NCBI RefSeq assembly: GCF_016785085.1
Contig: NZ_JAENHO010000003.1
Location: 186,001 to 250,000, forward strand
Reading direction: 5' to 3'
Source of the DNA: Paractinoplanes lichenicola
GTDB lineage: Bacteria > Actinomycetota > Actinomycetes > Mycobacteriales > Micromonosporaceae
DNA: 64,000 bases
This document shows positions 1-64,000 of the stretch, one piece after another. The position numbers and the translations under genes are program-made. How positions within the stretch are numbered: position 1 is the stretch's first letter; every line of letters begins with the position of its first letter. The notes beneath the pieces were generated by a model. It was not told the origin of the DNA. It ran no database searches and was given only the letters and a program-made list of their open reading frames with translations.

Positions 1-124
1 AGATCAGCACGCCGCCCAGCTGGGACCCGCCCTCGTGGGAGCCCCCGTCGCCGGAGTCGTCGTCCACCAATCCGTGACGTCCGCGTCGTCGGCACGTCTT
101 CCGGGGCTGCTCTACTCTTCTGGC

Positions 125-934
125 GTGAATGCCGAAACCGGCCGCCCCCTCGGCGCCGCCAAGCAGTTCGCGATCGGGGCCGGGCTGCTCGGACGCGGGC
201 TCGGAATCGTGTTGCGCAGCCCGAAGCTGCTGGCGCTGGGGCTGGTGCCGGCGGTCATCGCCGGCGCGCTGTACGCCACGGCCCTCTTCTTCCTGGTCGA
301 CTATCTGCCGCAGCTGTCGAGCGCGGTCACCTGGTTCGCCGACGGCTGGGCCAAGTGGGCGCGCGACCTCATGCGGGTGCTCGGCGGCATCGCCCTGCTC
401 GGGGTGTCGGTGCTGCTCGGCATCCTCACCTTCACGGCGGTCACCCTGCTGATCGGCGACCCGTTCTACGAGCGCATCTCCGAGCTGGTCGAGGAGCGGT
501 TCGGCGGCGTGCCCGACGAGGTCGAGGTGGGGTTCTGGCCGTCGCTGCGGCGCAGCCTGATCGACTCGCTGCGGCTGATCGGGCTGTCCATTGTGATCGG
601 CCTTCCGCTGTTCGCGCTGGGCTTCCTGCCGGTGGTCGGGCAGACCGTGATCCCGGTGCTCGGCGGGGCCTTCGGCGGGTGGCTGCTGGCCCTCGAGCTG
701 ACCGGTGTGCCGTTCCAGCGGCGCGGGCAGCGGCTGCGGCACCGGCGGGCCGTGCTGGGGGCGAACCGGCCGCTGGCGCTCGGCTTCGGCGTGGCCGTGT
801 TCTGCTGCTTCCTGATCCCGCTGGGCGCGATCCTGCTGATGCCGGCCGCGATCGCCGGCGCGACGCTGCTGGCTCGTCAGACGCTGGGCCACTCGATCTC
901 AGGCCGACCCGCGGACCACCAGCTCAGTCGGTAG
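125..934 (+). CDS. EI24-domain (CysZ-like) integral membrane protein
   Basis: A 269-residue membrane protein of the EI24/CysZ family. Hydrophobic segments lie near residues 28-55, 80-110, 155-185 and 215-245, and the soluble loop with IGDPFYE and PDEVEVG is typical of EI24 proteins. The GTG at 125 is preferred because the in-frame extension to 35 is not family-like. The substrate is unknown; CysZ relatives move sulfate, but actinobacterial members are mostly uncharacterised. Its last 36 bases overlap the 3' end of the convergent lacI-type gene. Confidence 0.75.
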   Translation: MNAETGRPLGAAKQFAIGAGLLGRGLGIVLRSPKLLALGLVPAVIAGALYATALFFLVDYLPQLSSAVTWFADGWAKWARDLMRVLGGIALLGVSVLLGILTFTAVTLLIGDPFYERISELVEERFGGVPDEVEVGFWPSLRRSLIDSLRLIGLSIVIGLPLFALGFLPVVGQTVIPVLGGAFGGWLLALELTGVPFQRRGQRLRHRRAVLGANRPLALGFGVAVFCCFLIPLGAILLMPAAIAGATLLARQTLGHSISGRPADHQLSR

Positions 935-1909
935 CACCACGGCGTCGGGCAGGCCGGGCTCGCCGTTGATCAGGCCGAGCAGCTGGCGGGCCATCGTGCG
1001 GCCCATGTCGGCGATCGGCTGGCGCACAGTCGTCAGCGGCGGATCGCTGTAACGGCTTATCTCGAAGTCGTCGAAGCCGATCACGGCCACGTCGGCCGGC
1101 ACCCGGCGCCCGGCCTCCTTGAGGGCGATCAGCGCGCCGTGGGCCATCATGTCGCTGGCCGCGAACACCGCGTCGAGCGCCGGGTCGGCGGCCAGCAGCG
1201 CGCGCATCGCGGTGATGCCCGACTCGCGGGTGAAGTCGCCGAACTGCACGTGCTGGGGCAGCCCGGCCTCGTCGAGCGTGGCCCGATAGCCGGCCAGCCG
1301 GTCGATGCCGGCCACCATGTCCTGCGGGCCGGCGATGGTGGCGATCCGGCGGCGGCCGTGGGCGACCAGGTGGCGTACGCCGGAAGCGACCCCGCCGAAG
1401 TGGTCGACGTCCACATAGGGGACTGAAGGGCCGCCGATGGGACGGCCGCTGCAGATCACGGGGATGCCGAGGCGGGCCAGGGTGCCGGGGAGCGGGTCGG
1501 CGCCGTGCATGGAGGCGAACATGACGCCGTCCACGTGACCGGCCACCGCGTACCGCTCGACCCGGCCGTGGCTCTTCGACGAGCCGGCCATCATCAGCAC
1601 GAGCTGCTTGTCGGCCGCCTCGAGCTCGACGCCGGCCCCGCGGATGATCGCGGGGAAGAACAGGTCGTCCGAGAACACGCGGTTGGCGGTCTCGGGCAGG
1701 ATCAGCGCGATCGACTCGGTGCGCTGGGTGACGAGGCTGCGGGCGGCCTGATTGGGCACGTAGCCCAGCTCGTCGACGGCCCGGGTGACCGCCTCCCGGA
1801 TGGCGGCGGCCACCGAGGTCGAGCCGTTGACGACGCGGGAGACGGTCGCCCGGGACACCCCGGCGCGGCGCGCCACTGCTTCCAGGGTCGGCCGCTCCCG
1901 CGTCACCAC
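899..1909 (-). CDS. LacI-family transcriptional repressor
   Basis: A 336-residue LacI/GalR regulator. The N-terminal helix-turn-helix (about residues 8-28, TLEAVARRAGVSRATVSRVV) and hinge are followed by a periplasmic-binding-protein-like sugar domain with the GFDDFEISRYSDPPLTTVRQP region near the C-terminus. Start is GTG 1909 or the adjacent GTG at 1906. It lies 16 bp behind the GH1 beta-glucosidase on the same strand, so it probably regulates that gene and itself through the palindrome at 3374-3385. The likely inducer is a beta-glucoside such as cellobiose (inference from context). Confidence 0.9.
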   Translation of the reverse strand: MVTRERPTLEAVARRAGVSRATVSRVVNGSTSVAAAIREAVTRAVDELGYVPNQAARSLVTQRTESIALILPETANRVFSDDLFFPAIIRGAGVELEAADKQLVLMMAGSSKSHGRVERYAVAGHVDGVMFASMHGADPLPGTLARLGIPVICSGRPIGGPSVPYVDVDHFGGVASGVRHLVAHGRRRIATIAGPQDMVAGIDRLAGYRATLDEAGLPQHVQFGDFTRESGITAMRALLAADPALDAVFAASDMMAHGALIALKEAGRRVPADVAVIGFDDFEISRYSDPPLTTVRQPIADMGRTMARQLLGLINGEPGLPDAVVLPTELVVRGSA

Positions 1910-1925
1910 AAAATCTCACCCCTCG

Positions 1926-3344
<1,419 letters not shown>

Positions 3345-3373
3345 GCGTTCCCCGCTTCCTGTGCGAGCTCAAC

Positions 3374-3385
3374 TTAACCGGTTAA
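3374..3385. promoter_or_regulatory. LacI-type operator candidate upstream of beta-glucosidase
   Basis: A perfect 12-bp palindrome, TTAACCGGTTAA, lies 30 bp upstream of the beta-glucosidase start. LacI-family operators are even palindromes with a central CG, which this has. AT-rich arms stand out in this GC-rich context. Confidence 0.65.
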
Positions 3386-3460
3386 TCATAGAGGTGCGGG
3401 CAAATGCCGCCAGACCGGTAAGTCGAATGTAAGCTCGCTTGTCAGTTCGCCGAGCGGAAA

Positions 3461-4219
3461 TCAGCCCGTGCGGAGGGCGGAAATCAAACGCGGGTCCCCG
3501 GTCACTACCAGGCGATCCGTGCGCACCCGGCCCATCAGCATCAGCTGCAGATCGCTGGCCGTGCCGGTGGCCTGCGCGCGGGCGTGGTGATCGTCGGAGT
3601 CGAGGATCGTGCCCGTGTCGAGCAGGGCCACCCCGGCCCCGCGCAGCCGCACGAACCACTCGTAACCGGCGTCGTTGGCGACCAGGTGGACCACGCCGTG
3701 CAGGTCGGTCGGGCCCTGCCGGCGACCGGCGGGCAGCCAGGTGTCGAGCACCTCGCTCACGCCGTCGGCGGCCAGCTTGGTCTCGATCGGGGTCGGGCGC
3801 TCGGCCGCGGACTCGGCGTCCCAGCGGTGCACCGAGACCTCGTGGGCCATCCGGCGCTGCCAGAACGACGCCTTCTTGGCCTGCGGGGCCCAGTTCCACG
3901 CGGCGAAGTCGGCGTCGAGGGCCTCGAGCGTCTCGATCGTGCCGGTCAGCTCGCGGCGCAGCCCGTCGAGCGCGGCGTCCCACTCGGGGCGCGGCGGCAC
4001 CTGCGGCTGGTCGGGGCGATCGGTGACCCCGCGGGCCGCGATCTCGCGGACCCAGTGCAACTCGGACGTCAGATGCTCGACCAGGTCGGCGACCGTCCAG
4101 TCGGGGCAGCAGGGGACAGCCGCCTCCGGACCGGCCTGCGCGACCGCGTCCTGCAGCGCGGGGCTGTCGGCCCGCAATGCCGCGAGCCAGAAGTCCTTCG
4201 TCGCGTGCAGCCTGTTCAT
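3461..4219 (-). CDS. Maleylpyruvate isomerase family mycothiol-dependent enzyme
   Basis: A DinB-fold protein of about 252 residues with an N-terminal mycothiol-dependent MDMPI domain and a C-terminal MDMPI domain. The metal ligands are visible: a His in DLVEHLTSELHW and the pair in RRMAHEVSVHRWDAE. Early residues show CCPDWTVADLVEHL, the family signature. ATG 4219 follows GAGAGAATCGCG; an in-frame start at 4240 would add seven residues. Members transfer or isomerise substrates using mycothiol, which fits mshA at 52671. The substrate cannot be read from sequence. Confidence 0.82.
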   Translation of the reverse strand: MNRLHATKDFWLAALRADSPALQDAVAQAGPEAAVPCCPDWTVADLVEHLTSELHWVREIAARGVTDRPDQPQVPPRPEWDAALDGLRRELTGTIETLEALDADFAAWNWAPQAKKASFWQRRMAHEVSVHRWDAESAAERPTPIETKLAADGVSEVLDTWLPAGRRQGPTDLHGVVHLVANDAGYEWFVRLRGAGVALLDTGTILDSDDHHARAQATGTASDLQLMLMGRVRTDRLVVTGDPRLISALRTG

Positions 4220-4278
4220 CGCGATTCTCTCCCGCTCCACCGGACCGCCGATGAGGTGCCCGAACCGTTGAGCCTAGG

Positions 4279-5331
4279 GTGGTTGGCGTGCCTGACGTTA
4301 CCGCCGCCCCGCAAACCGTCCTGTCGGCGTACACGACGCTACGCCTTGGTGGCCCAGCCGGCATCTTGACGGTCGCCACCGAAACGGACCAAGTGGTGGC
4401 TACGGTGCGTAATGCCACGGAAGAGGGGCGGCCGCTGCTGGTTCTGGCCGGCGGCAGCAACGTGGTGATCGGCGACGCCGGGTTCGACGGCACGGTCCTG
4501 CTGCTGCGCACCCGGGGCATCCGGGTCGTCGAGGAGCGCGAGGACAGCGTTGTGCTGCGGGTGGCCGCGGGCGAGCCGTGGGACGACCTGGTGGCGTACG
4601 CGGTCGAGAAGGGTCTTTCCGGCATCGAGTGCCTGAGCGGGATCCCGGGCTCGGCGGGCGCCACCCCGATCCAGAACGTGGGGGCCTACGGGCAGGAGGT
4701 CGCGCACACGATCGTGGCGGTCCACGCGTACGACCGCGAGACCCGGACGCTGCGGGTGATGCCCCCGGCCGAGTGCGCCTTCGCCTATCGGGCCAGCGTC
4801 TTCAAGCACAACGACCGCTACGTGGTGGTGGAGGTCGACTTCCGGCTGGCCCGCTCGGCCGAGTCGGCCCCGATCCGCTACGCCGAGCTGGCCCGCAACC
4901 TCGGTGTCGAGGCCGGTGACCGGGTCCCGTTGCAGCAGGCCCGCGACACCGTACGCAAGCTGCGCGAGCAGAAGGGCATGGTGCTCGACGCGGACGACCG
5001 CGACACGTGGTCGGTCGGCTCGTTCTTCACCAACCCGGTGGTGAGCGCGGCCGAGTGGGCCGGGCTCGGCCTGGACGCCCCGCACTGGCCGGGCGACGAC
5101 GGCACGGTCAAGATCCCGGCGGCCTGGCTGATCGAGCACGCCGGCTTCCCCAAGGGCTTCGCGGGCGACGGCGTGTCGATCTCGACCAAGCACACGCTGG
5201 CGCTGACCAACCGGGGCACGGGCACGACCGAGGCGCTGCTGGGCCTGGCCCGCACGGTGCGGGACGGGGTGCGGGCGTGCTTCGGCGTCGAGCTGCACCC
5301 CGAGCCCGTTCTGATCAACTGCGCGTTGTAA
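4279..5331 (+). CDS. murB: UDP-N-acetylenolpyruvoylglucosamine reductase
   Basis: A 350-residue FAD enzyme reducing UDP-GlcNAc-enolpyruvate to UDP-MurNAc in peptidoglycan synthesis. The FAD-binding part has LAGGSNVVIGD (57-67) and SGIPGSAGATPIQNVGAYGQEV (120-141). Active-site residues match the family: R171 in AYRASVFK, S248 in WSVGSFFTNP, and E342 near the C-terminus in LHPEPVLIN. GTG 4279 or 4288 could be the start. The gene ends 4 bp from the convergent CAP-domain gene. Confidence 0.95.
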   Translation: MVGVPDVTAAPQTVLSAYTTLRLGGPAGILTVATETDQVVATVRNATEEGRPLLVLAGGSNVVIGDAGFDGTVLLLRTRGIRVVEEREDSVVLRVAAGEPWDDLVAYAVEKGLSGIECLSGIPGSAGATPIQNVGAYGQEVAHTIVAVHAYDRETRTLRVMPPAECAFAYRASVFKHNDRYVVVEVDFRLARSAESAPIRYAELARNLGVEAGDRVPLQQARDTVRKLREQKGMVLDADDRDTWSVGSFFTNPVVSAAEWAGLGLDAPHWPGDDGTVKIPAAWLIEHAGFPKGFAGDGVSISTKHTLALTNRGTGTTEALLGLARTVRDGVRACFGVELHPEPVLINCAL

Positions 5332-5335
5332 GAGC

Positions 5336-5866
5336 TCAGTCCCAGCCGAAGACCTGGGTGTAGTACGGCACCCCGTTGGCCGCGTAGACGACGCCGGTGC
5401 CGATCGACTTGGCGCCGCAGTTGAGCATGTTGGCGCGGTGCCGCGGGCTGGCCATCCACGCCTCGACGACCTCGGTCGCGGTGCGGTAGCCCCAGGCGAT
5501 GTTCTCGCCGGAGGGCTGCTCGTAGCCGGCCAGGTGCGACCGCCGTACGAAGGTGGTGCCGTCGCGCCAGACGTGGCTGAACAGACCCGTACGGGCCATG
5601 TAGACGCTCTGCCGCACCGACGCGACCACCAGCTCCCGGTCGACCGTGAGCAGGCGGCGGCAGCCGTTGGCCCAGCGCCGCTGGTTGGTCATCGTGACGA
5701 CCTGGGACATCAGCGTGCGCGGGGCGACGGCCGTGGGTGTCACCGTGGCCGTGGCCGGCGCGGCGGCCGGGGGTGCGGGCGGCACCGGCACAGTGGCGTG
5801 CGCCGGGGCGGGCACGGCCAGCCCGATCGCCGGTCCGGCGATCAGCAGGACGAGATGTCGCAGCAC
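5336..5866 (-). CDS. Secreted CAP-domain (SCP/PR1) protein
   Basis: A 176-residue exported protein. A signal peptide (residues 1-24, ending PAHA) and an Ala/Pro/Thr-rich linker precede a CAP domain (about 55-176) with the family blocks SHVWRDGTTF, GENIAWGY, VVEAWMASPRHRANML and YYTQVFGWD. GTG 5866 has a strong AGGAG 7 bases upstream. Bacterial CAP proteins are secreted or wall-associated; the specific role is unknown. Confidence 0.88.
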   Translation of the reverse strand: MLRHLVLLIAGPAIGLAVPAPAHATVPVPPAPPAAAPATATVTPTAVAPRTLMSQVVTMTNQRRWANGCRRLLTVDRELVVASVRQSVYMARTGLFSHVWRDGTTFVRRSHLAGYEQPSGENIAWGYRTATEVVEAWMASPRHRANMLNCGAKSIGTGVVYAANGVPYYTQVFGWD

Positions 5867-6223
5867 GGCATAACTCCTCTCCCTGGGCGGCGTCGCCCAC
5901 CTAGGGATATCGGATCCGGAATCGGGCCGTCCGTCCCTTCTTTGCCCGAAACCGGAAACGCGGGCGCAGAACGTGCCAGTCTGAGGGGATCGGTGATCTT
6001 GCGAGGAGCGGGTCGCCGAGGCGGATAGCTCGCTAATCTGTCACTGTCCGTAAATAGACCGTGACATCACGCTATCGTGGCTTTGCGCGGTTGATTCCGC
6101 CGCCGGCAGTCGCCGGAGCGAACACACGACACCGACCCTCCACCGAACGCCGGGCGGCGTGCGGGCGGGCGGTCGTGTCCGGACCTGAGCACGAGCGAGG
6201 GGTGGGGGCATGGTGAGCACAGG
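5867..6223. other. 357-bp intergenic region, nothing firm
   Basis: This gap separates the divergent CAP gene and the response regulator, so it must hold both promoters. I looked for the CTCA-N16-GCCGA flagellar promoter and for GCAACCG direct repeats and found neither in convincing form. Short ORFs on the minus strand near 6067-6266 show no recognisable protein features. Confidence 0.4.
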
Positions 6224-6922
6224 ATGAGTCGCCTACTCGTCGTCGAGGACGATCCGGACATCGCACTCGCCCTGCGACTGTTGTTCAGCCGTGCGGGTTA
6301 CGAGGTGGCGCACGCCGGCGACGGCCGTACGGGCCTCAAGGAGGCGTACGCGGAGCACCCCGACCTGGTGGTGCTCGACGTGGGCCTGCCCGAGATGGAC
6401 GGGTGGCAGGTGCTCGAGCGGCTGCGCGATGTCTCGGACGTCCCGGTGCTGGTGCTGACCGCGCACGGCCAGGAGGCCGAGAAGGTGCGCGGGCTGCGCG
6501 GCGGCGCCGACGACTACCTGACCAAGCCGTTCGCCAACAACGAGCTGCTGGCCCGGGTCGAGGCACTGCTGCGGCGCTCGTCGAGCGGGCAGAACAGCTG
6601 GGCCAGCCAGGTCTACGACGACGGGCTGGTGCACCTCGACCCGACCAAGCGCCGGGTTTATGTCAAGGGCGACGAGAAGCGGCTCACTCCCACGGAGTTC
6701 CGGCTGCTCAACGCGCTCGTCCGGCACGCCGGGGCGGTGCTCAGCCCGAACCAGCTGCTGACCCAGGCCTGGGACGACCCGACCGGCATCGGGCAGGAGC
6801 GCGTCAAGTTCGCCGTGCTGCGCCTGCGCCGCAAGCTCGGCTGGTCCGACCCCGACGATTCACCCATCGAGTCCGTACGCGGATTCGGTTACCGCTACCG
6901 CCGTCCCGGTGGAGAGTCCTGA
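6224..6922 (+). CDS. tcrA: OmpR-family response regulator, probable TcrA ortholog
   Basis: A 232-residue response regulator. The receiver domain (1-118) has acidic E8-D10, phospho-acceptor D52 and K101 in DYLTKPF; a winged-helix DNA-binding domain follows (about 130-228, ending ESVRGFGYRYRRP). No histidine kinase is adjacent, so it is an orphan. It sits at the head of the chemotaxis-flagellar locus, the position I recall for tcrA, the Actinoplanes regulator of sporangium and flagellar genes. The symbol rests on position and on candidate TcrA-like boxes in the window. The DNA-binding OmpR assignment is firm; the TcrA identity is inference. Confidence 0.65.
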   Translation: MSRLLVVEDDPDIALALRLLFSRAGYEVAHAGDGRTGLKEAYAEHPDLVVLDVGLPEMDGWQVLERLRDVSDVPVLVLTAHGQEAEKVRGLRGGADDYLTKPFANNELLARVEALLRRSSSGQNSWASQVYDDGLVHLDPTKRRVYVKGDEKRLTPTEFRLLNALVRHAGAVLSPNQLLTQAWDDPTGIGQERVKFAVLRLRRKLGWSDPDDSPIESVRGFGYRYRRPGGES

Positions 6923-7011
6923 TTTCCCCTTGGTAGTGGTCCGGGTGTCCTCAGGTGATGAAGCCGACAACCGATGAGGGCCTTGGAACGCCGAGCAGGA
7001 GGTAACGAAGC

Positions 7012-9357
7012 GTGGAAGACCTTGGTGAGATCGTTGGCGAATTCCTCATGGAAAGCCACGAGAACCTGGACCAGATCGACCGTGACCTGGTCGAGCTCGA
7101 GCAGGACCCGAACTCACGAGACCTGATCTCGCGCATCTTCCGGGCGATCCACACGATCAAGGGCACCAGCGGCTTCCTGGCCTTCAGCCGCCTCGAGAAG
7201 CTGGCCCACGCGGGCGAGTCGCTGCTGTCGAAGCTGCGCGACGGCGTCATGCCGGTCACCCCGACCACGATCACCACGCTGCTCGCCACCATCGACGGGG
7301 TGCGCTCGATCCTCTCGGCGATCGAGGAGACCCAGGCCGAGGGCGATGTCGACATCGACACGATCATCGCGCAGGTCAACGCGCAGATGAACGCCGAGCC
7401 GGCCGCCGACGCGCCGGCCGCCGCAGCCGCACCGGCGGCCGAGGCGGAGCCCGAGCGGCTCGACGAGACGGCGGCCCGGCCGGCCCCCGAGCCCGTGGAC
7501 AACCAGCGCAAGCCGATCGGCGAGATCCTGGTCGAGACCGGCGCCGCGCAGGCCTCGGACGTCGGCTCCGCGCTGGCCCAGCAGATCGAGGGCGACGAGC
7601 GCAAGCTCGGCACGATCCTGCTCGACGAGGGCAAGGCCCAGCCGGCCGCGGTCAGCGAGGCGCTGCAGGCCCAGACGCCCAAGCGCAGCATCGCCGACAG
7701 CGCGATCCGCGTCGACGTCGACCTGCTGGACACGCTGATGAACATGGTCGGCGAGCTCGTCCTGGCCCGCAATCAGCTGGTCCGCGGCGTGATGGAGACC
7801 GGCGACGCCACCCTCGTACGCAGCGCCCAGCGGCTCGGCATGATCACCAGTGAGCTGCAAGAGGGCATCATGAAGACCCGCATGCAGCCCATCGAGCACA
7901 TCTGGTCGAAGCTGCCCCGAGTCGTCCGCGACCTCAGCCAGTCGCTCGGCAAGCAGGTGCAGCTGGTCATGCAGGGCAAGGAGACCGAGCTCGACCGCAG
8001 CCTGCTCGAGGCGGTCAAGGACCCGCTGACCCACCTGGTGCGCAACGCGGTCGACCACGGCATCGAGAACCCCGACCAGCGGATCGCGGCCGGCAAGGGC
8101 CCCGAGGGCACGCTCACGCTGCGCGCCTATCACGAGGGCGGGCACGTGGCGGTCGAGGTGGCCGACGACGGCGCCGGCCTCAACGTCGAGCGGATCGCGC
8201 AGAAGGCGGTCGAGAACGGCCTGCTGCGCCCCGATCAGATCCCCAACATGGACCGCCGCGACATCATGGCGATGGTCTTCCAGCCCGGCTTCTCGACCGC
8301 GGCCAAGGTCACCAACGTCTCCGGCCGCGGCGTCGGCATGGACGTGGTCAAGACCAACATCGAGAACATCGGCGGCGCGGTCAGCGTCGACTCCAAGCCC
8401 GGCGAGGGCACAGTCTGGCGGCTCACCATCCCGCTCACGCTGGCCATCATCCAGGCCCTCACCGTCGACTGCGGCGATCAGCGGTACGTCATCCCGCAGG
8501 TCGCGGTGCTGGAGCTGGTCTTCATCGACGGTCAGTCGACCAAGATCGAATACGCCTCGGGGGCGCCCGTCTATCGGCTCCGGGGCAAGCTGCTCCCGCT
8601 CGTCCGGCTGGACCGCGCGCTCGGCCTCGACGTGGGCGGCGACCAGGGCGTCTACATCATGGTGCTGCAGGCCGACGGCAGGCGTTTCGGCCTGGTCGTC
8701 GATCGCGTGCTCAACACCGAGGAAGTCGTGGTCAAGGCGCTCAACTCCCGGTTCAAGGACATCGGCCTGTACGCCGGGGCGACCATCCTGGGCGACGGCA
8801 AGGTGGGCCTGATCCTCGACGTCTCGTCGCTGGCCCGGCGCAGCCACCTGGCCGCCGACGCCGAGCGGCAGAACCTGGAGGCCTCGTCGCGGGCGTCCGG
8901 CGCCGGTGGCACGGGCGAGCGGCTGCTGGTCACCGCGGTCGGCGAGCGCCGGGTGGCGATCCCGCTCGACACGGTCACCCGGCTCGAGGAGTTCCCGCGC
9001 GACCGGATCGAGCACGCCGGCTCCCGCGAGGTCGTGCAGTACCGCGGCCAGATCCTGCCCCTGGTGCGCCTGTCGCACCTGCTCGGGGCTTACGGGGAGG
9101 AGCCGGAGGGCGACAACGTCTCGGTCGTCGTCTACAGCGAGGGCGCCCGCAGCGTGGCGCTGGTGGTCGACCGGATCGTGGACATCGCCGAGAACTCGAC
9201 GACGGCCCGCCGCGACGCCGAGGAGGACGGCCTGGTCGGCACCGCGGTCATCCAGCAGCGCGTGACCGAGCTGCTGGACGTGCGTCGCGCGATCCTCGCG
9301 GCCGACCCGAACTTCTACACCGACCTGGAAAACGACGAGCTGCTGGTGGAGGCCTGA
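7012..9357 (+). CDS. cheA: Chemotaxis histidine kinase CheA with two CheW-like domains
   Basis: A 781-residue kinase that phosphorylates CheY and CheB in response to receptors. Domains: HPt (1-105, H47 in IHTIKGTSGF); Ala-rich linker; an inserted segment at about 164-222 with two GEILVETG/LGTILLDEG-type repeats; dimerisation (225-290); HATPase (N-box at about 341, HLVRNAVDHG; G-box GRGVGMDVV); CheW-like domain 1 (478-612); and a second CheW-like domain (636-781). The start is GTG with AGGAGGTAAC upstream. cheW follows after one base. The second CheW domain and the insert make it longer than the standard form. Confidence 0.95.
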   Translation: MEDLGEIVGEFLMESHENLDQIDRDLVELEQDPNSRDLISRIFRAIHTIKGTSGFLAFSRLEKLAHAGESLLSKLRDGVMPVTPTTITTLLATIDGVRSILSAIEETQAEGDVDIDTIIAQVNAQMNAEPAADAPAAAAAPAAEAEPERLDETAARPAPEPVDNQRKPIGEILVETGAAQASDVGSALAQQIEGDERKLGTILLDEGKAQPAAVSEALQAQTPKRSIADSAIRVDVDLLDTLMNMVGELVLARNQLVRGVMETGDATLVRSAQRLGMITSELQEGIMKTRMQPIEHIWSKLPRVVRDLSQSLGKQVQLVMQGKETELDRSLLEAVKDPLTHLVRNAVDHGIENPDQRIAAGKGPEGTLTLRAYHEGGHVAVEVADDGAGLNVERIAQKAVENGLLRPDQIPNMDRRDIMAMVFQPGFSTAAKVTNVSGRGVGMDVVKTNIENIGGAVSVDSKPGEGTVWRLTIPLTLAIIQALTVDCGDQRYVIPQVAVLELVFIDGQSTKIEYASGAPVYRLRGKLLPLVRLDRALGLDVGGDQGVYIMVLQADGRRFGLVVDRVLNTEEVVVKALNSRFKDIGLYAGATILGDGKVGLILDVSSLARRSHLAADAERQNLEASSRASGAGGTGERLLVTAVGERRVAIPLDTVTRLEEFPRDRIEHAGSREVVQYRGQILPLVRLSHLLGAYGEEPEGDNVSVVVYSEGARSVALVVDRIVDIAENSTTARRDAEEDGLVGTAVIQQRVTELLDVRRAILAADPNFYTDLENDELLVEA

Positions 9358-9358
9358 G

Positions 9359-9796
9359 ATGGCGAGCCGTCAGTTCGCCACCTTCGAGGTGGCCGAGCAG
9401 CTCTTCGGGGTCGAGGTGCACACGGTGCAGGAGGTGCTCTCGTACAACGAGTACACCCCCGTGCCGCTCGCGCCGCCGGCCATCGGCGGGCTCTTCAACC
9501 TGCGCGGCCAGGTGATCGCCGCGGTCGACCTGCGGGTGCAGCTCGGCCTGGCCCGCAAGGAGCTCGAGGGCCCGGTGATGAACGTGATCCTGCGCGGCGA
9601 CGGCGAGCCGGTGAGCCTTGTGGTGGACCGGATCGGCGAGGTGGTCGACCTCGACGACGACACGTTCGAGCCGCCGCCCGACACGCTCAGCGGACCCACC
9701 CGCGACCTGGTCGTGGGGACGTTCAAGTTGGACGGCCGGCTGATGCTCGCCCTCGACGTGAACGCGGCCGTCGACACGTACCGCGCCACGACCTGA
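9359..9796 (+). CDS. cheW: Chemotaxis coupling protein CheW
   Basis: A 145-residue single-domain adaptor joining CheA to chemoreceptors. Family blocks are FATFEVAEQLFGVEVHTVQEVL at the N-terminus, IGGLFNLRGQVIAAVDLRVQLGL in the middle and SLVVDRIGEVVDLDDDTFEPPP. It starts one base after cheA and its stop overlaps the next ATG by one base (TGATG), so it is translationally coupled to its neighbours. Confidence 0.95.
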   Translation: MASRQFATFEVAEQLFGVEVHTVQEVLSYNEYTPVPLAPPAIGGLFNLRGQVIAAVDLRVQLGLARKELEGPVMNVILRGDGEPVSLVVDRIGEVVDLDDDTFEPPPDTLSGPTRDLVVGTFKLDGRLMLALDVNAAVDTYRATT

Positions 9797-10668
9797 TGTA
9801 CAGCCTCGTCAGCGCCCCGGTGCTCGGCTTCGACCTGACCCGCCTCACCGGCGGGTCGGCCACGGCCGAGGTCGTGCTGCGCGGCCTGCGGTTGCAGGCC
9901 GCCGACCTCCCGCTGCTGGCCGAACGGCTGCCGGACGAGGACACGCGCGGACCGCTGTGGGTCGAGGTGGAGAGCGCGGCCCGCCGGATGCCGTCGCTCA
10001 AGGGCATGAACAAGGACGACGCGGCCGGCAGCCTGGCCCTCGTCGAGCGGGCCCCGATCGGCACGGTCGACGCCCTGCTGACCTGCCTGCGCTACGACGT
10101 GATGGCCTGGACCTGGACGGGCACCGGCCGCGACGCCCAGCAGTCCGAGGTCGCGGCGGCCGCCACCGCCCTGATCTGCGACGCCGCGGTGGCCAGCTAC
10201 CTGCGCGAGGTGCTCGACGCCGACACCCGGCGCCGGCTCGGTGCGGGCTGGGTCGCGGCCATGCGCAAGCTGCCGGTCGGCGCGCCGATCGACCTGGGCC
10301 CGCACCACTACACGGTCTCGGCCCTGCTCGACCGGCTGCGCTCGCTGCGGTCGAGCGATCTGGCCCGGCTGGTCGCCTCGGCCGACGACGCCCGCCGCAA
10401 CACCGGCGGCTGGTCCCCGGCCGTGCATTCGGCGTCCTGGGCGGCCTATCTGTCGGATCGGGTCCGCACGGCCGCCGCGGCGCAGATGCTGTTGGTACAG
10501 GCCGTCGACACGGCCACCATTCCGCTGGCCGACCGGGCCGGCGGGGTGTGGAACATGCTCAGCGGCGCGGTGCAGGCGCTCGTGGTGCGGGATCTGCTCG
10601 ACACCTCGACCGCTCACCGGCTGCTCGCCCCCGTCGTGGCCGCACTCGGGCCCGCGTGGCTGGGTTGA
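9796..10668 (+). CDS. Unrecognised protein in the chemotaxis operon
   Basis: A 290-residue soluble protein that I do not recognise. It is mostly alpha-helical and rich in Ala, Leu and Arg, with no signal peptide, membrane segment, cysteine cluster or nucleotide motif. Its ATG shares a base with the cheW stop and cheB begins 11 bp after it, so it is embedded between core chemotaxis genes and probably acts with them. It could be a scaffold or array protein, but nothing in the sequence shows this. Confidence 0.8.
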   Translation: MYSLVSAPVLGFDLTRLTGGSATAEVVLRGLRLQAADLPLLAERLPDEDTRGPLWVEVESAARRMPSLKGMNKDDAAGSLALVERAPIGTVDALLTCLRYDVMAWTWTGTGRDAQQSEVAAAATALICDAAVASYLREVLDADTRRRLGAGWVAAMRKLPVGAPIDLGPHHYTVSALLDRLRSLRSSDLARLVASADDARRNTGGWSPAVHSASWAAYLSDRVRTAAAAQMLLVQAVDTATIPLADRAGGVWNMLSGAVQALVVRDLLDTSTAHRLLAPVVAALGPAWLG

Positions 10669-10679
10669 GAGGTGACCAG

Positions 10680-11870
10680 ATGATTTCGGTCCTCGTTGTC
10701 GACGACTCGGTGGTCGTCCGCCGCTTGATCGTCGACGCTCTCGGTGGCGCCGAGAACATCGAGGTCGTCGGCACGGCGTCCAACGGGCTGCTGGCCCAGG
10801 CCAAGATCGACCAGCTGAAGCCCGACGTGATCACGATGGACATCGAGATGCCGCAGATGGACGGCATCACGGCGGTCCGCGAGCTGCGCAAGCGGCACAA
10901 GCAGATCCCCGTGATCATGTTCAGCACGCTGTCGGCGTCGGGCGCCTCGGCCACTTTGGAGGCGCTCTCCGCGGGCGCGACCGACTACGTCACGAAGCCG
11001 AGCAACGTCGGCTCGATCAACGAGTCGATCAAGGCGGTCCGCGACGAGCTCGTCCCCAAGATCTATGCGCTGTCCGGCCGGCGCCGCCCCGGCGCCCCGT
11101 CGGGACCGCCGTCGCGGCCGGGCGCCCCGGCCGCGCCCGCCCGGCCGGTCGCCGGCCGCCCCGGCGCCGCACCGGCCCGCGCGGGCATGCCGCCGGCCGG
11201 TCGGCCCGGCGCCGCCCCGGCCGGAGCCGGCCGGCCCGCCACCGCCGCGCCCCGGCGGAGCGCGCCCGGCGGCCGGATCGACATCCTCGCGATCGGCTCG
11301 TCGACCGGTGGCCCGGACGCTCTCACCAAGGTGCTGCAGGGCATCCCGGCGGACATCCCGGTGCCCATCGTCATCACCCAGCACATGCCCCCCGTCTTCA
11401 CCAAGATGTTCGCCGAACGCCTCGACCGCAGCACGCCGCTGCGGGTCGTCGAGGCCGGGGACGGGATGGAGCTGGCGCCCGGCTGGGCGTACATCGCTCC
11501 GGGAGACCATCACCTGGTCTTCCATCGCCGGGGCACGGCCACGCTGACCCAGCTCAGCGGCGCGCCCCCGGAGAACTCCTGCCGCCCGGCCGTGGACGTC
11601 ATGTTCCGGTCCGTCGCGGCGCTCTACGGCGCATCGACCTATGCGGCCGTACTCACTGGAATGGGACATGACGGACGGGGTGGTGCGAAGGTGCTGAGAG
11701 ACGCGGGAGCCGAGGTGCTGGCGCAGGACGAGGCCACCTCGGTGGTGTGGGGCATGCCGGGCGCCGTGGTCGGCGCGGGGCTGGCGGACGAGATCCTGCC
11801 GCTCGACCGGATCGCCGCCCACCTGGTCAACCGGGTCAAGTCCGGCCGGTCGGCGGCGGTGGCCCGATGA
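10680..11870 (+). CDS. cheB: Chemotaxis protein-glutamate methylesterase CheB
   Basis: A 396-residue response-regulator methylesterase that demethylates or deamidates chemoreceptors. The receiver domain (1-120) has D54 as phospho-acceptor. A linker of about 80 residues, very rich in Pro, Ala, Gly and Arg with RPGAAPA-type repeats, is unusually long. The esterase domain has the triad S208 (GSSTGG), H235 (QHMPP) and D331 (GHDG). ATG 10680 follows GAGAGGTGACC. The stop overlaps the cheR ATG (ATGA). Confidence 0.95.
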   Translation: MISVLVVDDSVVVRRLIVDALGGAENIEVVGTASNGLLAQAKIDQLKPDVITMDIEMPQMDGITAVRELRKRHKQIPVIMFSTLSASGASATLEALSAGATDYVTKPSNVGSINESIKAVRDELVPKIYALSGRRRPGAPSGPPSRPGAPAAPARPVAGRPGAAPARAGMPPAGRPGAAPAGAGRPATAAPRRSAPGGRIDILAIGSSTGGPDALTKVLQGIPADIPVPIVITQHMPPVFTKMFAERLDRSTPLRVVEAGDGMELAPGWAYIAPGDHHLVFHRRGTATLTQLSGAPPENSCRPAVDVMFRSVAALYGASTYAAVLTGMGHDGRGGAKVLRDAGAEVLAQDEATSVVWGMPGAVVGAGLADEILPLDRIAAHLVNRVKSGRSAAVAR

Positions 11871-12712
11871 CGCTCTCGCAGGCCGAGTTCAACTTCGTCT
11901 CCCAGCTGGTCCGGCGCGAGGCCTCGATCGTGCTCGCGCCCGGCAAGGAATACCTGGTTGAGGCCAGGCTCATCCCGGTCGCCCGTGCGGTCGGCGCGGC
12001 CGGCGTCACCGAGTTCCTGGCCGACCTGCAGCGCCGGCCCGACCCGGCCAAGCAGCGCAAGATCATTGACGCGCTGACCACGAACGAGACCTCGTGGTTC
12101 CGCGACCGCGAGCCGTTCGCGGCGCTCAACGACGTCGTGCTGCCCGAGCTGGTCAAGTCCCGCGCGGCGACGCGCAAGATCCGCGTGTGGTCGGCCGCCA
12201 GCTCGAGCGGCCAGGAGGCGTACAGCCTGGCCATCACCATGCAGGAGAAGCTCCCGCCGGGCTGGAGCTACGACATCATGGGCACCGACATCTCGACCGA
12301 GATGGTCAAGCGGGCCGAGACCGCGGAGTACAGCCAGGTCGAGGTCAACCGCGGGCTGCCGGCCGCCCAGCTGGTGCAGTACTTCGAGCGGGCCGGCGCG
12401 CACTGGCGGATCGCGCCGGCGCTGCGCCGCAACGTGTCGTTCCGGCTGATGAACCTGACCGCGCCGCTGCCCGCCATGCAGCCCTTCGACGTCATCTTTC
12501 TGCGCAACGTCCTGATCTATTTCGACGTCGCGACCAAGCGCACCGTGCTGCAGAACGTGGCCAAGCTGCTGCGGCCGGACGGCTGGCTCTTCCTGGGCGC
12601 GGCCGAGACCACGATCGGGATCGACGACAACTACGAGCGGGTGGCCGCCGGCCGCACCTCCGCCTACCGAGTCCGAAGCGGGGCGTCCCTGGGCGCCGCG
12701 AGAAGGGGATGA
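11867..12712 (+). CDS. cheR: Chemotaxis protein methyltransferase CheR
   Basis: A 281-residue SAM-dependent enzyme that methylates receptor glutamates. An N-terminal helical domain has NETSWFRD (about residue 70); the Rossmann domain has VWSAASSSGQEAYSLA (motif I), DIMGTDISTEM and FDVIFLRNVLIYFD. The start ATG overlaps the cheB stop by four bases. It opposes CheB in adaptation. Confidence 0.95.
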   Translation: MTLSQAEFNFVSQLVRREASIVLAPGKEYLVEARLIPVARAVGAAGVTEFLADLQRRPDPAKQRKIIDALTTNETSWFRDREPFAALNDVVLPELVKSRAATRKIRVWSAASSSGQEAYSLAITMQEKLPPGWSYDIMGTDISTEMVKRAETAEYSQVEVNRGLPAAQLVQYFERAGAHWRIAPALRRNVSFRLMNLTAPLPAMQPFDVIFLRNVLIYFDVATKRTVLQNVAKLLRPDGWLFLGAAETTIGIDDNYERVAAGRTSAYRVRSGASLGAARRG

Positions 12713-12717
12713 CGCCC

Positions 12718-13104
12718 ATGCGCGCCATGGTGATCGACGATTCCCGCGCGATGCGCATGATCCTCAAGCGCATCGTCACCAAGCTCAACTTCGAGGCGGT
12801 GGAGGCGGGCGACGGCAAGGAGGCGCTCGACCTTCTCCACGCGATGACCGAGGTGCCGGAGCTGGCCCTCATCGACTGGAACATGCCGAACATGAACGGG
12901 CTCGAGTTCGTCACGCACGCGCGGGCCGATCCGCGCCTGCGCGAGATGACGCTGGTCATGGTCACGACCGAGAGCGAACAGAGCCAGATCGTCCGCGCGC
13001 TCGCCGCGGGCGCGCACGAATACGTGATCAAGCCCTTCACCGAAGGGGCCATGATCGAAAAGCTGGCCCTGCTGGGCCTCGTCCCGACCGGAGCGAACTC
13101 ATGA
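12718..13104 (+). CDS. cheY: CheY-like receiver protein
   Basis: A 128-residue single-domain receiver with D7-D8, phospho-acceptor D53 in LIDWNMPNMNG, T in VMVTTES and K in EYVIKPF. ATG 12718 is chosen because AAGGGG sits 9 bases upstream; an in-frame ATG at 12709 overlaps the cheR stop and would add three residues. The stop overlaps the cheX start. It is one of two cheY-type genes in the operon, and which one binds the motor cannot be decided here. Confidence 0.9.
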   Translation: MRAMVIDDSRAMRMILKRIVTKLNFEAVEAGDGKEALDLLHAMTEVPELALIDWNMPNMNGLEFVTHARADPRLREMTLVMVTTESEQSQIVRALAAGAHEYVIKPFTEGAMIEKLALLGLVPTGANS

Positions 13105-13586
13105 GCATCGAAGTCGAGGTCAATGAGAACGACCTCGCCGAGATGGTGGAGCAGGTGTGGGAGTCGTATCTGGATCCCGAGGGCGTGAGCCCGCTGATCC
13201 CGACCTACGACGAGAACCAGCCGTCCGAGGTGCACTCCTCCGTCTCCATCACCGGTTCCTGGACCGGATACATCGTCTACGCCTCGTCCGTCCAGGCCGC
13301 CCGGCGCGCCGCCGGCGCGTTCCTGGCCATGGAGCCGGACGAGGTCGGCGACGAGGACCTCTCCGACGTGCTGGGCGAACTGGCCAACATCGTCGGCGGG
13401 AACGTCAAGGCGATGTTGCCACCGGGCGCGCTGCTGTCGCTGCCGCAGGTGGTGCTCGCTCCCGAAGCGACTGCGCGCTTCCCCGGCACCGAACGGATCA
13501 GTGGGGTCTACGGGATGTGGGAGGGCGAGCCGGTGTCGATTTCCATGTGGCAGAGCCGCGGTGACAACAAGGAGGGCGCGGAATGA
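13101..13586 (+). CDS. cheX: CheX-type CheY-P phosphatase
   Basis: A 161-residue CheX/CheC-superfamily protein. The catalytic pair is E93 and N96 in LGELANIVGGNVKAML, with a downstream proline in LLSLPQVV as the family requires. It should dephosphorylate CheY-P. ATG overlaps the upstream cheY stop and its own stop overlaps the next cheY start, so it lies between the two receivers. No CheZ or CheC is present in the window. Confidence 0.85.
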   Translation: MSIEVEVNENDLAEMVEQVWESYLDPEGVSPLIPTYDENQPSEVHSSVSITGSWTGYIVYASSVQAARRAAGAFLAMEPDEVGDEDLSDVLGELANIVGGNVKAMLPPGALLSLPQVVLAPEATARFPGTERISGVYGMWEGEPVSISMWQSRGDNKEGAE

Positions 13587-13945
13587 AGATTCTCATCGCT
13601 GACGACAGCCGGGTGATGCGGCAGATCGTGGTCCGCACCCTGCGCCAGGCCGGCTTCGGCGATCACGACCTGGTCGAGGCGGCGAACGGGCAGGAGGCCT
13701 TCGACATGGTCAATGCGGAGAGCCCCGATCTGGTGCTCTCCGACTGGAACATGCCCGAGATGACCGGCATCGAGGTGCTGAGGAAGCTCCGGGCGGCCGG
13801 GAACGACGTCAAGTTCGGTTTCGTGACGTCCGAGAGCACTCCCGAGATGAAGGAACAGGCGGACTCCGCCGGTGCTCTCTTTTTCATCGTGAAGCCCTTC
13901 TCGGCTGAGCGATTCGATGAGGTCTTCGCTCCTATTTTGGGATGA
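13583..13945 (+). CDS. cheY: CheY-like receiver protein (second copy)
   Basis: A 120-residue single-domain receiver with D7-D8, phospho-acceptor D54 in LSDWNMPEMTG, T in VTSEST and K in FIVKPF. The ATG overlaps the cheX stop. It differs clearly from the first cheY in the helix 4-5 face (STPEMKEQADSAGALFFI), so the two may have different partners. Confidence 0.9.
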   Translation: MKILIADDSRVMRQIVVRTLRQAGFGDHDLVEAANGQEAFDMVNAESPDLVLSDWNMPEMTGIEVLRKLRAAGNDVKFGFVTSESTPEMKEQADSAGALFFIVKPFSAERFDEVFAPILG

Positions 13946-13952
13946 TTACGAC

Positions 13953-14441
13953 ATGTCTGACGTAACGGTTCTTCCTGGCACCCTGGCCGTCCGCAACCTT
14001 TTCGAGGACCTGCTCGGCCGGGAGGTGACCGTCAGCCCCGGTGAGCCTCTCAGCGCGGATGAGATTCCCACCTCGACGGTCGCGATTTTTGTCGACTCGG
14101 CGCAGAGCATCTACGCCGTGCTCGGGATGGAGCTCGCCCTGGCCGCCAACGCCGGCGCCGCGCTCGGCCTGCTGCCCGCCGGTGCTGCCGAGGACAGCAT
14201 CGACGACAAGCAGCTCTACCCGAACCTGGCCGAGAACGTGGGCGAACTCTGCAACGTGCTGACCAGCCTGCTCAACCGCGAGGGGGGCCCGCACATCAAG
14301 CTGCACCAGGTCGTCTATCCGGGCGAGCCGCTGCCCGGCGACGCCCGGGCCCACCTGATGGCGCTCGGCCGGCGCGTCGACCTGCTGGTCGACGTCAACC
14401 GGTACGGCAAGGGCAAGCTCAGCCTCTCGCTGGCGCCCTGA
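13953..14441 (+). CDS. CheX/CheC-like protein, divergent
   Basis: A 162-residue protein ending the chemotaxis operon. It resembles a degenerate CheX fold: an early strand region, then a helix with NVGELCNVLTSLLN, carrying the E-x-x-N spacing of CheX/CheC phosphatases, and a later proline in VVYPGEPLPG. ATG 13953 lies 7 bp after the second cheY stop. Assignment rests on this motif and on context; it could be a phosphatase for the second CheY or a non-catalytic partner. Confidence 0.6.
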   Translation: MSDVTVLPGTLAVRNLFEDLLGREVTVSPGEPLSADEIPTSTVAIFVDSAQSIYAVLGMELALAANAGAALGLLPAGAAEDSIDDKQLYPNLAENVGELCNVLTSLLNREGGPHIKLHQVVYPGEPLPGDARAHLMALGRRVDLLVDVNRYGKGKLSLSLAP

Positions 14442-14452
14442 TCGCACTCCGC

Positions 14453-14492
14453 ACGCAAGAAGGGCCCGCCGTCCGGCGGGCCCTTCTTGCGT
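14453..14492. terminator. Terminator after chemotaxis operon
   Basis: A perfect 18-bp inverted repeat (14453-14470 with 14475-14492) and a 4-base loop, immediately after the CheX-like gene. It separates the chemotaxis operon from flgD. A strong U-tract is lacking, as is common in actinomycetes. Confidence 0.8.
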
Positions 14493-14506
14493 TGCCGGAC
14501 GGGTTC
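14489..14506 (-). promoter_or_regulatory. TcrA-like direct repeat upstream of flgD (weak)
   Basis: On the minus strand GAACCCG-N4-GCAACGC, nine bases upstream of the flgD -35. Each half differs from GCA(A/C)CCG at one or two positions; the left end overlaps the terminator stem. Confidence 0.35.
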
Positions 14507-14515
14507 CTTTCGGTG

Positions 14516-14543
14516 CTAAGCAAATTGCCGAACCGGCCGAAGC
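14516..14543 (+). promoter_or_regulatory. Sigma-28-type promoter for flgD operon
   Basis: CTAA (14516-14519), 16-bp spacer, GCCGAAGC (14536-14543). The predicted transcript starts about 30 nt before flgD. It fits the CTCA-N16-GCCGA pattern seen at other flagellar units here. Confidence 0.65.
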
Positions 14544-14578
14544 GCATTAAGAGCGTGCTTTACGGACGGGAGCAACCT

Positions 14579-15025
14579 ATGACCTCGCCACTCTCCGGGC
14601 TCTCCGGTGCCGCGGCTGCCGCGGCGGCCGGCCCGGGCGCCAAGGAGAAGAGCAAGACCCTGGGCGACCGGGACACCTTCATGAAGCTGCTGGTGGCCCA
14701 GCTGAAGTATCAGGACCCGAGCAAGCCGGCCGACTCCACCCAGTTCCTGGCCCAGACGGCCCAGTTCACTCAGGTCGAGAAGCTCGAGGGCATCGCCGAC
14801 ATGCTCAAGGGCCAGCAGTTGATCACGGCCAGCTCCCTGGTCGGCAAGAACGTGGAGTACATGGACGGCGACGGCGTTCGGCACACCGGAGCCATCTCGG
14901 CCGCCAAGCTCAACGGCGACAGCGAACCGCTCCTTCGGATCGGGAACACGGAAGTGCCGCTGTCCAAGGTCACGGAAGTCCAGGAGATCACGCCTGGCGG
15001 GACCGACGCGACGACCAAGCCGTAA
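14579..15025 (+). CDS. flgD: Flagellar hook capping protein FlgD
   Basis: A 148-residue FlgD, the cap under which hook subunits polymerise. The signature TFMKLLVAQLKYQDPSKPAD is at about residues 32-51, followed by STQFLAQTAQFTQVEKL. It is at the short end of the family and ends soon after the VGKNVEYMDGDG beta region. ATG 14579 follows GGGAG; the in-frame extension to 14492 runs through the promoter and is not used. Confidence 0.93.
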   Translation: MTSPLSGLSGAAAAAAAGPGAKEKSKTLGDRDTFMKLLVAQLKYQDPSKPADSTQFLAQTAQFTQVEKLEGIADMLKGQQLITASSLVGKNVEYMDGDGVRHTGAISAAKLNGDSEPLLRIGNTEVPLSKVTEVQEITPGGTDATTKP

Positions 15026-15049
15026 CCCTCAACCGAGAAGGACCCACCC

Positions 15050-16333
15050 ATGTTGCGTTCGCTCTATTCCGGCATCAGCGGCCTGCACGCGCATCAGCAG
15101 ATGATGGACGTGACCGGTAACAACATCGCCAACGTCAACACCGTCGGTTACAAGGCCAGCTCGGTCCAGTTCCAGGACACCCTGAGCCAGATGACCGCCG
15201 CGGCCGGCGCCCCGCAGAACGGCCAGGCCGGCTCGAACCCCGGCCAGGTCGGCCTCGGTGTCCGCAACGCCGGCATCACCTCGAACTTCAGCCAGGGCTC
15301 GGCGCAGACCACCGGCAAGGCCGGCGACATGATGATCCAGGGCGACGGCTTCTTCATCACCCGCCGCGGCAACGAGGAGCTCTACAGCCGGGCCGGCTCG
15401 TTCTTCTTCGACGCCAACGGCACCCTGGCCACCGCGACCGGCGAGCCCGTGCAGGGCTGGACCGCCGACGAGAGCGGCGTGGTCAACCCGGCCGCCAAGC
15501 CGGGCGACATCCGGATGCCCCTGGGCAAGAGCATCTCGCCGGTGGCGACCAGCACGGTGGAGATGAAGGGCAATCTGACCAACGACATGCCCGAGGGCGT
15601 GACCGACCCGACCACCATCCCGGCCATCGAGATCCCGTTCAAGGCGTTCGACAAGACGGGTAACCCGATCAGCCTCTCGGCCAAGTTCACGCGGACCACC
15701 ACCGATCCCACGGCCTCCGTCCAGGACTGGCAGGTGACCCTGACGAAGTCGGGTGATGCCGGGCCGGCCACGCCGATCACCGCCACCATTCAGTTCAAGG
15801 ACGGTAAGCCGGTCGCCACGCCGCCCGCGACGAAGGCGATGCTGGAGTTCTCGGGGGCCACCGCGATCGACCCCAACATCAGTGACACGTTCTCCGTCGA
15901 CGCCGGGGACCTGACCATGTTCCACGGCCTGACCGAGGCGCGGGTCTCGGACTCGAACGGCAACGCGGCCGGCACGCTGGCCTCGCTGTCGTACACGGTG
16001 TCGGACACCGGCCAGATCATCGGCGCGTTCAGCAACGGTCAGAAGAAGGTGCTCGGCCAGGTCGCCCTGGCCACGTTCAAGAACGTCAACGGTCTCGAGA
16101 AGACCGGTGACTCCCAGTGGCGCTCCACCGTCAACTCGGGCCTGGCCCAGGTCGGCACGCCCACCAGCTCCGGCCTCGGCCAGGTCATCAGCGGCGCGCT
16201 GGAGATGTCGAACGTCGACCTGGCCCAGGAGTTCACCAACCTGGTCATCGCCCAGCGCGGCTTCCAGGCGAACTCCCGCATCATCACGACCTCCGACGAG
16301 CTGCTCCAGGAGCTCGTCAGCATGAAGCGGTAA
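15050..16333 (+). CDS. flgE: Flagellar hook protein FlgE
   Basis: A 427-residue hook subunit. The N-terminal rod motif LYSGISGLHAHQQMMDVTGNNIANVNTVGYK and the C-terminal coiled coil ending in NVDLAQEFTNLVIAQRGFQANSR are intact, with variable domains between. ATG 15050 follows GAGAAGGA. It is the only hook/distal-rod-type (FlgE/F/G) gene in the window; flgF and flgG are not present. Confidence 0.93.
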   Translation: MLRSLYSGISGLHAHQQMMDVTGNNIANVNTVGYKASSVQFQDTLSQMTAAAGAPQNGQAGSNPGQVGLGVRNAGITSNFSQGSAQTTGKAGDMMIQGDGFFITRRGNEELYSRAGSFFFDANGTLATATGEPVQGWTADESGVVNPAAKPGDIRMPLGKSISPVATSTVEMKGNLTNDMPEGVTDPTTIPAIEIPFKAFDKTGNPISLSAKFTRTTTDPTASVQDWQVTLTKSGDAGPATPITATIQFKDGKPVATPPATKAMLEFSGATAIDPNISDTFSVDAGDLTMFHGLTEARVSDSNGNAAGTLASLSYTVSDTGQIIGAFSNGQKKVLGQVALATFKNVNGLEKTGDSQWRSTVNSGLAQVGTPTSSGLGQVISGALEMSNVDLAQEFTNLVIAQRGFQANSRIITTSDELLQELVSMKR

Positions 16334-16359
16334 CCAGCATCACCAGGAGTTCGGCCGCC

Positions 16360-16393
16360 GGCCGGGGCAGGCGTCTTCGCGTCTGCCCCGGCC
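16360..16393. terminator. Hairpin between flgE and flbD
   Basis: A 14-bp stem with one G-U pair (16360-16373 with 16380-16393) in the 109-bp gap after flgE. There is no U-tract, so it may attenuate or stabilise mRNA within the operon rather than terminate it fully. Hook protein is needed in large amounts, which fits a 3' stabiliser. Confidence 0.55.
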
Positions 16394-16442
16394 GTCGTCG
16401 TGTGAAGCCGATGCCTGCACCACCACCCAGGGATGGCTGTCA

Positions 16443-16730
16443 GTGATCCTCGTAACTCGCATCAACGGTGCCGTGTTCGCCCTGAACCCCGACCTCGTCG
16501 AGCGTGCTGACTGCACGCCCGACACGGTCGTCACGCTGGTCGACGGCACGAAGTACGTCATTGCCGAGTCCGTGCCCGAGTTCATCGAATCAGTGCGGCA
16601 CTACCGCGCCTCACTGATCGCCCAGGCGAGTCGTCTCGAGGCCGAGCCCACCAACACCCACTCCTCCGCCCCGCCGTCCGCGGACGACGACGACGCCAAG
16701 GTGCTTCCGCTGCACCGGAATGGACGCTGA
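16443..16730 (+). CDS. flbD: FlbD/SwrD family flagellar protein
   Basis: A 95-residue protein. Residues 1-60 match the FlbD family (MILVTRINGAVFALNPDLVE and TLVDGTKYVIAESVPEFIE); the tail is Ser/Asp-rich. In Bacillus the homologue SwrD supports motor torque. Start is GTG 16443, and the TGA shares a base with the motA ATG, so it is coupled to motA, consistent with a stator-linked role. Confidence 0.85.
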   Translation: MILVTRINGAVFALNPDLVERADCTPDTVVTLVDGTKYVIAESVPEFIESVRHYRASLIAQASRLEAEPTNTHSSAPPSADDDDAKVLPLHRNGR

Positions 16731-17521
16731 TGGACATCTCAACCATCGTCGGTGTAGTCGCCGGCCTCGTCATTGTCTTCACCGTCCAGATCCTGGAGGG
16801 CGGCTCGCCGGCCTCCATCCTGCTGATCCCCTCGATGCTGCTGGTGTTCGCCGGTGGTTTCGCCGCCGCCATGGCGGGCGGGGTCATGAAGGACTGGACC
16901 GGCGTCGGCACCCAGCTCACCCGGGCTTTCACTCAGAAGGTCACGCCGCCCACCGAGCTGGTCGACGAGGTCGTCAAGCTGGCCGAGCGGGCCCGCCGCG
17001 AGGGTCTGCTGGCCCTCGAGGACGCGGTCAAGACGGTCGAGCACCCCTTCCTCAAGCGTGGCCTGCAGCTGGCCATCGACGGCACCGACCCCGACGAGCT
17101 GCACGACATCCTGCACGCCGAGATCGCCGCCAAGAAGAAGTCCGACAAGGCCAGCGCGAAGCTGTTCGAGAACATGGGTGGTTACGCGCCGACCATCGGC
17201 ATCGTCGGCACGGTCATGGGTCTCGTGCACGTGCTCGAGAACCTCGACAAGCCGGACACTCTCGGTCACTCGATCGCCGCCGCGTTCTGCGCCACCCTCT
17301 GGGGCGTGCTCAGCGCCAACCTGATCTGGCTGCCGATCGCCTCCCGGCTCGGCCGGCTGAGCGCCGTCGAGGCCGAGGAGATGGAGCTGGTCGTCGACGG
17401 CGTCCTGGCCATCCAGGCCGGCTCGAACCCGCGCCTCGTGGCCCAGAAGCTCCGCAGCCTCCTCCCGCCGGACGAGGCCAAGAAGGCCGAGGCGGCCGCG
17501 AACACGAAGAAGGCGGCCTGA
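16730..17521 (+). CDS. motA: Flagellar stator protein MotA
   Basis: A 263-residue proton-channel stator subunit with four membrane segments (about 1-21, 30-50, 152-172, 184-204). The cytoplasmic loop carries charged residues for FliG contact, and P154 in GGYAPTIGIVGTVMG corresponds to the essential channel proline. It overlaps flbD by one base, and motB follows after 4 bp. Confidence 0.95.
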   Translation: MDISTIVGVVAGLVIVFTVQILEGGSPASILLIPSMLLVFAGGFAAAMAGGVMKDWTGVGTQLTRAFTQKVTPPTELVDEVVKLAERARREGLLALEDAVKTVEHPFLKRGLQLAIDGTDPDELHDILHAEIAAKKKSDKASAKLFENMGGYAPTIGIVGTVMGLVHVLENLDKPDTLGHSIAAAFCATLWGVLSANLIWLPIASRLGRLSAVEAEEMELVVDGVLAIQAGSNPRLVAQKLRSLLPPDEAKKAEAAANTKKAA

Positions 17522-17525
17522 CGCG

Positions 17526-18542
17526 ATGAGCGGTGGCGGGGGCAAGCGCAAGAAGGCTCATGAGGAGCACGAGGAGCACGTCAACCACGAGCGCTGGCTC
17601 GTGTCGTACGCCGACATGCTGACCCTGCTGTTCGTTCTCTTCGTGGTTCTGTACTCCATGAGCGACGTCAACATGAAGAAGTTCGCCCAGCTGGCCTCGG
17701 GCCTGTCGTCCGGGTTCGGCGCCCAGAGCGTCGCCTTCCAGGGCCAGACCGGCCCGATGGACGGCTCCGGCAACAGCGCCGAGATCGTGCAGATCGACCC
17801 GGGGGCCAACCCGGGCGACGGCAAGGCGGGCAACTCCAACATGACGGCTCAGCAGAAGGAGGCGGTCAAGGCCGCGATGGCGGCCGAGGACCGGAAGAAG
17901 GCCTCACAGAACGCGGAGGCCGCCACCAAGGAAGCCGAGAACCTCAAGAAGATCGAGAACAAGATCTCCGACGCGCTGGCGGCCCAGAAGCTGCTCGGCT
18001 CGGTGCAGTTCACGATCGACCGGCGCGGCCTGGTCGTCACCATCCTGACCAACGAGGTGGTCTTCAACGGCAACCGGGCCGACCTGCAGCCCGGCGGCAA
18101 GAAGATCCTCGACGCGATCGCCCCGTCGCTGGCCAAGCTGCCCAACAACATCGAGGTCGACGGCAACACCAACCAGCTCAAGTCCAAGACCACCTTCTAC
18201 CCGAGCGGCTGGGAGCTCAGCGCGGCCCGCGCGTCCACCACGGTGCGATATCTGATGGACCACGGCGTGGCCAAGAACCGGCTCAGCGCGGTCGGCTTCT
18301 CCGACACCAAGCCACTGATCGACCCGAAGGATCCCCGCTCGATCACGATGAACCGCCGCGTCGACGTCGTCGTTCTGACGACGCTCACGGCTGACCAGGC
18401 AGCCCTGCTGCCGGCCGCGGCCGGTGCGGACAACAAACTGCACCCGGGTCAAACCTCAGCTGCAGCCAAGGCCGCTCAACAAGCCGCCACCCAGACCGAT
18501 AACAACAGCGAAGCCAACAACACCAACCCGACGCACGACTGA
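17526..18542 (+). CDS. motB: Flagellar stator protein MotB
   Basis: A 338-residue stator subunit. D30 in SYADMLTLLFVLFVVLYSM is the proton-binding aspartate in the single membrane helix. A plug/linker region (60-160) precedes the OmpA-like peptidoglycan-binding domain (about 165-290, with SAARASTTVRYLM and NRRVDVVV). Linker and C-terminal tail are long and Ala/Asn/Gln-rich. Confidence 0.95.
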   Translation: MSGGGGKRKKAHEEHEEHVNHERWLVSYADMLTLLFVLFVVLYSMSDVNMKKFAQLASGLSSGFGAQSVAFQGQTGPMDGSGNSAEIVQIDPGANPGDGKAGNSNMTAQQKEAVKAAMAAEDRKKASQNAEAATKEAENLKKIENKISDALAAQKLLGSVQFTIDRRGLVVTILTNEVVFNGNRADLQPGGKKILDAIAPSLAKLPNNIEVDGNTNQLKSKTTFYPSGWELSAARASTTVRYLMDHGVAKNRLSAVGFSDTKPLIDPKDPRSITMNRRVDVVVLTTLTADQAALLPAAAGADNKLHPGQTSAAAKAAQQAATQTDNNSEANNTNPTHD

Positions 18543-18554
18543 GAGGAGCTTTCG

Positions 18555-19013
18555 ATGAGCAAGGACGAGACGACCACCACCGCCGCCGACGCCCCCAAGA
18601 AGTCCAAGAAAATGCTGATGATCATCGTGGCTGCCGCGGTCGTGCTGCTGGGCGGTGGCGGCGCCGGGGCCTTCTTCATGCTCAAGGGCGACAAGGCCGA
18701 GGCGGCGCCGGTCAAGGGCAGCGTCGTGGCCCTCGAGGACGCGATCACGATCAACCTGGCCGACGGGCACTACCTGAAGCTGAACTTCTCGCTGCAGCAG
18801 ACCGCGGACGCCGGCGCCGAGTCGGTCGACACGAGCGAGGCCCGCGAGCTGGCGATCGACGAGTACACCGGCAAGAAGCTGGCCGACCTCTCGACCGAGA
18901 AGGGCCGCGAGGAGCTCAAGTCGGAGCTGACCGCGAAGATCGTGAAGGCGTACACCGAGGACGGCAAGAAGATGGTGATGGGCATGTACTTCACCTCGTT
19001 CGTCACCCAGTAA
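18555..19013 (+). CDS. fliL: Flagellar basal body-associated protein FliL
   Basis: A 152-residue single-pass membrane protein: cytoplasmic N-terminus, membrane helix at about 19-40, then the FliL domain (LEDAITINLADGHYLKLNFSLQQT and a C-terminal VMGMYFTSFVTQ). It surrounds the stator and supports torque. ATG 18555 has GAGAGGAGC upstream. A strong terminator follows. Confidence 0.93.
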   Translation: MSKDETTTTAADAPKKSKKMLMIIVAAAVVLLGGGGAGAFFMLKGDKAEAAPVKGSVVALEDAITINLADGHYLKLNFSLQQTADAGAESVDTSEARELAIDEYTGKKLADLSTEKGREELKSELTAKIVKAYTEDGKKMVMGMYFTSFVTQ

Positions 19014-19029
19014 CGAAGAGCTAGTAGCC

Positions 19030-19065
19030 AGTTGGGCGGGTTCACTTCGGTGAACCCGCCCAACT
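19030..19065. terminator. Terminator after fliL
   Basis: A perfect 16-bp stem (19030-19045 with 19050-19065) around a TTCG tetraloop. It ends the flgD-fliL operon just before the fliM promoter. Confidence 0.85.
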
Positions 19066-19095
19066 CGCTTTAAGGGGATAAAAACGGTCCTCCGG

Positions 19096-19123
19096 CTCAG
19101 CCGCTCCGGAAACGAGCCGATGG
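19096..19123 (+). promoter_or_regulatory. Sigma-28-type promoter for fliM operon
   Basis: CTCA (19096-19099), 16-bp spacer, GCCGATGG (19116-19123). The predicted start point, 6-8 bases downstream, falls at or next to the fliM GTG, implying a leaderless mRNA. Confidence 0.75.
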
Positions 19124-19130
19124 GGACAAC

Positions 19131-20078
19131 GTGACCAACGCCGCACGTACCCCGGGCCGGCTGTCGCGCCGAGGCCAGGGGGCAGGGCCGACCGCTTATG
19201 ACTTCCGCAAGCCGATCAAACTGTCCCGGGAGCACATCCGGACGCTGCAGATCGCTTTCGAGACGTACGCCCGGAGCTGCGGAACCCTGCTCACCACGCG
19301 GCTGCGGGCGGTCAGCAACGTCACGCTGGCCTCGATCGAGCAGCTGAACTACGACGAGTACGTCGCGGCCCTGAACAATCCCACGGTGATCGCCGTGGTG
19401 GCGCTCGACCCGCTGCCGGGCACGGCCCTGATGGAGGTCTCCACCTCGGCCTCGATGACCGCGATTGATCACATGCTCGGCGGCCCCGGCGGGCCCCAGC
19501 CGGAGCGGCCGCTGACCGAGGTCGAGATGCCCCTGCTGCGCGGCCTGCTCGAGCGGATGCTGGGCGAGCTGCGCTACGGCTTCGAGACGCTGGTCGACAT
19601 CCACCCCAAGCTCAAGGACATCGAGTACAACGCGCAGTTCCTCCGGGCCCACCAGCCCGGCGACGCCTGCGTGATCGCCTCGTTCGACGTCAAGATCGGC
19701 GCCGAGGAGACGATGCACACCTTCTGCCTGCCGTTCAACACGATCTTGCCGGTGCTCTCGCGCACCGAGACGGTGGTGCTGAGCGACGCCGAGCGGGCCA
19801 CCAAGGAAATGTCGATGCGCAACCTGACGGCCGGCCTTTCCTCGGCCCCGCTGGACGTTGCGGTCCGATTCCAGCCCATTCGCATGCGGACCGATGACAT
19901 CGTGGACCTACGGCCCGGAGATGTCGTCCCGCTCGGTCATCCGACCAGCCAGCCGCTCGAGGTGACCGTCAACGAGACCGTTTTCGCCCACGCAGTTCCC
20001 GGTAACCAGGGTGCCCGGCTCGCCTGTCTCGTCGTGCCCACCCCCAAGGAATCGCCCAAGGAGTCTGGTCGCCCATGA
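19131..20078 (+). CDS. fliM: Flagellar motor switch protein FliM
   Basis: A 315-residue C-ring protein. [18 protein letters not shown] (about 23-40) starts the conserved core; the middle CheC-like domain has the GGPGGP loop, and the C-terminal SpoA domain follows (about 245-305). The usual N-terminal CheY-P-binding peptide (LSQ-x-EIDALL) is absent: the first 22 residues are Arg/Gly-rich. An in-frame TAA at 19071 excludes a longer version. The start is GTG. It overlaps fliN by four bases. Confidence 0.92.
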
Positions 20079-20830
20079 CCGCGCCCACCATCACCGCGCC
20101 GCAGCTGGCGCTCGCCCGGAACGCGGCCGACGCCGCGCTGGGTGTCCTGCCCACCAGCCGGCCCCTGGCCGTCGCCGAGCCGATCACCGCCAGCGCCGAC
20201 ATCCTGACCGAGGGCCAGGCGGTCACCGCCCGGTTCAGCGGGGCGGCCACCGGCGAGGTCGTCGTGGTGGTCGGGCAGGACCTGGCGGACGCGCTCAAGG
20301 AGAGCCCGCTCGGCGAGCTCGACCTGACCGCCGCGGTGCGCCCGGCGCTCGAGGCCGCCGCCCGGGTCTTCGGGCCCGTGGTGCTCGATCCCGGCGTCGT
20401 GATGGAGCCGCAGGTGGCCCTGAGCGCGATCGCCGCCAAGGACGGAGCCGTCGCGGTGCCGCTGGTCGAGGGCCCCGAGATCCGCGCCGTGCTGGCCCTC
20501 GCGCTGAGCCCGTGGCCGTCCGACGGGCCGGGCGGCGGCAACGTCGCGCGGCGGGAGCCGGCCGGACCCGCGATGCAGCTGCGGGGCGGGCTGGACATGC
20601 TGCACGACGTCGAGATGGAGGTCTCGGCGGAGCTGGGCCGCACCCGGATGAGCGTACGGGAGCTCTTGTCGCTGACCCCGGGGGCGATCGTCGAGCTCGA
20701 CCGGGCCGCCGGCAGCCCGGCCGACCTGCTGGTCAACGGCCGGCTGATCGCGCGCGGCGAGGTCGTCGTGGTCGACGAGAACTTCGGTATCCGGGTCACC
20801 GAGATCGTCGCTCCCGGCGTCGAGGGGTAA
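20075..20830 (+). CDS. fliN: Flagellar motor switch protein FliN (FliY-like architecture)
   Basis: A 251-residue protein, much longer than classical FliN (about 100-140). The C-terminal SpoA domain (about 172-250) shows [25 protein letters not shown] and [14 protein letters not shown]. Residues 1-155 look like a degenerate CheC-type domain as in FliY, but the helix [15 protein letters not shown] lacks the E-x-x-N phosphatase pair, so phosphatase activity is unlikely. ATG overlaps the fliM stop. Confidence 0.88.
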
Positions 20831-20835
20831 CGGCC

Positions 20836-21279
20836 TTGTTCGAGCTCGTCCTGCGGATCGGCTTCTCGCTCTTCATCATCCTGGGGATGATGTGGGGCCT
20901 GGCCCGGCTCATCCGTCGCCCGCTGCTCGGCCGCGGGCACGGCACGCTGGAGGTGCTCAACCGCCAGCAGCTCTCGCGGGGCGCCTCGCTGGCCGTGGTC
21001 AAGGTGGCCGACCGGGCGATGATCCTGGGCGTCACCGATCAGCAGGTCAGTCTGCTCGGCGAGACCGAGGTCGAGATCTTCGAGCATCATCACGCCGAGC
21101 ATCGCGACCACCTGGAAGTGGACGACGAACTGGCCGCCGAGCTGGCCGACGGGCCCAAGGACCTGCCCGGACGGCATCCGGCGGCGCCCCGGCCGGGCCG
21201 GCTCGAGGGCTCGATCCTCTCGCCGCGCACCTGGAAGACGGCGGTGGAGTTCCTCCGCGATCGGACCAGTCACCGATGA
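20836..21279 (+). CDS. fliO: Flagellar biosynthesis protein FliO
   Basis: A 147-residue FliO-family protein: one N-terminal membrane helix (MFELVLRIGFSLFIILGMMWG), then the small FliO domain (LEVLNRQQLSRGASLAVVKVADRAMILGVTDQQVSLLGE) and a charged tail. The start is TTG at 20836, with GAGGGG 8 bases upstream inside the fliN end. FliO assists assembly of the FliP export-gate complex. Its stop overlaps the fliP ATG. Confidence 0.82.
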   Translation: MFELVLRIGFSLFIILGMMWGLARLIRRPLLGRGHGTLEVLNRQQLSRGASLAVVKVADRAMILGVTDQQVSLLGETEVEIFEHHHAEHRDHLEVDDELAAELADGPKDLPGRHPAAPRPGRLEGSILSPRTWKTAVEFLRDRTSHR

Positions 21280-22133
21280 TCAAGCGCGCGTTGTTGCTGT
21301 CGCTGGCGAGCCTGTGGTTCGCGCTGGTGCTCCTGCCCGGGGCGGCGAGCGCGGAGCCTTCCCGTACGCCGGCGGCACCGCAACGCGCGCCCGCGTCCGT
21401 GGTGGTCGCCCTGCCCGAGCGAGCCCCCGCGCCGCCGAGCCCGCCGACCCGCCCCGGCCGTCCCAACATCAACGTCAACATCAACGGCACCAACCCGGAC
21501 GGCAGCCGCCCGGCCACGTCGCTGATCATCATGCTGGGCCTGACCGTGCTCTCGGTCGCGCCCGCGTTGCTGTTGCTCTGCACGTGCTTCACCAAGATCT
21601 TCATGGTGCTCGGCATCACCCGCAACGCGCTCGGCCTGACCAGCATGCCGCCCAACCAGGTGCTGGCCGGCCTGGCCCTGTTCATCAGCCTGTTCATCAT
21701 GGGCCCGACCGTGTCGGCGATGAACGAGCAGGGCGTGCAGCCCTATCTCAAGGGCGACAAGACCCAGTCGCAGGCCTTCAAGGACGGCGTGAAGCCGTTG
21801 CAGGACTTCATGTGGAAGACCACCCGTGAGGACGAGGTGGCCTTGATGATCAAGCTGTCGGGCGACGAGCGGCCGCGCAACCGCAACGACGTCGAGCTGA
21901 CCACGCTGGTCCCCGCCTTCGTCCTGTCCGAGCTGCGGGCCGCCTTCATCATCGGCTTCGTCATCTTCATCCCGTTCCTGCTGATCGACATGGTCGTCTC
22001 GGCGTCCCTGATGTCGCTGGGCATGATGATGCTGCCCCCGGTGACTGTTGCTTTACCCTTCAAGCTTCTGCTGTTCGTGCTGGTCAACGGGTGGGGGTTG
22101 ATCCTCACGGCGCTGGTGGCGTCCTACCGATGA
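21276..22133 (+). CDS. fliP: Flagellar export gate protein FliP
   Basis: A 285-residue FliP with a signal peptide (about 1-25, ending AASA) and a Pro-rich exported segment before the conserved core. Core motifs are FTKIFMVLGITRNALG, PPNQVLAGLALFISLFIMGP, TLVPAFVLSELRAAFIIGFVIFIPFLLIDMVV and the C-terminal LLFVLVNGWGLI. It ends in the normal way, with no fused FliQ. The stop overlaps the fliR ATG, leaving no room for fliQ. Confidence 0.95.
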   Translation: MIKRALLLSLASLWFALVLLPGAASAEPSRTPAAPQRAPASVVVALPERAPAPPSPPTRPGRPNINVNINGTNPDGSRPATSLIIMLGLTVLSVAPALLLLCTCFTKIFMVLGITRNALGLTSMPPNQVLAGLALFISLFIMGPTVSAMNEQGVQPYLKGDKTQSQAFKDGVKPLQDFMWKTTREDEVALMIKLSGDERPRNRNDVELTTLVPAFVLSELRAAFIIGFVIFIPFLLIDMVVSASLMSLGMMMLPPVTVALPFKLLLFVLVNGWGLILTALVASYR

Positions 22134-22894
22134 ACCTCAGCGTCCCGACCGCCGAGCTGCTGGCCCTGATGCTCGGCGCGGCCCGTACGGGGGCCTGGAT
22201 GATGGTGTGCCCGCCGTTCAACTCGCGGCTCATCCCGGGCACGGTCAAGGCGCTACTCTCGATCGGGTTGACCCTGCCGATGGCGCCCTACCTGCGGGGC
22301 ACCATGCCGTCGCTGCAGACGTCGGACATCATCTTCAGCATCCTGATCCAGGTGTTCGTGGGGGCCGGGCTCGGCTTCGTCACCGCGATCCTGTTCGCCG
22401 CGCTGCAGGCGGCCGGTGACCTGATCGACCTGTTCGGCGGTTTCACGCTGGCCATGGGCTACGACCCGCTCTCGCAGAACCAGAGCTCGATCTTCGGCCG
22501 GTTCTACAACCTCATCGCGGTCACCCTGCTCTTCGCCACCGACGGCCATCAGCTGGTGCTGCGGGGCTTCCTGCAGACGTTCAAGACCGTGCCATTGAAT
22601 TGGACCTTCTCGCCCGGCACGTTCTCCGAGCTGCTGATCAAAGGACTCGGCGAGCTGTTCCTGGCCGCCGTCCAGATCGCCGGCCCGCTGATCGCCGTCC
22701 TGTTCCTCACCGACGTGGCGTTCGGCCTGCTGAACCGGGTCGCGCCGGCGCTCAACGCGTTCCAGCTGGGCTTCCCGGCCAAGATCTTCATGGTGCTGCT
22801 GATCTCCGGTATCGCCATCACCGCCCTGCCCGGCGTGCTCGACTCGATCGTCGGGCGCGCGGTCAGCGCCGTGCTCCAGCTCACCGGTACTTAG
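22130..22894 (+). CDS. fliR: Flagellar export gate protein FliR
   Basis: A 254-residue polytopic protein with about six membrane segments, the usual FliR length. Conserved blocks are GAARTGAWMMVCPPFN, GDLIDLFGGFTLAMGYDP and NRVAPALNAFQLGFPAKI. ATG 22130 overlaps the fliP stop; normally fliQ lies between fliP and fliR, and here it does not. Confidence 0.94.
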   Translation: MNLSVPTAELLALMLGAARTGAWMMVCPPFNSRLIPGTVKALLSIGLTLPMAPYLRGTMPSLQTSDIIFSILIQVFVGAGLGFVTAILFAALQAAGDLIDLFGGFTLAMGYDPLSQNQSSIFGRFYNLIAVTLLFATDGHQLVLRGFLQTFKTVPLNWTFSPGTFSELLIKGLGELFLAAVQIAGPLIAVLFLTDVAFGLLNRVAPALNAFQLGFPAKIFMVLLISGIAITALPGVLDSIVGRAVSAVLQLTGT

Positions 22895-22902
22895 GGGGTG
22901 AC

Positions 22903-23994
22903 ATGTCGGGCGAGAAGACTGAACAACCGACACCCCAGAAACTCAAGAAGGCCAAGCGCGAAGGCCAGATCGGCAAGAGCCAGGACATCGGCGCCTGGTT
23001 CGGCATGCTGGCCGCGAGCGTGATGCTGCCGCGCACCCTGGAACAGGCGATGAAACACGCCGAGGCGCTGGTGGCGCAGATCCCCGACATCATCGCCGAT
23101 CCCGAGCCGGCCCAGGCGATGGCCCTGCTCAAGGAGGCCATGATGGGCACGGTGTGGGCCGTGCTGCCGCTCTCGCTGACGATGATGGTGGTCGGCATCG
23201 CCGCGGCCGGCGCCCAGGGCGGCATCCGGGTCGCGACCAAGCTGTTCATCCCCAAGTTCAACCGGCTGAACCCGTTGCCCGGCATCAAGAAGATGCTCGG
23301 CCCCCAGTCCCTCTGGGAGGGCACCAAGGCCCTGGTCAAGACCGGCGTGCTGGGCGGCGTGCTCTACACCACGACCAAGGACGTCTTCCCGGCGCTGATG
23401 AGCGCCGGGCAGCTGCCGCTGGCCGCGCTGTTCGGCACGGTCACCGACGCCGCCCTCAACCTGATCCGGGCCGCCTCGGTGGCCGGCATCGCCATGGCCG
23501 CGGCCGACTACTTCGTCGTGCGCCGGCGCACCAACAAGTCGCTGCGGATGACCAAGGAAGAGGTCAAGCAGGAGTACAAGAACAGCGAGGGCGACCCGCT
23601 GATCAAGGCCCAGATCCGGGCGCGGCAGATGGCGATGGCCCGCAACCGGCAGATGGCCGACGTGCCGACCGCGGACGTCGTGATGGTCAACCCGACCCAC
23701 GTGGCGGTGGCGCTGCGCTACGAGGCGCAGAAGGGCGCGCCGCGGGTGGTGGCCAAGGGCCAGGGTCCGCTCGCCACCAAGATCCGCGAGCTGGCGGGCG
23801 AGCACCGGGTGCCCATGGTCGAGGACAAGCCGCTGGCCCGCGCGCTCTACGGCGGCGTCGAGGTGGGCCACGAGATCCCGGCCGAGTTCTTCGGCGCGGT
23901 GGCCCGGGTGCTGGCGTTCGTCATGAGCCTGAAGGTGAAGGGCTCGGCGGCAGGGCTGCACCGCAACCCACATTCTGAATCAGAAGCCGCATAA
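22903..23994 (+). CDS. flhB: Flagellar export switch protein FlhB
   Basis: A 363-residue protein: N-terminal EKTEQPTPQKLKKAKREGQIGKS, four membrane segments, then the cytoplasmic domain with the autocleavage site N263-P264 in VMVNPTHVAVALRY. It switches export from rod/hook to filament substrates, together with FliK. ATG 22903 follows AGGGGGTGAC. Confidence 0.95.
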   Translation: MSGEKTEQPTPQKLKKAKREGQIGKSQDIGAWFGMLAASVMLPRTLEQAMKHAEALVAQIPDIIADPEPAQAMALLKEAMMGTVWAVLPLSLTMMVVGIAAAGAQGGIRVATKLFIPKFNRLNPLPGIKKMLGPQSLWEGTKALVKTGVLGGVLYTTTKDVFPALMSAGQLPLAALFGTVTDAALNLIRAASVAGIAMAAADYFVVRRRTNKSLRMTKEEVKQEYKNSEGDPLIKAQIRARQMAMARNRQMADVPTADVVMVNPTHVAVALRYEAQKGAPRVVAKGQGPLATKIRELAGEHRVPMVEDKPLARALYGGVEVGHEIPAEFFGAVARVLAFVMSLKVKGSAAGLHRNPHSESEAA

Positions 23995-24066
23995 CTGAAA
24001 AGTTAGGAGATTTCCTCACATAGGTACCTCGTACGGGGGAAGATCGGCTTGCGGGATCACCCCTCG

Positions 24067-24094
24067 CTCAGTGCAGGCGACGGATCGCCGAAGA
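24067..24094 (+). promoter_or_regulatory. Sigma-28-type promoter for flhA operon
   Basis: CTCA (24067-24070), 16-bp spacer, GCCGAAGA (24087-24094), in the 164-bp gap between flhB and flhA. The predicted leader is about 58 nt. Confidence 0.75.
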
Positions 24095-24158
24095 GGGATA
24101 CGCCAGGACGGCGAACCGCGCGCAGGGATGGCTCCAACGTCCTTTCCTGGAAGGTGCC

Positions 24159-26213
24159 GTGAAGAACCGCAACATCAGCAAGCTTGCCGTGCCCGTCGGG
24201 GTCGTCGGCATCGTCCTCATGATGGTCGTGCCGTTGCCGACCTTCCTGCTGGACATGCTGATCGCGCTCAACATCACCGCGGCCCTGCTGATCATGTTGA
24301 CCAGCATGTTCGTCCAGAAACCGCTCGACTTCTCGATCTTTCCGGCCCTGCTGCTGGTGGCCACCCTGTTCCGCCTCGCGCTCAACATCAGCGCGACCCG
24401 GCTGGTGCTGAGCGAGGGCGACGCCGGCAAGGTGATTCACGCGTTCGGCAGCTTCGTGGTCGGTGGCAACCTCGTCATCGGCCTCGTCATCTTCCTGATC
24501 CTGGTGATCGTCCAGATGGTCGTGGTCACCAAGGGCGCCGAGCGGGTGGCCGAGGTCGGCGCCCGCTTCACCCTCGACGCCATGCCCGGCAAGCAGATGG
24601 CGATCGACGCCGACCTCAACGCCGGCCTGATCGACGAGGACCAGGCCAAGAAGCGCCGGGCCGAGGTGGGCGCGGAGGCCGAGTTCTACGGCGCCATGGA
24701 CGGTGGCTCCAAGTTCGTCAAGGGCGACGCCATCGCCGCCGTCATCATCACGCTGATCAACCTGGTCGGCGGTTTCGCGATCGGCGTGGCCCAGCAGGGC
24801 ATGGCAGCCGGCGACGCGATGAACCACTACAGCCTGCTGAGCATCGGCGACGGCCTGGTCTCGCAGATTCCCGCGCTGCTGCTGTCGGTGGCCACCGGTC
24901 TGATCGTGACCCGCTCGGCCACCTCGGGCGACATGGGCTCGACGGTCACCACCCAGCTCAGCCAGAACAAGCTCGCGCTGCGCATCGCCGGCGGCGCGTC
25001 GCTCGCCCTCTGCGTCATCCCGGGCCTGCCGAAGGTTCCCTTCCTGGTCGTCGGCGCGGCCGTCCTGATCGCCGCGCAGAAGATCAAGGACCCGGTGCCC
25101 GAGGAGGAGGTGGCGGCGGCCGCGGCGGCCGGCGAGGCGGTCGACATGCCGCCCCCGGACTCGCCCGAGCAGCTCCTCGGCGAGATGCGCGTCGACCCGC
25201 TCGAGCTCGCGCTCTCACCCGACCTCGTCGATCTGGTCGACGCCAGCAGCGGGGACCTGCTCGACCGGGTCCGGGCCCTGCGCCGCAAGATGGCCATGGA
25301 GCTGGGCGTGATCATGCCGCCGGTGCGGACGCGCGACGATCTCGACCTGCCGCTCTCCTCGTACGCCATCCGGATCTCCGGCACCGACGCGGGCACCGGC
25401 GAGGCGCCGCCCGGCACGGTGCTGGCGATCGGCGACGGGCTGCAGGGCCTGCCCGGCAAGGCCGGCGTCGAGCCGGTGTTCGGCCTGCCCGGCAAGTGGG
25501 TGCCGTCCGAGCTGCACTATCAGGCCGAGCTCTCCGGGGCGACCGTGGTCGACCGGGCCAGCGTGATCATCACGCATCTGGCCGAGGTGGTCCGCAGCAA
25601 CGCGAGCCGGCTGCTCGGCCGCGAGGACGTGCGCGCGCTGACCGAGACGGTCAAGCGCACCCACCCGGTCGTGGTCGAGGAGCTGACCCCCGCGGTGCTC
25701 AGCCTCGGCCAGATCCAGAAAGTGCTCCAAGGGCTTCTCGACGAGGGCGTGCCGATCCGCGACCTGGTCCGCATCTTCGAGGCGCTCTCCCTTCGGGCAA
25801 AGGTCTCCGTCGACCAGGACAGCCTGGTCGAGGCGGCCCGTGCGGCGCTGGGTCCCGCTATCGCGGCTCAGTACACGACCGCCGGCCGTCTCACGGTGAT
25901 CACGCTCGATCCCATGCTCGAGCAGCAACTGCTCGAATCTCTGCGGCCCAGCGAGACGGGGGCCTTCATGGCGATCGACGGCATGCGTGCCGAGGCGATC
26001 GTCAGCGAGGCGGCCCGGCTCACCGAGACCGCGGAACAGCAGGGTCTGGCCCCGGTGCTGGCCTGCTCGCCACAGCTGCGACTGCCCCTGATGCGCCTCC
26101 TGCGTGCCGGCTCCCGCCGGATCCAGGTGCTGTCGTACGGCGAAATCTCTGGTTCCACAGCACAGATCGAAACGATTGGGGTGGTCAACGGTGCCTACGC
26201 GGGTGCTGCTTGA
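24159..26213 (+). CDS. flhA: Flagellar export apparatus protein FlhA
   Basis: A 684-residue export gate protein. About eight membrane helices occupy the N-terminal half, including the FHIPEP-family region (PLDFSIFPALLLVATLFRLALNISATRLVL). The cytoplasmic domain (about 330-684) binds chaperone-substrate complexes. The start is GTG 24159, with GGAAGGTGCC upstream. The 3' end overlaps the FlhF-like gene by 23 bases. Confidence 0.95.
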   Translation: MKNRNISKLAVPVGVVGIVLMMVVPLPTFLLDMLIALNITAALLIMLTSMFVQKPLDFSIFPALLLVATLFRLALNISATRLVLSEGDAGKVIHAFGSFVVGGNLVIGLVIFLILVIVQMVVVTKGAERVAEVGARFTLDAMPGKQMAIDADLNAGLIDEDQAKKRRAEVGAEAEFYGAMDGGSKFVKGDAIAAVIITLINLVGGFAIGVAQQGMAAGDAMNHYSLLSIGDGLVSQIPALLLSVATGLIVTRSATSGDMGSTVTTQLSQNKLALRIAGGASLALCVIPGLPKVPFLVVGAAVLIAAQKIKDPVPEEEVAAAAAAGEAVDMPPPDSPEQLLGEMRVDPLELALSPDLVDLVDASSGDLLDRVRALRRKMAMELGVIMPPVRTRDDLDLPLSSYAIRISGTDAGTGEAPPGTVLAIGDGLQGLPGKAGVEPVFGLPGKWVPSELHYQAELSGATVVDRASVIITHLAEVVRSNASRLLGREDVRALTETVKRTHPVVVEELTPAVLSLGQIQKVLQGLLDEGVPIRDLVRIFEALSLRAKVSVDQDSLVEAARAALGPAIAAQYTTAGRLTVITLDPMLEQQLLESLRPSETGAFMAIDGMRAEAIVSEAARLTETAEQQGLAPVLACSPQLRLPLMRLLRAGSRRIQVLSYGEISGSTAQIETIGVVNGAYAGAA

Positions 26214-27858
26214 GGGACCGGCCATCGAGCCGCTTCTGGCTCAGGTGCGCGATGAGTACGGCTCCCGTGTCCGGATCATCTCCGCCGACAAGGTCCGCAG
26301 TGGCGGTGTCGGTGGCTTCTTCGCGAAACAGCATTACGAGCTGTCGGTCGAGGTGCCGGACCCGAACGAGGACAGGAATGACATGGCTTCACGGATGAAG
26401 ACGGCCGACACCGGCCAGCACAGCCTGGAACGGCTCCTCGAGCGGGCCGAGTCGCAGGACCGGTTGGACGACCCGGGCCGGGCGGCGCCCCGTCCGTTCG
26501 GGGGCAGCGCCTCACCGCGCTCGGTGACGCCGGCGTCGTTCGGCATGACCCGGCCGGCCGAGGCCGCGTCCCGGCCCGCCGAGACCGCCCCGCGGCCCGC
26601 CGCGGCCGAGCACGGGTTCGGCGCCGACGAGGGCCGCAGCGCCGCGTTCGGGGACACCGGGGCCGCGTTCGCCGAGCTGATGGCCGGCCTCAACGGCGGT
26701 GACCAGCTCACGTCGCGGCCCAAGCCGGCGCCGCGGGAGGAGCCGGCCCCGACCGTACGGCCGTTCCGTCCGGCCGCGGCCAGCGAGTCGCCGGTCAACG
26801 TGGTGCGGCCGCCCGTCTCGGCCCCGCCCGCCCCGGCTCCGGTCATGCCGGCCGTGGTCGCACCGCAGTCGCCCGCCGCTCCGTCCTTCGTGACCGAGCC
26901 GCCCGCGCCCCCGGTGGCCGTCGCGCCGGTGTCGCCCGCGCCCGTGTCACCCGCGCCGGTCTCGCCCGCGCCCCGCCTCGCCGACCGGATCGGTGGCCTG
27001 GCCGCGAGCGAGATCGAGATCGACGAGGAGCCGCCGCCGCCCGCGCCCGAGCCGGTCGTGCAGACGGCCCCGGCCGAGACGTACGGGTTCCAGCCGGCCT
27101 CGCCGGTCTCGGCCGTCCCGGCCCCCGCGCCGGCCGCGGCCGCTCCGGCGGTCGCCGACAACGAGCCGGTCGTCCGGAACCTGATGTCGGTGGGCATGCC
27201 GGAGCACATGGCCCGCCAGATCACCGGCAGCGACACGTACGCGGGTGTGCTGAGCGTGCTGGCCGCGCGGCCCAGCGCCCCAGCCATCCCGGACGGGCCG
27301 GGTGAGATCCTGGTGCTCGCGGGCGACATCAACCTGGGGGTCACCATCGGCCGCCAACTGCTCGAGCAGATCGGCGTGCCGGAGAACCACCTCCTGCTGG
27401 CCGCGCAGTCGACGGCCGGCACCGGGCTGCACTCGTCCCGGCTGATCTCGACGCCGGAGGCGGCCGAGAGCCGCACCGAGAAGCTGCACAGCGCCGAGGA
27501 ACCCTGGGTCGTCGTGCTCGAGGCGCCGGTCGGCGGCACCGACCCGATCTGGGTCAACGAGATGTGCGACGCGATCGGGGCCACCGCGGTCTGGGCGGTT
27601 GTCGACGCCACCCGCAAGACCGCCGACAGCGGCCGTCACCTGCGGGCCCTCGGCGAGGTCGAGTCGCTGGTGGTGCACGGCGTCGAGCTGACCGGCGACC
27701 CGGCCTCGGTGCTCGGCCTGGACCTGCCGATCTTCTCGCTGGACGGCAAGCCGGCCACCCCGCACGCCTGGGCCGCCATGCTCTGCGCGCGGATCGCGTC
27801 CGACGTCATGCCGGTCGCCGCGGCCCCGCGGCGCGTCACCCGATCGGCGCGGCAGTGA
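26191..27858 (+). CDS. FlhF-like protein with degenerate GTPase domain
   Basis: A 555-residue protein in the usual flhF position after flhA. The N-terminus (residues 1-50: LLAQVRDEYGSRVRIISADKV, then GGVGGFFAKQHYELSVEV) resembles the FlhF B domain. A Pro/Ala-rich middle (about 80-320) includes tandem VSPAP repeats. Residues 371-540 have the length and strand order of an SRP-type GTPase, but the P-loop place reads LVLAGDINLGVTIGRQLL with no GKT/GKS, so nucleotide binding is probably lost. GTG 26191 is chosen; it overlaps flhA. It may place flagella or act as an export-linked scaffold. Confidence 0.65.
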   Translation: MPTRVLLEGPAIEPLLAQVRDEYGSRVRIISADKVRSGGVGGFFAKQHYELSVEVPDPNEDRNDMASRMKTADTGQHSLERLLERAESQDRLDDPGRAAPRPFGGSASPRSVTPASFGMTRPAEAASRPAETAPRPAAAEHGFGADEGRSAAFGDTGAAFAELMAGLNGGDQLTSRPKPAPREEPAPTVRPFRPAAASESPVNVVRPPVSAPPAPAPVMPAVVAPQSPAAPSFVTEPPAPPVAVAPVSPAPVSPAPVSPAPRLADRIGGLAASEIEIDEEPPPPAPEPVVQTAPAETYGFQPASPVSAVPAPAPAAAAPAVADNEPVVRNLMSVGMPEHMARQITGSDTYAGVLSVLAARPSAPAIPDGPGEILVLAGDINLGVTIGRQLLEQIGVPENHLLLAAQSTAGTGLHSSRLISTPEAAESRTEKLHSAEEPWVVVLEAPVGGTDPIWVNEMCDAIGATAVWAVVDATRKTADSGRHLRALGEVESLVVHGVELTGDPASVLGLDLPIFSLDGKPATPHAWAAMLCARIASDVMPVAAAPRRVTRSARQ

Positions 27859-28094
27859 TTCGTCCATCGGTCCTGCTGTTCGCGCTCCTGATGAGCGCGC
27901 CGGCGCTGTATCGCTACGTGCTCGACGAGGTCGACATCACCGAGGTACTGATCCGGTTCGTGATCGCCGTGCCGATCGCCGCCCTGCTGCTCGCGGGGTT
28001 GCGGTTCGTCACCGCGGGTTACGGCCGGCCGGAGGGGAAGCCGGAAGGCACCCCGGTGACACCGACCCCGCTCGACGCGGAGAAGCCGGCCTGA
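27855..28094 (+). CDS. Small two-helix membrane protein, unknown
   Basis: A 79-residue protein with two predicted membrane helices (about 4-22 and 29-52) and a short Pro/Gly-rich tail. The GTG overlaps the stop of the FlhF-like gene (GTGA), so it is the last gene of the flhA operon. Size and topology recall FliQ, but the FliQ signature between the helices (QxxTQIxExTLxFVPK) is absent. The function is unknown. Confidence 0.65.
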   Translation: MIRPSVLLFALLMSAPALYRYVLDEVDITEVLIRFVIAVPIAALLLAGLRFVTAGYGRPEGKPEGTPVTPTPLDAEKPA

Positions 28095-28105
28095 CAGGTC
28101 CACGT

Positions 28106-28143
28106 GAAGAGGGGGTGACCGCTGCGGCGGTCACCCCCTCTTC
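28106..28143. terminator. Bidirectional terminator between convergent flagellar operons
   Basis: A perfect 17-bp stem (28106-28122 with 28127-28143) around TGCG, between the end of the plus-strand flhA operon and the end of fliK on the minus strand. It can serve both. Confidence 0.85.
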
Positions 28144-28157
28144 GCATGTCCTGGCGG

Positions 28158-29981
28158 CTAGGCGGTCGTGTCCAGCCGGCTGGAGCCCGGAGCGGCGGGC
28201 CGGATCGTCGGCACGGTCGTCTCGGCGGGCCCGACGGCCGGGCCGGTCTCGCGCCGCCCGCCGCCGGGGAAGCCGGCCGCGGCGAACTGCTGCCGCGCCT
28301 GCTCCTGCTGGGCGTTGCCCTGCCGCAGGTCGAGCGACGTATTGCGGAAGCCGGCGTCGTTGAGCTCGCGCCGCAGGTCGTCCATGGCGTTGCGCAGGGC
28401 CTCGTTGCCGGCGTCGGTGCCGCTGGTCAGCTGCACGTTGATCTCGCCGTTGCGGATCTCGGCCACCACCTGCACCGGGCCCAGGTCGACCGGGTGCAGG
28501 TTCACGGTCAGCCGGTGCACGCCGTCCGCGTCCAGCTTGAGCGGCACGATCCGCATGGCGAGCTGGGCCGCGGGCGGCTGGAAGGCCGGCGCCGAGGCGG
28601 GCGGCGGCGGGGTGCCGGCGGCGGGCGCGGCCGGGGCGGCCGCCTGCGGCCCGGAGACCCCGGCCAGGCCGGCCTGCCCGAGCGTGCCCGGGTTGGCGGT
28701 GCCGTCCGGCGCCACGCCCGGCGCGGCGCCCGGGTTGACCGGGTTGGCGGTCGCGGTGCCGGCGGTGGCGTCGGGCGCGGCCTGGTCGGGCAGGGCCCCG
28801 GGCTGGGCCGGGGCCGCGTCGGGCCCGCCGGCGGCCGTCGTTCCGGTGGTGTCGGCCGGGGACGACGCAGGGCCCGTGGGCGCCTCGGCTCCGGTGCCGG
28901 TCGCGGCCCCGGCTCCGGCGTCGGCCGGCGGCGTGGGCGGCGGGGCGAGACCGGCCGGGCGGGGGCCGGCCGGGGGCACCTCGGTGGCGGCGGGCGAGGT
29001 CAGCGCGTTCGCGGCGTCGGCCGCAGCCAGCGGGCCGGCCGGGGTCGCGGTGCCGGTCGGATCCGTGCCGACGGCCTGGCGGCCGTCCCCCGGGCCCGCG
29101 GCCGGGCCACCCTGGGCGGCCGCGCCGCTCTGGGCGAGCTGCGCCGCGAGGGCCGGTGGGAGCGCTGTGCCAGGGCCCGGCTGGGGGGTGGCGGCGGGGG
29201 CGGCCTGTTTCGAGGGTCCGCCGGCGGCCTCTTGACCGCTCGCGTCGGCTGCCGCCGGTGCCGGTGTGTTCGGGGCCGCGGCCGGCTGACCGGCCGCGGC
29301 GGCCATCGCGGCGCCGGTCTGGGCGACGGCGGCCGCGGTGGCCTGGGCGTCGGCTGTCTGGGCGCCGGCGGCGTCCGGCTTACCGGCGGCGCCGGTCTCG
29401 TCGGCGTCCGCCCGGTCGCTGTCGCCGGTCCGCTCGGTGCCCCCCTGGCCGTCGGCGCGCTCGGCTCGGCCGGCGTCGGCCCGCTCGGTTCCGGCCCGGT
29501 CGGCCGGACCGCGGTCGCCGGCCCGATCGGTGCGGTCGGCCCGGTCGGCCCGGTCGGTTCGATCGGCCCGCCGGTCCGGGTCCGAGCGGCGGGCCGCGTC
29601 GGCCCGGTCGGTGTCGGTGCGGTTCGTGGCGGTGTCCCGGTCGGCGGTGCGGCGCTGGTCGTCGTCCGCGCGGCGCTGGCCGGCCCGGTTCGCCGCGGCG
29701 GCCCGGTCGGCCGCCTCGCGCTGCAGGGCGCTGCGCCCGGCCGCGGCCCGCCCGGCGTCGGCCCGGCGGTCGGCGTCCCGCTCGGCGGCCCGGTCCTCGG
29801 CGGCCCGTCGCCCGGCGGCCTCGCGGTCCCCGGTCCGGGTCGGCTCGTCCCGCTTCGGCTTGTCGAGCTCGGCCGAGAGCGCGGAGCCGAACTCCTCCCC
29901 GCCCTCGCCCCGCTTCGGCGCGGGGCGCCGGGCGATGTCGGCGGTGCGGTCGGCTCCGCTCACGGAATTCGGCATCTTCAT
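28158..29981 (-). CDS. fliK: Flagellar hook-length control protein FliK
   Basis: A 607-residue FliK. The C-terminal Flg_hook domain (about 490-580) shows the family pattern in VHRLTVNLHPVDLGPVQVVAEI and ALRNAMDDLRRELNDAGF. The N-terminal two thirds is low complexity: Ala/Gly/Pro-rich, with a stretch (about 50-200) of repeated DRAD, DRTD and ADR units encoded by imperfect 9-nt repeats. A long disordered ruler region fits the role of measuring the hook. It is third in the fliJ operon. Confidence 0.88.
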   Translation of the reverse strand: MKMPNSVSGADRTADIARRPAPKRGEGGEEFGSALSAELDKPKRDEPTRTGDREAAGRRAAEDRAAERDADRRADAGRAAAGRSALQREAADRAAAANRAGQRRADDDQRRTADRDTATNRTDTDRADAARRSDPDRRADRTDRADRADRTDRAGDRGPADRAGTERADAGRAERADGQGGTERTGDSDRADADETGAAGKPDAAGAQTADAQATAAAVAQTGAAMAAAAGQPAAAPNTPAPAAADASGQEAAGGPSKQAAPAATPQPGPGTALPPALAAQLAQSGAAAQGGPAAGPGDGRQAVGTDPTGTATPAGPLAAADAANALTSPAATEVPPAGPRPAGLAPPPTPPADAGAGAATGTGAEAPTGPASSPADTTGTTAAGGPDAAPAQPGALPDQAAPDATAGTATANPVNPGAAPGVAPDGTANPGTLGQAGLAGVSGPQAAAPAAPAAGTPPPPASAPAFQPPAAQLAMRIVPLKLDADGVHRLTVNLHPVDLGPVQVVAEIRNGEINVQLTSGTDAGNEALRNAMDDLRRELNDAGFRNTSLDLRQGNAQQEQARQQFAAAGFPGGGRRETGPAVGPAETTVPTIRPAAPGSSRLDTTA

Positions 29982-30012
29982 GCGGCTCTCCTGAGATCGG
30001 GCGGTCGGCGGA

Positions 30013-31023
30013 TCAGCCGCCGAGCGCGGCGAGGGCCTTCTGGACCTTCGGGACGTACGCCTGGGTCTCCGAGAACGGCGGGATGCCGCCGTACCGGTGC
30101 ACCGCGCCGCCGCCCGCGTTGTAGGCGGCCAGGGCCAGCGGCAGCGACTTGAACTCGCGCAGGTTGCGGGACAGCAGCTTGGCGCCGCCGTTGATGGCCT
30201 GCGCCGGGTCGAACGAGTCCTTGACGCCGAGCCCCCGCGCGGTCGACGGCATCAGCTGCATCAGGCCCTGGGCGCCGGCCTTGCTGACGGCCTTGGGGTC
30301 GTACCCGGACTCGACCTTGGCCACCGCCGCGAGCAGCTTGGGTGAGACGCCGTACCGGTTGCCGGCCTGCACGAACAGGTCGGCGTAGGGCACCCCGGCC
30401 AGCGAGCCGGTGCCCTGCAGGCTGGCCGGGCGGACCGCGGAGACGGCGTTCTGCGGGGCGACCGGGAGGTCCGAGACGACGCGGCGGATGTGCGTCGGCT
30501 TCTCGTACACGCTCTGGATCTTGACGTGATCGCCGGGCTTCGGGGCCGCGATCATCTTGTTGTCGCCGAGATAGATGGCGACGTGGTCGACGGGGGAGTC
30601 GAAGGCGAGGATGTCGCCCGGCTTGGCCTGGGCCAGGTTGGCCACCGGCTCGCCCGCCTTGGCCTGCTGGTGCGACAGGCGGGGCAGCTTGATGCCGAGG
30701 TCGCTGTAGGCCCGCTGGACCAGCGCCGAGCAGTCCAGGCCCTTGTCCGGGTCGGTGCTGCCGAAGACGTACGGGGTGCCGAGGTATTTCTTGGCCGCGT
30801 CGACGACGTTCTGACCGGTGGCCTGACTGTTCAGCCGCATGCCGGCCCCGGCCTGACCGGTGGCGCTGGCCAGCGCGGAGGCGAACGTGCTGGTGCCGCC
30901 GGGGCCGGTCGTGCTCACGGTGCCGGTCGTGCCGGTGGCGCCCGGGGCCGGGTTGACCGGGGTGAGCCCGAGCTGGCCCTGCAGCTCCTGGATGCGGTTG
31001 AGCACCCCGGTGACACCGATCAT
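30013..31023 (-). CDS. NlpC/P60 - lytic transglycosylase fusion (FlgJ-like role)
   Basis: A 336-residue bifunctional wall hydrolase with no obvious signal peptide. The NlpC/P60 domain (about 70-180) has C98 in LDCSALVQ and H147 in VDHVAIYLG. The SLT domain (about 210-336) has E238 in AAVAKVESGYDP, then GAQGLMQLMPSTA and LALAAYNAGGGAV. It sits between fliJ and fliK (overlapping fliJ), where it probably opens peptidoglycan for the rod as FlgJ does. The N-terminal 60 residues resemble an export or rod-capping segment by position only. Confidence 0.88.
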   Translation of the reverse strand: MIGVTGVLNRIQELQGQLGLTPVNPAPGATGTTGTVSTTGPGGTSTFASALASATGQAGAGMRLNSQATGQNVVDAAKKYLGTPYVFGSTDPDKGLDCSALVQRAYSDLGIKLPRLSHQQAKAGEPVANLAQAKPGDILAFDSPVDHVAIYLGDNKMIAAPKPGDHVKIQSVYEKPTHIRRVVSDLPVAPQNAVSAVRPASLQGTGSLAGVPYADLFVQAGNRYGVSPKLLAAVAKVESGYDPKAVSKAGAQGLMQLMPSTARGLGVKDSFDPAQAINGGAKLLSRNLREFKSLPLALAAYNAGGGAVHRYGGIPPFSETQAYVPKVQKALAALGG

Positions 31024-31463
31024 TCAGCGCCCCCGCTGCGGGCGGCGTTGCGGGCCTTGCTCGTCATCGCCAGCTCGTCCAGGTTGGCCTGGTCCTTGCG
31101 CAGGTCGTTGGCCCGCACCATCTCGGCGTGTCGCTCGGCCATCATCTCGACCGCGCGCCGGCGCTTGGCCGCGTCGGCCAGCACGGCCATCCGCTCGCGC
31201 TCGACCTCCTCGGCCTCCTCGACCATGCGGTGCGCGCTCATCAGGGCCCCGGCCAGCGACTGGCGGGCGACGAGGCCGGCCACGATGGCCCGGGCCGTGC
31301 CCTCGGTGGGCGCCTCCGCGCCGACCAGGTCGAGTTGCTTACGACGTACGAGGTCCTGGGCCTCACGGATCTGGGCGCGGGACTGGATCACGGCGCCCTT
31401 GGCCGCGTCCTCCTGGGCCTTGCGGGCGCGGAGCACGGGCGAGAGCCGGAAGAAACGGTTCAC
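31020..31463 (-). CDS. fliJ: Flagellar export chaperone FliJ
   Basis: A 147-residue, highly charged coiled-coil protein starting FRLSPVLRARKAQEDAAKG, as in FliJ. It would couple the FliI ATPase to FlhA. GTG 31463 has a strong AGGAGG upstream. It heads its own transcription unit (fliJ - wall hydrolase - fliK) behind a sigma-28-type promoter. Confidence 0.85.
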   Translation of the reverse strand: MNRFFRLSPVLRARKAQEDAAKGAVIQSRAQIREAQDLVRRKQLDLVGAEAPTEGTARAIVAGLVARQSLAGALMSAHRMVEEAEEVERERMAVLADAAKRRRAVEMMAERHAEMVRANDLRKDQANLDELAMTSKARNAARSGGAE

Positions 31464-31506
31464 GATCTGCCTCCTAGTGCGGCCGTGGACGGGCCCTCAC
31501 CTATCC

Positions 31507-31534
31507 CGGTCGGCCCCGCCACCGATTCGCTGAG
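31507..31534 (-). promoter_or_regulatory. Sigma-28-type promoter for fliJ operon
   Basis: On the minus strand CTCA (31534-31531), 16-bp spacer, GCCGACCG (31514-31507). The first 10 spacer bases match those of the flgB promoter (GCGAATCGG). Confidence 0.72.
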
Positions 31535-31539
31535 CTTCT

Positions 31540-31557
31540 GCACCCGAGCTGCAACTG
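31540..31557 (+). promoter_or_regulatory. TcrA-like direct repeat upstream of fliJ
   Basis: GCACCCG-N4-GCAACTG on the plus strand, five bases upstream of the fliJ -35. One mismatch to the GCA(A/C)CCG direct repeat. Orientation is opposite to the flgB copy. Confidence 0.55.
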
Positions 31558-31559
31558 GC

Positions 31560-32867
31560 TCAAGAAGCGGCGATCAGCGCTCGCAATTGGGCCCAGGCCT
31601 CCTCGGCGGTGACGCGTTCGTCGAGGCCCTGGCGCAGGAACGCGTTGATGTGGGGCCAGATCGCGGTCGCGCGGTCGGCGTCCGGGTTGGTGCCGGCCAC
31701 GTAGGCGCCGATCTCGACCAGCTCGCGGACGTCGCGGTGGGCGGCCATCAGCCGGCGCAGCTCGGTGGCGTCCGCGCGCTGCTCCTTGCTCGTGATCTTG
31801 TTGGCCACGCGGGAGATCGAGTCGAGCGCCTGGATGCTGGGGAAGTGGCCGGCCGTGGCCAGTTTGCGGTCGAGCACCACGTGGCCGTCGAGGATCGAGC
31901 GGGCCGCGTCGGCGATCGGCTCGTTGTGGTCGTCACCCTCGACCAGCACGGTGTAGAGGCCGGTGATGCTGCCGCGCGCACCCGGCCCGGCCCGCTCGAG
32001 CAGCGAGGCCAGCATCGCGAACACCGACGGCGGATATCCGCGGGTGGCGGGCGGCTCACCCACCGACAAGCCCACCTCGCGCTGCGCCATGGCCGCACGG
32101 GTCACGCTGTCCATCATCAGCAGCACGTCGGCGCCCTCGTCGCGGTAGTACTCGGCGATCCGGGTGGCCACCGCGCCGGCCCGCAGACGCACCAGCGGCG
32201 GGGTGTCCGAGGTCGCGATCACCACCACGGACCGGGCCAGGCCCTCCTCGCCCAGGTCGTGCTCGATGAACTCGCGGACCTCGCGACCGCGCTCGCCGAC
32301 CAGCGCCACGACGTTGAGCTCGGCCGAGGTGCCCCGCGTGATCATGCTCATCAGCGTGGACTTGCCGACGCCGGAGCCCGCGAAGATGCCGATGCGCTGG
32401 CCCCGCCCGCACGGCACGAGCGTGTCCAGCACTCGTACGCCCAGGGACATCGGTTTGTCGACCAGCTGCCGCTCCATCGCCGACGGGGGCGCCGCGTCGA
32501 TGCTGACCATGTGCCCCTTGAGCGGCGGCCCGCCGTCCATCGGGCGGCCCAGCCCGTCCAGGATCCGGCCCTGCAGGTCGGGGCCGACGGCGACCCGCAG
32601 CGGCCCGCCCGTGCCGACCACCGGGGTGCCCGCGCCCAGGCCGGCGATCGGGCCGAGTGGCAGGCAGGAGAGCTTGTCGCCGTCGATGGCGGCGACCTCG
32701 GCGAAGATCGCCTCCGGGCCCTCGCCCATCTGCACCAGGTCACCGACCCGGGCATCGACCCCGCTGACGGTCACCCGCAGGCCGACCGCCCCGGTCACCC
32801 GGCCCCGGGTGAGCGGGCGGGCCGCCTCGATCGCCGCCGACATGCGGTGGCGGAACACGTCCGTCAT
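31560..32867 (-). CDS. fliI: Flagellum-specific ATPase FliI
   Basis: A 435-residue F1-like ATPase driving flagellar export. Walker A is GSGVGKS (164-170); Walker B lies in DEGADVLLMMDSVTRAA; ATP-synthase signatures include GEPPATRGYPPSVF. The normal length is about 440. The gene ends the flgB-fliI operon. ATG 32867 is 16 bp after fliH. Confidence 0.95.
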   Translation of the reverse strand: MTDVFRHRMSAAIEAARPLTRGRVTGAVGLRVTVSGVDARVGDLVQMGEGPEAIFAEVAAIDGDKLSCLPLGPIAGLGAGTPVVGTGGPLRVAVGPDLQGRILDGLGRPMDGGPPLKGHMVSIDAAPPSAMERQLVDKPMSLGVRVLDTLVPCGRGQRIGIFAGSGVGKSTLMSMITRGTSAELNVVALVGERGREVREFIEHDLGEEGLARSVVVIATSDTPPLVRLRAGAVATRIAEYYRDEGADVLLMMDSVTRAAMAQREVGLSVGEPPATRGYPPSVFAMLASLLERAGPGARGSITGLYTVLVEGDDHNEPIADAARSILDGHVVLDRKLATAGHFPSIQALDSISRVANKITSKEQRADATELRRLMAAHRDVRELVEIGAYVAGTNPDADRATAIWPHINAFLRQGLDERVTAEEAWAQLRALIAAS

Positions 32868-32882
32868 GGTGTGCCTCTTCCG

Positions 32883-33563
32883 TTACAGCAGCCGCAACGC
32901 TTCCTTGGCCCGGTCGACGGCGGCGGCGATGGTGGCGTCCACCGTCGCCATGCCGGTCTCCGCGACCGCGTCGCCGGGCCGCAGCGCGCCGTCCGGCCGC
33001 AGCCGCACCCGGCGCCCCTCGTATTCGAAATCCGTCTCGCCGGCGTCGCCGACCAGCGTGTGATAGTCGTCCGGGTGCAGGCTGACCACCAGCGAGCCCG
33101 CGTCGGGCGTGGCCGCCATGGCCCGGCGCAGCGCCGCCACCGTGCGGCCCTGCGGGTCCTCCAGGCTGCGCCCGACGATCGCCTCGGCCAGCTCGAAGGC
33201 GTGCGCCAGCAGCACCTCCTGCAGCTCGGCGAAGGTCGGCATGAGCTGATTCTCGTGCTCGGTGACAGCCCGGCCGAGCGCGTTGACCGCCTGGGCCAGC
33301 GCGGTTGCCCGGCGCTGGTCGTGAGCCTGCTCGGCCGCCGCCGCGCGGGCCTGGGCGTTCTGCGCGGCGGCCGCGGCCTCGCGCTGGCCCTGGGCCCAGC
33401 CCTCGGCGTATCCGGTCGTGCGGGCCTGCTGCTTGACCCGGTCGAGCGAATCGCCGTCGGTCGGCAGCCCGGTGCGCAGGTCGACCGCGAACCGGGCGGT
33501 GGAGGCCGACTCGGCCATCGAGCCGCGCAGCACGGGGCTGCTGCTCTCAGGCGATGAGCTCAT
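32883..33563 (-). CDS. fliH: Flagellar assembly protein FliH
   Basis: A 226-residue FliI regulator with an Ala/Gln-rich coiled coil (about 45-105) and a C-terminal domain (LAHAFELAEAIVGRSLED, then VSLHPDDYHTL) like FliH/SctL. ATG 33563 is chosen; it overlaps the end of fliG by 17 bases. A later ATG at 33518 would give 211 residues. Confidence 0.85.
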   Translation of the reverse strand: MSSSPESSSPVLRGSMAESASTARFAVDLRTGLPTDGDSLDRVKQQARTTGYAEGWAQGQREAAAAAQNAQARAAAAEQAHDQRRATALAQAVNALGRAVTEHENQLMPTFAELQEVLLAHAFELAEAIVGRSLEDPQGRTVAALRRAMAATPDAGSLVVSLHPDDYHTLVGDAGETDFEYEGRRVRLRPDGALRPGDAVAETGMATVDATIAAAVDRAKEALRLL

Positions 33564-34572
33564 CGGCCTCGCCACCGCGCTGGACCTCGATCTGCCCGGA
33601 GTCCTCGAGCGAGCGGATCACCGAGACGATCTTGGCCTGGGCCTCCTCGACCATCTTGACCTTGACCGGGCCGAGCAGGTCGATCTCCTCGAGCAGGTTC
33701 TCGCGACCGCGCTCGGAGAGGTTCTTGGTGACCTTGTCGCGCACGGTGTCGGGCACACCCTTGAGGGCGGTGGCCAGGTCGGCCGGCTCCACCTGGCGCA
33801 GCACCAGCTGGATGGCGCGGTCCTCGAGGTTGATGATGTCCTCGAACATGAACATCCGGCGCCGGATCTCCTCGGCCAGCTCGGGGCTGCGGGCGTCCAG
33901 GGCCTCCAGGATGAGCCGCTCGGTGGTGCGGTCGGCGCGGTTGATGATGTCGACCAGCGGCTGCAGACCGCCGACCGTGGAGAGCTCGTCCGGCTGCAGC
34001 ACCGACGAGAGCTTGCGCTGCAGGGCCTGCTCGACCTGGCGGATGATCTCGGGGGAGGTCCGGTCCATCACCGCGATCCGGTGCGCGACCTCGGTCTGCA
34101 CCTCGATCGGGAGGCCGGCCAGGATCGACGAGGCGAGCGCCGAGGGGATGTGCGCCAGCACCAGCGCGATCGTCTGCGGGTGCTCGTACTGCACGTACGA
34201 GAGCAGCTGCCGGGGGTCGGCGTGGCTCAGGAAATTGAAGGGGATGTCGTTCATCGAGGCTTCGAGGCGGTCGAGTATCAACGCCGCGCGATCCTTGCCC
34301 AGCGAGGCCTCGAGCAGCTCGCGGGCGTAGTCCATGCCGCCGGAGCCGGCGTACCGGGTCGTGGCCATGGCGTAGAACTCGTCCAGCACGTCGTCGACCT
34401 GGGTCGGCTCCAGCTTGCCGAGCCGGGCGATCTCGGCCGAGATCATCTCGACCTCTTTCTCCGACATCTGGGACAGGACGTGCGCGGACTGCTCCTTGCC
34501 GAATTGGACGAGCATGATGGCGGCCTTGCGCACGCCTGTCATCGACATGGTGGTGAGCGCCGGTGTGGTCAA
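33547..34572 (-). CDS. fliG: Flagellar motor switch protein FliG
   Basis: A 341-residue C-ring protein. The N-terminal domain binds FliF (MTGVRKAAIMLVQFGKEQSAHVL); the EHPQTIALVLAHI motif is in the middle domain; and the C-terminal domain has the charged torque helix (about residues 280-300, with D/R/K residues). The start is TTG 34572, with GAGGAG 6 bases upstream, which is uncommon. It overlaps fliH. Confidence 0.95.
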   Translation of the reverse strand: MTTPALTTMSMTGVRKAAIMLVQFGKEQSAHVLSQMSEKEVEMISAEIARLGKLEPTQVDDVLDEFYAMATTRYAGSGGMDYARELLEASLGKDRAALILDRLEASMNDIPFNFLSHADPRQLLSYVQYEHPQTIALVLAHIPSALASSILAGLPIEVQTEVAHRIAVMDRTSPEIIRQVEQALQRKLSSVLQPDELSTVGGLQPLVDIINRADRTTERLILEALDARSPELAEEIRRRMFMFEDIINLEDRAIQLVLRQVEPADLATALKGVPDTVRDKVTKNLSERGRENLLEEIDLLGPVKVKMVEEAQAKIVSVIRSLEDSGQIEVQRGGEADELIA

Positions 34573-34657
34573 CGCGTACTCCTCAGGAACCGCAGCGGAA
34601 ACAAGCCGTCGGACGGCTGTGGCGGCGACCGGGCTGAGCCGGCCGCCGCACGAAGGG

Positions 34658-36286
34658 TCAGCGCGTCACGTCGGCGGCCAGCCAGCCGCGCAAGAGCACT
34701 GCCATCTCCTCAGGTTGATCCTTGACCATCTGCTCGATCTCCCGCTGGCGTTCCTCGCGAGCCTGCACGTTCGTGTCGTCCACAGCCATCCCGGCCTCCA
34801 GCATCTGCGCGGGGATCGCCTGGTTGAGCTCGGCGAGCCGCTGTGCCTCGAGCGCGGCCTGCATGTCCTCGAGGTGCTTGCGCTCCTCGGGGGTCAGGCC
34901 TCGCCGCTTCTTGCTCTTGCGGCTGAACCGCCAGGCCAGGAAGAGCAGCACGAGGACGAGCCCGGCCAGCCCGGCGGTCTTGTACATCGACATCTGCTTG
35001 GCCTCGACGGCCGCCGCGGACGAGGCGCTCAACGCCTCCTGCGCGGCCTTGGCGGCGCTCTGGTCGAACGGCATGGCCGAGACCGCGATGGTGTCGCCCC
35101 GCGTGGCGTCGATGCCGGCGGCGGCGGTGACCAGCTGCTGCACCTGCGCCGGGTCGATGGTGGCGCCGGTGCTGCTGTTGAGCAGCACGGCCACGCTCAG
35201 CTTCTTGATGCCGCCGGGCGCGCTCCGGCGCACCTCGTTGACCTTGTTGACCGCGTTGTTCTTGGTGCTGCTGCTGTTCTCGTACTGCCCCGGGCCGTTG
35301 GCACTGCCGCCGGTGGTGGAGCAGCCGGGGCCGGCGATGTTGTCCGGCCCGAGCACGCCGCCGGCGCAGTTGTTGGCGCCGTTGTAGGCCTCGCGCTGGT
35401 TGGTCTCGGAGAGCGCGGGCACCGACGGGTCGGCGTTGAAGGTCTCGCTCTGGGTCTGGGTCTGGTCGAAGTCCAGCGTCGCCGTGGTCACCACGGAGGA
35501 GTTGCCCGGACCGACGACGCTGTCGAGCATGCTCTGGATCGACGTGTTCATCCGGTTCTGGAAGGCGACGGTCTGCGCCTCCGTGCCGCTGTCCCCGCCC
35601 GTGCCGATGGCCGCACCACCACCGGTCGAGAGGATCTTGCCGTCCGCGCCGGCCACGGTGATCTGGGTCGGGTCGAGGCCCTCGACGCTCGAGGCGACCA
35701 GGTGGACGATGCTCTGCACCTGATCGCTGCTCAGCTGCTCGGTGGCGCTCGTGGCCACCAGCACCGACGCGGTCGGCTTGTCCTGGTCGTCGGCGAAGAC
35801 GTCCTTCTTGGGGATCACGAGGTGCACGGTGGCCGCCTCGACGCCCTCGATCGACTTGATCGTGTTGGACAGCTCGCCCTCGAGCGCGCGCTGGTAGTTC
35901 GTCTGCTGCATGAAGTCGCTGGTGGTGATGCCCTGCTGGTCGAGCAGGGCGTACCCGGTGCCGGCGTCGCCGGGCAGCCCCTCGCCGCTCAGCGACAGCC
36001 GCAGGTCGTTCACCTGGTCCTGCGGCACCAGCACGGTCTGGCCGTCGTTGGCCAGCTCGTAGCTGGTGCCGGACTTCTTCAGCGACTCGACGATCGCGCT
36101 GGCGTCCTTGGACGAGAGGTTGTTGAAGAGGATGGAGTACGACGGCTTCGACGCCCACGTGGCGAAGAAGTAGGCGCCCACGACGAGCGCTATGACTGCC
36201 GCGATCGTGACGGCCTTCTGTCCCGGGGTGAAGGACCGGAACGTGTCCGTGACGCGGCGAACCGGAGCGGGAAGGCGGTCGGTCAT
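34658..36286 (-). CDS. fliF: Flagellar MS-ring protein FliF
   Basis: A 542-residue membrane ring protein. The first membrane helix is at about 28-48 (KAVTIAAVIALVVGAYFFATW), followed by YscJ-type ring-building domains with YSILFNNLSSKDASAIVESL and a central domain rich in Asn/Ser/Gly. The second membrane helix is at about 450-467, and the C-terminal FliG-binding tail has MVKDQPEEMAVLLRGWL. ATG 36286 follows the fliE stop by 1 bp. Confidence 0.95.
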   Translation of the reverse strand: MTDRLPAPVRRVTDTFRSFTPGQKAVTIAAVIALVVGAYFFATWASKPSYSILFNNLSSKDASAIVESLKKSGTSYELANDGQTVLVPQDQVNDLRLSLSGEGLPGDAGTGYALLDQQGITTSDFMQQTNYQRALEGELSNTIKSIEGVEAATVHLVIPKKDVFADDQDKPTASVLVATSATEQLSSDQVQSIVHLVASSVEGLDPTQITVAGADGKILSTGGGAAIGTGGDSGTEAQTVAFQNRMNTSIQSMLDSVVGPGNSSVVTTATLDFDQTQTQSETFNADPSVPALSETNQREAYNGANNCAGGVLGPDNIAGPGCSTTGGSANGPGQYENSSSTKNNAVNKVNEVRRSAPGGIKKLSVAVLLNSSTGATIDPAQVQQLVTAAAGIDATRGDTIAVSAMPFDQSAAKAAQEALSASSAAAVEAKQMSMYKTAGLAGLVLVLLFLAWRFSRKSKKRRGLTPEERKHLEDMQAALEAQRLAELNQAIPAQMLEAGMAVDDTNVQAREERQREIEQMVKDQPEEMAVLLRGWLAADVTR

Positions 36287-36287
36287 G

Positions 36288-36662
36288 TCAGGCCTGCATC
36301 CTCATGATTTCCTGGAAAGCTTCCACGGCCTTGTTGCGGACGGCCAGCGTGAGCTGGAGGCCGAGCTGGGCCTCGTTGGCCGCCATCGTGTATTGGGCCG
36401 GATCCTGGAGCGTGCCGTCGGCGGCCTGGACCGCGAGGTCGCTCGCCTTGTTCTGCGACGCCTGCACGCTCTCGAGACCGCGCGACAGCATGCTGGCGAA
36501 GCTCTCGTTGGGACCCTGCGCCTCGGTGGCCTTGTCGGCGCCGGTCAGCGCGCCGGCCCCGCCGAGGTCGCCGATGCCGCCGAGACCGGTGGCCTTGTCG
36601 AGCCCGGACACCGCGGAGACGCTGCCGAACGGGCTGCCGAGCGGGCTTATCGGGGAGACCAT
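36288..36662 (-). CDS. fliE: Flagellar hook-basal body complex protein FliE
   Basis: A 124-residue adaptor between the MS ring and the rod. The C-terminal FliE domain shows SFASMLSRGLESVQASQNKASDL and LQLTLAVRNKAVEAFQEIMRMQ. The N-terminal 50 residues are Gly/Ala-rich. It lies between flgC (8 bp) and fliF. Confidence 0.93.
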   Translation of the reverse strand: MVSPISPLGSPFGSVSAVSGLDKATGLGGIGDLGGAGALTGADKATEAQGPNESFASMLSRGLESVQASQNKASDLAVQAADGTLQDPAQYTMAANEAQLGLQLTLAVRNKAVEAFQEIMRMQA

Positions 36663-36670
36663 GGCCTACC

Positions 36671-37063
36671 TCACTTCCCGAGGTTGATCGCGGCGGTGTA
36701 GGAGTCCTTGGCCCGGTCGACGACCGACAGGTTCGCCTGGTACGCGCGCTGGGCCATCATCATCTGGGCCATCTGCGAGCTCAGGTCGATGTCCGGCTTG
36801 CGCACGTAGCCCTGGTTGTCGGCGAGCGGGTTGTCCGGGTCGTGCACCAGCACACCCTCGGCACTGCCGAACGCGACCCCGCCCACCTGAGCGCCGTTGC
36901 CGTCCTGGGCCTCCTGGGCGACGACATAGCGCGCCTGGAACGCCTTCTCGGACGTACGGCTGGTGTTGTCCATGTTGGCGATGTTGTCGGAGACGGCGTC
37001 CAGCCACTTGCGGTAGACGGTCACGCCGGACCCGGCGACCCCGATAGCGTTGAAAGTGCTCAT
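36671..37063 (-). CDS. flgC: Flagellar basal-body rod protein FlgC
   Basis: A 130-residue proximal rod subunit with N-terminal IGVAGSGVTVYRKWLDAVSDNIANMD and C-terminal QMAQMMMAQRAYQANLSVVDRAKDSY. It starts 2 bp after flgB. Confidence 0.95.
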   Translation of the reverse strand: MSTFNAIGVAGSGVTVYRKWLDAVSDNIANMDNTSRTSEKAFQARYVVAQEAQDGNGAQVGGVAFGSAEGVLVHDPDNPLADNQGYVRKPDIDLSSQMAQMMMAQRAYQANLSVVDRAKDSYTAAINLGK

Positions 37064-37065
37064 CG

Positions 37066-37413
37066 TCAGGCTCCCTTGATCGCGTCGCGCAGCATCGAGT
37101 ACTTGGTGTCCAGCGCCCGGAGGGTCAGCTGGTAGCGCATCGTCGTGTCGATGTGGGAGAGCGTCTCCTCGTCGAGGTTGACGTTGCTGCCGTTGAGCCG
37201 GGTCGGCTCCAGCGACGACTTGGTCTGCGGAGCGACTCCCAGCGGCGACAGGCCCTTGGCGACGGCGCCGCGCAACGCCTCCTCGAACTCAACCTTACGA
37301 GCCTTGTAGCCTGGGGTTTCGATGTTCGCAATATTGTTCGCGATAGCGCTCTGCCGGGCCGCGAGGCCGGTGACCGCGACGCGCAGGGCGGACGACGAGA
37401 CATCGTCGAACAC
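37066..37413 (-). CDS. flgB: Flagellar basal-body rod protein FlgB
   Basis: A 115-residue proximal rod subunit with LAARQSAIANNIANIETPGYKARKVEFEEAL and a C-terminal helix with TMRYQLTLRALDTKYSMLRDAI. The start is GTG 37413 with AAGGAG upstream. It is first gene of the flgB-flgC-fliE-fliF-fliG-fliH-fliI operon. Confidence 0.95.
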   Translation of the reverse strand: MFDDVSSSALRVAVTGLAARQSAIANNIANIETPGYKARKVEFEEALRGAVAKGLSPLGVAPQTKSSLEPTRLNGSNVNLDEETLSHIDTTMRYQLTLRALDTKYSMLRDAIKGA

Positions 37414-37486
37414 AGCAGCTCCTTGTGTAGGTCCAAGGGCGCCGATCCGTGGCAGTTCGGTGAGCGATCCGTCGCTCGTACATTGC

Positions 37487-37514
37487 AGTTCGGTTGGTGC
37501 GCCGATTCGCTGAG
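37487..37514 (-). promoter_or_regulatory. Sigma-28-type promoter for flgB operon
   Basis: On the minus strand CTCA (37514-37511), 16-bp spacer, ACCGAACT (37494-37487), one mismatch from GCCGA. It shares CTCAGCGAATCGG with the fliJ promoter. The predicted leader is about 65 nt. Confidence 0.6.
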
Positions 37515-37521
37515 CGTCAGA

Positions 37522-37539
37522 CGGTTGCCAGCAGGTTGC
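37522..37539 (-). promoter_or_regulatory. TcrA-like direct repeat upstream of flgB
   Basis: GCAACCT-N4-GCAACCG on the minus strand, seven bases upstream of the flgB -35. One mismatch to GCA(A/C)CCG-N4-GCA(A/C)CCG, the TcrA box as I recall it. Position suits an activator. Confidence 0.6.
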
Positions 37540-37550
37540 TGAAACGCGAG

Positions 37551-37588
37551 AACGCCCCGGGGCCCCGCATAGGGGGTCCCGAGGCGTT
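37551..37588. terminator. Terminator after the fliD-fliS operon
   Basis: An imperfect GC-rich inverted repeat (37551-37566 with 37572-37588) just past the stop of the 110-residue gene, in the gap before the flgB promoter. Confidence 0.6.
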
Positions 37589-37600
37589 CCGGCCGGCTCG

Positions 37601-37933
37601 TCACATGGCCCGGTCGACGTAGACGGGTCGTTTGACCGCCTCTCCCGTCTCGATCCGGGTCGTCATCGACATCTGCTGGCGGGTCGCGGTCATCCGCCGG
37701 GCGATCTCCTCCGCCACCCTGAGCTGGCGGGTCAGGATCTCGTCGGCCCGCGGCTTGAGCTCCAGCGGCAGGGCGCCCAGCTCCGTCGGCGGCTTCCACA
37801 GGCTGGCCGGCGGCGTCTCGGCGTGCCGGTGCTCGTCGTCCAGCATCGCCTCGATCGACGCCACGTCCAGCTCGAGCTCGTCCAGCGCATCGCTCCAGGC
37901 GTGCCGCCAGTCTCCGCCGCTCACGGTGCTCAT
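37601..37933 (-). CDS. Small helical protein downstream of fliS, unknown
   Basis: A 110-residue acidic/basic protein, mostly helical, with a C-terminal amphipathic helix (LTRQLRVAEEIARRMTATRQQM) and a conserved-looking tail PVYVDRAM. I do not recognise a family. It follows fliS by 7 bp in the fliD operon, where fliT-type chaperones often sit, so a chaperone role is possible but unproven. Confidence 0.7.
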   Translation of the reverse strand: MSTVSGGDWRHAWSDALDELELDVASIEAMLDDEHRHAETPPASLWKPPTELGALPLELKPRADEILTRQLRVAEEIARRMTATRQQMSMTTRIETGEAVKRPVYVDRAM

Positions 37934-37940
37934 CCGCTCG

Positions 37941-38327
37941 TCAGCCGGCCACCGCCGCGGCCGCGGCGTCGCGCCAGGCGTCGCGCAGCGGCTCGACGAA
38001 ACCGCGGCAGACGGCGACCCGCTCGGGGCTCTTGGCGATGTTCGCCCCGATCAGCTCGGTGATCAGGTAGCCGTACAGGTTGGCCAGGCCCGGGGCGCCC
38101 GACCAGGCCTCGACGTCGAGGCTGACCTGCAGCTCGATGACGATCTCCTGGGCGTGCGTGATCTTCTCGTGGGCGGTCTCGAGATCGCCGGCCCGCAGGG
38201 CCTCCTCGCCCTGGCCCAGGTCGAGGACCAGGCGGTCGTACAGCATGATCAGCAGCTTGGCGGGCGAGGCGGTCTGGATCGAGTCCTGCAGGTAGCGGTT
38301 GCGGAGGTTCGGGGCGGTCACGGTCAT
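37941..38327 (-). CDS. fliS: Flagellin export chaperone FliS
   Basis: A 128-residue helical chaperone for flagellin. Family blocks are RNRYLQDSIQTASPAKLLIMLYDRLVLDL and ISHAQ-like ITHAQEIVIELQVSLD, with LYGYLITELIGANIAKS in the third helix. ATG 38327 follows AGGAGACCG. It lies between fliD and the 110-residue gene. Confidence 0.93.
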   Translation of the reverse strand: MTVTAPNLRNRYLQDSIQTASPAKLLIMLYDRLVLDLGQGEEALRAGDLETAHEKITHAQEIVIELQVSLDVEAWSGAPGLANLYGYLITELIGANIAKSPERVAVCRGFVEPLRDAWRDAAAAAVAG

Positions 38328-38373
38328 CGGTCTCCTAAGTCAGGGCCCTGCGATGGCTGGTCGGGGCGGTGGA

Positions 38374-39765
38374 TCAGAGGCCGGAGAGCTGGCCGGCGAG
38401 CCAGGTGGACTGGTTCTTGAGCTTGCCCAGGGAGGTCTCGAGGTCGGAGTACTGCTTCTGCAGCGCGGTCTTCTTGGCCGCGAGCCGGATGTCCCAGTTG
38501 CTGATCTGGCTGTTGAGGCCGTCGATCTCGTTCTTGCGACCGGTGATGACCGAGGTGACGTTGGTGGTCTGGTCGCCCGCGAACTTCTCCATCTGGTCGG
38601 CGAACTCGATGCCGGCCGCCTGGATCTGCAGCGGGTTCTCGTTGTAGGCGGTGGTGAACTTGGCCGAGTCGAAGGTGAGCTTGCCGGTGCTGTCGAGCGC
38701 CACGCCGAACTTCGACATCGAGACGGTGAGCTTCTCGAGGTTGGTCTTGGTGGCCGCGTCGCTCGGCTGCGTCTTGTCGTACGAGGGGTTCGTGTAGGTC
38801 AGGCCCAGGCTGATCTTGCTGAGCAGGGCCTGCGAGATGTTGCGGACCGAGAAGTCACCGGTGAGCGGCGAGCCCTTCTTGGTGGCCGCGTCGTAGGCGG
38901 TCTGCCGGCCGATCTCCGAGAGCGAGTTGTTGGCCGCGTCCACCAGCGCCTGCATCTTGCTGGCGATGCCGCTGACGTCCTGGTCGGAGGTGATCGTCAC
39001 GTCGTTCTCGAGCTTCGAGACGGTGATCGAGACACCCGGCATGAGCTTGCTGAAAGTGTTGGTGTCACTGGTGACGGAGTAACCACCGTTGTCGGCGTTG
39101 TCGTCGCCGCCACCGATGTCGAGCTGGGCGTTGGCGGCGGTGGCCACGTTCATCAGGGGCGAGGTGACGCCGTCGAGCCCGCTGTCGATCCGGAAGGCAT
39201 TGCTGCTGCCCGTCTTGGCCCCGCTGATCTGCAGGATGTCGCTGCTGCCGCCGGTGGTGACCACCGTGGCCTTGAGGCCGATGCCGGCCGCGTTGATAGC
39301 GGCGGCGACCGCCTTCGGCGACTTGTCGTCGCCCAGCGTGATCGTGTTGACCTTGTCGTTGGTGCTGCCGTCGAGCGGGCCGGTGGTGATCTGGATGGTG
39401 CCGGAGCTGATGTCGCCGCTGGTCGGCACCTTGGCCGTGGTGATCTGGTTCTTGGCCAGGCTCTTGACGTTGAACACGGTGGTCCCGGAGGCGCCGTTGG
39501 TGCCGGTCACGGCGGTGGCGGTCACGGAGCTGGAGCTCGACGTGGCCTTGACCCCGCGCCAGGTGCTGAGCTGGCCCAGGCTGTCCGCGGTGTTCTTCAT
39601 CGACGTCAGCGCGGCGTTCACCGACTGGTAGGAGGCGACCGCGGTCTGGGCGGTCGTCACCTTCGACTTGAGCCGGTTCTGGGGTGCGGCCTCGACCTGC
39701 ATCAGCGAGCTGATCATGGAGGAGGTCTGAAGGCCACTGACGAGTCCGTCAACCGAAGTGCTCAC
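38374..39765 (-). CDS. fliD: Flagellar filament capping protein FliD
   Basis: A 463-residue cap protein. The N-terminus has VDGLVSGLQTSSMISSLMQVEAAPQNRLKSKV (FliD_N) and the C-terminus a coiled coil with INGLNSQI-like EIDGLNSQISNWDIRLAAKKTALQKQYSDLE. GTG 39765 is the start. It is first gene of fliD-fliS-110 aa, with its own promoter. Confidence 0.93.
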   Translation of the reverse strand: MSTSVDGLVSGLQTSSMISSLMQVEAAPQNRLKSKVTTAQTAVASYQSVNAALTSMKNTADSLGQLSTWRGVKATSSSSSVTATAVTGTNGASGTTVFNVKSLAKNQITTAKVPTSGDISSGTIQITTGPLDGSTNDKVNTITLGDDKSPKAVAAAINAAGIGLKATVVTTGGSSDILQISGAKTGSSNAFRIDSGLDGVTSPLMNVATAANAQLDIGGGDDNADNGGYSVTSDTNTFSKLMPGVSITVSKLENDVTITSDQDVSGIASKMQALVDAANNSLSEIGRQTAYDAATKKGSPLTGDFSVRNISQALLSKISLGLTYTNPSYDKTQPSDAATKTNLEKLTVSMSKFGVALDSTGKLTFDSAKFTTAYNENPLQIQAAGIEFADQMEKFAGDQTTNVTSVITGRKNEIDGLNSQISNWDIRLAAKKTALQKQYSDLETSLGKLKNQSTWLAGQLSGL

Positions 39766-39798
39766 CGGAGCCTGCCTTTCACTGCTTTAAGACGAAGC

Positions 39799-39827
39799 GG
39801 GGGCAGCCGCTTTTGACGGCTACCCCC
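39799..39827 (-). terminator. Hairpin downstream of fliC, at the fliD transcript start
   Basis: An 11-bp stem with one mismatch (39799-39809 with 39817-39827) and a 7-base loop. It lies 75 bp past the fliC stop and can terminate fliC, but it also falls at the predicted 5' end of the fliD mRNA (start about 39824). Confidence 0.55.
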
Positions 39828-39830
39828 ACC

Positions 39831-39857
39831 TATTCGGCCGTTCGCCGATGAGATTCA
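39831..39857 (-). promoter_or_regulatory. Sigma-28-type promoter for fliD operon
   Basis: On the minus strand TGAA (39857-39854), 15-bp spacer, GCCGAATA (39838-39831). This is closer to the WhiG/FliA consensus TAAA-N15-GCCGATAA than to the CTCA variant used elsewhere here. Confidence 0.6.
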
Positions 39858-39865
39858 GTTGCTTA

Positions 39866-39883
39866 CGGTGGCAGTTCGGTTAG
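39866..39883 (-). promoter_or_regulatory. TcrA-like direct repeat upstream of fliD
   Basis: CTAACCG-N4-GCCACCG on the minus strand, eight bases upstream of the fliD -35; a further GCAACTG follows three bases later. Spacing and position match the flgB copy. Confidence 0.45.
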
Positions 39884-39901
39884 CGCACCAGTTCGCTTCG
39901 C

Positions 39902-41143
39902 TTAGCGCAGCAGCGACAGGACGTTCTGCGCCGACTGGTTGGCCTGGGACAGCATCGAGGTGCCGGCCTGGGTCAGGATCTGCGACCGGGTGAAGGACAC
40001 CATCTCCTGCGCCATGTCGGTGTCACGGATACGCGACTCCGACGCGGACAGGTTCTCGACCGCCACGTTGAGGTTGTTGATGGTGTGCTCGAAGCGGTTC
40101 TGCACAGCACCGAGCGTGGCCCGGCTGTCCGTGACCGACGACAGGGCCTTGTCGATCGCCTTGAGCGCGGCGTCGGGGTCCTTGGTGAGGTCGAGGGCCG
40201 CGGTGCCGAGCGTCTCGGAGTCGACGCCGCCGATCGAGATGCCGATCTTCTGGTTGGCGTTCGCGCCGACCTGGAACTTGCCGGTGTTGCCGCCGGTCTT
40301 CGTCATCGTGCTGGAGTCGATCGTCGCGTCGGTCAGCACGCCACCGGTGTTGTCGGCCACCGAGAAGTCGCCGGAGCCGGACATCGAGTAGGTCGTGTTG
40401 TTCTGCGCGTCGACCTTGGCCGACATGGTGATCTCGTTGCCCTGGTAGCCGGCCGCCTTGAGGGCCTTCTCGGTCGCCGTGTTGACGGCCTTGGCCAGGT
40501 CTTGCGCGCTGGAGCCCTCGGGCAGCGCGTCGACCTGGACGGTGATCGGCGTCGAGGCGAGGTCGGTGCCGTTCGGGCTCTTGGTGCCGCCGCCGACCTT
40601 GCCGATGTCGAAGCTGAACCCACCGGCGGCGGTGGCGCCGGCCGGCAGGGCCGCCGCCTCGCCGGTGACGGCGTCTTTCGGAATGGTGGTGGACGTGGCC
40701 TTGACGGTGTTGCCGAAGGTGCCGTCGAGCAGGTTCTGCTTGCCGAACGCCGTGCTCTTGCCGATCCGGTCCAGTTCGGCGTTGAGCTGGCCCATCTCCT
40801 TGTTGGCGGCGTCGGCGGCCGACGAGTCGGTGGCGCCCGAGTTGGCCGCCTGCACCGACAGGTCACGCATGCGCTGCAGGATGGCGGTGGTCTCGTTGAG
40901 CGCGCCTTCAGCAGTCTGCGCGACCGAGACACCGTCCTGCGTGTTGCGGACGGCGACCTTGAGACCGCCGACCTGCGAGCGCAGGCCCTCGGAGATCGAG
41001 AGGCCGGCCGCGTCGTCGGCGGCCCGGTTGATGCGGAAACCACTGGACAACTTCTCCAGCGACTTCGACATCTGGCTGTCGGTGACCGACAGGTTCCGGT
41101 AGGCGTTCTGCGCGGCGATGTTCTGGTTGATACGAAGACCCAT
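39902..41143 (-). CDS. fliC: Flagellin FliC
   Basis: A 413-residue filament subunit. The N-terminal D0/D1 (MGLRINQNIAAQNAYRNL, LSSGFRINRAADDAAGL) and C-terminal D1/D0 (SRIRDTDMAQEMVSFTRSQIL, ending NVLSLLR) regions are canonical; the variable centre (about 170-330) is Thr/Ala/Gly-rich. ATG 41143 has AAGGAGGA eight bases upstream. It is the only flagellin gene in the window and is monocistronic. The leader suggests CsrA control. Confidence 0.96.
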   Translation of the reverse strand: MGLRINQNIAAQNAYRNLSVTDSQMSKSLEKLSSGFRINRAADDAAGLSISEGLRSQVGGLKVAVRNTQDGVSVAQTAEGALNETTAILQRMRDLSVQAANSGATDSSAADAANKEMGQLNAELDRIGKSTAFGKQNLLDGTFGNTVKATSTTIPKDAVTGEAAALPAGATAAGGFSFDIGKVGGGTKSPNGTDLASTPITVQVDALPEGSSAQDLAKAVNTATEKALKAAGYQGNEITMSAKVDAQNNTTYSMSGSGDFSVADNTGGVLTDATIDSSTMTKTGGNTGKFQVGANANQKIGISIGGVDSETLGTAALDLTKDPDAALKAIDKALSSVTDSRATLGAVQNRFEHTINNLNVAVENLSASESRIRDTDMAQEMVSFTRSQILTQAGTSMLSQANQSAQNVLSLLR

Positions 41144-41150
41144 GAGTGCT

Positions 41151-41191
41151 TCCTCCTTGAGGGGTCTTGGAGCGGCCCATCCATGGGGCCG
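41151..41191 (-). promoter_or_regulatory. Candidate CsrA-binding leader of fliC
   Basis: The predicted leader (start near 41201) folds a 6-bp stem (41191-41186 with 41178-41173) with 7-base loop CATGGAT, displaying GGA. Thirty bases on, the Shine-Dalgarno CAAGGAGGA holds two more GGA. One loop GGA plus one over the ribosome site is the arrangement by which CsrA blocks Bacillus hag translation. Confidence 0.55.
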
Positions 41192-41207
41192 TGGCCTTAC
41201 GCCAGGC

Positions 41208-41236
41208 CGATCGGCGCGGTGCCGACGGTTCATGAG
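41208..41236 (-). promoter_or_regulatory. Sigma-28-type promoter for fliC
   Basis: On the minus strand CTCA (41236-41233), 17-bp spacer, GCCGATCG (41215-41208). Predicted leader is about 58 nt. The gap to flgN also holds AACCCG repeats near 41269-41285. Confidence 0.68.
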
Positions 41237-41331
41237 CAGTGTGCGAGATTTCCTCGTGCATTTCCGGCGAACCCGAAGAAACCCGAGTGAGACTCACATG
41301 AACCGGTAATGCACCGGATCGGGCTAAATCC

Positions 41332-41359
41332 CTCAGTGGAGTCGCAGACATGCCGACGT
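41332..41359 (+). promoter_or_regulatory. Sigma-28-type promoter for flgN operon
   Basis: CTCA (41332-41335), 16-bp spacer, GCCGACGT (41352-41359). The predicted start near 41366 supports translation from GTG 41414 rather than the upstream in-frame ATG at 41309. Confidence 0.68.
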
Positions 41360-41413
41360 GTCCGAATGAGCGGGTTGACCCGGGCCCGACCGGAGGCGAG
41401 ACGGAGGACCAGG

Positions 41414-41899
41414 GTGAGTCTGACCGACCTGGCCAGCGTCCTGTGGCGTTCACGTGAGCTGCTCGAGATGCTGTTGTTCAAGCTGGAGGAGGAGCAGCTG
41501 CTCCTCGCGGCCAACCGCTCCCGCTGGCTGAGCCACGCCACCCGGGAGGTCGAGGTGGTGCTGGAGCAGATCCGGCAGACCGAGGTCATCCGGGCCGCCT
41601 ACGCGCAGGACGTCGCCGTCGAGCTCGGGCTCTCACCCGAGGCCTCGCTCGGCGAACTGGCCGACGCCGCCCCCGCGCCCTGGTCCGATCTGCTGCATCA
41701 GCACCGCAAGGCGTTCCTGCTCCTCACGTCCGAGATCAGTGCCCTGGCCGACGTCAACCGTGACCTGCTCACAGCCGGGCAACGCGCAGCACGCGAAACC
41801 ATGCTCGCGTTCGCCGAAACTGTGGAAACGTACGGACCGCAAGGCCAGACCGTTTCCGGCGGCATCCGCCGCTCCAGCCTGGTGGATGAGGCGATCTGA
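41414..41899 (+). CDS. flgN: FlgN-type export chaperone
   Basis: A 161-residue helical protein directly before flgK. LASVLWRSRELLEMLLFKLEEEQLLL and VEVVLEQIRQTEVIRAAYAQDVA match the FlgN family, which escorts FlgK and FlgL. GTG 41414 has ACGGAGG upstream and lies after the predicted promoter. Its stop shares a base with the flgK ATG. Confidence 0.82.
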   Translation: MSLTDLASVLWRSRELLEMLLFKLEEEQLLLAANRSRWLSHATREVEVVLEQIRQTEVIRAAYAQDVAVELGLSPEASLGELADAAPAPWSDLLHQHRKAFLLLTSEISALADVNRDLLTAGQRAARETMLAFAETVETYGPQGQTVSGGIRRSSLVDEAI

Positions 41900-43308
41900 T
41901 GGCTAGTTCATTCAGTGGCATCAACACGGCGCTCACGTCGCTCTACGCGCAGCGCCGCGGCCTGGACATCACGGGCCAGAACATCGCGAACGCGAACACC
42001 GAGGGATACACGAAGCAGCGGGTGCGCATGGCGTCGCAGACCGGCAGCCTCAACCCCGGTGTGTACGCGACGACGACGCAGGTCGGCAACGGCGTGACCG
42101 TGGCCGGCGTCGAGCGCGGCCGCAACGCGTACCTGGAGGAACGCGGGCGTACCGAGCACGCGAACTCGGCCTACCTGCAGAGCCAGAAGGCCGCGTACGG
42201 GCAGATCGAGAGCGTCCTGGCCGAGCCGAGCGACACCGCGTTGCAGGCCCGGCTGCACGACATGTGGGACGGCTGGAACGACGTCGCCAACAACTGGCAG
42301 GACCCGTCGACCCGCTCGTCGCTGCTCGAGAAGAGCCGTACGGTGGCGATCACCCTGAACGACACGCGGGCCTCGCTCGCCAGTCAGTTCGGCGCGAACC
42401 GCAACGAGATGAGCGCGTTCGTGGATCAGGTCAACACGATGGCCGACAACATCGCGAAGATGAACAACCAGGTCGTCGTGGCCCGGGCGGCCGGCCTCGA
42501 GACGAACGAGCTGCAGGACCAGCGGGACGTGGCCGTCATGAAGCTCTCCGAGCTGGTCGGCGCCACCTCGCTGGCCAAGACCGACGGCTCGATCAACGTC
42601 TACGTCGGAACGTCGCCGCTGGTCAGCGACTTCTCGACGCGCAAGCTGGAGCTCTCCGGCCCGCCCAACCTCGACTCGTGGACGCCGACCACCCAGGTCG
42701 CGCTCAAGTGGGCCGGCACCGACACGACCGCGCCCGCGGGCGGCACCATGGGCTCGATGCTCGACACGATGAACACCATCATCCCGGGCATCTCGGGCCA
42801 GCTCGACGCCGTGGCCAAGGGCCTGGCCGACAGCGTCAACGGCCTGACCACGACCGGGTACGACGTCAACGGCGACCCGGGTACGGCGTTCTTCTCGGGC
42901 GACAACGCGCGCGATCTCAAGGTCGCGATCGACAACCCCGACAAGGTCGCCTTCTCGGCCGGCAACCCCAAGGCCGTGCCGCCCGAGGTGGCCGCGATCG
43001 ACAACGACCGGGCCGACGAGCTGGCCGCGCTCGGCACCTCGCAGAACGGCCCCGACGCCACCTATCAGCAGATGATCGGCCAGCTCGGGGTGGCCTCGCA
43101 GTCCTCGTCGCGGCGCAGTGAGATCCAGGACGCCGTACGGGATCAGGTCGACACCTCGCGCGAGGCCGAGTCGGGGGTCAACCTCGACGAGGAGATGACC
43201 AACCTGCTGACCTTCCAGCGCGGTTACGAGGCGGCCTCGCGGGTGCTCACCACGATCGACTCCATGCTCGATCAGTTGATCAACCGCACCGGTCTCGTCG
43301 GCCGCTAG
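41899..43308 (+). CDS. flgK: Flagellar hook-associated protein 1 FlgK
   Basis: A 469-residue hook-filament junction protein. The N-terminus INTALTSLYAQRRGLDITGQNIANANTEGYTKQRV and C-terminus VNLDEEMTNLLTFQRGYEAASRVLTTIDSMLDQLIN are canonical. ATG overlaps the flgN stop; flgL follows after 15 bp. Confidence 0.95.
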   Translation: MASSFSGINTALTSLYAQRRGLDITGQNIANANTEGYTKQRVRMASQTGSLNPGVYATTTQVGNGVTVAGVERGRNAYLEERGRTEHANSAYLQSQKAAYGQIESVLAEPSDTALQARLHDMWDGWNDVANNWQDPSTRSSLLEKSRTVAITLNDTRASLASQFGANRNEMSAFVDQVNTMADNIAKMNNQVVVARAAGLETNELQDQRDVAVMKLSELVGATSLAKTDGSINVYVGTSPLVSDFSTRKLELSGPPNLDSWTPTTQVALKWAGTDTTAPAGGTMGSMLDTMNTIIPGISGQLDAVAKGLADSVNGLTTTGYDVNGDPGTAFFSGDNARDLKVAIDNPDKVAFSAGNPKAVPPEVAAIDNDRADELAALGTSQNGPDATYQQMIGQLGVASQSSSRRSEIQDAVRDQVDTSREAESGVNLDEEMTNLLTFQRGYEAASRVLTTIDSMLDQLINRTGLVGR

Positions 43309-43323
43309 CGGTAGGGGGCTCGC

Positions 43324-44220
43324 ATGACCATTCCCAGCAGGGTCACCGACACCAGCATGCGGCACCGCATGCTGGGCGACCTCAACCGCAGCATGGCCAA
43401 GGGGCAGAAGCTGCAGGAGCAGATCTCCAGCGGCAAGCAGCTCAGCCGGCCCTCCGACTCGCCGACCGGCACGGTCACGTCGCTGCAGTTGCGCGGCGAG
43501 ATGCGGGCCACGCAACAGTTCTCGCGCAACGCCGACGACGGCCTCGGCTGGCTCGGCACCATTCAGGACAAGCTCGGCGACGCGTCAGGACAGATCATCC
43601 GCGTACGGGATCTGACCGTGCAGGGCCTCAGCTCGGCGAACAACGCGTCGGCGCGCGAGGCGATCGCCGTCGAGATCGACAACATCCGCCAGTCGATGAT
43701 CGGCGAGGCGAACACCAAATACCTGGGCCGGCCCGTCTTCGGCGGAACCACGCCGGGTGCGGTCGCCTTCAGTGAGACCGGCGATTACGTCGGCAATGAC
43801 GGGCAGACGACCCGGTCGGTCGGACCGAACGCCAAGGTACGAATCGACACGACCGGCGCCGAGGCGTACGGAGCGAACGGCAGTGACACTCAGCTCTTCA
43901 AGGTGCTGGGTGACATTTCGGCGGCGCTTCGCTCCAATGACGACGTTGCCCTGAACACCGGTCTGTCGAATCTAGATACGGCGCACGATTTACTAAAGTC
44001 CACCCTTTCGGACGTTGGCGCCCGATATAATCGGATTACGCAGATGAAGCAGTCCGCTGATGATCACTTGCTGTCCGTGACGTCGCAGCTGTCCGATATC
44101 GAGGATGTCGACCTGCCCAAGGCGATTATGGAATTGCAGATCCAGCAGACGTCTTATCAGGCCGCCCTGGCCGCCTCGGCCAAGGTGATCCAGCCCTCGC
44201 TCATCGATTTCCTGAGGTGA
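43324..44220 (+). CDS. flgL: Flagellar hook-associated protein 3 FlgL
   Basis: A 298-residue flagellin-related junction protein. Residues 1-45 (VTDTSMRHRMLGDLNRSMAKGQKLQEQISSGKQLSRPSDSP) and the C-terminal helix (LPKAIMELQIQQTSYQAALAASAKVIQPSLIDFL) are typical. The last 200 bases are less GC-rich than the surroundings. Confidence 0.94.
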   Translation: MTIPSRVTDTSMRHRMLGDLNRSMAKGQKLQEQISSGKQLSRPSDSPTGTVTSLQLRGEMRATQQFSRNADDGLGWLGTIQDKLGDASGQIIRVRDLTVQGLSSANNASAREAIAVEIDNIRQSMIGEANTKYLGRPVFGGTTPGAVAFSETGDYVGNDGQTTRSVGPNAKVRIDTTGAEAYGANGSDTQLFKVLGDISAALRSNDDVALNTGLSNLDTAHDLLKSTLSDVGARYNRITQMKQSADDHLLSVTSQLSDIEDVDLPKAIMELQIQQTSYQAALAASAKVIQPSLIDFLR

Positions 44221-44222
44221 CC

Positions 44223-44660
44223 ATGAGTATTCGTACCGCGACCCGACCGATTGAGGCCTCGATGTCCGACCCGTCGCTGGGTCTGCCGACCATCACGATG
44301 GCGGTGCCGATGCCCGGCTTCCCGGCGCACCGGGAATTCGTGCTCGTGCGGCTCAACGAAGATGGCCTGCTCTACGCGTTCACGTCCACTGAGGACCCGG
44401 ACCTGCGCTTCCTCGTGGCGCCGCCGGAGCCGTTCTTCCCGGACTACGCGCCCGAGATCGAGGCCGACGTCTTCGCCGCGCTCAACACGAAGGACGCCGA
44501 CCGCCTCCTGCTGCTGACCGTGATCACGGCCGGCACCAACGAGACCACGGCGAACCTGATGGCCCCGATCGTCGTCGACCGGGACAGCATGCGCGCCATG
44601 CAGGTGGTGCTCAGCGGCACGGGATTCCCCGTCCGCGCGGTCATGAACCCGATCTACTGA
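44223..44660 (+). CDS. fliW: Flagellar assembly factor FliW
   Basis: A 145-residue FliW. Conserved blocks include PGFPAHREFVLVRLNEDGLLYAFTSTEDPDLRFLVAPPEPFFPDYAPEI, broken here by normal variation, and TANLMAPIVVDRDSMRAMQVVL. FliW binds flagellin and CsrA alternately, freeing CsrA when flagellin is exported. ATG 44223 follows TGAGGTGACC; a GTG at 44217 overlaps the flgL stop. Confidence 0.93.
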   Translation: MSIRTATRPIEASMSDPSLGLPTITMAVPMPGFPAHREFVLVRLNEDGLLYAFTSTEDPDLRFLVAPPEPFFPDYAPEIEADVFAALNTKDADRLLLLTVITAGTNETTANLMAPIVVDRDSMRAMQVVLSGTGFPVRAVMNPIY

Positions 44661-44668
44661 CATTTCCG

Positions 44669-44705
44669 CAGGCGCGGCCGTACGCCCGGCGCACGGTCGC
44701 GCCTG
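44669..44705 (+). other. Hairpin between fliW and csrA
   Basis: A 13-bp stem (44669-44681 with 44693-44705) including one G-U, in the 88-bp gap. There is no U-tract. It may be a partial terminator or processing site that lets csrA be set at a level different from fliW. Confidence 0.45.
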
Positions 44706-44748
44706 TCTCGCGATGCTGTCCGTCCACGGATGGAGGAGGGCACCGACG

Positions 44749-44991
44749 ATGCTCGTACTGACCCGGCGCTCCGGGGAGAGCGTGATGATCGGCAACGATG
44801 TCGTCATCACCGTGCTCGAAGCGCGTGGCGACGTGATCCGGCTGGGCATCCAGGCTCCGCGTGACGTGCAGGTGCATCGCGAAGAGGTGTACCGGGAGCT
44901 GCAGGCCTCGAACAAAGAGGCCGCCTCGCCCACACAGGACAAGGTGCAGGCGGTCAGCAAGATGCTGAAACCGCCGGCCACATCGGACTGA
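44749..44991 (+). CDS. csrA: Carbon storage regulator CsrA
   Basis: An 80-residue RNA-binding translational regulator. The fold-defining start MLVLTRRSGESVMIGNDVVI and the conserved VRLGIQAPRDVQVHREEVY (here IRLGIQAP) are intact, with a short C-terminal extension as in FliW-partnered forms. The leader GGATGGAGGAGGG contains three GGA, suggesting autoregulation. It is last in the flgN-csrA operon. Confidence 0.94.
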   Translation: MLVLTRRSGESVMIGNDVVITVLEARGDVIRLGIQAPRDVQVHREEVYRELQASNKEAASPTQDKVQAVSKMLKPPATSD

Positions 44992-45003
44992 GAGCATTTC
45001 CGA

Positions 45004-45040
45004 ACGCCCCGTCGCAGCAGCGGCGGGGCGTTTGTTTTTG
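45004..45040 (+). terminator. Terminator after csrA
   Basis: An 8-bp GC stem (45004-45011 with 45024-45031) followed by TTTGTTTTT. A classical Rho-independent terminator, ending the flgN-csrA operon. Confidence 0.85.
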
Positions 45041-45125
45041 GGCATTCCTCTGTCAAAAGGCCGCATTAGCTGAAGGATGTTCATTACCGCTCGAGAGGTG
45101 CGGTTCCGGCTTCGTAGGGGGATCG

Positions 45126-46670
45126 ATGTCGCGATTGGCCGAACTCGGTATCGCCAAACGTCTCGCCATGATCGTGGTGGTGGGCGCCGTCGCGCTGGCC
45201 GCGCTGGCCGTGATCTCGCTGACCGGTCAGAACCGGCTGGCCGATCAGGGCAACAACGTCTCGCACCTGCAAGCCTGTCAGGCGGCGATGAACCACCTCG
45301 ACACCCGCCAGAGCGAGCTCAAGGTCGACGCCTACCGCTCGGCCCTCGGGCAGGACGTGAGCCAGGACGTCGTCGACGACGTGCAGTCGGCCTCCGAGGC
45401 GGCGGACGCCGTGGCCAGTTGCGGGCTGCCCGCCGACATGGCGCAGACGTTCACCGAGGACCGCCCGGCCTTCGTCGACTTCGGCGCGTTCATCTCCGAC
45501 TACGCGGCCTCCTCGGACAAGCGCAGCCGGATCGGCGAGATCTCCGAGCGCAACAACGTCACCGACGACAAGCTGGGCGCGCTGATCGACCGGGTCACCG
45601 CCGCGGTCGAGACCGAGGAGGGCGACATGGCCTCCACGATCAGCCAGACCCGTACGCTCTCGATCGTCGTCGCCATCGTGGGGCTGGCGCTGCTGATCGG
45701 CCTGGCCATCCCGCTGGCCCGCTCGATCCTGGTGCCGGTGCGCACCCTCGGGGCCGTCATCGACGGGCTCTCCCGCGGCGACCTCACCGGTCGCAGCGGC
45801 ATCACCAGCCGCGACGAGCTGGGCAAGATGGCCTCCGGCCTGGACGGCGCGCTCGAATCGATCCGCGGCTCGCTCGAGACGATCGGCCGGGACGCGGATG
45901 CGCTGGCCGGCGCGGCGGGCGAGCTGTCGGCGGTGGCGTCACAGATCGCCGAGGCGGCCGGCAACACCGACCGGCAGACCGCGGCGGCCTCGGCCGAAGC
46001 CGACGAGATCTCCCGCAACGTGCAGACGGTGGCGGCCGGCTCCGAGGAGATGGGCCTGGCCATCCGCGAGATCTCCCGCAACACCAGCGAATCGGCGCAG
46101 ATCGCGGCGGTCGCCGTCTCGGAGGCGGCCCGGGCCACCGAGACCGTGCGCCAGCTGGGCGACTCGTCGGCCGAGATCGGCAACGTCATCAAGCTGATCA
46201 CCTCGATCGCCGAGCAGACCAACCTGCTCGCGCTGAACGCCACGATCGAGGCGGCCCGCGCGGGTGAGGCGGGCAAGGGCTTCGCCGTGGTCGCCAGCGA
46301 GGTCAAAGACCTGGCCCAGGAGACCGCCCGCGCGACCGAGGACATCGGCTCCCGGGTCGCCGCGATTCAGCAGGACACCGGCGGGGCGGTCGAGGTGATC
46401 TCGCGGATCAGCGACGTCATCGGTCAGATCAACGACTTCCAGACCACGATCGCGTCGGCGGTCGAACAGCAGACGGCAACCACCGGCGAGATGAGCCGCA
46501 GCATCGCCGAGGTGGCCAGCGGCTCGGCCCGGATCGCGGCCAACATCTCCGACGTCTCCAGCGCCAGCGCAGCGGCCGTGCAGGGCGTGGAACAGACGAA
46601 ACAGGCCTCGAACGGCGTGGCCCGCACGGCCGACGACCTGCGCTCGTTGGTCAGCTCGTTCCGCATTTGA
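45126..46670 (+). CDS. Methyl-accepting chemotaxis protein
   Basis: A 514-residue chemoreceptor: membrane helix 1 (about 13-33), a four-helix-bundle-size sensor domain (35-175), membrane helix 2 (about 176-197), HAMP (about 198-250) and a signalling domain with hairpin tip EQTNLLALNATIEAARAGEAGKGFAVVASEV. Ligand unknown. It is the only receptor in the window and probably feeds the CheA-CheW complex at 7-10 kb. Confidence 0.94.
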   Translation: MSRLAELGIAKRLAMIVVVGAVALAALAVISLTGQNRLADQGNNVSHLQACQAAMNHLDTRQSELKVDAYRSALGQDVSQDVVDDVQSASEAADAVASCGLPADMAQTFTEDRPAFVDFGAFISDYAASSDKRSRIGEISERNNVTDDKLGALIDRVTAAVETEEGDMASTISQTRTLSIVVAIVGLALLIGLAIPLARSILVPVRTLGAVIDGLSRGDLTGRSGITSRDELGKMASGLDGALESIRGSLETIGRDADALAGAAGELSAVASQIAEAAGNTDRQTAAASAEADEISRNVQTVAAGSEEMGLAIREISRNTSESAQIAAVAVSEAARATETVRQLGDSSAEIGNVIKLITSIAEQTNLLALNATIEAARAGEAGKGFAVVASEVKDLAQETARATEDIGSRVAAIQQDTGGAVEVISRISDVIGQINDFQTTIASAVEQQTATTGEMSRSIAEVASGSARIAANISDVSSASAAAVQGVEQTKQASNGVARTADDLRSLVSSFRI

Positions 46671-46986
46671 TCTAGTGGGTCGTGTAGTTAAGCCCCCCAC
46701 CAGAACCCCTCCACCCACCCTGGGGGCAGTGGTCGGAACCGTACCGGGTGTCAAGCCAGGGGCGGCCGTTATCCACAGGACGCTCGCAGGGCGGAAACCG
46801 GCGGCGAAAGTTGTCCACAGCGCTCCCGGGAGCGGGAAGCGGGGGAACGAGGCTGCCCGGCGGACGCGTTCAGCCGGAACGTGCGCACCCGGACTGCACC
46901 AGGCACGGAACGAGACTGACAACGACGAGGCTCCACTCTTTGGGTCAGACGGGAAGAGCCCGTCAAGCAGAGGCCGGGGAGTGACA
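46671..46986. other. 316-bp intergenic region with two DnaA-box matches
   Basis: The gap between the chemoreceptor and the PHP gene. Besides the two 9-mers TTATCCACA (46769-46777) and TTGTCCACA (46811-46819), I see no terminator or sigma-28-type promoter. A pyrimidine-rich stretch at about 46690-46725 is the only other notable feature. Confidence 0.6.
46769..46819 (+). promoter_or_regulatory. Pair of DnaA-box sequences
   Basis: TTATCCACA (46769-46777), the E. coli consensus, and TTGTCCACA (46811-46819), the actinomycete form, in the same orientation and 42 bp apart, about four helical turns. They may bind DnaA for gene control or titration; two boxes are too few for an origin. Confidence 0.55.
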
Positions 46987-47730
46987 GTGGGCGCGGAGCG
47001 GGAATCAGTCATCGGTGTGGTCAGCGCCGTCGACGCGCTGGATCTGACGGCCGATGCGCATGTGCACACCGGTTTCGCGGCCGGGCGGGACGCTGTCGGG
47101 GTGGTTGTGTCGGCCGCCGACCTGGCCGGGCTCCGCGCGATCACCTTCGCCGATCAGGCCGGGCCGGAGACGACCTGGCTGTCCACCTATGCCGACTCGG
47201 TGCGGCGGGCCCAGCGGCGTACGGAGATCACTCTGCGCATCGCGGCCGAGGTCGAGGTTGTGCGCCCGGACGGCTGGCTCGCCTTGCCGCCCGACATCAG
47301 CGCGCTCGAGGCGCTCTCGGTCGCCGTCTCGCGGCTGCCGTTGCTCACCGGCGTGGCCGGCGCCCGTGAGGTGCGCGCCCTGCTGACCGAGGGCAAACTC
47401 AGCGCCGACCAGGTGGCCGAGGAGCTGGTCACCGCGACCGTACGCGGCATCGAGCGCGCGTCCCGGTACGCCCCGACCCAGCTCGCCCGCCCGCTCGGCC
47501 TGCTGGCCCAGGTGGGGCTGGACGACGCCGTGCTCGGCCCCGACCTGATCGACGCGCTCGCCACGGCCTGCCGCGAGACCGGCACCGTGGTCGAGATCAG
47601 CGAGGCTTGGCGGTCCCCGTCGCCGCGGGTGATCGCGATGCTGCGTGCGGCCGAGGTGACGATGGTCCCCGCGAGTGACGCCCGGTACGCGACCGAGGTC
47701 GGGCACTGGCAGTACGTGCGCCGGGTCTGA
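46987..47730 (+). CDS. PHP-domain protein
   Basis: A protein of about 247 residues with a PHP-type metal-phosphoesterase layout: ADAHVHTGF near residue 21 (first metal motif), FADQAG where TDH is usual, AAEVEVVR for the Glu ligand, and C-terminal ASDAR. Histidine ligands are fewer than in the standard PHP, so activity is uncertain. GTG 46987 has GGGGAG 5 bases upstream; GTG 46981 is the alternative. DnaA-box sequences lie upstream. Confidence 0.75.
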   Translation: MGAERESVIGVVSAVDALDLTADAHVHTGFAAGRDAVGVVVSAADLAGLRAITFADQAGPETTWLSTYADSVRRAQRRTEITLRIAAEVEVVRPDGWLALPPDISALEALSVAVSRLPLLTGVAGAREVRALLTEGKLSADQVAEELVTATVRGIERASRYAPTQLARPLGLLAQVGLDDAVLGPDLIDALATACRETGTVVEISEAWRSPSPRVIAMLRAAEVTMVPASDARYATEVGHWQYVRRV

Positions 47731-47813
47731 GCCGAAACCGGCCGCTGCCAGTAATTGTCTCCGTACTCTCAGTCATGCCAGCAGTCAGAACGCGTAGGCA
47801 TGGGAGAGATGCG

Positions 47814-48611
47814 ATGAGTATGGTTCAGCAGGCCATCGAGGTGAGTGCGCCGTTGCACACGGTGTACGAGCAGCTCGCCGCGTTCGAGAATTACCCGCAG
47901 TTCATGAGCGGCGTGCAAGAGGTCACCGCGATCGGCCAGGACCAGACCCACTGGATCATGAATGTCGAGGGGCACCGCCGCGAGTTCGACGCGCAGATCA
48001 CCGAGCGCTCGCTGGACAAGCGGGTCTCCTGGTCGACCATGGACGGGCCGCTGCTCGCCGAGACCATCACCTTGCGGCCCATGGGCGAGACCAAGACCCA
48101 GGTGGTCGCGCAGCTCGAGGCCGACATCGCCTTCCTGATGCCGAACGACCGGCACGGCCAGGCCTCGCTCACCAAGCGCCTGAAGTCCGACCTGACCACG
48201 TTCAAGAGCCTGGTCGAGAACGGAAAGCTCGGCGCCAGCACGAAGAAGCTGACCCGCCCGGTGCCGACCCCGGCCGCCGTGGCCGCCCGGGCCAAGAACC
48301 GCGCTCATCCGGGGGCCGGCTGGGGCACCAGCGCCGCCGAGCACAGCAACGCCAGCCGGGCCGACTTGCCCTATCACGGCCTGTCGGCGTCCACGATGGC
48401 CACTCGGGTCGACATCACCTCGGCCCCCGGCATCAACGACGCGCACGACCTCGACGACGTGCTGGCCCCGGGTCGCCGGATCGCCCGGCCGGGCGCCGTC
48501 AGCGGGGGCGCCGGCGCCAGCGCGCGGATGGGCGGCCGGGCCGACAAGAAGGACGCCTGGGGCGACGGCATGATCAACGAAGAGGACCGGGGCAGCGCTC
48601 ACGATTGGTAG
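47814..48611 (+). CDS. SRPBCC-fold (polyketide cyclase/START-like) protein
   Basis: A 265-residue protein. The N-terminal SRPBCC domain (1-140) begins VQQAIEVSAPLHTVYEQLAAFENYPQFMSGVQEV, the typical opening of the Coq10/cyclase-dehydrase group, which binds hydrophobic ligands. The C-terminal 120 residues are Ala/Gly/Arg-rich and probably disordered. ATG 47814 is chosen over 47775 because of GGGAGAG upstream. A stand-alone gene followed by a terminator. Confidence 0.8.
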   Translation: MSMVQQAIEVSAPLHTVYEQLAAFENYPQFMSGVQEVTAIGQDQTHWIMNVEGHRREFDAQITERSLDKRVSWSTMDGPLLAETITLRPMGETKTQVVAQLEADIAFLMPNDRHGQASLTKRLKSDLTTFKSLVENGKLGASTKKLTRPVPTPAAVAARAKNRAHPGAGWGTSAAEHSNASRADLPYHGLSASTMATRVDITSAPGINDAHDLDDVLAPGRRIARPGAVSGGAGASARMGGRADKKDAWGDGMINEEDRGSAHDW

Positions 48612-48626
48612 CCACCACTGACCGGA

Positions 48627-48660
48627 CCGCCCGTCTCGCCGTCGCGAGGCGGGCGGCTTT
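48627..48660. terminator. Bidirectional terminator
   Basis: A 13-bp stem with one G-U (48627-48639 with 48644-48656), loop CGTC, then TTTCT. It sits between the convergent SRPBCC and histidine kinase genes. Confidence 0.85.
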
Positions 48661-50076
48661 CTATCCCAAAGCGGCTTCCCACGTGGCGATCAGCCGGGCC
48701 CCGTGCGGGTCCGCGTGCTCGTAGCGCACCGAGCCGCCGTTGGCCTCGACCAGGTGCCGCACGATGAACAGCCCCAGCCCCGAGCCCCGCATGAACCGCC
48801 CGAACAGGTTGGGCAGCAGCTCGTCGAGGATGCCCTGACCGCTGTCCTGGACGATCAGGTCGACCTGCTCACCGTGCCGCACCGCCGAGATCACCACCGG
48901 AGCGACCCCGTACGCGATGGCGTTGGTGACCAGGTTTTGCAGCACGGCGCTGACATGCCCCCGGTCGGCCAGCGCGGCCAGCTCGTCGTCGACCTCGATC
49001 AGCACCTCGCCCGGGCCGGCCGTCGACGCCGCGGCGACCCCCACGGCCACCTCGTGCAGGGGCACCGGGACCCGCCGCGCGGTGATCGAGCCCATGTCGA
49101 GCCGGAACAGCAGCTGTAGGTCGTTCATCATCTTGATCAGCCGCTGGGTGTTCTTGTCGATCTTGGTGGCGAGCTCGAGCCGGATGTCGTCGGGCAGGTC
49201 GTCCCAGTCGGCGTGGAGCAGCTCGGCCAGGCTGGCGATCGAGCTGATCGGCTGCGCGACGTCGTGGGTCAGCATCGACGTGAGGTCGTTCTTGAAGGTC
49301 AGCGCAGTCTCGAGCCGGGTGTTGGTCTCGCGCAGCCGGGCGTTGCCGCGTTCCAGCTCGGCCGCCTTCTCGCCGAGCGTCTCCTCGGCCCGCTTACGGT
49401 CGGCGATGTCGACATAAGTCGCCACGTACGCCCGGGGTGCGCCCGCCTCGTCCGGGATCGGCGCGACGCTGGCCAGCACCGGCACCGTGCCGCCGTCGAC
49501 GCGGGGGAGCAGCCAGTCGCCGCCGGCCGCCGGGGGCACGGGCGGGGGGTCGAAGCGTACGGGCTCGTCGGCGTCGTGGCCGGTCAGCTCGCGCCAGCGC
49601 CGGTTCACGTCGATCACCCGGTAGTTGGCGTCGAGCACCATCACGGCCTCGTTCATCGACTGGAACAGGGTGTCGGTGAACCCGGCGAGCTCGCGCCGGC
49701 GGCGGTCGGCGCCGACCAGCGTACGGATCAATTGGCCGAGCAGGACGAGCACGGCGATCGCGAGCAGGGTCGCCATCGACGCGACGACGTGCCGCGGGAG
49801 GGCGGCCAGGCAGAAGGCGGCCGCGGCCAGCGTCAGGAGAATGGCGGAGCCGTGCACGACCCGGCCGGCGATTCGGCTGTGCACCGGGAGCGTCTGCAGC
49901 AGCAGCGCTATTCCGGCCGGGACGAGCGCGGCCGCCGGATCGGCGAGGAAGCCGTCCGGCGGAGCGCCTTTGAGTGACATGAGCAGGGCCGTGGTGCCGA
50001 AGACGGCGACCGCGACACCGGCGCACCCCGCGGTCAGCCGGGAGAGCCTGCCCAGATCACGCGCCGCATCATGCAC
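48661..50076 (-). CDS. Membrane PAS-domain sensor histidine kinase
   Basis: A 471-residue kinase: four hydrophobic segments (about 16-34, 47-63, 75-94, 97-120), a PAS domain (about 133-228), a coiled coil (228-260), HisKA with H271 in SMLTHDVAQP, and an HATPase with NLVTNAIAYG and GSGLGLFIV. The phospho-site HDVAQP is a variant of HELRTP. GTG 50076 is the start. The lone receiver gene at 50641 is the nearest candidate partner, though on the other strand. Confidence 0.9.
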   Translation of the reverse strand: MHDAARDLGRLSRLTAGCAGVAVAVFGTTALLMSLKGAPPDGFLADPAAALVPAGIALLLQTLPVHSRIAGRVVHGSAILLTLAAAAFCLAALPRHVVASMATLLAIAVLVLLGQLIRTLVGADRRRRELAGFTDTLFQSMNEAVMVLDANYRVIDVNRRWRELTGHDADEPVRFDPPPVPPAAGGDWLLPRVDGGTVPVLASVAPIPDEAGAPRAYVATYVDIADRKRAEETLGEKAAELERGNARLRETNTRLETALTFKNDLTSMLTHDVAQPISSIASLAELLHADWDDLPDDIRLELATKIDKNTQRLIKMMNDLQLLFRLDMGSITARRVPVPLHEVAVGVAAASTAGPGEVLIEVDDELAALADRGHVSAVLQNLVTNAIAYGVAPVVISAVRHGEQVDLIVQDSGQGILDELLPNLFGRFMRGSGLGLFIVRHLVEANGGSVRYEHADPHGARLIATWEAALG

Positions 50077-50133
50077 GTAATCCCCTCAAGATCTGAGGAA
50101 ACGAGCATAACGGAACGTATGCGCGTCAAGCGG

Positions 50134-50346
50134 TCACTTTCCGGCCCACTCGTAGCCGTCCTCGAGGACGATGCGCTCGGCCACCTTGACGATGTCCTCG
50201 TGGTGCCGGTTGCCGTGGTGGCCGCAGAAGGCCAGCTCGCCGCCGCTGGTCAGCGTGACCACCAGCTTGGCGGCGGCGCTGCAACGGTCGCAGCGCTCGG
50301 TCAGCGAAGCAACGGTGGTGATCTCGGGCGACAGCAGGCTGGACAT
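50134..50346 (-). CDS. DUF7455-type small zinc-ribbon-like protein
   Basis: A 70-residue protein with C19-x2-C22 (TERCDRCSAAA) and C41-G-H-H (FCGHHGNRHH), a likely metal site. Small proteins of this form are widespread in actinomycetes, without known function. ATG 50346 follows AAGGAGAGCGAT; the longer in-frame reading to 50469 lacks support. Confidence 0.85.
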   Translation of the reverse strand: MSSLLSPEITTVASLTERCDRCSAAAKLVVTLTSGGELAFCGHHGNRHHEDIVKVAERIVLEDGYEWAGK

Positions 50347-50465
50347 ATCGCTCTCCTTGCTCAGTGGCGGTGTGTAGCGGTACGAGGTGTCAATCGGTCC
50401 TCCACCGCGCCGCTTTAGCTGTTCTGTTCGATCTTCCAGGGCCGTCCGGCGGGGCCGCCGGTGTT

Positions 50466-50483
50466 GCAACCCGAGTGCAACCG
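50466..50483 (+). promoter_or_regulatory. TcrA-like direct repeat between DUF7455 gene and receiver gene
   Basis: GCAACCC-N4-GCAACCG, one mismatch to the double GCA(A/C)CCG repeat with exact 4-base spacing. It lies in the shared promoter region of two divergent genes. Downstream, GCCGATAG (50580-50587) resembles a sigma-28 -10 but lacks a good -35. Confidence 0.6.
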
Positions 50484-50640
50484 GGTCACCCCCAACGATG
50501 CCCTGAACCCGGCCCGGACATGCGCTGCCGGACGGGTGAAGTCACTAACAAATCCAAAGGCCAGACCGTGCAACCTGCTGCCGATAGCGTGAGAGCGCGA
50601 ACCGGCACGGAACGTGACATCAGAACCACCGGGAGGATCC

Positions 50641-51048
50641 ATGTCGCAGGCGCCCGCATCCGAGACGCGGCCCACGGTCCTGGTTGTGGACGACGAGGAG
50701 GACCTGCGCGACATCATGCGGCGGATGCTCGAGCGCCGCGGCTTCGCCACCCTCGTCGCCGGCGACTCCCAGCAGGCCATCGCCGCCTGCCGCGAGCATC
50801 CCGGGGACATCGACATCCTCGTCACCGACCTGGGGCTGCCCGGCGTCTCGGGCGGCGAGCTGTCGCGATCGGCCACCCAGCTGCGGCCCGAGATGAGCGT
50901 CGTCTACATCTCCGGCCTGCCCAAGGAGCTGGCCGTGGCCGACGGGCTCATCGGCGAGGACGCGCTGCTGGTCAAGAAGCCGTTCAGCAGCGAGGTGCTG
51001 GTTCAGACCCTGCGCTCGGTGCTGGGCGAGGACGACGACACGGCGTAG
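50641..51048 (+). CDS. Single-domain response regulator
   Basis: A 135-residue receiver with no output domain: D17-D18, phospho-acceptor D63 in VTDLGLPGVSG, S in VYISGLP and K in LLVKKPF. The fold is closer to receivers of hybrid kinases than to CheY. ATG 50641 has GGGAGG upstream. A TcrA-like box in its promoter region suggests it belongs with the motility or zoospore programme. Its last 46 bases overlap the convergent methyltransferase gene. Confidence 0.88.
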   Translation: MSQAPASETRPTVLVVDDEEDLRDIMRRMLERRGFATLVAGDSQQAIAACREHPGDIDILVTDLGLPGVSGGELSRSATQLRPEMSVVYISGLPKELAVADGLIGEDALLVKKPFSSEVLVQTLRSVLGEDDDTA

Positions 51049-51788
51049 GGGACCGTCAGCTCGCCGAGGCGCCAGCGGGCCGGGCCGTCGAGCACCGGCC
51101 AGCCCTCCGCGCGCATCCGCCGGCACGTCGCCACCCAGCGCTGACGCGGCCCGAACGGCGTCGCCTCGGTCTCCCACGCCCGGCCCAGGGCCTGTAGCAG
51201 CGTGTGCACCGGCGCGCCCGGCACGTTGTGGTGGATCAGCGCCTTGGGCAGCCGCTCGGCGAACGTCGCCGGATGATCCAGATCGGACAACCGGGCGGAA
51301 AAGGTCAACGTCGTCGGCTCGCCGGCCTCGACCACGGTCCACGTCGCGATCCGGCCCAGCTCGTCGCACGTGCCCTCGACCAGCACGGCCCCGGTGGCGG
51401 TCATCGCCGACCAGGCCGCGGCCACCTCGTCCTCGGCGTACTGCCGCAGGACGTTGAACGCGCGCACCACCACCGGGCGCAGTCCCGCCAGCTCGAAGCC
51501 GCCGCGCCGGAACTGCAGGTGCGGGGGCTCGGCGTGCGGCTGGGCGGCCGCCACCCGTACGGGATCGATCTCCAGCCCCACCACCGTGACGTCGGAACGC
51601 ACGGCGACGGCCAGCCGGCTGCGCAGCTCGACGGCGGTGACCGGGGTGGCGCCGTAACCCAGGTCGATCACGAGCGGGTCGGCCGCCCGCCGCAGCAGAT
51701 CACCGCACCGGTACGCCACATAGTTGTCGACGCGACGCAGCCGGTTGGGATTGGTCGTCCCCCGGGTGATCGCGCCGACCGGCTTCAC
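51003..51788 (-). CDS. SAM-dependent methyltransferase-like protein
   Basis: A 261-residue protein with a class I methyltransferase core: LVIDLGYGATPVTAVEL as the SAM-binding loop (about 39-55), VVGLEIDPVRVAAAQ as motif II, and FNVLRQYAEDEV. The loop differs from the usual GxGxG. The substrate is unknown. It lies 2 bp behind the SDR gene on the same strand. Confidence 0.75.
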   Translation of the reverse strand: MKPVGAITRGTTNPNRLRRVDNYVAYRCGDLLRRAADPLVIDLGYGATPVTAVELRSRLAVAVRSDVTVVGLEIDPVRVAAAQPHAEPPHLQFRRGGFELAGLRPVVVRAFNVLRQYAEDEVAAAWSAMTATGAVLVEGTCDELGRIATWTVVEAGEPTTLTFSARLSDLDHPATFAERLPKALIHHNVPGAPVHTLLQALGRAWETEATPFGPRQRWVATCRRMRAEGWPVLDGPARWRLGELTVPYAVSSSSPSTERRV

Positions 51789-51790
51789 GA

Positions 51791-52546
51791 CTACTTCTCC
51801 CGGTGGACCTTGTGCTGCGCCGCCTGCGCGATCGGGCGCACCACGATGCGGTCGAGATTGACGTGGTGGGGCCGGGTCGCCGCGTACGCGATGATGTCCG
51901 CGATGTCGTCGGCCACCAGCGGTTCCCGTACGCCGTCGTAGATGGCATCCGCCTTGGCCCGGTCGCCGCCGAACCGCTTGAGCGAGAACTCGTCGGTGCG
52001 GACCATGCCCGGATCCACCTCGATGACCCGTACGGGCTTGCCTGACAGTTCCAGCCGCAGCGTGCCGACCAGGGCCGTCTGGGCGTGTTTGGCCGCCGTG
52101 TAACCCCCGCCGCCCTCATAGACCGTGAACGCCGCCGTCGAGCCGACCGTCACGATCGTCCCCGCGGCGCTCGCCTCCAGCGCCGGGAGCAGCGCCTTGG
52201 TCACCCGGAGCGTGCCCAGCACGTTCACGTCGTACATCCACTGCCAGTCGTCGACCCCGCCCGACGCGACCGGGTCGAGCCCCTGCGCCCCGCCCGCGTT
52301 GTTGACCAGCAGCGTGACCGCGCCGCCGAGCCCGCCCACCGCCGCGGCCAGCGCCGCCACCGACTCGTCGGACGTGACGTCGCACTCGACCGCGGTGGCC
52401 GCGGGCCCGATCTCCGCAACCAGAGCGGCCAGCCGATCGGCCCGGCGAGCCGCCGCGACGACGTGGAACCCCTCGGTCGCGAGCCGGCGGGCGGTGGCCG
52501 CCCCGATGCCGCTCGACGCGCCAGTCACCACTGCGATGTTCTGCAT
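51791..52546 (-). CDS. Short-chain dehydrogenase/reductase
   Basis: A 251-residue classical SDR: TGASSGIG (8-15), NNAG, and the catalytic Ser with Y-x3-K in STAAFTVYEGGGGYTAAK. It resembles serine 3-dehydrogenase/YdfG-type NADP enzymes (PGMVRTDEFSLKRF, ADDIADIIAYAATRPHHVN). ATG 52546 has GGGGGG just upstream; the extension to 52576 is unlikely. Confidence 0.9.
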   Translation of the reverse strand: MQNIAVVTGASSGIGAATARRLATEGFHVVAAARRADRLAALVAEIGPAATAVECDVTSDESVAALAAAVGGLGGAVTLLVNNAGGAQGLDPVASGGVDDWQWMYDVNVLGTLRVTKALLPALEASAAGTIVTVGSTAAFTVYEGGGGYTAAKHAQTALVGTLRLELSGKPVRVIEVDPGMVRTDEFSLKRFGGDRAKADAIYDGVREPLVADDIADIIAYAATRPHHVNLDRIVVRPIAQAAQHKVHREK

Positions 52547-52670
52547 CCCCCCATGATTCCCGATGACTTGAGTCACCCCCGAGTGACGGCATAGTGGTTC
52601 AGCGGACCGGTGCGGGGAAGATTAGTGACTGCGCAACTATCTGCGCGTCCAGGTCCAGGAGGATGAAATC

Positions 52671-53939
52671 GTGGCAGAATGGCCGACCCCGCGGCGCATC
52701 GCCACCCTCTCGGTTCACACGTCCCCGCTCGAGCAGCCGGGCACCGGCGACGCCGGCGGCATGAACGTGTACATCGTCGAGGTGTCGAAGCGGCTCGCCC
52801 GCCTCGGCGTCGAGGTCGAGATCTTCACCCGCGCCACCCACAGCGAGCTTCCCCCCGTCGTCGAGATGGCCCCCGGCGTCACCGTCCGGCATGTCACCTC
52901 GGGCCCCTTCGAGGGGCTGTCGAAGGAGGAGCTGCCCGCCCAGCTCTGCGCGTTCACCAATGGCGTGCTGCGGGCCGAGGCGGCCCACCCGCCGGGCCGG
53001 TACGACCTGATCCACTCGCACTACTGGCTCTCGGGCCAGGTCGGCTGGCTGGCCCGGGAGCGCTGGGGCGTGCCGCACGTGCACACCGCGCACACCCTGG
53101 CCAAGGTCAAGAACAGGCTGATCGCCGCCGGTGACCGCCCCGAGCCCAAGGCCCGGGTGATCGGGGAGGAGCAGGTGATCGCCGAGTCCGACCGGCTGGT
53201 CGCGAACACCCGGTTCGAGGCGCAGGATCTGGTCGCCTACTACGACGCCGACCCCGCCCGCACCACGGTCGTGCAGCCCGGCGTCGATCTCGGCCGCTTC
53301 TGCCCCGGCCCGGCCGATCGGGCCCGGTTCGGGCTGCCCGAGCGGGGCAAGGTGATCGCCTTCGTCGGCCGGATCCAGCCGCTCAAGGCGCCCGACGTGC
53401 TGATCTCGGCGCTGGCCGGCATGCGCGGCACCGACACCAGGCTGGTCATCTGCGGCGGCCCGAGCGGCACCGGGCTCGACCGGCCGAGCGCGCTGATCGA
53501 GCTGGCCGCCTCGCTCGGGCTCAGCGATCAGGTCGTCTTCCTGCCCCCGCAGAACGGCGCCGGGCTGGCCGCCCTCTATCGCAGCGCCGACGTGGTCGCC
53601 GTGCCGTCCTACAACGAGTCGTTCGGGCTGGTCGCGCTCGAGGCGCAGGCCTGCGGCACCCCGGTGGTGGCGGCCGCGGTCGGTGGCCTGGTGACCGCCG
53701 TCCGCCACGGGCTGAGCGGCCTGCTCGTCGACGGGCACGATCCGCAGGAGTGGGCCCGCGTGCTCGACGAGTTGCTGGCGGCCCCGCGCGAGCTCCGGCG
53801 GCTGGCGGCCGGGGCGGTCGCGCACGCCGCCGACTTCTCCTGGGACCGTACGGCCGAGGGGTTGCTTGCCGTCTACCGTGGGGCGGTGACGGAGCATCGC
53901 GCCCTGATCGCGAAGCGCCTGGAGGCGTACGCATGGTGA
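52671..53939 (+). CDS. mshA: D-inositol-3-phosphate glycosyltransferase MshA
   Basis: A 422-residue GT4 enzyme that makes GlcNAc-inositol-phosphate, the first step of mycothiol synthesis. [20 protein letters not shown] (16-35) is the MshA N-terminal signature; HSHYWLSG and E-x7-E in [13 protein letters not shown] complete the GT4 sites. GTG 52671 has AGGAGGATG upstream. ybjN overlaps the 3' end. It supports an actinomycete source. Confidence 0.95.
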
Positions 53940-54421
53940 CCGACCTGATCGAGAAGGTGCTGACCGACCGCGAGCTCGAGTGGGAGACCACCGGGCCCGG
54001 GGCCTATGTCGTCACGCTGCCCGGCACGCACAAGCTCAAGACCGCGGTCAACCTGATCGTCGGCGAGCACGCCATGCGCATCGAGGCGTTCGTCATGCGC
54101 CGGCCCGACGAGCGGCACGAGGAGCTCTGGGCGTGGCTGCTGCGAAAGAACGCCCGCATGTACGGCGTCTCGTTCTCGATCGACGCGGTCGGTGACGTCT
54201 ATCTCACGGGGCGGGTGGCGCTGGGCGGCCTCGACGAGGACGAACTCGATCGTCTGCTCGGGTCGGTGCTCACGTACGCCGACGAGTCGTTCGACACGAT
54301 GCTCGAGATCGGCTTCGGCACGTCGATCCGCCGCGAGTGGGAATGGCGGGTCAAACGCGGCGAATCGCTGGCCAACCTGCAGGCCTTCAAACACCTCGCG
54401 CCGACCGAGGACGAAGCCTGA
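53933..54421 (+). CDS. YbjN-domain protein
   Basis: A 162-residue protein with a type III chaperone-like YbjN fold ([28 protein letters not shown] and [16 protein letters not shown]). It commonly follows mshA in actinomycetes; function unproven. ATG 53933 overlaps the mshA stop by seven bases and has GGAGG upstream. Confidence 0.88.
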
Positions 54422-54432
54422 CCGTCCTTTTT
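54409..54432 (+). terminator. Terminator overlapping the ybjN stop
   Basis: A 5-bp stem GGACG (54409-54413) with CGTCC (54423-54427) then TTTTT. It ends the mshA-ybjN unit, so the RNA candidate downstream needs its own promoter. Confidence 0.6.
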
Positions 54433-54534
54433 GGGTAGGTTCAGCGGTGGGCCGGATGTGGGACAGGTCATCCGCCGATCGGCCAATTGTCGATGACTGT
54501 GATGGTGCAGACAGATGGCGGACAGCCAGTTGGC

Positions 54535-54563
54535 TTGTCTGCCTTGACTGCCCCAACTAGCGT
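54535..54563 (+). promoter_or_regulatory. Candidate housekeeping promoter for the structured RNA
   Basis: TTGTCT (54535-54540), 17-bp spacer, TAGCGT (54558-54563). The predicted start near 54570 coincides with the first base-paired helix. Confidence 0.45.
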
Positions 54564-54569
54564 AATCAA

Positions 54570-54768
54570 TGGACGTCGGACCGTTAGTTCGGGGAACTGG
54601 TTGATCGGAGACGATCGCCGCGGCCGACGTTTGGGGACGGGTGGCATATGCCGTTGGGGGACGGCGCGACCCGAGACCGGCGGTTAGTGCGGGCGACGCC
54701 TATGGGGATGGGCGTCGTCCGCCGCCGCCGGTGCCAAGCAAAGACGGCCTGACCGGGCCGTCCTTTTT
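54570..54768 (+). ncRNA. Candidate structured small RNA with GGA-containing hairpins
   Basis: About 200 nt without a credible ORF. Helix P1 (54573-54579 with 54624-54630) encloses P2 (54586-54590 with 54594-54598, flanked by a second 3-bp helix) and P3 (54603-54607 with 54612-54616, GAGA tetraloop). Then comes a hairpin at 54651-54664 with loop TGGGGG, a 12-bp hairpin at 54689-54722 with loop TATGGGGATG, and a terminator. It could be an independent sRNA, perhaps a CsrA-binding RNA, or a leader of the GNAT gene. Confidence 0.5.
54743..54768 (+). terminator. Rho-independent terminator before GNAT gene
   Basis: A 7-bp stem (54743-54749 with 54756-54762) followed by CTTTTT, 17 bp before the GNAT start. 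It is the 3' end of the structured RNA or an attenuator for the GNAT gene. Confidence 0.75.
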
Positions 54769-54784
54769 CCGTTAGGGGCGGGCG

Positions 54785-55279
54785 ATGCCTGAGCTGCAGC
54801 TGCTCCGAGCCGGTCATGCGCCCGCGGTCCTGGCCTTCGAGCTGGACAACCGGGCCTACTTCGCGGCTTCGGTCTCCGACCGCGGCGACGACTATTTCGA
54901 CGAGTTCACCGAGCGGCTGCACGCGTTGCTGGCCGAGCAGCAGGCCGGGGTGTGCGCCTTCTACGTGCTGGTCGACGAGCACGACGCGGTGGTCGGCCGG
55001 TTCAACCTGTATGACATCGAGAACCACTCCGCCGACCTGGGTTATCGGGTCGCCCAGCAGGTTTCCGGTCGTGGCCTGGCGACCGCGACCGTCCGGGAGT
55101 TGTGTGGCCTGGCGCCGGCCGAGCACGGGTTGCGCACACTGCGCGCCGCCTCCGCCCACGAGAACGTAGCGTCTCAGAAGGTGCTGACCAGGGCCGGTTT
55201 CCGCCCCGTCGGCCCGGCCGCCCCGGCTGATCTGGGCGGCAAGCCGGGCACGTGGTTCCAGCGCGACCTGCTGCCCTGA
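54785..55279 (+). CDS. GNAT family N-acetyltransferase
   Basis: A 164-residue acetyltransferase of the RimJ/RimL type: LGYRVAQQVSGRGLATATVRELCGLA contains the acetyl-CoA-binding Q/R-x2-G-x-G/A pattern, and ENVASQKVLTRAGF is the last conserved block. It may acetylate a protein N-terminus or small amine; substrate unknown. ATG 54785 follows AGGGGCGGGCG. Confidence 0.88.
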   Translation: MPELQLLRAGHAPAVLAFELDNRAYFAASVSDRGDDYFDEFTERLHALLAEQQAGVCAFYVLVDEHDAVVGRFNLYDIENHSADLGYRVAQQVSGRGLATATVRELCGLAPAEHGLRTLRAASAHENVASQKVLTRAGFRPVGPAAPADLGGKPGTWFQRDLLP

Positions 55280-55319
55280 GAGACGACGCCACCTGCCGCC
55301 CCGGAAAACGCGGGAGCGG

Positions 55320-56537
55320 TCAGTGCAGGTCCGCGGTCGCCGATGTTTCGGCCCGGATGGCGGTCACCCGGCGTTCCCGCGGCGGCCCCGCCAGCAGATG
55401 CAGGCCGGCGGCGAGCGCCCCCAGCGCCCCCACGGCGAGCCAGTGCCCGTCGCCCAGGAATTGCAGGCCGGCGCCGCCCAGCGCGGGGGCCAGGAACGAC
55501 GCCGCCGGGAAGGTCAGGAAGAACACCGCCTGGTAGCGGCCCCGCAGCGCCAAGGGGGCCAGCTCTGAGTTGATCTCGGCGTTGGGCGGTGCGGCCAGCA
55601 TGCTGCCGACGGTCCAGATCACCACGGCCAGCAGATAGACGGCGAGGTGGTCGGCCACGACCAGCAGGGCGAAGCCGAGGCCGTCGACGAGCAGGGCCAG
55701 CGCGAGCACCCGGTGTTTGCGGCGGCCGTCGATCAGCCGGGGTACGAAAAGCTGCCCGAGCACGATCAGCGCCCCGCCCAGGGCGACCACCGAGCCGTAC
55801 GCGGAGGGCGACAACCCGTCGGCCTGCATGGCCAGCGGGACGATGGTCTGGCTCTGGGTGTAGATCAGTGCCTGGATGAGGGTCAGCGCCACGAAGACCA
55901 GGAAGATCCGGTCTCGCAGGACGGTGCCGAGCCCGGCCCGGCTGGTGGTGACCGGGTGGCGCAGGGTTTCCGGCACCTTCCAAGCGATCAGCAGACCGGT
56001 GATCAGGGTGCACGCCGCGTCGATCAGGAACAGGCCCAGATAGCTCCACTGGGCGAGCAGCCCGGCCAGCAGCGAGGCCCCGGCCAGCCCCAGGTTGAGC
56101 GCCCAGAACTGCAGGTTGAAGGCGCGCGAGCGCTTCTCGGCGGGGGTCACGTCGATGATCGCGGCCACGAACGCGGGGCTTGCCATCGATTGGGCCACCC
56201 CGAGCAGCGTGCAGAGCGCCGCGATCACCATCAGCTCGCTGCTCAGGGCCAGCGCGAACAGTGCCGCGACAGTGGCGAAATGCGAGGTCAGCAGGGTGCG
56301 GCGGCGGCCCCAGCGGTCGGTCAGCACGCCCCCGGCCAGGGTTCCGGCCAAACCCCCGATCCCGTACGTCCCCACGATGAGTCCCGCCTGCGCGGTCCCG
56401 GCGCCGCGCTGCGAGGTCAGGTAGAGCGAGAGGAACAGGATCGCGAAGCCGCCGACCTTGTTGATCAGCAGGCCGGTCCAGAGATACCAGTACGTGGCGG
56501 ACAACCCGCCGGCCGTGTCACGCAGCCATGCCCGCAC
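55320..56537 (-). CDS. MFS drug-exporter-type transporter
   Basis: A 405-residue, 12-helix major facilitator. The loop 2-3 motif GGVLTDRWGRRRTLL is the MFS signature, with a PxxKRSRAF-like region after helix 4. Substrate unknown. It is a paralogue of the adjacent transporter (shared start ending YWYLW/FWLLWxGTLINRxG) and follows it by 26 bp, so the two probably form one operon. Confidence 0.88.
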   Translation of the reverse strand: MRAWLRDTAGGLSATYWYLWTGLLINKVGGFAILFLSLYLTSQRGAGTAQAGLIVGTYGIGGLAGTLAGGVLTDRWGRRRTLLTSHFATVAALFALALSSELMVIAALCTLLGVAQSMASPAFVAAIIDVTPAEKRSRAFNLQFWALNLGLAGASLLAGLLAQWSYLGLFLIDAACTLITGLLIAWKVPETLRHPVTTSRAGLGTVLRDRIFLVFVALTLIQALIYTQSQTIVPLAMQADGLSPSAYGSVVALGGALIVLGQLFVPRLIDGRRKHRVLALALLVDGLGFALLVVADHLAVYLLAVVIWTVGSMLAAPPNAEINSELAPLALRGRYQAVFFLTFPAASFLAPALGGAGLQFLGDGHWLAVGALGALAAGLHLLAGPPRERRVTAIRAETSATADLH

Positions 56538-56563
56538 CGGAGCTCCCGCAATAGGTAACCGTC

Positions 56564-57898
56564 TTAACTGATACGGACGTTACCGCGAGGGAGTTCGGTC
56601 GGCGCGTCGGCCACCGGCTCGGCGACCGCCGGCACCGGCGCGGGCGGCTCGAAGCCCGGCTCGGGACCCGAGCCGGAAATTGGAACCGGCGCGAGCTGCC
56701 GCATGCGGCGCTGCCGGCTCGGCCCGGACACCAGATGCCCCACCGCGACCAGCGCGCACACGACGAAGCAGCCGAGCCAGAGGGCCGTGTTGCCCAGATG
56801 CTCCTGGGTCAGGCCGCCCACCACGGGGGCCAGGGCCGTGCCGGCCGACCAGCTCAGCGAGTTGAGCCCCTGATAGCGGCCGCGCATCGAGGCCGGGGAG
56901 AGCGCGGCGACAGTGGTCGCGTTGCTGGGCGACTGGATCATCTCGCCGAGCGTCCAGATCACCACGCTGAGCGCGAAGAACCACGACGCGTGCGCGAAAG
57001 CGGTGAGCCCGAAGCCCACGCCGATGATCAGCGAGCCCAGCGCGAGCACCCGGGCCGGCTCGCGGCCGCCGATCAGCCGGGGCACGAAGAGCTGCCCGAG
57101 CACGATGAGCACGCCGTTGACGGCGATCACCCAGCCGTACGTCGCCGCCGACAAGCCCTCGGCCGTCATGGCGATCGGCAGCGTCGACATGTGTTGCATC
57201 ATCACCGCGATGCCGCCCAGCGAGACCAGCAGATAGGCCATGAAGACGCGGTCGCCGAGCACGGCGAGCATGCCGCCGGAGTCGCGCGGACGGCGCTCGC
57301 CCGCAGAGCCCTGGGAAAGCGGCCTGGTCTCGCGAACGAAGATCAGGCAGATCAGCGCGGTGACCAGCGTCGTGCCCGCGTCGACCACGAAGAGCAGCAG
57401 GTAGTCGACCTTGGCGGCGAGCCCGGCGCCGACCGCGGAGAGCGCGAAGCCCAGGTTGATGGCCCAGTAGTTGAGCGAGAAGGCCCGCACCCGGTCACGC
57501 TCGGGCACGATGTCGACCATCATCGCCGAGAAGGCCGGCCGGACCGCCTCGGTGAACAGGCCGAGCGCGAAGGTCGCCACGAGGATCTGGGCGTAGTGCT
57601 GCGCGAAGCCGAGCGTGAGCATGAGCGAGGCCGCGCCGAACTGGGCGGTCAGCATCGTCGGCTTGCGGCCCCAGCGGTCGGCCAGCACCCCGCCCAGCGT
57701 CGTGCCGAGCGCGCCGCCGACCCCGTAGAGGCCGATGACCAGGCCCGCCTGGCTCTGCGAGAAGTGCCGGTCGGCGGTCAGATAGATGGCCAGGAAGATC
57801 ACCACGAACGCGCCCAGGCGGTTGATCAGCGTGCCCGCCCAGAGCAGCCAGAACTGCCTCGGCAGGCCACCCACGGCTTGATCGAACCAACCCCGCAC
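56564..57898 (-). CDS. MFS drug-exporter-type transporter
   Basis: A 444-residue, 12-helix major facilitator with [15 protein letters not shown] in loop 2-3 and [20 protein letters not shown] after helix 4. The Pro/Glu-rich C-terminal tail (about 400-444) is cytoplasmic. GTG 57898 is chosen because GGGGGAACGAC lies upstream; the in-frame extension to 57970 is implausible. Confidence 0.88.
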
Positions 57899-58032
57899 GT
57901 CGTTCCCCCGTAAGTAGCGCCGAGCCTTTATTCCCTTACAACCTAGGACCCGCCGCAACCGGGTTTCCATGTGGTGGTCACCACTTGAGGGTCCGCGCCC
58001 GCCGTTCAGGCGCCTGCGGCAGGATGGGGGGC

Positions 58033-58779
58033 ATGACAGGGACTTTGGTGCTGCTGCGACACGGCAACAGCGAGTGGAACGCCAAGAACCTCTTCACCGG
58101 CTGGGTCGACGTCGACCTCGACGCCAAGGGGGAGGCCGAGGCCCGCCGCGGTGGCGAGCTGCTGAAGGAGAGCGGCGTGCTGCCGGACGTGGTGCACACC
58201 AGCGTCCTGCGCCGCGCCATCCGGACGAGCGAGATCGCCCTGCACATCACCGACCGCCACTGGATCCCGGTGAAGCGGTCGTGGCGGCTCAACGAGCGTC
58301 ACTACGGCGCCCTGCAGGGCAAGGACAAGAAGCAGACCCTCGAGACGTACGGCGAGGAGCAGTTCATGCTCTGGCGCCGGTCCTACGACGTGCCGCCGCC
58401 GCCGATCGAGGCCGGCTCGGAGTTCGCCCAGTTCGACGACCCGCGCTACGCGCTGCTCCCGCCCGAGGCCAAGCCGAAGGCCGAGTGCCTCAAGGACGTG
58501 CTGGTGCGGGCCCTGCCCTACTGGTACGACGAGATCGTGCCGGACCTGCGGGCGGGCAAGACGGTGCTGGTCGCCGCGCACGGCAACTCGCTGCGCGCCT
58601 TCGTGAAGCACCTCGACAGCATCTCCGACGAGGCGATCTCGAAGCTGAACATCCCGACCGGCATCCCGCTGCGCTACGACCTCGACGACGACCTGCGCCC
58701 GCTCAAGCCGGGCGGCGAATACCTCGACCCCGAGGCGGCGAAGGAAGCGGCGGCCGCGGTCGCCAACCAGGGCCGCTAG
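58033..58779 (+). CDS. gpmA: 2,3-bisphosphoglycerate-dependent phosphoglycerate mutase
   Basis: A 248-residue glycolytic enzyme interconverting 3- and 2-phosphoglycerate. H10 in [10 protein letters not shown] is phosphorylated; further active-site residues are in [21 protein letters not shown] and [13 protein letters not shown] 58033 follows AGGATGGGGGG. It ends at a strong terminator shared with phoU. Confidence 0.95.
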
Positions 58780-58798
58780 AAAAGACGGCACACAGCAA

Positions 58799-58831
58799 GA
58801 GGCCGGGACGCCCCCGTGGCGTCCCGGCCTC
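58799..58831. terminator. Bidirectional terminator between gpmA and phoU
   Basis: A perfect 14-bp stem (58799-58812 with 58818-58831) and 5-base loop between convergent genes. Confidence 0.85.
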
Positions 58832-58855
58832 CGCGCGACCAGGCGAGCGTCAGGC

Positions 58856-59509
58856 TCAGCTCTGGTCGCCCACCGGCTCTCCGGTGATCAGGTAAACCAG
58901 CTGCTCGCCCACGTTGACGGCGTGGTCGGCGTACCGCTCGTAGAAGCGGCCCAGCAGCGCGCCGTCGATCGCGGTCTCCGCGCCGTACGGCCAGTCGTCG
59001 TCCAGCATGACCTTGAAGAGCTGGCGCTCCAGCTCGTCGATCTCGTCGTCCTGGTGCTCGAGCTTGGCCGCCAGCTCGGCGTTCGGCTTGGCCAGCAGGT
59101 TGGCGATGCTCTCGGCCATCTGGTCGGCCACCTCGGCCATGCCTTGGAAGACCGGGCGCAGCTCGGCCGGCACGGCGGGCGACGGGTGCCGCCGGGCGGC
59201 CGTCTTGGCCACGTGCTCGGCCAGGTCGCCCATCCGCTCGAGGTCGGCCGAGATGTGCAGGGCCGTGATGACCATCCGCAGGTCGGACGCGACCGGCGCC
59301 TGACGGGCGATCGTGTCGGCCACCTTGGCCTCGACCTGGCTGTTGAGCTCGTCGACCTCGTGGTCGCGCTCGATCACGGCCTGGGCCGCTTTAAGGTCGG
59401 CGGTGAGCAGGGCCTTGGTCGCCTTCCGCATCGCCTCTCGGACGGCCTCCGCCATGGTTACCATCAGGCGGCTGACCTCGTTGAGATCGGCCTGAAACTC
59501 CTCGCGCAT
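58856..59509 (-). CDS. phoU: Phosphate signalling regulator PhoU
   Basis: A 217-residue PhoU with two three-helix bundles. Metal-binding type blocks are LHISADLERMGDLAEHVAKTA and its C-terminal counterpart YERYADHAVNVGEQLVYL. ATG 59509, giving MREEFQADLNEVSRLM, matches the usual PhoU start and has GAGGAC upstream. It diverges from senX3-regX3, whose kinase it normally restrains. Confidence 0.95.
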   Translation of the reverse strand: MREEFQADLNEVSRLMVTMAEAVREAMRKATKALLTADLKAAQAVIERDHEVDELNSQVEAKVADTIARQAPVASDLRMVITALHISADLERMGDLAEHVAKTAARRHPSPAVPAELRPVFQGMAEVADQMAESIANLLAKPNAELAAKLEHQDDEIDELERQLFKVMLDDDWPYGAETAIDGALLGRFYERYADHAVNVGEQLVYLITGEPVGDQS

Positions 59510-59598
59510 GTCCTCGTCCCGGGGTTCGGTGTGGCCGTCCCATAGCGGGGGCACGACCTTGGGTTGGTCTACAAACTATGCGCGCCTGACGGCGGTCT

Positions 59599-59637
59599 CG
59601 TGAACAGCGATGAACGACGCCGGGCGCAGTGGTGAAC
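59599..59637. promoter_or_regulatory. Candidate Pho-box-like repeats between phoU and senX3
   Basis: Three TGAAC repeats at 59601, 59611 and 59633, giving GTTCA(C/T) on the minus strand. Streptomyces PhoP sites are GTTCACC repeats at about 11 bp; spacings here are 10 and 22 bp. RegX3 or PhoP could bind. Confidence 0.4.
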
Positions 59638-59709
59638 ATTATTCGACACGTGCCCGGTTTGTCCGGATCATCGTAGTAGCCAGGTAAACAATGACCCTAC
59701 GATCGCAGC

Positions 59710-60999
59710 GTGGACCTGGCGTACGGCATCCCTCTGATCCTCGCCGCGCTCGTCGTCGGCGCGGTCGGGGGCCTGGTGATCGGCCGTGCCCGCAGGTCGC
59801 CGAGGCCGGGCGAAAAGTCTGATAACCGGCCGCACGAGGGGGGACACGTCATCGACACCGACGAACCGCACACCGGCAAGCACGGCATGAAGGGGCTCGG
59901 TCGCAAGAGCCTCGACTCGCTGCGCGTCGGCGTGGTGGTTCTCGACGCCGAGGACCACCCGGTGCTGGTCAATCCGGCCGCCCGGGCGATGGGCCTGCTG
60001 CGCTCGGGCGGGGCGCCGGGCACGATCGCGGCCCACCCCATCCTGCGCACGCTGGCCGGCCAGGTGCGCCGCACGGGCGTACGGCGGGAAGTCGAGCTCG
60101 ATCTGCCCCGGGGTCGCGCCGGCGCCGCGCAGGCCCCGCTCGGCCTGCACCTGCGGGCCGTCGCCCTCAACCAGACGCACGTCGCGGTCGAGGCGGCCGA
60201 CGTCACCGAGTCGCACCGGCTGGCCCGGGTCCGCCGCGACTTCGTGGCCAACGTCAGCCACGAGCTCAAGACGCCGATCGGCGCGCTCCAGCTGCTGGCC
60301 GAGGCGCTGCTCGACGCGACCGAGCTGCCCGCGGCCGACCCGGCCGAGGCGCAAAACGAGGACCTGCTGGCCGCCCGGCGGTTCGCCGAGCGGATCCATC
60401 ACGAGTCGGCCCGGATGGGGCGCCTGGTCAGCGAGCTGCTCGAGCTGACCCGGCTGCAGGGCGCCGAGCCGCTGCCCACCCCCGAGCCGGTCGCGGTCGA
60501 CTGGGTGATCGCCGAAGTGATAGACCGCACCCGCACCACGGCGTCGGCCAAGACGATCGAGGTCGTCTACAACGGCCCCAAGGGCGCCACCGTCTACGGC
60601 AGCGACAGCCAGGTCGCCACCGCCGTGACCAACCTCGTCGAGAACGCGATCGCGTATTCCGGGGAGGACACGAAGGTCGAGCTCACCCTGCGTGAGGACG
60701 ACGACTGGGTCGAGATCGACGTGGCCGACCAGGGCATCGGCATCGCGCCGCACGACGTCGACCGCATCTTCGAGCGTTTCTACCGTGCCGATCAGGCACG
60801 ATCCCGGTCCACCGGCGGAACCGGTCTGGGCCTGGCGATCGTCAAGCACATCGCGACCAACCACGGCGGCCGGGTCAGCGTGACCAGCAGCCTGGGCGAC
60901 GGCTCGACATTCACCCTGCGCCTACCGGCGCGTCCCCCCGAAGCCCCCTTGCCGTTACCGACGGCAATTGAGATCGAGTCCGGTGCGGCCGGACGTTAG
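59710..60999 (+). CDS. senX3: Sensor histidine kinase SenX3
   Basis: A 429-residue kinase sensing phosphate status. One N-terminal membrane helix (about 5-26), a PAS-like domain (about 68-165), HisKA with H184 in NVSHELKTPIGAL, and an HATPase with NLVENAIAYS and GGTGLGLAIVKH. The start is GTG 59710. The length and single-helix layout match SenX3. regX3 lies 31 bp downstream. Confidence 0.92.
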   Translation: MDLAYGIPLILAALVVGAVGGLVIGRARRSPRPGEKSDNRPHEGGHVIDTDEPHTGKHGMKGLGRKSLDSLRVGVVVLDAEDHPVLVNPAARAMGLLRSGGAPGTIAAHPILRTLAGQVRRTGVRREVELDLPRGRAGAAQAPLGLHLRAVALNQTHVAVEAADVTESHRLARVRRDFVANVSHELKTPIGALQLLAEALLDATELPAADPAEAQNEDLLAARRFAERIHHESARMGRLVSELLELTRLQGAEPLPTPEPVAVDWVIAEVIDRTRTTASAKTIEVVYNGPKGATVYGSDSQVATAVTNLVENAIAYSGEDTKVELTLREDDDWVEIDVADQGIGIAPHDVDRIFERFYRADQARSRSTGGTGLGLAIVKHIATNHGGRVSVTSSLGDGSTFTLRLPARPPEAPLPLPTAIEIESGAAGR

Positions 61000-61030
61000 T
61001 CCCGGCAGCCGGAAGATGGAAGGAACCACA

Positions 61031-61714
61031 TTGGCCCGCGTGCTCGTGGTCGAAGATGAGGAGTCGTTCTCCGACGCCCTGTCGTACATGCTGCGCAAGG
61101 AGGGCTTCGAGGTGTCGGTCGCCCCGACCGGGACCTCGGCGCTGACGCAGTTCGACCGGACCGGTGCCGACATCGTGCTGCTCGACCTCATGCTTCCCGA
61201 GATGTCCGGCACCGAGGTGTGCCGTCAACTGCGGCAGCGCTCCGCCGTGCCGATCATCATGGTCACCGCCCGGGACAGTGAGATCGACAAGGTCGTCGGC
61301 CTGGAGATCGGCGCCGACGACTACGTGACCAAGCCGTATTCGCCGCGGGAGCTGGTCGCCCGGATCCGCGCCGTCCTGCGTCGCCAGGGCACCGAAGCCG
61401 CCGAGGTCTCGACGCCCACGCTGGCCGCCGGCCCGGTCCGGATGGACGTCGAGCGGCACGTCGTCACCGTCGACGGCGCCGGTGTGCAGCTCCCGCTCAA
61501 GGAGTTCGAGCTGCTCGAGCTGCTGCTGCGCAACGCCGGCCGGGTGCTCACCCGCGGCCAGCTGATCGACCGGGTCTGGGGCGCCGATTACGTCGGCGAC
61601 ACCAAGACCCTCGACGTCCACGTCAAGCGGCTGCGCTCCAAGGTGGAGCCCGAGCCGTCGGCGCCGCGTTACATCGTCACCGTGCGCGGCTTGGGCTACA
61701 AGTTCGAGCCTTAG
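61031..61714 (+). CDS. regX3: Response regulator RegX3
   Basis: A 227-residue OmpR-family regulator: acidic E8-D9, D52 in [12 protein letters not shown] in DYVTKPYS, then a winged helix with [24 protein letters not shown] 61031 is chosen because GGAAGGAACC precedes it; ATG 61016 is possible. With senX3 it controls phosphate-starvation genes. The stop shares bases with that of the convergent gene. Confidence 0.92.
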
Positions 61715-62574
61715 GATTTCGGGGGCGCGGCGGGCTCACGTCCGCCGCGCTTCTTCGGCCCCTCGGCCGCCGCGGTCGCCGGGTGCACCGCCACCACGCC
61801 GGCCTTGAGCCGGGCGTCGCACAGCTCGGCCAATTTCCCGTACGCCGGCCGGCCGATCAGCGCGATCAGCTCGGGCGCGTACGAGATGTACATCGGGTCG
61901 CTGCCCACGTGCGCCTCGGGCGACGAGGTGCACCACCAGTCGAGGTCGTGCCCGCCCGGCCCCCAGCCCCGCCGGTCGAACTCGGCCAGCGTCGACTGCA
62001 GCACCTTCGACCCGTCCGGCCGCTTGATCCAGTCCTGCTCGCGGCGCACCGGCAGCTGCCAGCAGACATCCGGCTTGTATTCCAGCGGGTGCTTGCCGTC
62101 GCGCAGCGCCTGGGCGTGCAGCGCGCAGCCGCCACCCCCGGCGAAGTTCGCGTCGTTGAGGAACACGCACGGGCCGTCCTCGGACTGGATCGCCGTGCGC
62201 CGGGCCGGCTTGGACCCGTCGATCGTGTCGACCTCGGTGTAGTTCTTGAACCCGCGGCGGTAGTGCTGCCAGTTCTCCGGGGTCAGCTTCTGGGCGGCGG
62301 CCTTGACCCTGTTCTCGTCGTCGGCGTCGGTGAAGAACGCCCCGTGCGAACAGCAGCCGTCCTGCGCGCGCCCGGCCACGATGCCATGGCAGGCCGAGCC
62401 GAACACACAGGTCCAGCGGGACAACAACCAGGTCAGGTCGGCCCGTACGAGGTGCTTCTCGTCATCGGGGTCGAGGAACTCGATCCACTCACGAGGGAAG
62501 TCGAGGTCGACCTCGGCGGCGCGGTCAGCTGCCGCGGGGTCGAGGGTGATGCGGATCGGGGTACGGCGGCTCAC
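61711..62574 (-). CDS. Cys-rich conserved protein, possible metal binder
   Basis: A 287-residue soluble protein. Cysteines cluster as [34 protein letters not shown] and PDVCWQLPV, with nearby His. This suggests a bound metal or Fe-S cluster, loosely like YkgJ/DUF3109 proteins. I cannot assign a function. GTG 62574 is chosen because the in-frame extension beyond it overlaps the divergent isomerase gene. Its TAA overlaps the regX3 TAG. Confidence 0.75.
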
Positions 62575-62685
62575 TCGCGACAGCGTACGCGCGCCGGTGA
62601 CCAAAGCCGCGCTGACGCCCGGTATGAGCGCATATACCCGGTCGAGGAGGGGGCGCCCGCGACAATCGGGTCTACGCTTGACCCT

Positions 62686-63507
62686 GTGAGCTCCCGCGTC
62701 CCCGTGCTTCTGTCCAGCTCGTCGGTCTTCCCCGAGCCGACTGCCGCCGCGTTCGAAATGGCGGCCACGGTCGGTTACGACGGCCTCGAAGTCATGGTGT
62801 GGACCGACCGTGTCAGCCAGGATGCCGGTGCGCTGAAGGGTCTGTCCGACCATTACGACCTGCCGGTGCTCTCGGTGCACGCGCCCTGCCTGCTGGTCAC
62901 CCAGCGGGTCTGGAGCCCCGACCCGTGGGAGCGGCTCAACCGGGCCGCCCAGCTCGCCGAGACGCTCGGCGCCCCCACGGTCGTGGTGCACCCGCCGTTC
63001 AGCTGGCAGCGTGACTACGCCAAGAATTTCGCCGCCGGGCTGGCCAAGGTGCAGGCGCGGCACCCCGACCTGTCTTTCGCGATCGAGAACATGTTCCCGG
63101 TCAAGATGGCGGGCCGCTGGTTCGTGCCCTACACCCCGGGCTGGGACCCGACCGAGACCGGCTTCGACGCGTACACGCTCGATCTGTCGCACTGTGCCGC
63201 GTCGCGGATCAACGCGCTCGGCATGGCCGACAAGATGGGCTCCGCCCTCAAGCACGTGCACCTGGGCGACGGCACCGGCGAGGGCCGCGACGAGCATCTG
63301 GTGCCGGGCCGGGGCAACCAGCCCTGCGCGGAGCTGCTGCGGTCGCTCTCGGCGCGCGGCTTCAAGGGCTCGGTGGCCTTGGAGGTCTCGACGCGCAAGG
63401 CGGCCAGCCGCGCGGTCCGCGAGGCCGACCTGCGCGAGTCCCTCGAATTTGCCCGCAAGCACCTGGCGCCGGCGGATTCGTCCACCCCGGCGATTACGCG
63501 GGCGTAA
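62686..63507 (+). CDS. Sugar phosphate isomerase/epimerase-like TIM-barrel protein
   Basis: A 273-residue xylose-isomerase-like TIM barrel. Metal-type residues are in [27 protein letters not shown] (Glu), [31 protein letters not shown] and ALEV. Substrate unknown. GTG 62686 is the likely start; a TACGCT hexamer 10 bases upstream suggests a short or absent leader. Confidence 0.85.
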
Positions 63508-63510
63508 GGC

Positions 63511-64000
63511 CTATAGAGCGACTGCCTCGCGGAGCGAAGCGGAGCCAGCAAGCTCAGCTCGCTTGCGGGCGCGGTGTGCGGCCACGTGGGAGCGGGTCGC
63601 GCAGCGTTCCGAGCAGAAGCGCCGGCAGTTGTTGGACGACGTGTCCAGATAGACGTTGCCGCAGCGCTCGTCGGCGCAGATGCCGAAGCGGGCGCTGCCG
63701 TATTCGCACAGCCACACCGACAGGCCCCAGACGGCGCCGGCCAGGTATTCCGCGCTCACCGACGAGCCGCGGCTGGTGACGTGCATGTGCCAGTCACCGG
63801 CGTCGTGGCCGGAGATGCGGGGCTGCACCGGGAAGATCTCGAGCAGCGAGTTGAGCTCCTTGACCGCGTCGGCGTCGCGGCCGGACGTCCCGTACTCGAA
63901 GACCTCACGCAGGCGGCGCTGGGCGCGGCGGAACATCGCCACGTCCTTCTCGACGACCTCGTCGCGCATCCAGGCCTGCTCGTCGGCGAACAGGGCCCGC
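63511..64000 (-). CDS. CGNR zinc-finger protein (5' end outside window)
   Basis: A partial gene: the frame stays open through the window edge (upstream codons give ALFADEQAW before the internal ATG at 63969). The C-terminal CGNR zinc finger is complete, with ADERCGNVYLDTSSNNCRRFCSERCATRSHVAAHRARK. The N-terminal part is an ABATE-type domain. Such proteins are putative regulators binding DNA. Confidence 0.85.
   Translation of the reverse strand, partial: RALFADEQAWMRDEVVEKDVAMFRRAQRRLREVFEYGTSGRDADAVKELNSLLEIFPVQPRISGHDAGDWHMHVTSRGSSVSAEYLAGAVWGLSVWLCEYGSARFGICADERCGNVYLDTSSNNCRRFCSERCATRSHVAAHRARKRAELAGSASLREAVAL

Follow-up and report, generated by a model that had tools for sequence, protein, structure and literature searches.

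The open reading frame directly downstream of flhA in the window (the whole 64,000-nucleotide stretch of DNA analysed here) encodes a protein that is probably the flagellar cluster's FlhF orthologue turned pseudo-GTPase, and that we infer to serve as a nucleotide-independent tether for FliG. FlhF is a GTPase that helps to place flagella. Comparisons of sequences and predicted structures establish, within the reach of such methods, both that this 555-residue protein is homologous to FlhF and that it has lost the GTPase motifs. That it is nucleotide-free is inferred, as there are no nucleotide-binding, GTPase or dimer data and binding without a Walker A motif remains possible.

The flhF-like gene lies on the forward strand at 26191..27858, with a GTG start at 26191, a last codon ending at 27855 and a stop ending at 27858, and its start overlaps the 3' end of flhA (24159..26213, forward strand; PF00771, E 4e-249) by 23 nt. 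A place beside flhA within a flagellar cluster is a membership feature of FlhF genes, and the gene has it. In 41 of the 46 related loci tested the gene likewise overlaps by 23 nt an open frame, 300 codons or longer, that lies upstream of it; in four the overlap is 14 nt, and in a broken locus (L046) it is 88 nt. The match to the NCBIfam FlhF model, TIGR03499, is confined to residues 9-90 (E 2.7e-6) and scores 27.6 bits, below the model's curated cut-off of 174.15 bits, and nothing in Pfam matches the protein up to E 10. A sequence-only reading of the window had placed this frame at the flhF position after flhA and given it an FlhF-like N-terminus, and both statements hold.

Residues 1-60 (26191..26370, forward strand), which contain the conserved VRSGGxGGFFAKQHYE, are assigned to the FliG-interacting domain (FID) of FlhF by sequence and prediction, without FliG binding data. 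Profile-profile alignment with hhalign matches this region to FlhF N-termini with Prob 97.7 and E 2.6e-12, and TIGR03499 at E <= 0.01 matches 40 of 43 FID sequences, including the protein's own; nine of the 43 are from GK-intact FlhF. The AF2 model of the region is strand-helix-strand-strand (pLDDT 75, pTM 0.51), and its top VIA match is the solved FID of S. putrefaciens FlhF (9en1; Z 7.1, rmsd 1.9, 49 residues), with dodecins ranked second at Z 6.3; in plain Foldseek the FID crystal came only fifth (E 0.13). The FID is the best conserved part of the protein, with pN/pS values of 0.00-0.15 pointing to purifying selection. The gene for its proposed binding partner, fliG, lies at 33547..34572 on the reverse strand, with PF14842, PF14841 and PF01706 each over cut-off.

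As a pseudo-GTPase, the protein would work without a nucleotide switch: the FID would bind FliG, the dead NG domain would attach to a membrane partner or to some fixed site in the cell, and between them the two domains would keep early FliF-FliG complexes at future flagellar sites. In P. aeruginosa, release of FlhF from FliG has been proposed to occur via GTP hydrolysis. With no GTPase here and no FlhG found, release would need another route, for example competition by FliM/FliN. Effects on where flagella form, or on how many are made, are likewise inferred. We know of no NG-binding partner in Actinobacteria; a candidate membrane partner is the product (79 aa, with two hydrophobic stretches) of a small ORF at 27855..28094 on the forward strand, which overlaps the flhF-like gene at the latter's 3' end and has best family matches of E 0.71 in Pfam and E 0.16 in NCBIfam. 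A hydrophobicity scan, the only basis for similarity in the absence of homology data, found small ORFs resembling it in six of seven loci: adjoining the flhF-like gene in L232, adjoining flhA in L135 (a locus without the flhF-like gene) and approximately 0.6-0.7 kb farther along in L130, L131, L212 and L236. The scan of L125 found no comparable small ORF.

The overlap with flhA and the strong conservation of the FID would also fit an assembly factor or checkpoint that targets FliG or the export gate and has no role in flagellar placement, as would the observation that FlhF of S. putrefaciens blocks contact between FliG and FliM/N (PMC11236974). However, the NG domain, which in other bacteria serves pole targeting, has been retained under selection except in two FID-only genomes, and we regard a role in assembly alone as unlikely, though not negligible.

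In the hhalign alignment, the former P-loop (G1) reads GDINLGVT (residues 378-385, 27322..27345) where FlhF has GPTGSGKT, with no Gly-Lys-Thr/Ser; the former G3 reads LEAP (residues 443-446, 27517..27528) in place of DTAG, and the former G4 reads HGVEL (residues 496-500, 27676..27690) in place of TKLDE, all on the forward strand. None of the 56 proteins tested (the flhF-like protein, 54 related loci and L067) contains the motif G-x4-GK[ST]; as seven of them stop short of the C-domain, the appropriate count is 0 of 49. Walker A is also absent from all 21 C-domain-bearing ORFs in other genomes of the class. As no domain-reaching member has the motif, its absence is a trait of the family, and a sequencing error or frameshift as the cause was ruled out. 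The lack of GKT/GKS in this segment, which had been noticed from the letters alone, extends to all these relatives that reach the domain.

Strong conservation persists in the beta1 strand, which still ends in Gly, and in the stretch WAVVDATRKTAD, the counterpart of LVLSxTTKxxD in FlhF, suggesting that a surface near the old active site has been preserved, and the NG domain might therefore keep a switch by binding a nucleotide or another small ligand non-canonically. We find this quite doubtful, as G1, G3 and G4 are all lost, an FlhG-type activator was not found in the genome, and in the NG model the helix at 56-69 starts one residue past the strand at 49-54, so that a phosphate-binding loop would have little room.

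Residues 61-324 (26371..27162, forward strand) form a Pro/Ala-rich linker of variable length and sequence, inferred from its composition to be disordered; over residues 61-320, pN/pS is 0.45-0.90 and identity 41-73% among 16 chosen relatives. The linker leads to a degenerate NG (SRP-GTPase) domain at residues 325-545 (27163..27825, forward strand), with a short N part and an alpha/beta G part, which encloses the residues 371-540 that the sequence-only reading had singled out for an HMM-HMM search; its statement that the protein keeps the length of an SRP-GTPase domain is right. The presence of the SRP-GTPase fold rests on prediction only: the best of five AF2 models has a pLDDT of 79.7 and a pTM of 0.76, all 50 Foldseek matches listed for it are Ffh/SRP54, FtsY or FlhF chains, and VIA-align ranks FlhF 8r9r first (Z 16.1, 3.0 A, 209 residues). 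A prediction without this fold, or homologues with an intact P-loop, had been named as refuting outcomes, and neither was met. By hhalign, the C-domain aligns to intact actinobacterial FlhF with E 1.2e-5 over 162 collinear columns of the G-domain; against just the two most divergent intact FlhF, E is 8e-4 in the C-terminal half alone. Together with the Foldseek and VIA matches, the FlhF profile alignment rejected an unrelated Rossmann domain, and an origin from FlhG, another P-loop protein, was rejected at hhalign E 0.22 over 20 columns.

Neither Pfam nor NCBIfam has an SRP family that matched the C-domain. A profile search of PDB sequences with it returned an unrelated phage tail needle at the top (E 0.049) and SRP54 in six of twelve rows (E 0.13-0.41). 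Four of the 32 C-domain members have Pfam TsiV matches, the strongest at E 6.7e-5, which we provisionally take as chance because the flhF-like protein's own sequence is unmatched, and four NCBIfam families each have a single matching member (E 0.0017-0.0091). Descent from something other than an SRP GTPase, by fusion of the FID to another alpha/beta domain of like fold, would account for the lack of a family match and for a similarity to intact FlhF visible only profile to profile. It is, however, very improbable given the SRP-type identity of every structural match listed, the best of them to FlhF itself, the collinear G-domain alignment and a gene position the same as that of intact FlhF in related genomes.

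Across many families within a large actinobacterial clade, the FID and this C-domain together immediately follow flhA. Within the class, the C-domain occurs in 22 of 296 genomes, all of them among the 36 with FlhA (22/36 versus 0/260 without), and the FID profile finds 25 of the 36 FlhA-positive genomes and none of 36 FlhA-negative controls. This profile (A11) is partly self-built, approximately 18 of its 25 positive genomes having supplied sequences. It found no FID in the other 11 FlhA-positive genomes of the class, nine of which are of one family, and in two genomes (G030, G053) the gene encodes an FID but no C-domain that can be recognised; as such genomes exist, flagellar genes can be present without this protein. 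Of the 21 C-domains from other genomes of the class, alignment A3 includes 18, omitting L143, L148 and L149, which are among the most divergent, and alignment A4 is without L170 and L171, which are near L169. In a sister group (A10, 12 aligned proteins), the C-domain weakly resembles that of the flhF-like protein (E 0.013, 63 columns); it does not resemble intact FlhF (E 0.29), and its identity as a G-domain cannot be demonstrated. A functionless remnant fading toward loss could explain why some FlhA-positive lineages lack the C-domain or the entire gene, but is scarcely credible for a gene that persists across many families and in which purifying selection on the C-domain (pN/pS 0.16-0.64) and on the FID can be set against the looser linker.

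The FlhG profile gave a best score of 48.8 bits on the protein's own genome versus 393-573 bits in five genomes with true FlhG, in keeping with the absence of FlhG proposed earlier. The profile was built from only four sequences, though two of the five positive genomes lie outside it; an FlhG that has diverged very far could have escaped it. Among 34 genomes tested, a strong FlhG match was found in five, only beside canonical FlhF, and for this reason FlhG seems to have gone first; no strong match was found in any of the nine tested genomes with divergent GK-intact FlhF, so FlhG loss is not tied to that of the P-loop. A search of the whole genome with PF00448 (SRP54 G-domain) found two places only, both on contig C17, with the flhF-like gene on C29, and the idea that a true FlhF is encoded at another place in this genome was rejected.

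The FlhA trees suggest, from sequences, that the P-loop was lost once, long ago, in a large actinobacterial branch. Counting only rows having the gene, the change from intact to missing P-loop occurs once on each of three trees, all of them quick trees, and a branch with SH-aLRT 100 separates GK from non-GK rows; intact FlhF exists in the phylum, across one branch of the trees from the P-loop-less clade. The first tree, of 82 rows and without a mixture model, excludes L194, L196, L198, L207, L211, L219, L226 and L227 (cut or of unclear state) and G041 (split across two contigs); it holds nine of the 12 canonical FlhA pieces attempted, the pattern having missed L158, L164 and L168, and canonical L169-L171 are outside it. 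The P-loop state is unseen in L216 and L218 (of 15 'noPloop2' rows) and L150, which reach a contig edge before the C-domain, and in L222, which has a frame change. A recount without these four still gives one change, as do a mixture-model tree from which the long rows L220, L204, L210 and L234 were removed as well, and the mixture-model tree with L219 added (64 counted rows). Scoring gene-less rows as P-loop-less on the first tree gives two changes, and the node linking the clade to its nearest GK rows there has a support of only 83.

Since the loss is ancient and shared across the clade, it is no peculiarity of zoospores, contrary to what the sequence-only reading had implied. We tentatively propose, without going so far as to call it likely, that an ancestor of the later Actinobacteria made FlhF a permanent nucleotide-independent tether after FlhG loss, and that it has guided flagella across many families since. 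If so, flagella there would be placed without the FlhF/FlhG nucleotide cycle, perhaps anchored by the 79-aa membrane protein, and the published statement that later actinobacterial classes lack FlhF would be wrong. A 2023 survey scores FlhF as absent from these classes, having used S. Typhimurium or B. subtilis queries with BLASTP and PSI-BLAST (PMC10746217); its gene-content table would need correction. The same paper indicates that the zoospore former Actinoplanes missouriensis has already been handled genetically (PMC10746217). A clade-wide FlhF that keeps its fold and FliG hook and not its nucleotide motifs would be a natural case of separation of function, raising the questions of why a GTP cycle is needed and whether flagellar position can be set by tethering alone.

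A literature search found no report of a P-loop-less FlhF among the matches listed, with most subscription papers outside its scope. The SRP GTPase family is described as having three members, Ffh, FtsY and FlhF, each a nucleotide switch (PMC12826062); FlhF of S. putrefaciens has its FliG-binding domain within the first 44 residues and an NG domain that binds HubP (PMC11236974); and in P. aeruginosa FlhF the G-domain directs the protein to the pole and the B-domain is required for assembly (PMC12713375). The flhF-like protein shares with FlhF (TIGR03499; 2px0, 2px3, 8r9r; FID 9en1) the FID-linker-NG layout, the place after flhA and the predicted fold at both ends. It differs in lacking G1, G3 and G4, in its shortened N part and Pro/Ala-rich linker, in that no FlhG (the DQAxxLR-helix partner) was found, and in its score far under the curated FlhF cut-off. 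The Ffh and FtsY NG domains share the overall fold of its C-domain (Z about 13-15), whereas these proteins have no FID, are GTPases and are encoded by separate genes in the genome. The divergent GK-intact actinobacterial FlhF (G385, G504; L172, L173) keep GxSGVGKT, DT(A/P)G and TKxDE, unlike the flhF-like protein, and like it they follow flhA, have no strong FlhG match and carry an N-terminal GG-x-x-GFF-like signature (TRSGGVAGFFAR in L173).

The flhF-like gene (26191-27858, 555 residues) starts 23 nt inside the 3' end of flhA and encodes a protein with a conserved N-terminus (residues 1-60), a variable Pro/Ala-rich linker (residues 61-324) and a conserved C-terminal domain (residues 325-545). 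Searches of this protein against Pfam yielded no match up to E 10, and the NCBIfam FlhF match was limited to residues 9-90 and, at E 2.7e-6, lay far below the cut-off. The sequence-only reading had described a protein keeping an FlhF-like N-terminus and the length of an SRP-GTPase domain without a P-loop; this finding is real, and broader than that reading supposed. In a profile alignment with intact FlhF, the G1 site GPTGSGKT is GDINLGVT in the window protein, the G3 site DTAG is LEAP and the G4 site TKLDE is HGVEL, and none of 56 tested family proteins, of which 49 extend into the C-terminal domain, contains G-x4-GK[ST]. Comparison of the window gene with 16 chosen relatives gave pN/pS values of 0.00-0.15 for the N-terminus, 0.45-0.90 for the linker and 0.16-0.64 for the C-terminal domain, the upper values there coming from more distant pairs. 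Both ends of the protein are maintained by selection.

AlphaFold2 modeling of the C-terminal domain with 48 sequences gave a best model with pLDDT 79.7 and pTM 0.76 (the remaining four, pLDDT 61.5-69.0). The predicted structure, set against FlhF and Ffh, has the SRP-GTPase fold: among the Foldseek matches listed, 50 of 50 belong to SRP-type GTPases, with E from 1.7e-7 to 7.0e-6, and VIA-align placed S. putrefaciens FlhF first (8r9r; Z 16.1, 3.0 A, 209 residues, 13% identity), followed within its best 50 matches by other SRP GTPases at Z 13.2-14.9. When 32 C-terminal domains were compared, profile to profile, with the G-domains of 14 intact actinobacterial FlhF proteins, the alignment spanned 162 columns at E 1.2e-5 and Prob 81; the FlhG control reached E 0.22 across only 20 columns.

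For the N-terminus, a profile of the window protein and 30 relatives matched the N-termini of eight FlhF proteins that keep the P-loop lysine (GK-intact) with E 2.6e-12 and Prob 97.7. The crystallized FliG-interacting domain (FID) of S. putrefaciens FlhF has three strands and one helix, according to the available part of its description (PMC11236974). Residues 1-60 are predicted as strand-helix-strand-strand, in a model of only modest quality given its pLDDT of 75 and pTM of 0.51. Its top VIA-align match is the S. putrefaciens FlhF FID (9en1; Z 7.1, 1.9 A, 49 residues), with dodecins next from Z 6.3 downward, a gap of less than one unit, and plain Foldseek placed 9en1 at rank five, with a best E of 0.13. 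Structure by itself is insufficient here, and the identity of the FID is settled by the sequence evidence. The model of residues 1-62 is also dodecin-like in VIA-align (Z about 6) and resembles 3gku (Z 5.0), a probable RNA-binding, Jag-like protein. By position, FID and predicted fold, the gene is assigned as the FlhF orthologue; judged by motif, its product is not an FlhF GTPase.

The C-terminal domain profile and FlhA were scored in the same 296 genomes of the class. FlhA was matched in 36 and the domain in 22. Every one of these 22 also has FlhA, and the domain is absent from the 260 class genomes without FlhA. With the window's own genome set aside, the gene after flhA was read in the remaining 35 FlhA genomes: one frame carried both FID and C-terminal domain in 20, and in G041 the two sit on two contigs; GK[ST] occurred in none of these 21 C-terminal domain frames. 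In two genomes of family f21 (G030 and G053; loci L123 and L124), the FID gene directly after flhA ends without a recognizable C-terminal or NG domain, a further reduction step, and in G040 the FID frame runs past the contig end. No such gene follows flhA in 11 of the 35 (nine of family f35, G066 and G156). Consistent with this reading of the loci, an FID profile, partly circular in that about 18 of its 25 positive genomes contributed sequences, matched next to flhA in 25 of the 36 FlhA-positive class genomes and in none of 24 class and 12 phylum controls lacking FlhA. One extra weak match, in G176 (E 9e-4), is not beside flhA. On two marine actinobacterial MAG contigs (L052, L054), a very long stretch resembling coiled coil comes after the FID and continues past the contig end. 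FlhA without an FID by profile was seen at the f35 loci L127, L129, L132, L136, L137, L139, L142, L145 and L146, and this family is a natural comparison for the function of the flhF-like protein.

FlhA was found in 63 of the 396 genomes of the phylum sample and the C-terminal domain in six, all FlhA-positive. Fifteen passed the TIGR03499 cut-off, none from the class (only four class genomes with FlhA are in the sample), and all 15 carry a GKTT P-loop. Excluding these, the region downstream of flhA was read in 45 non-class FlhA genomes. An FID- or FlhF-matching frame with G-x4-GK[ST] was present in 16, five of which miss the intact G-domain profile at 1e-3, and four (families f76 and f106) have an FID with a P-loop-less C-terminal domain. 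In another 16, an FID is present and the stretch read contains no P-loop (three hit a contig edge, one is frame-broken); the other 12 were aligned, and homology of their C-terminal domain could not be shown. The FID is cut short in two, no FID was found downstream of flhA in five of family f57, in agreement with the FID profile search, and G626 left no room for reading. In G387 (L219, family f83), a complete 313-residue FID frame without GK[ST] follows flhA, its C-terminal part unlike the others, and its FlhA is placed on the non-GK side of the tree.

On the 82-row FlhA tree, counted over rows with FID or FlhF, GK-intact versus not requires one change, the 55 rows without intact FlhF lying behind a single branch (length 0.40, SH-aLRT 100). 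The count stayed at one after dropping four rows of unseen P-loop state, on a mixture-model tree from which four long rows had been removed, and after adding G387; it was two on the first tree when gene-less rows were counted as well. Among rows having FID or FlhF, the inference from these trees is that the P-loop was lost once. Strong FlhG matches (393-573 bits), adjoining FlhF, occurred only in the five canonical genomes among the 34 tested; the other 29, of which nine have a divergent GK-intact FlhF and 20 have no P-loop, had none above 59.5 bits, a score level shared by other MinD/ParA proteins. FlhG seems to have disappeared before the P-loop, since genomes with divergent GK-intact FlhF also lack a strong FlhG. 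The accessible portion of a 2023 survey describes later, FlgFG-less classes as lacking FlhF as well (PMC10746217); we infer, without FlgF/FlgG data, that these are the P-loop-less clade.

A small ORF (27855-28094) with two hydrophobic stretches lies directly 3' of the flhF-like gene. It is a candidate partner of the dead NG domain because several other families have a similar-looking ORF adjoining the gene or no more than about 0.7 kb away, and because in Vibrio the gene for the FlhF partner FipA sits downstream of the flagellar operon, as far as the partial source states (PMC11620751). Small ORFs of this appearance also follow a GK-intact FlhF (L236) and occur at a locus without the flhF-like gene (L135). 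Inside the flagellar cluster, 30016-31023 (minus strand) encodes NlpC/P60 and SLT transglycosylase domains in one protein, possibly, as a guess, a stand-in for a FlgJ-type wall enzyme.

Going by a paper title, GTPase activity in P. aeruginosa is reportedly dispensable for flagellar localization and not for motility. In S. putrefaciens, the part of the study at hand reports that FlhF binds FliG through its FID and HubP through its NG domain, and thereby tethers FliG-FliF to the pole (PMC11236974). For P. aeruginosa FlhF, polar targeting is the task of the G-domain, assembly requires the B-domain, and FliG release is proposed to come from GTP hydrolysis, within what is available of that source (PMC12713375). 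Because of these properties of S. putrefaciens and P. aeruginosa FlhF, the flhF-like protein would, by analogy, act as a constitutive tether.
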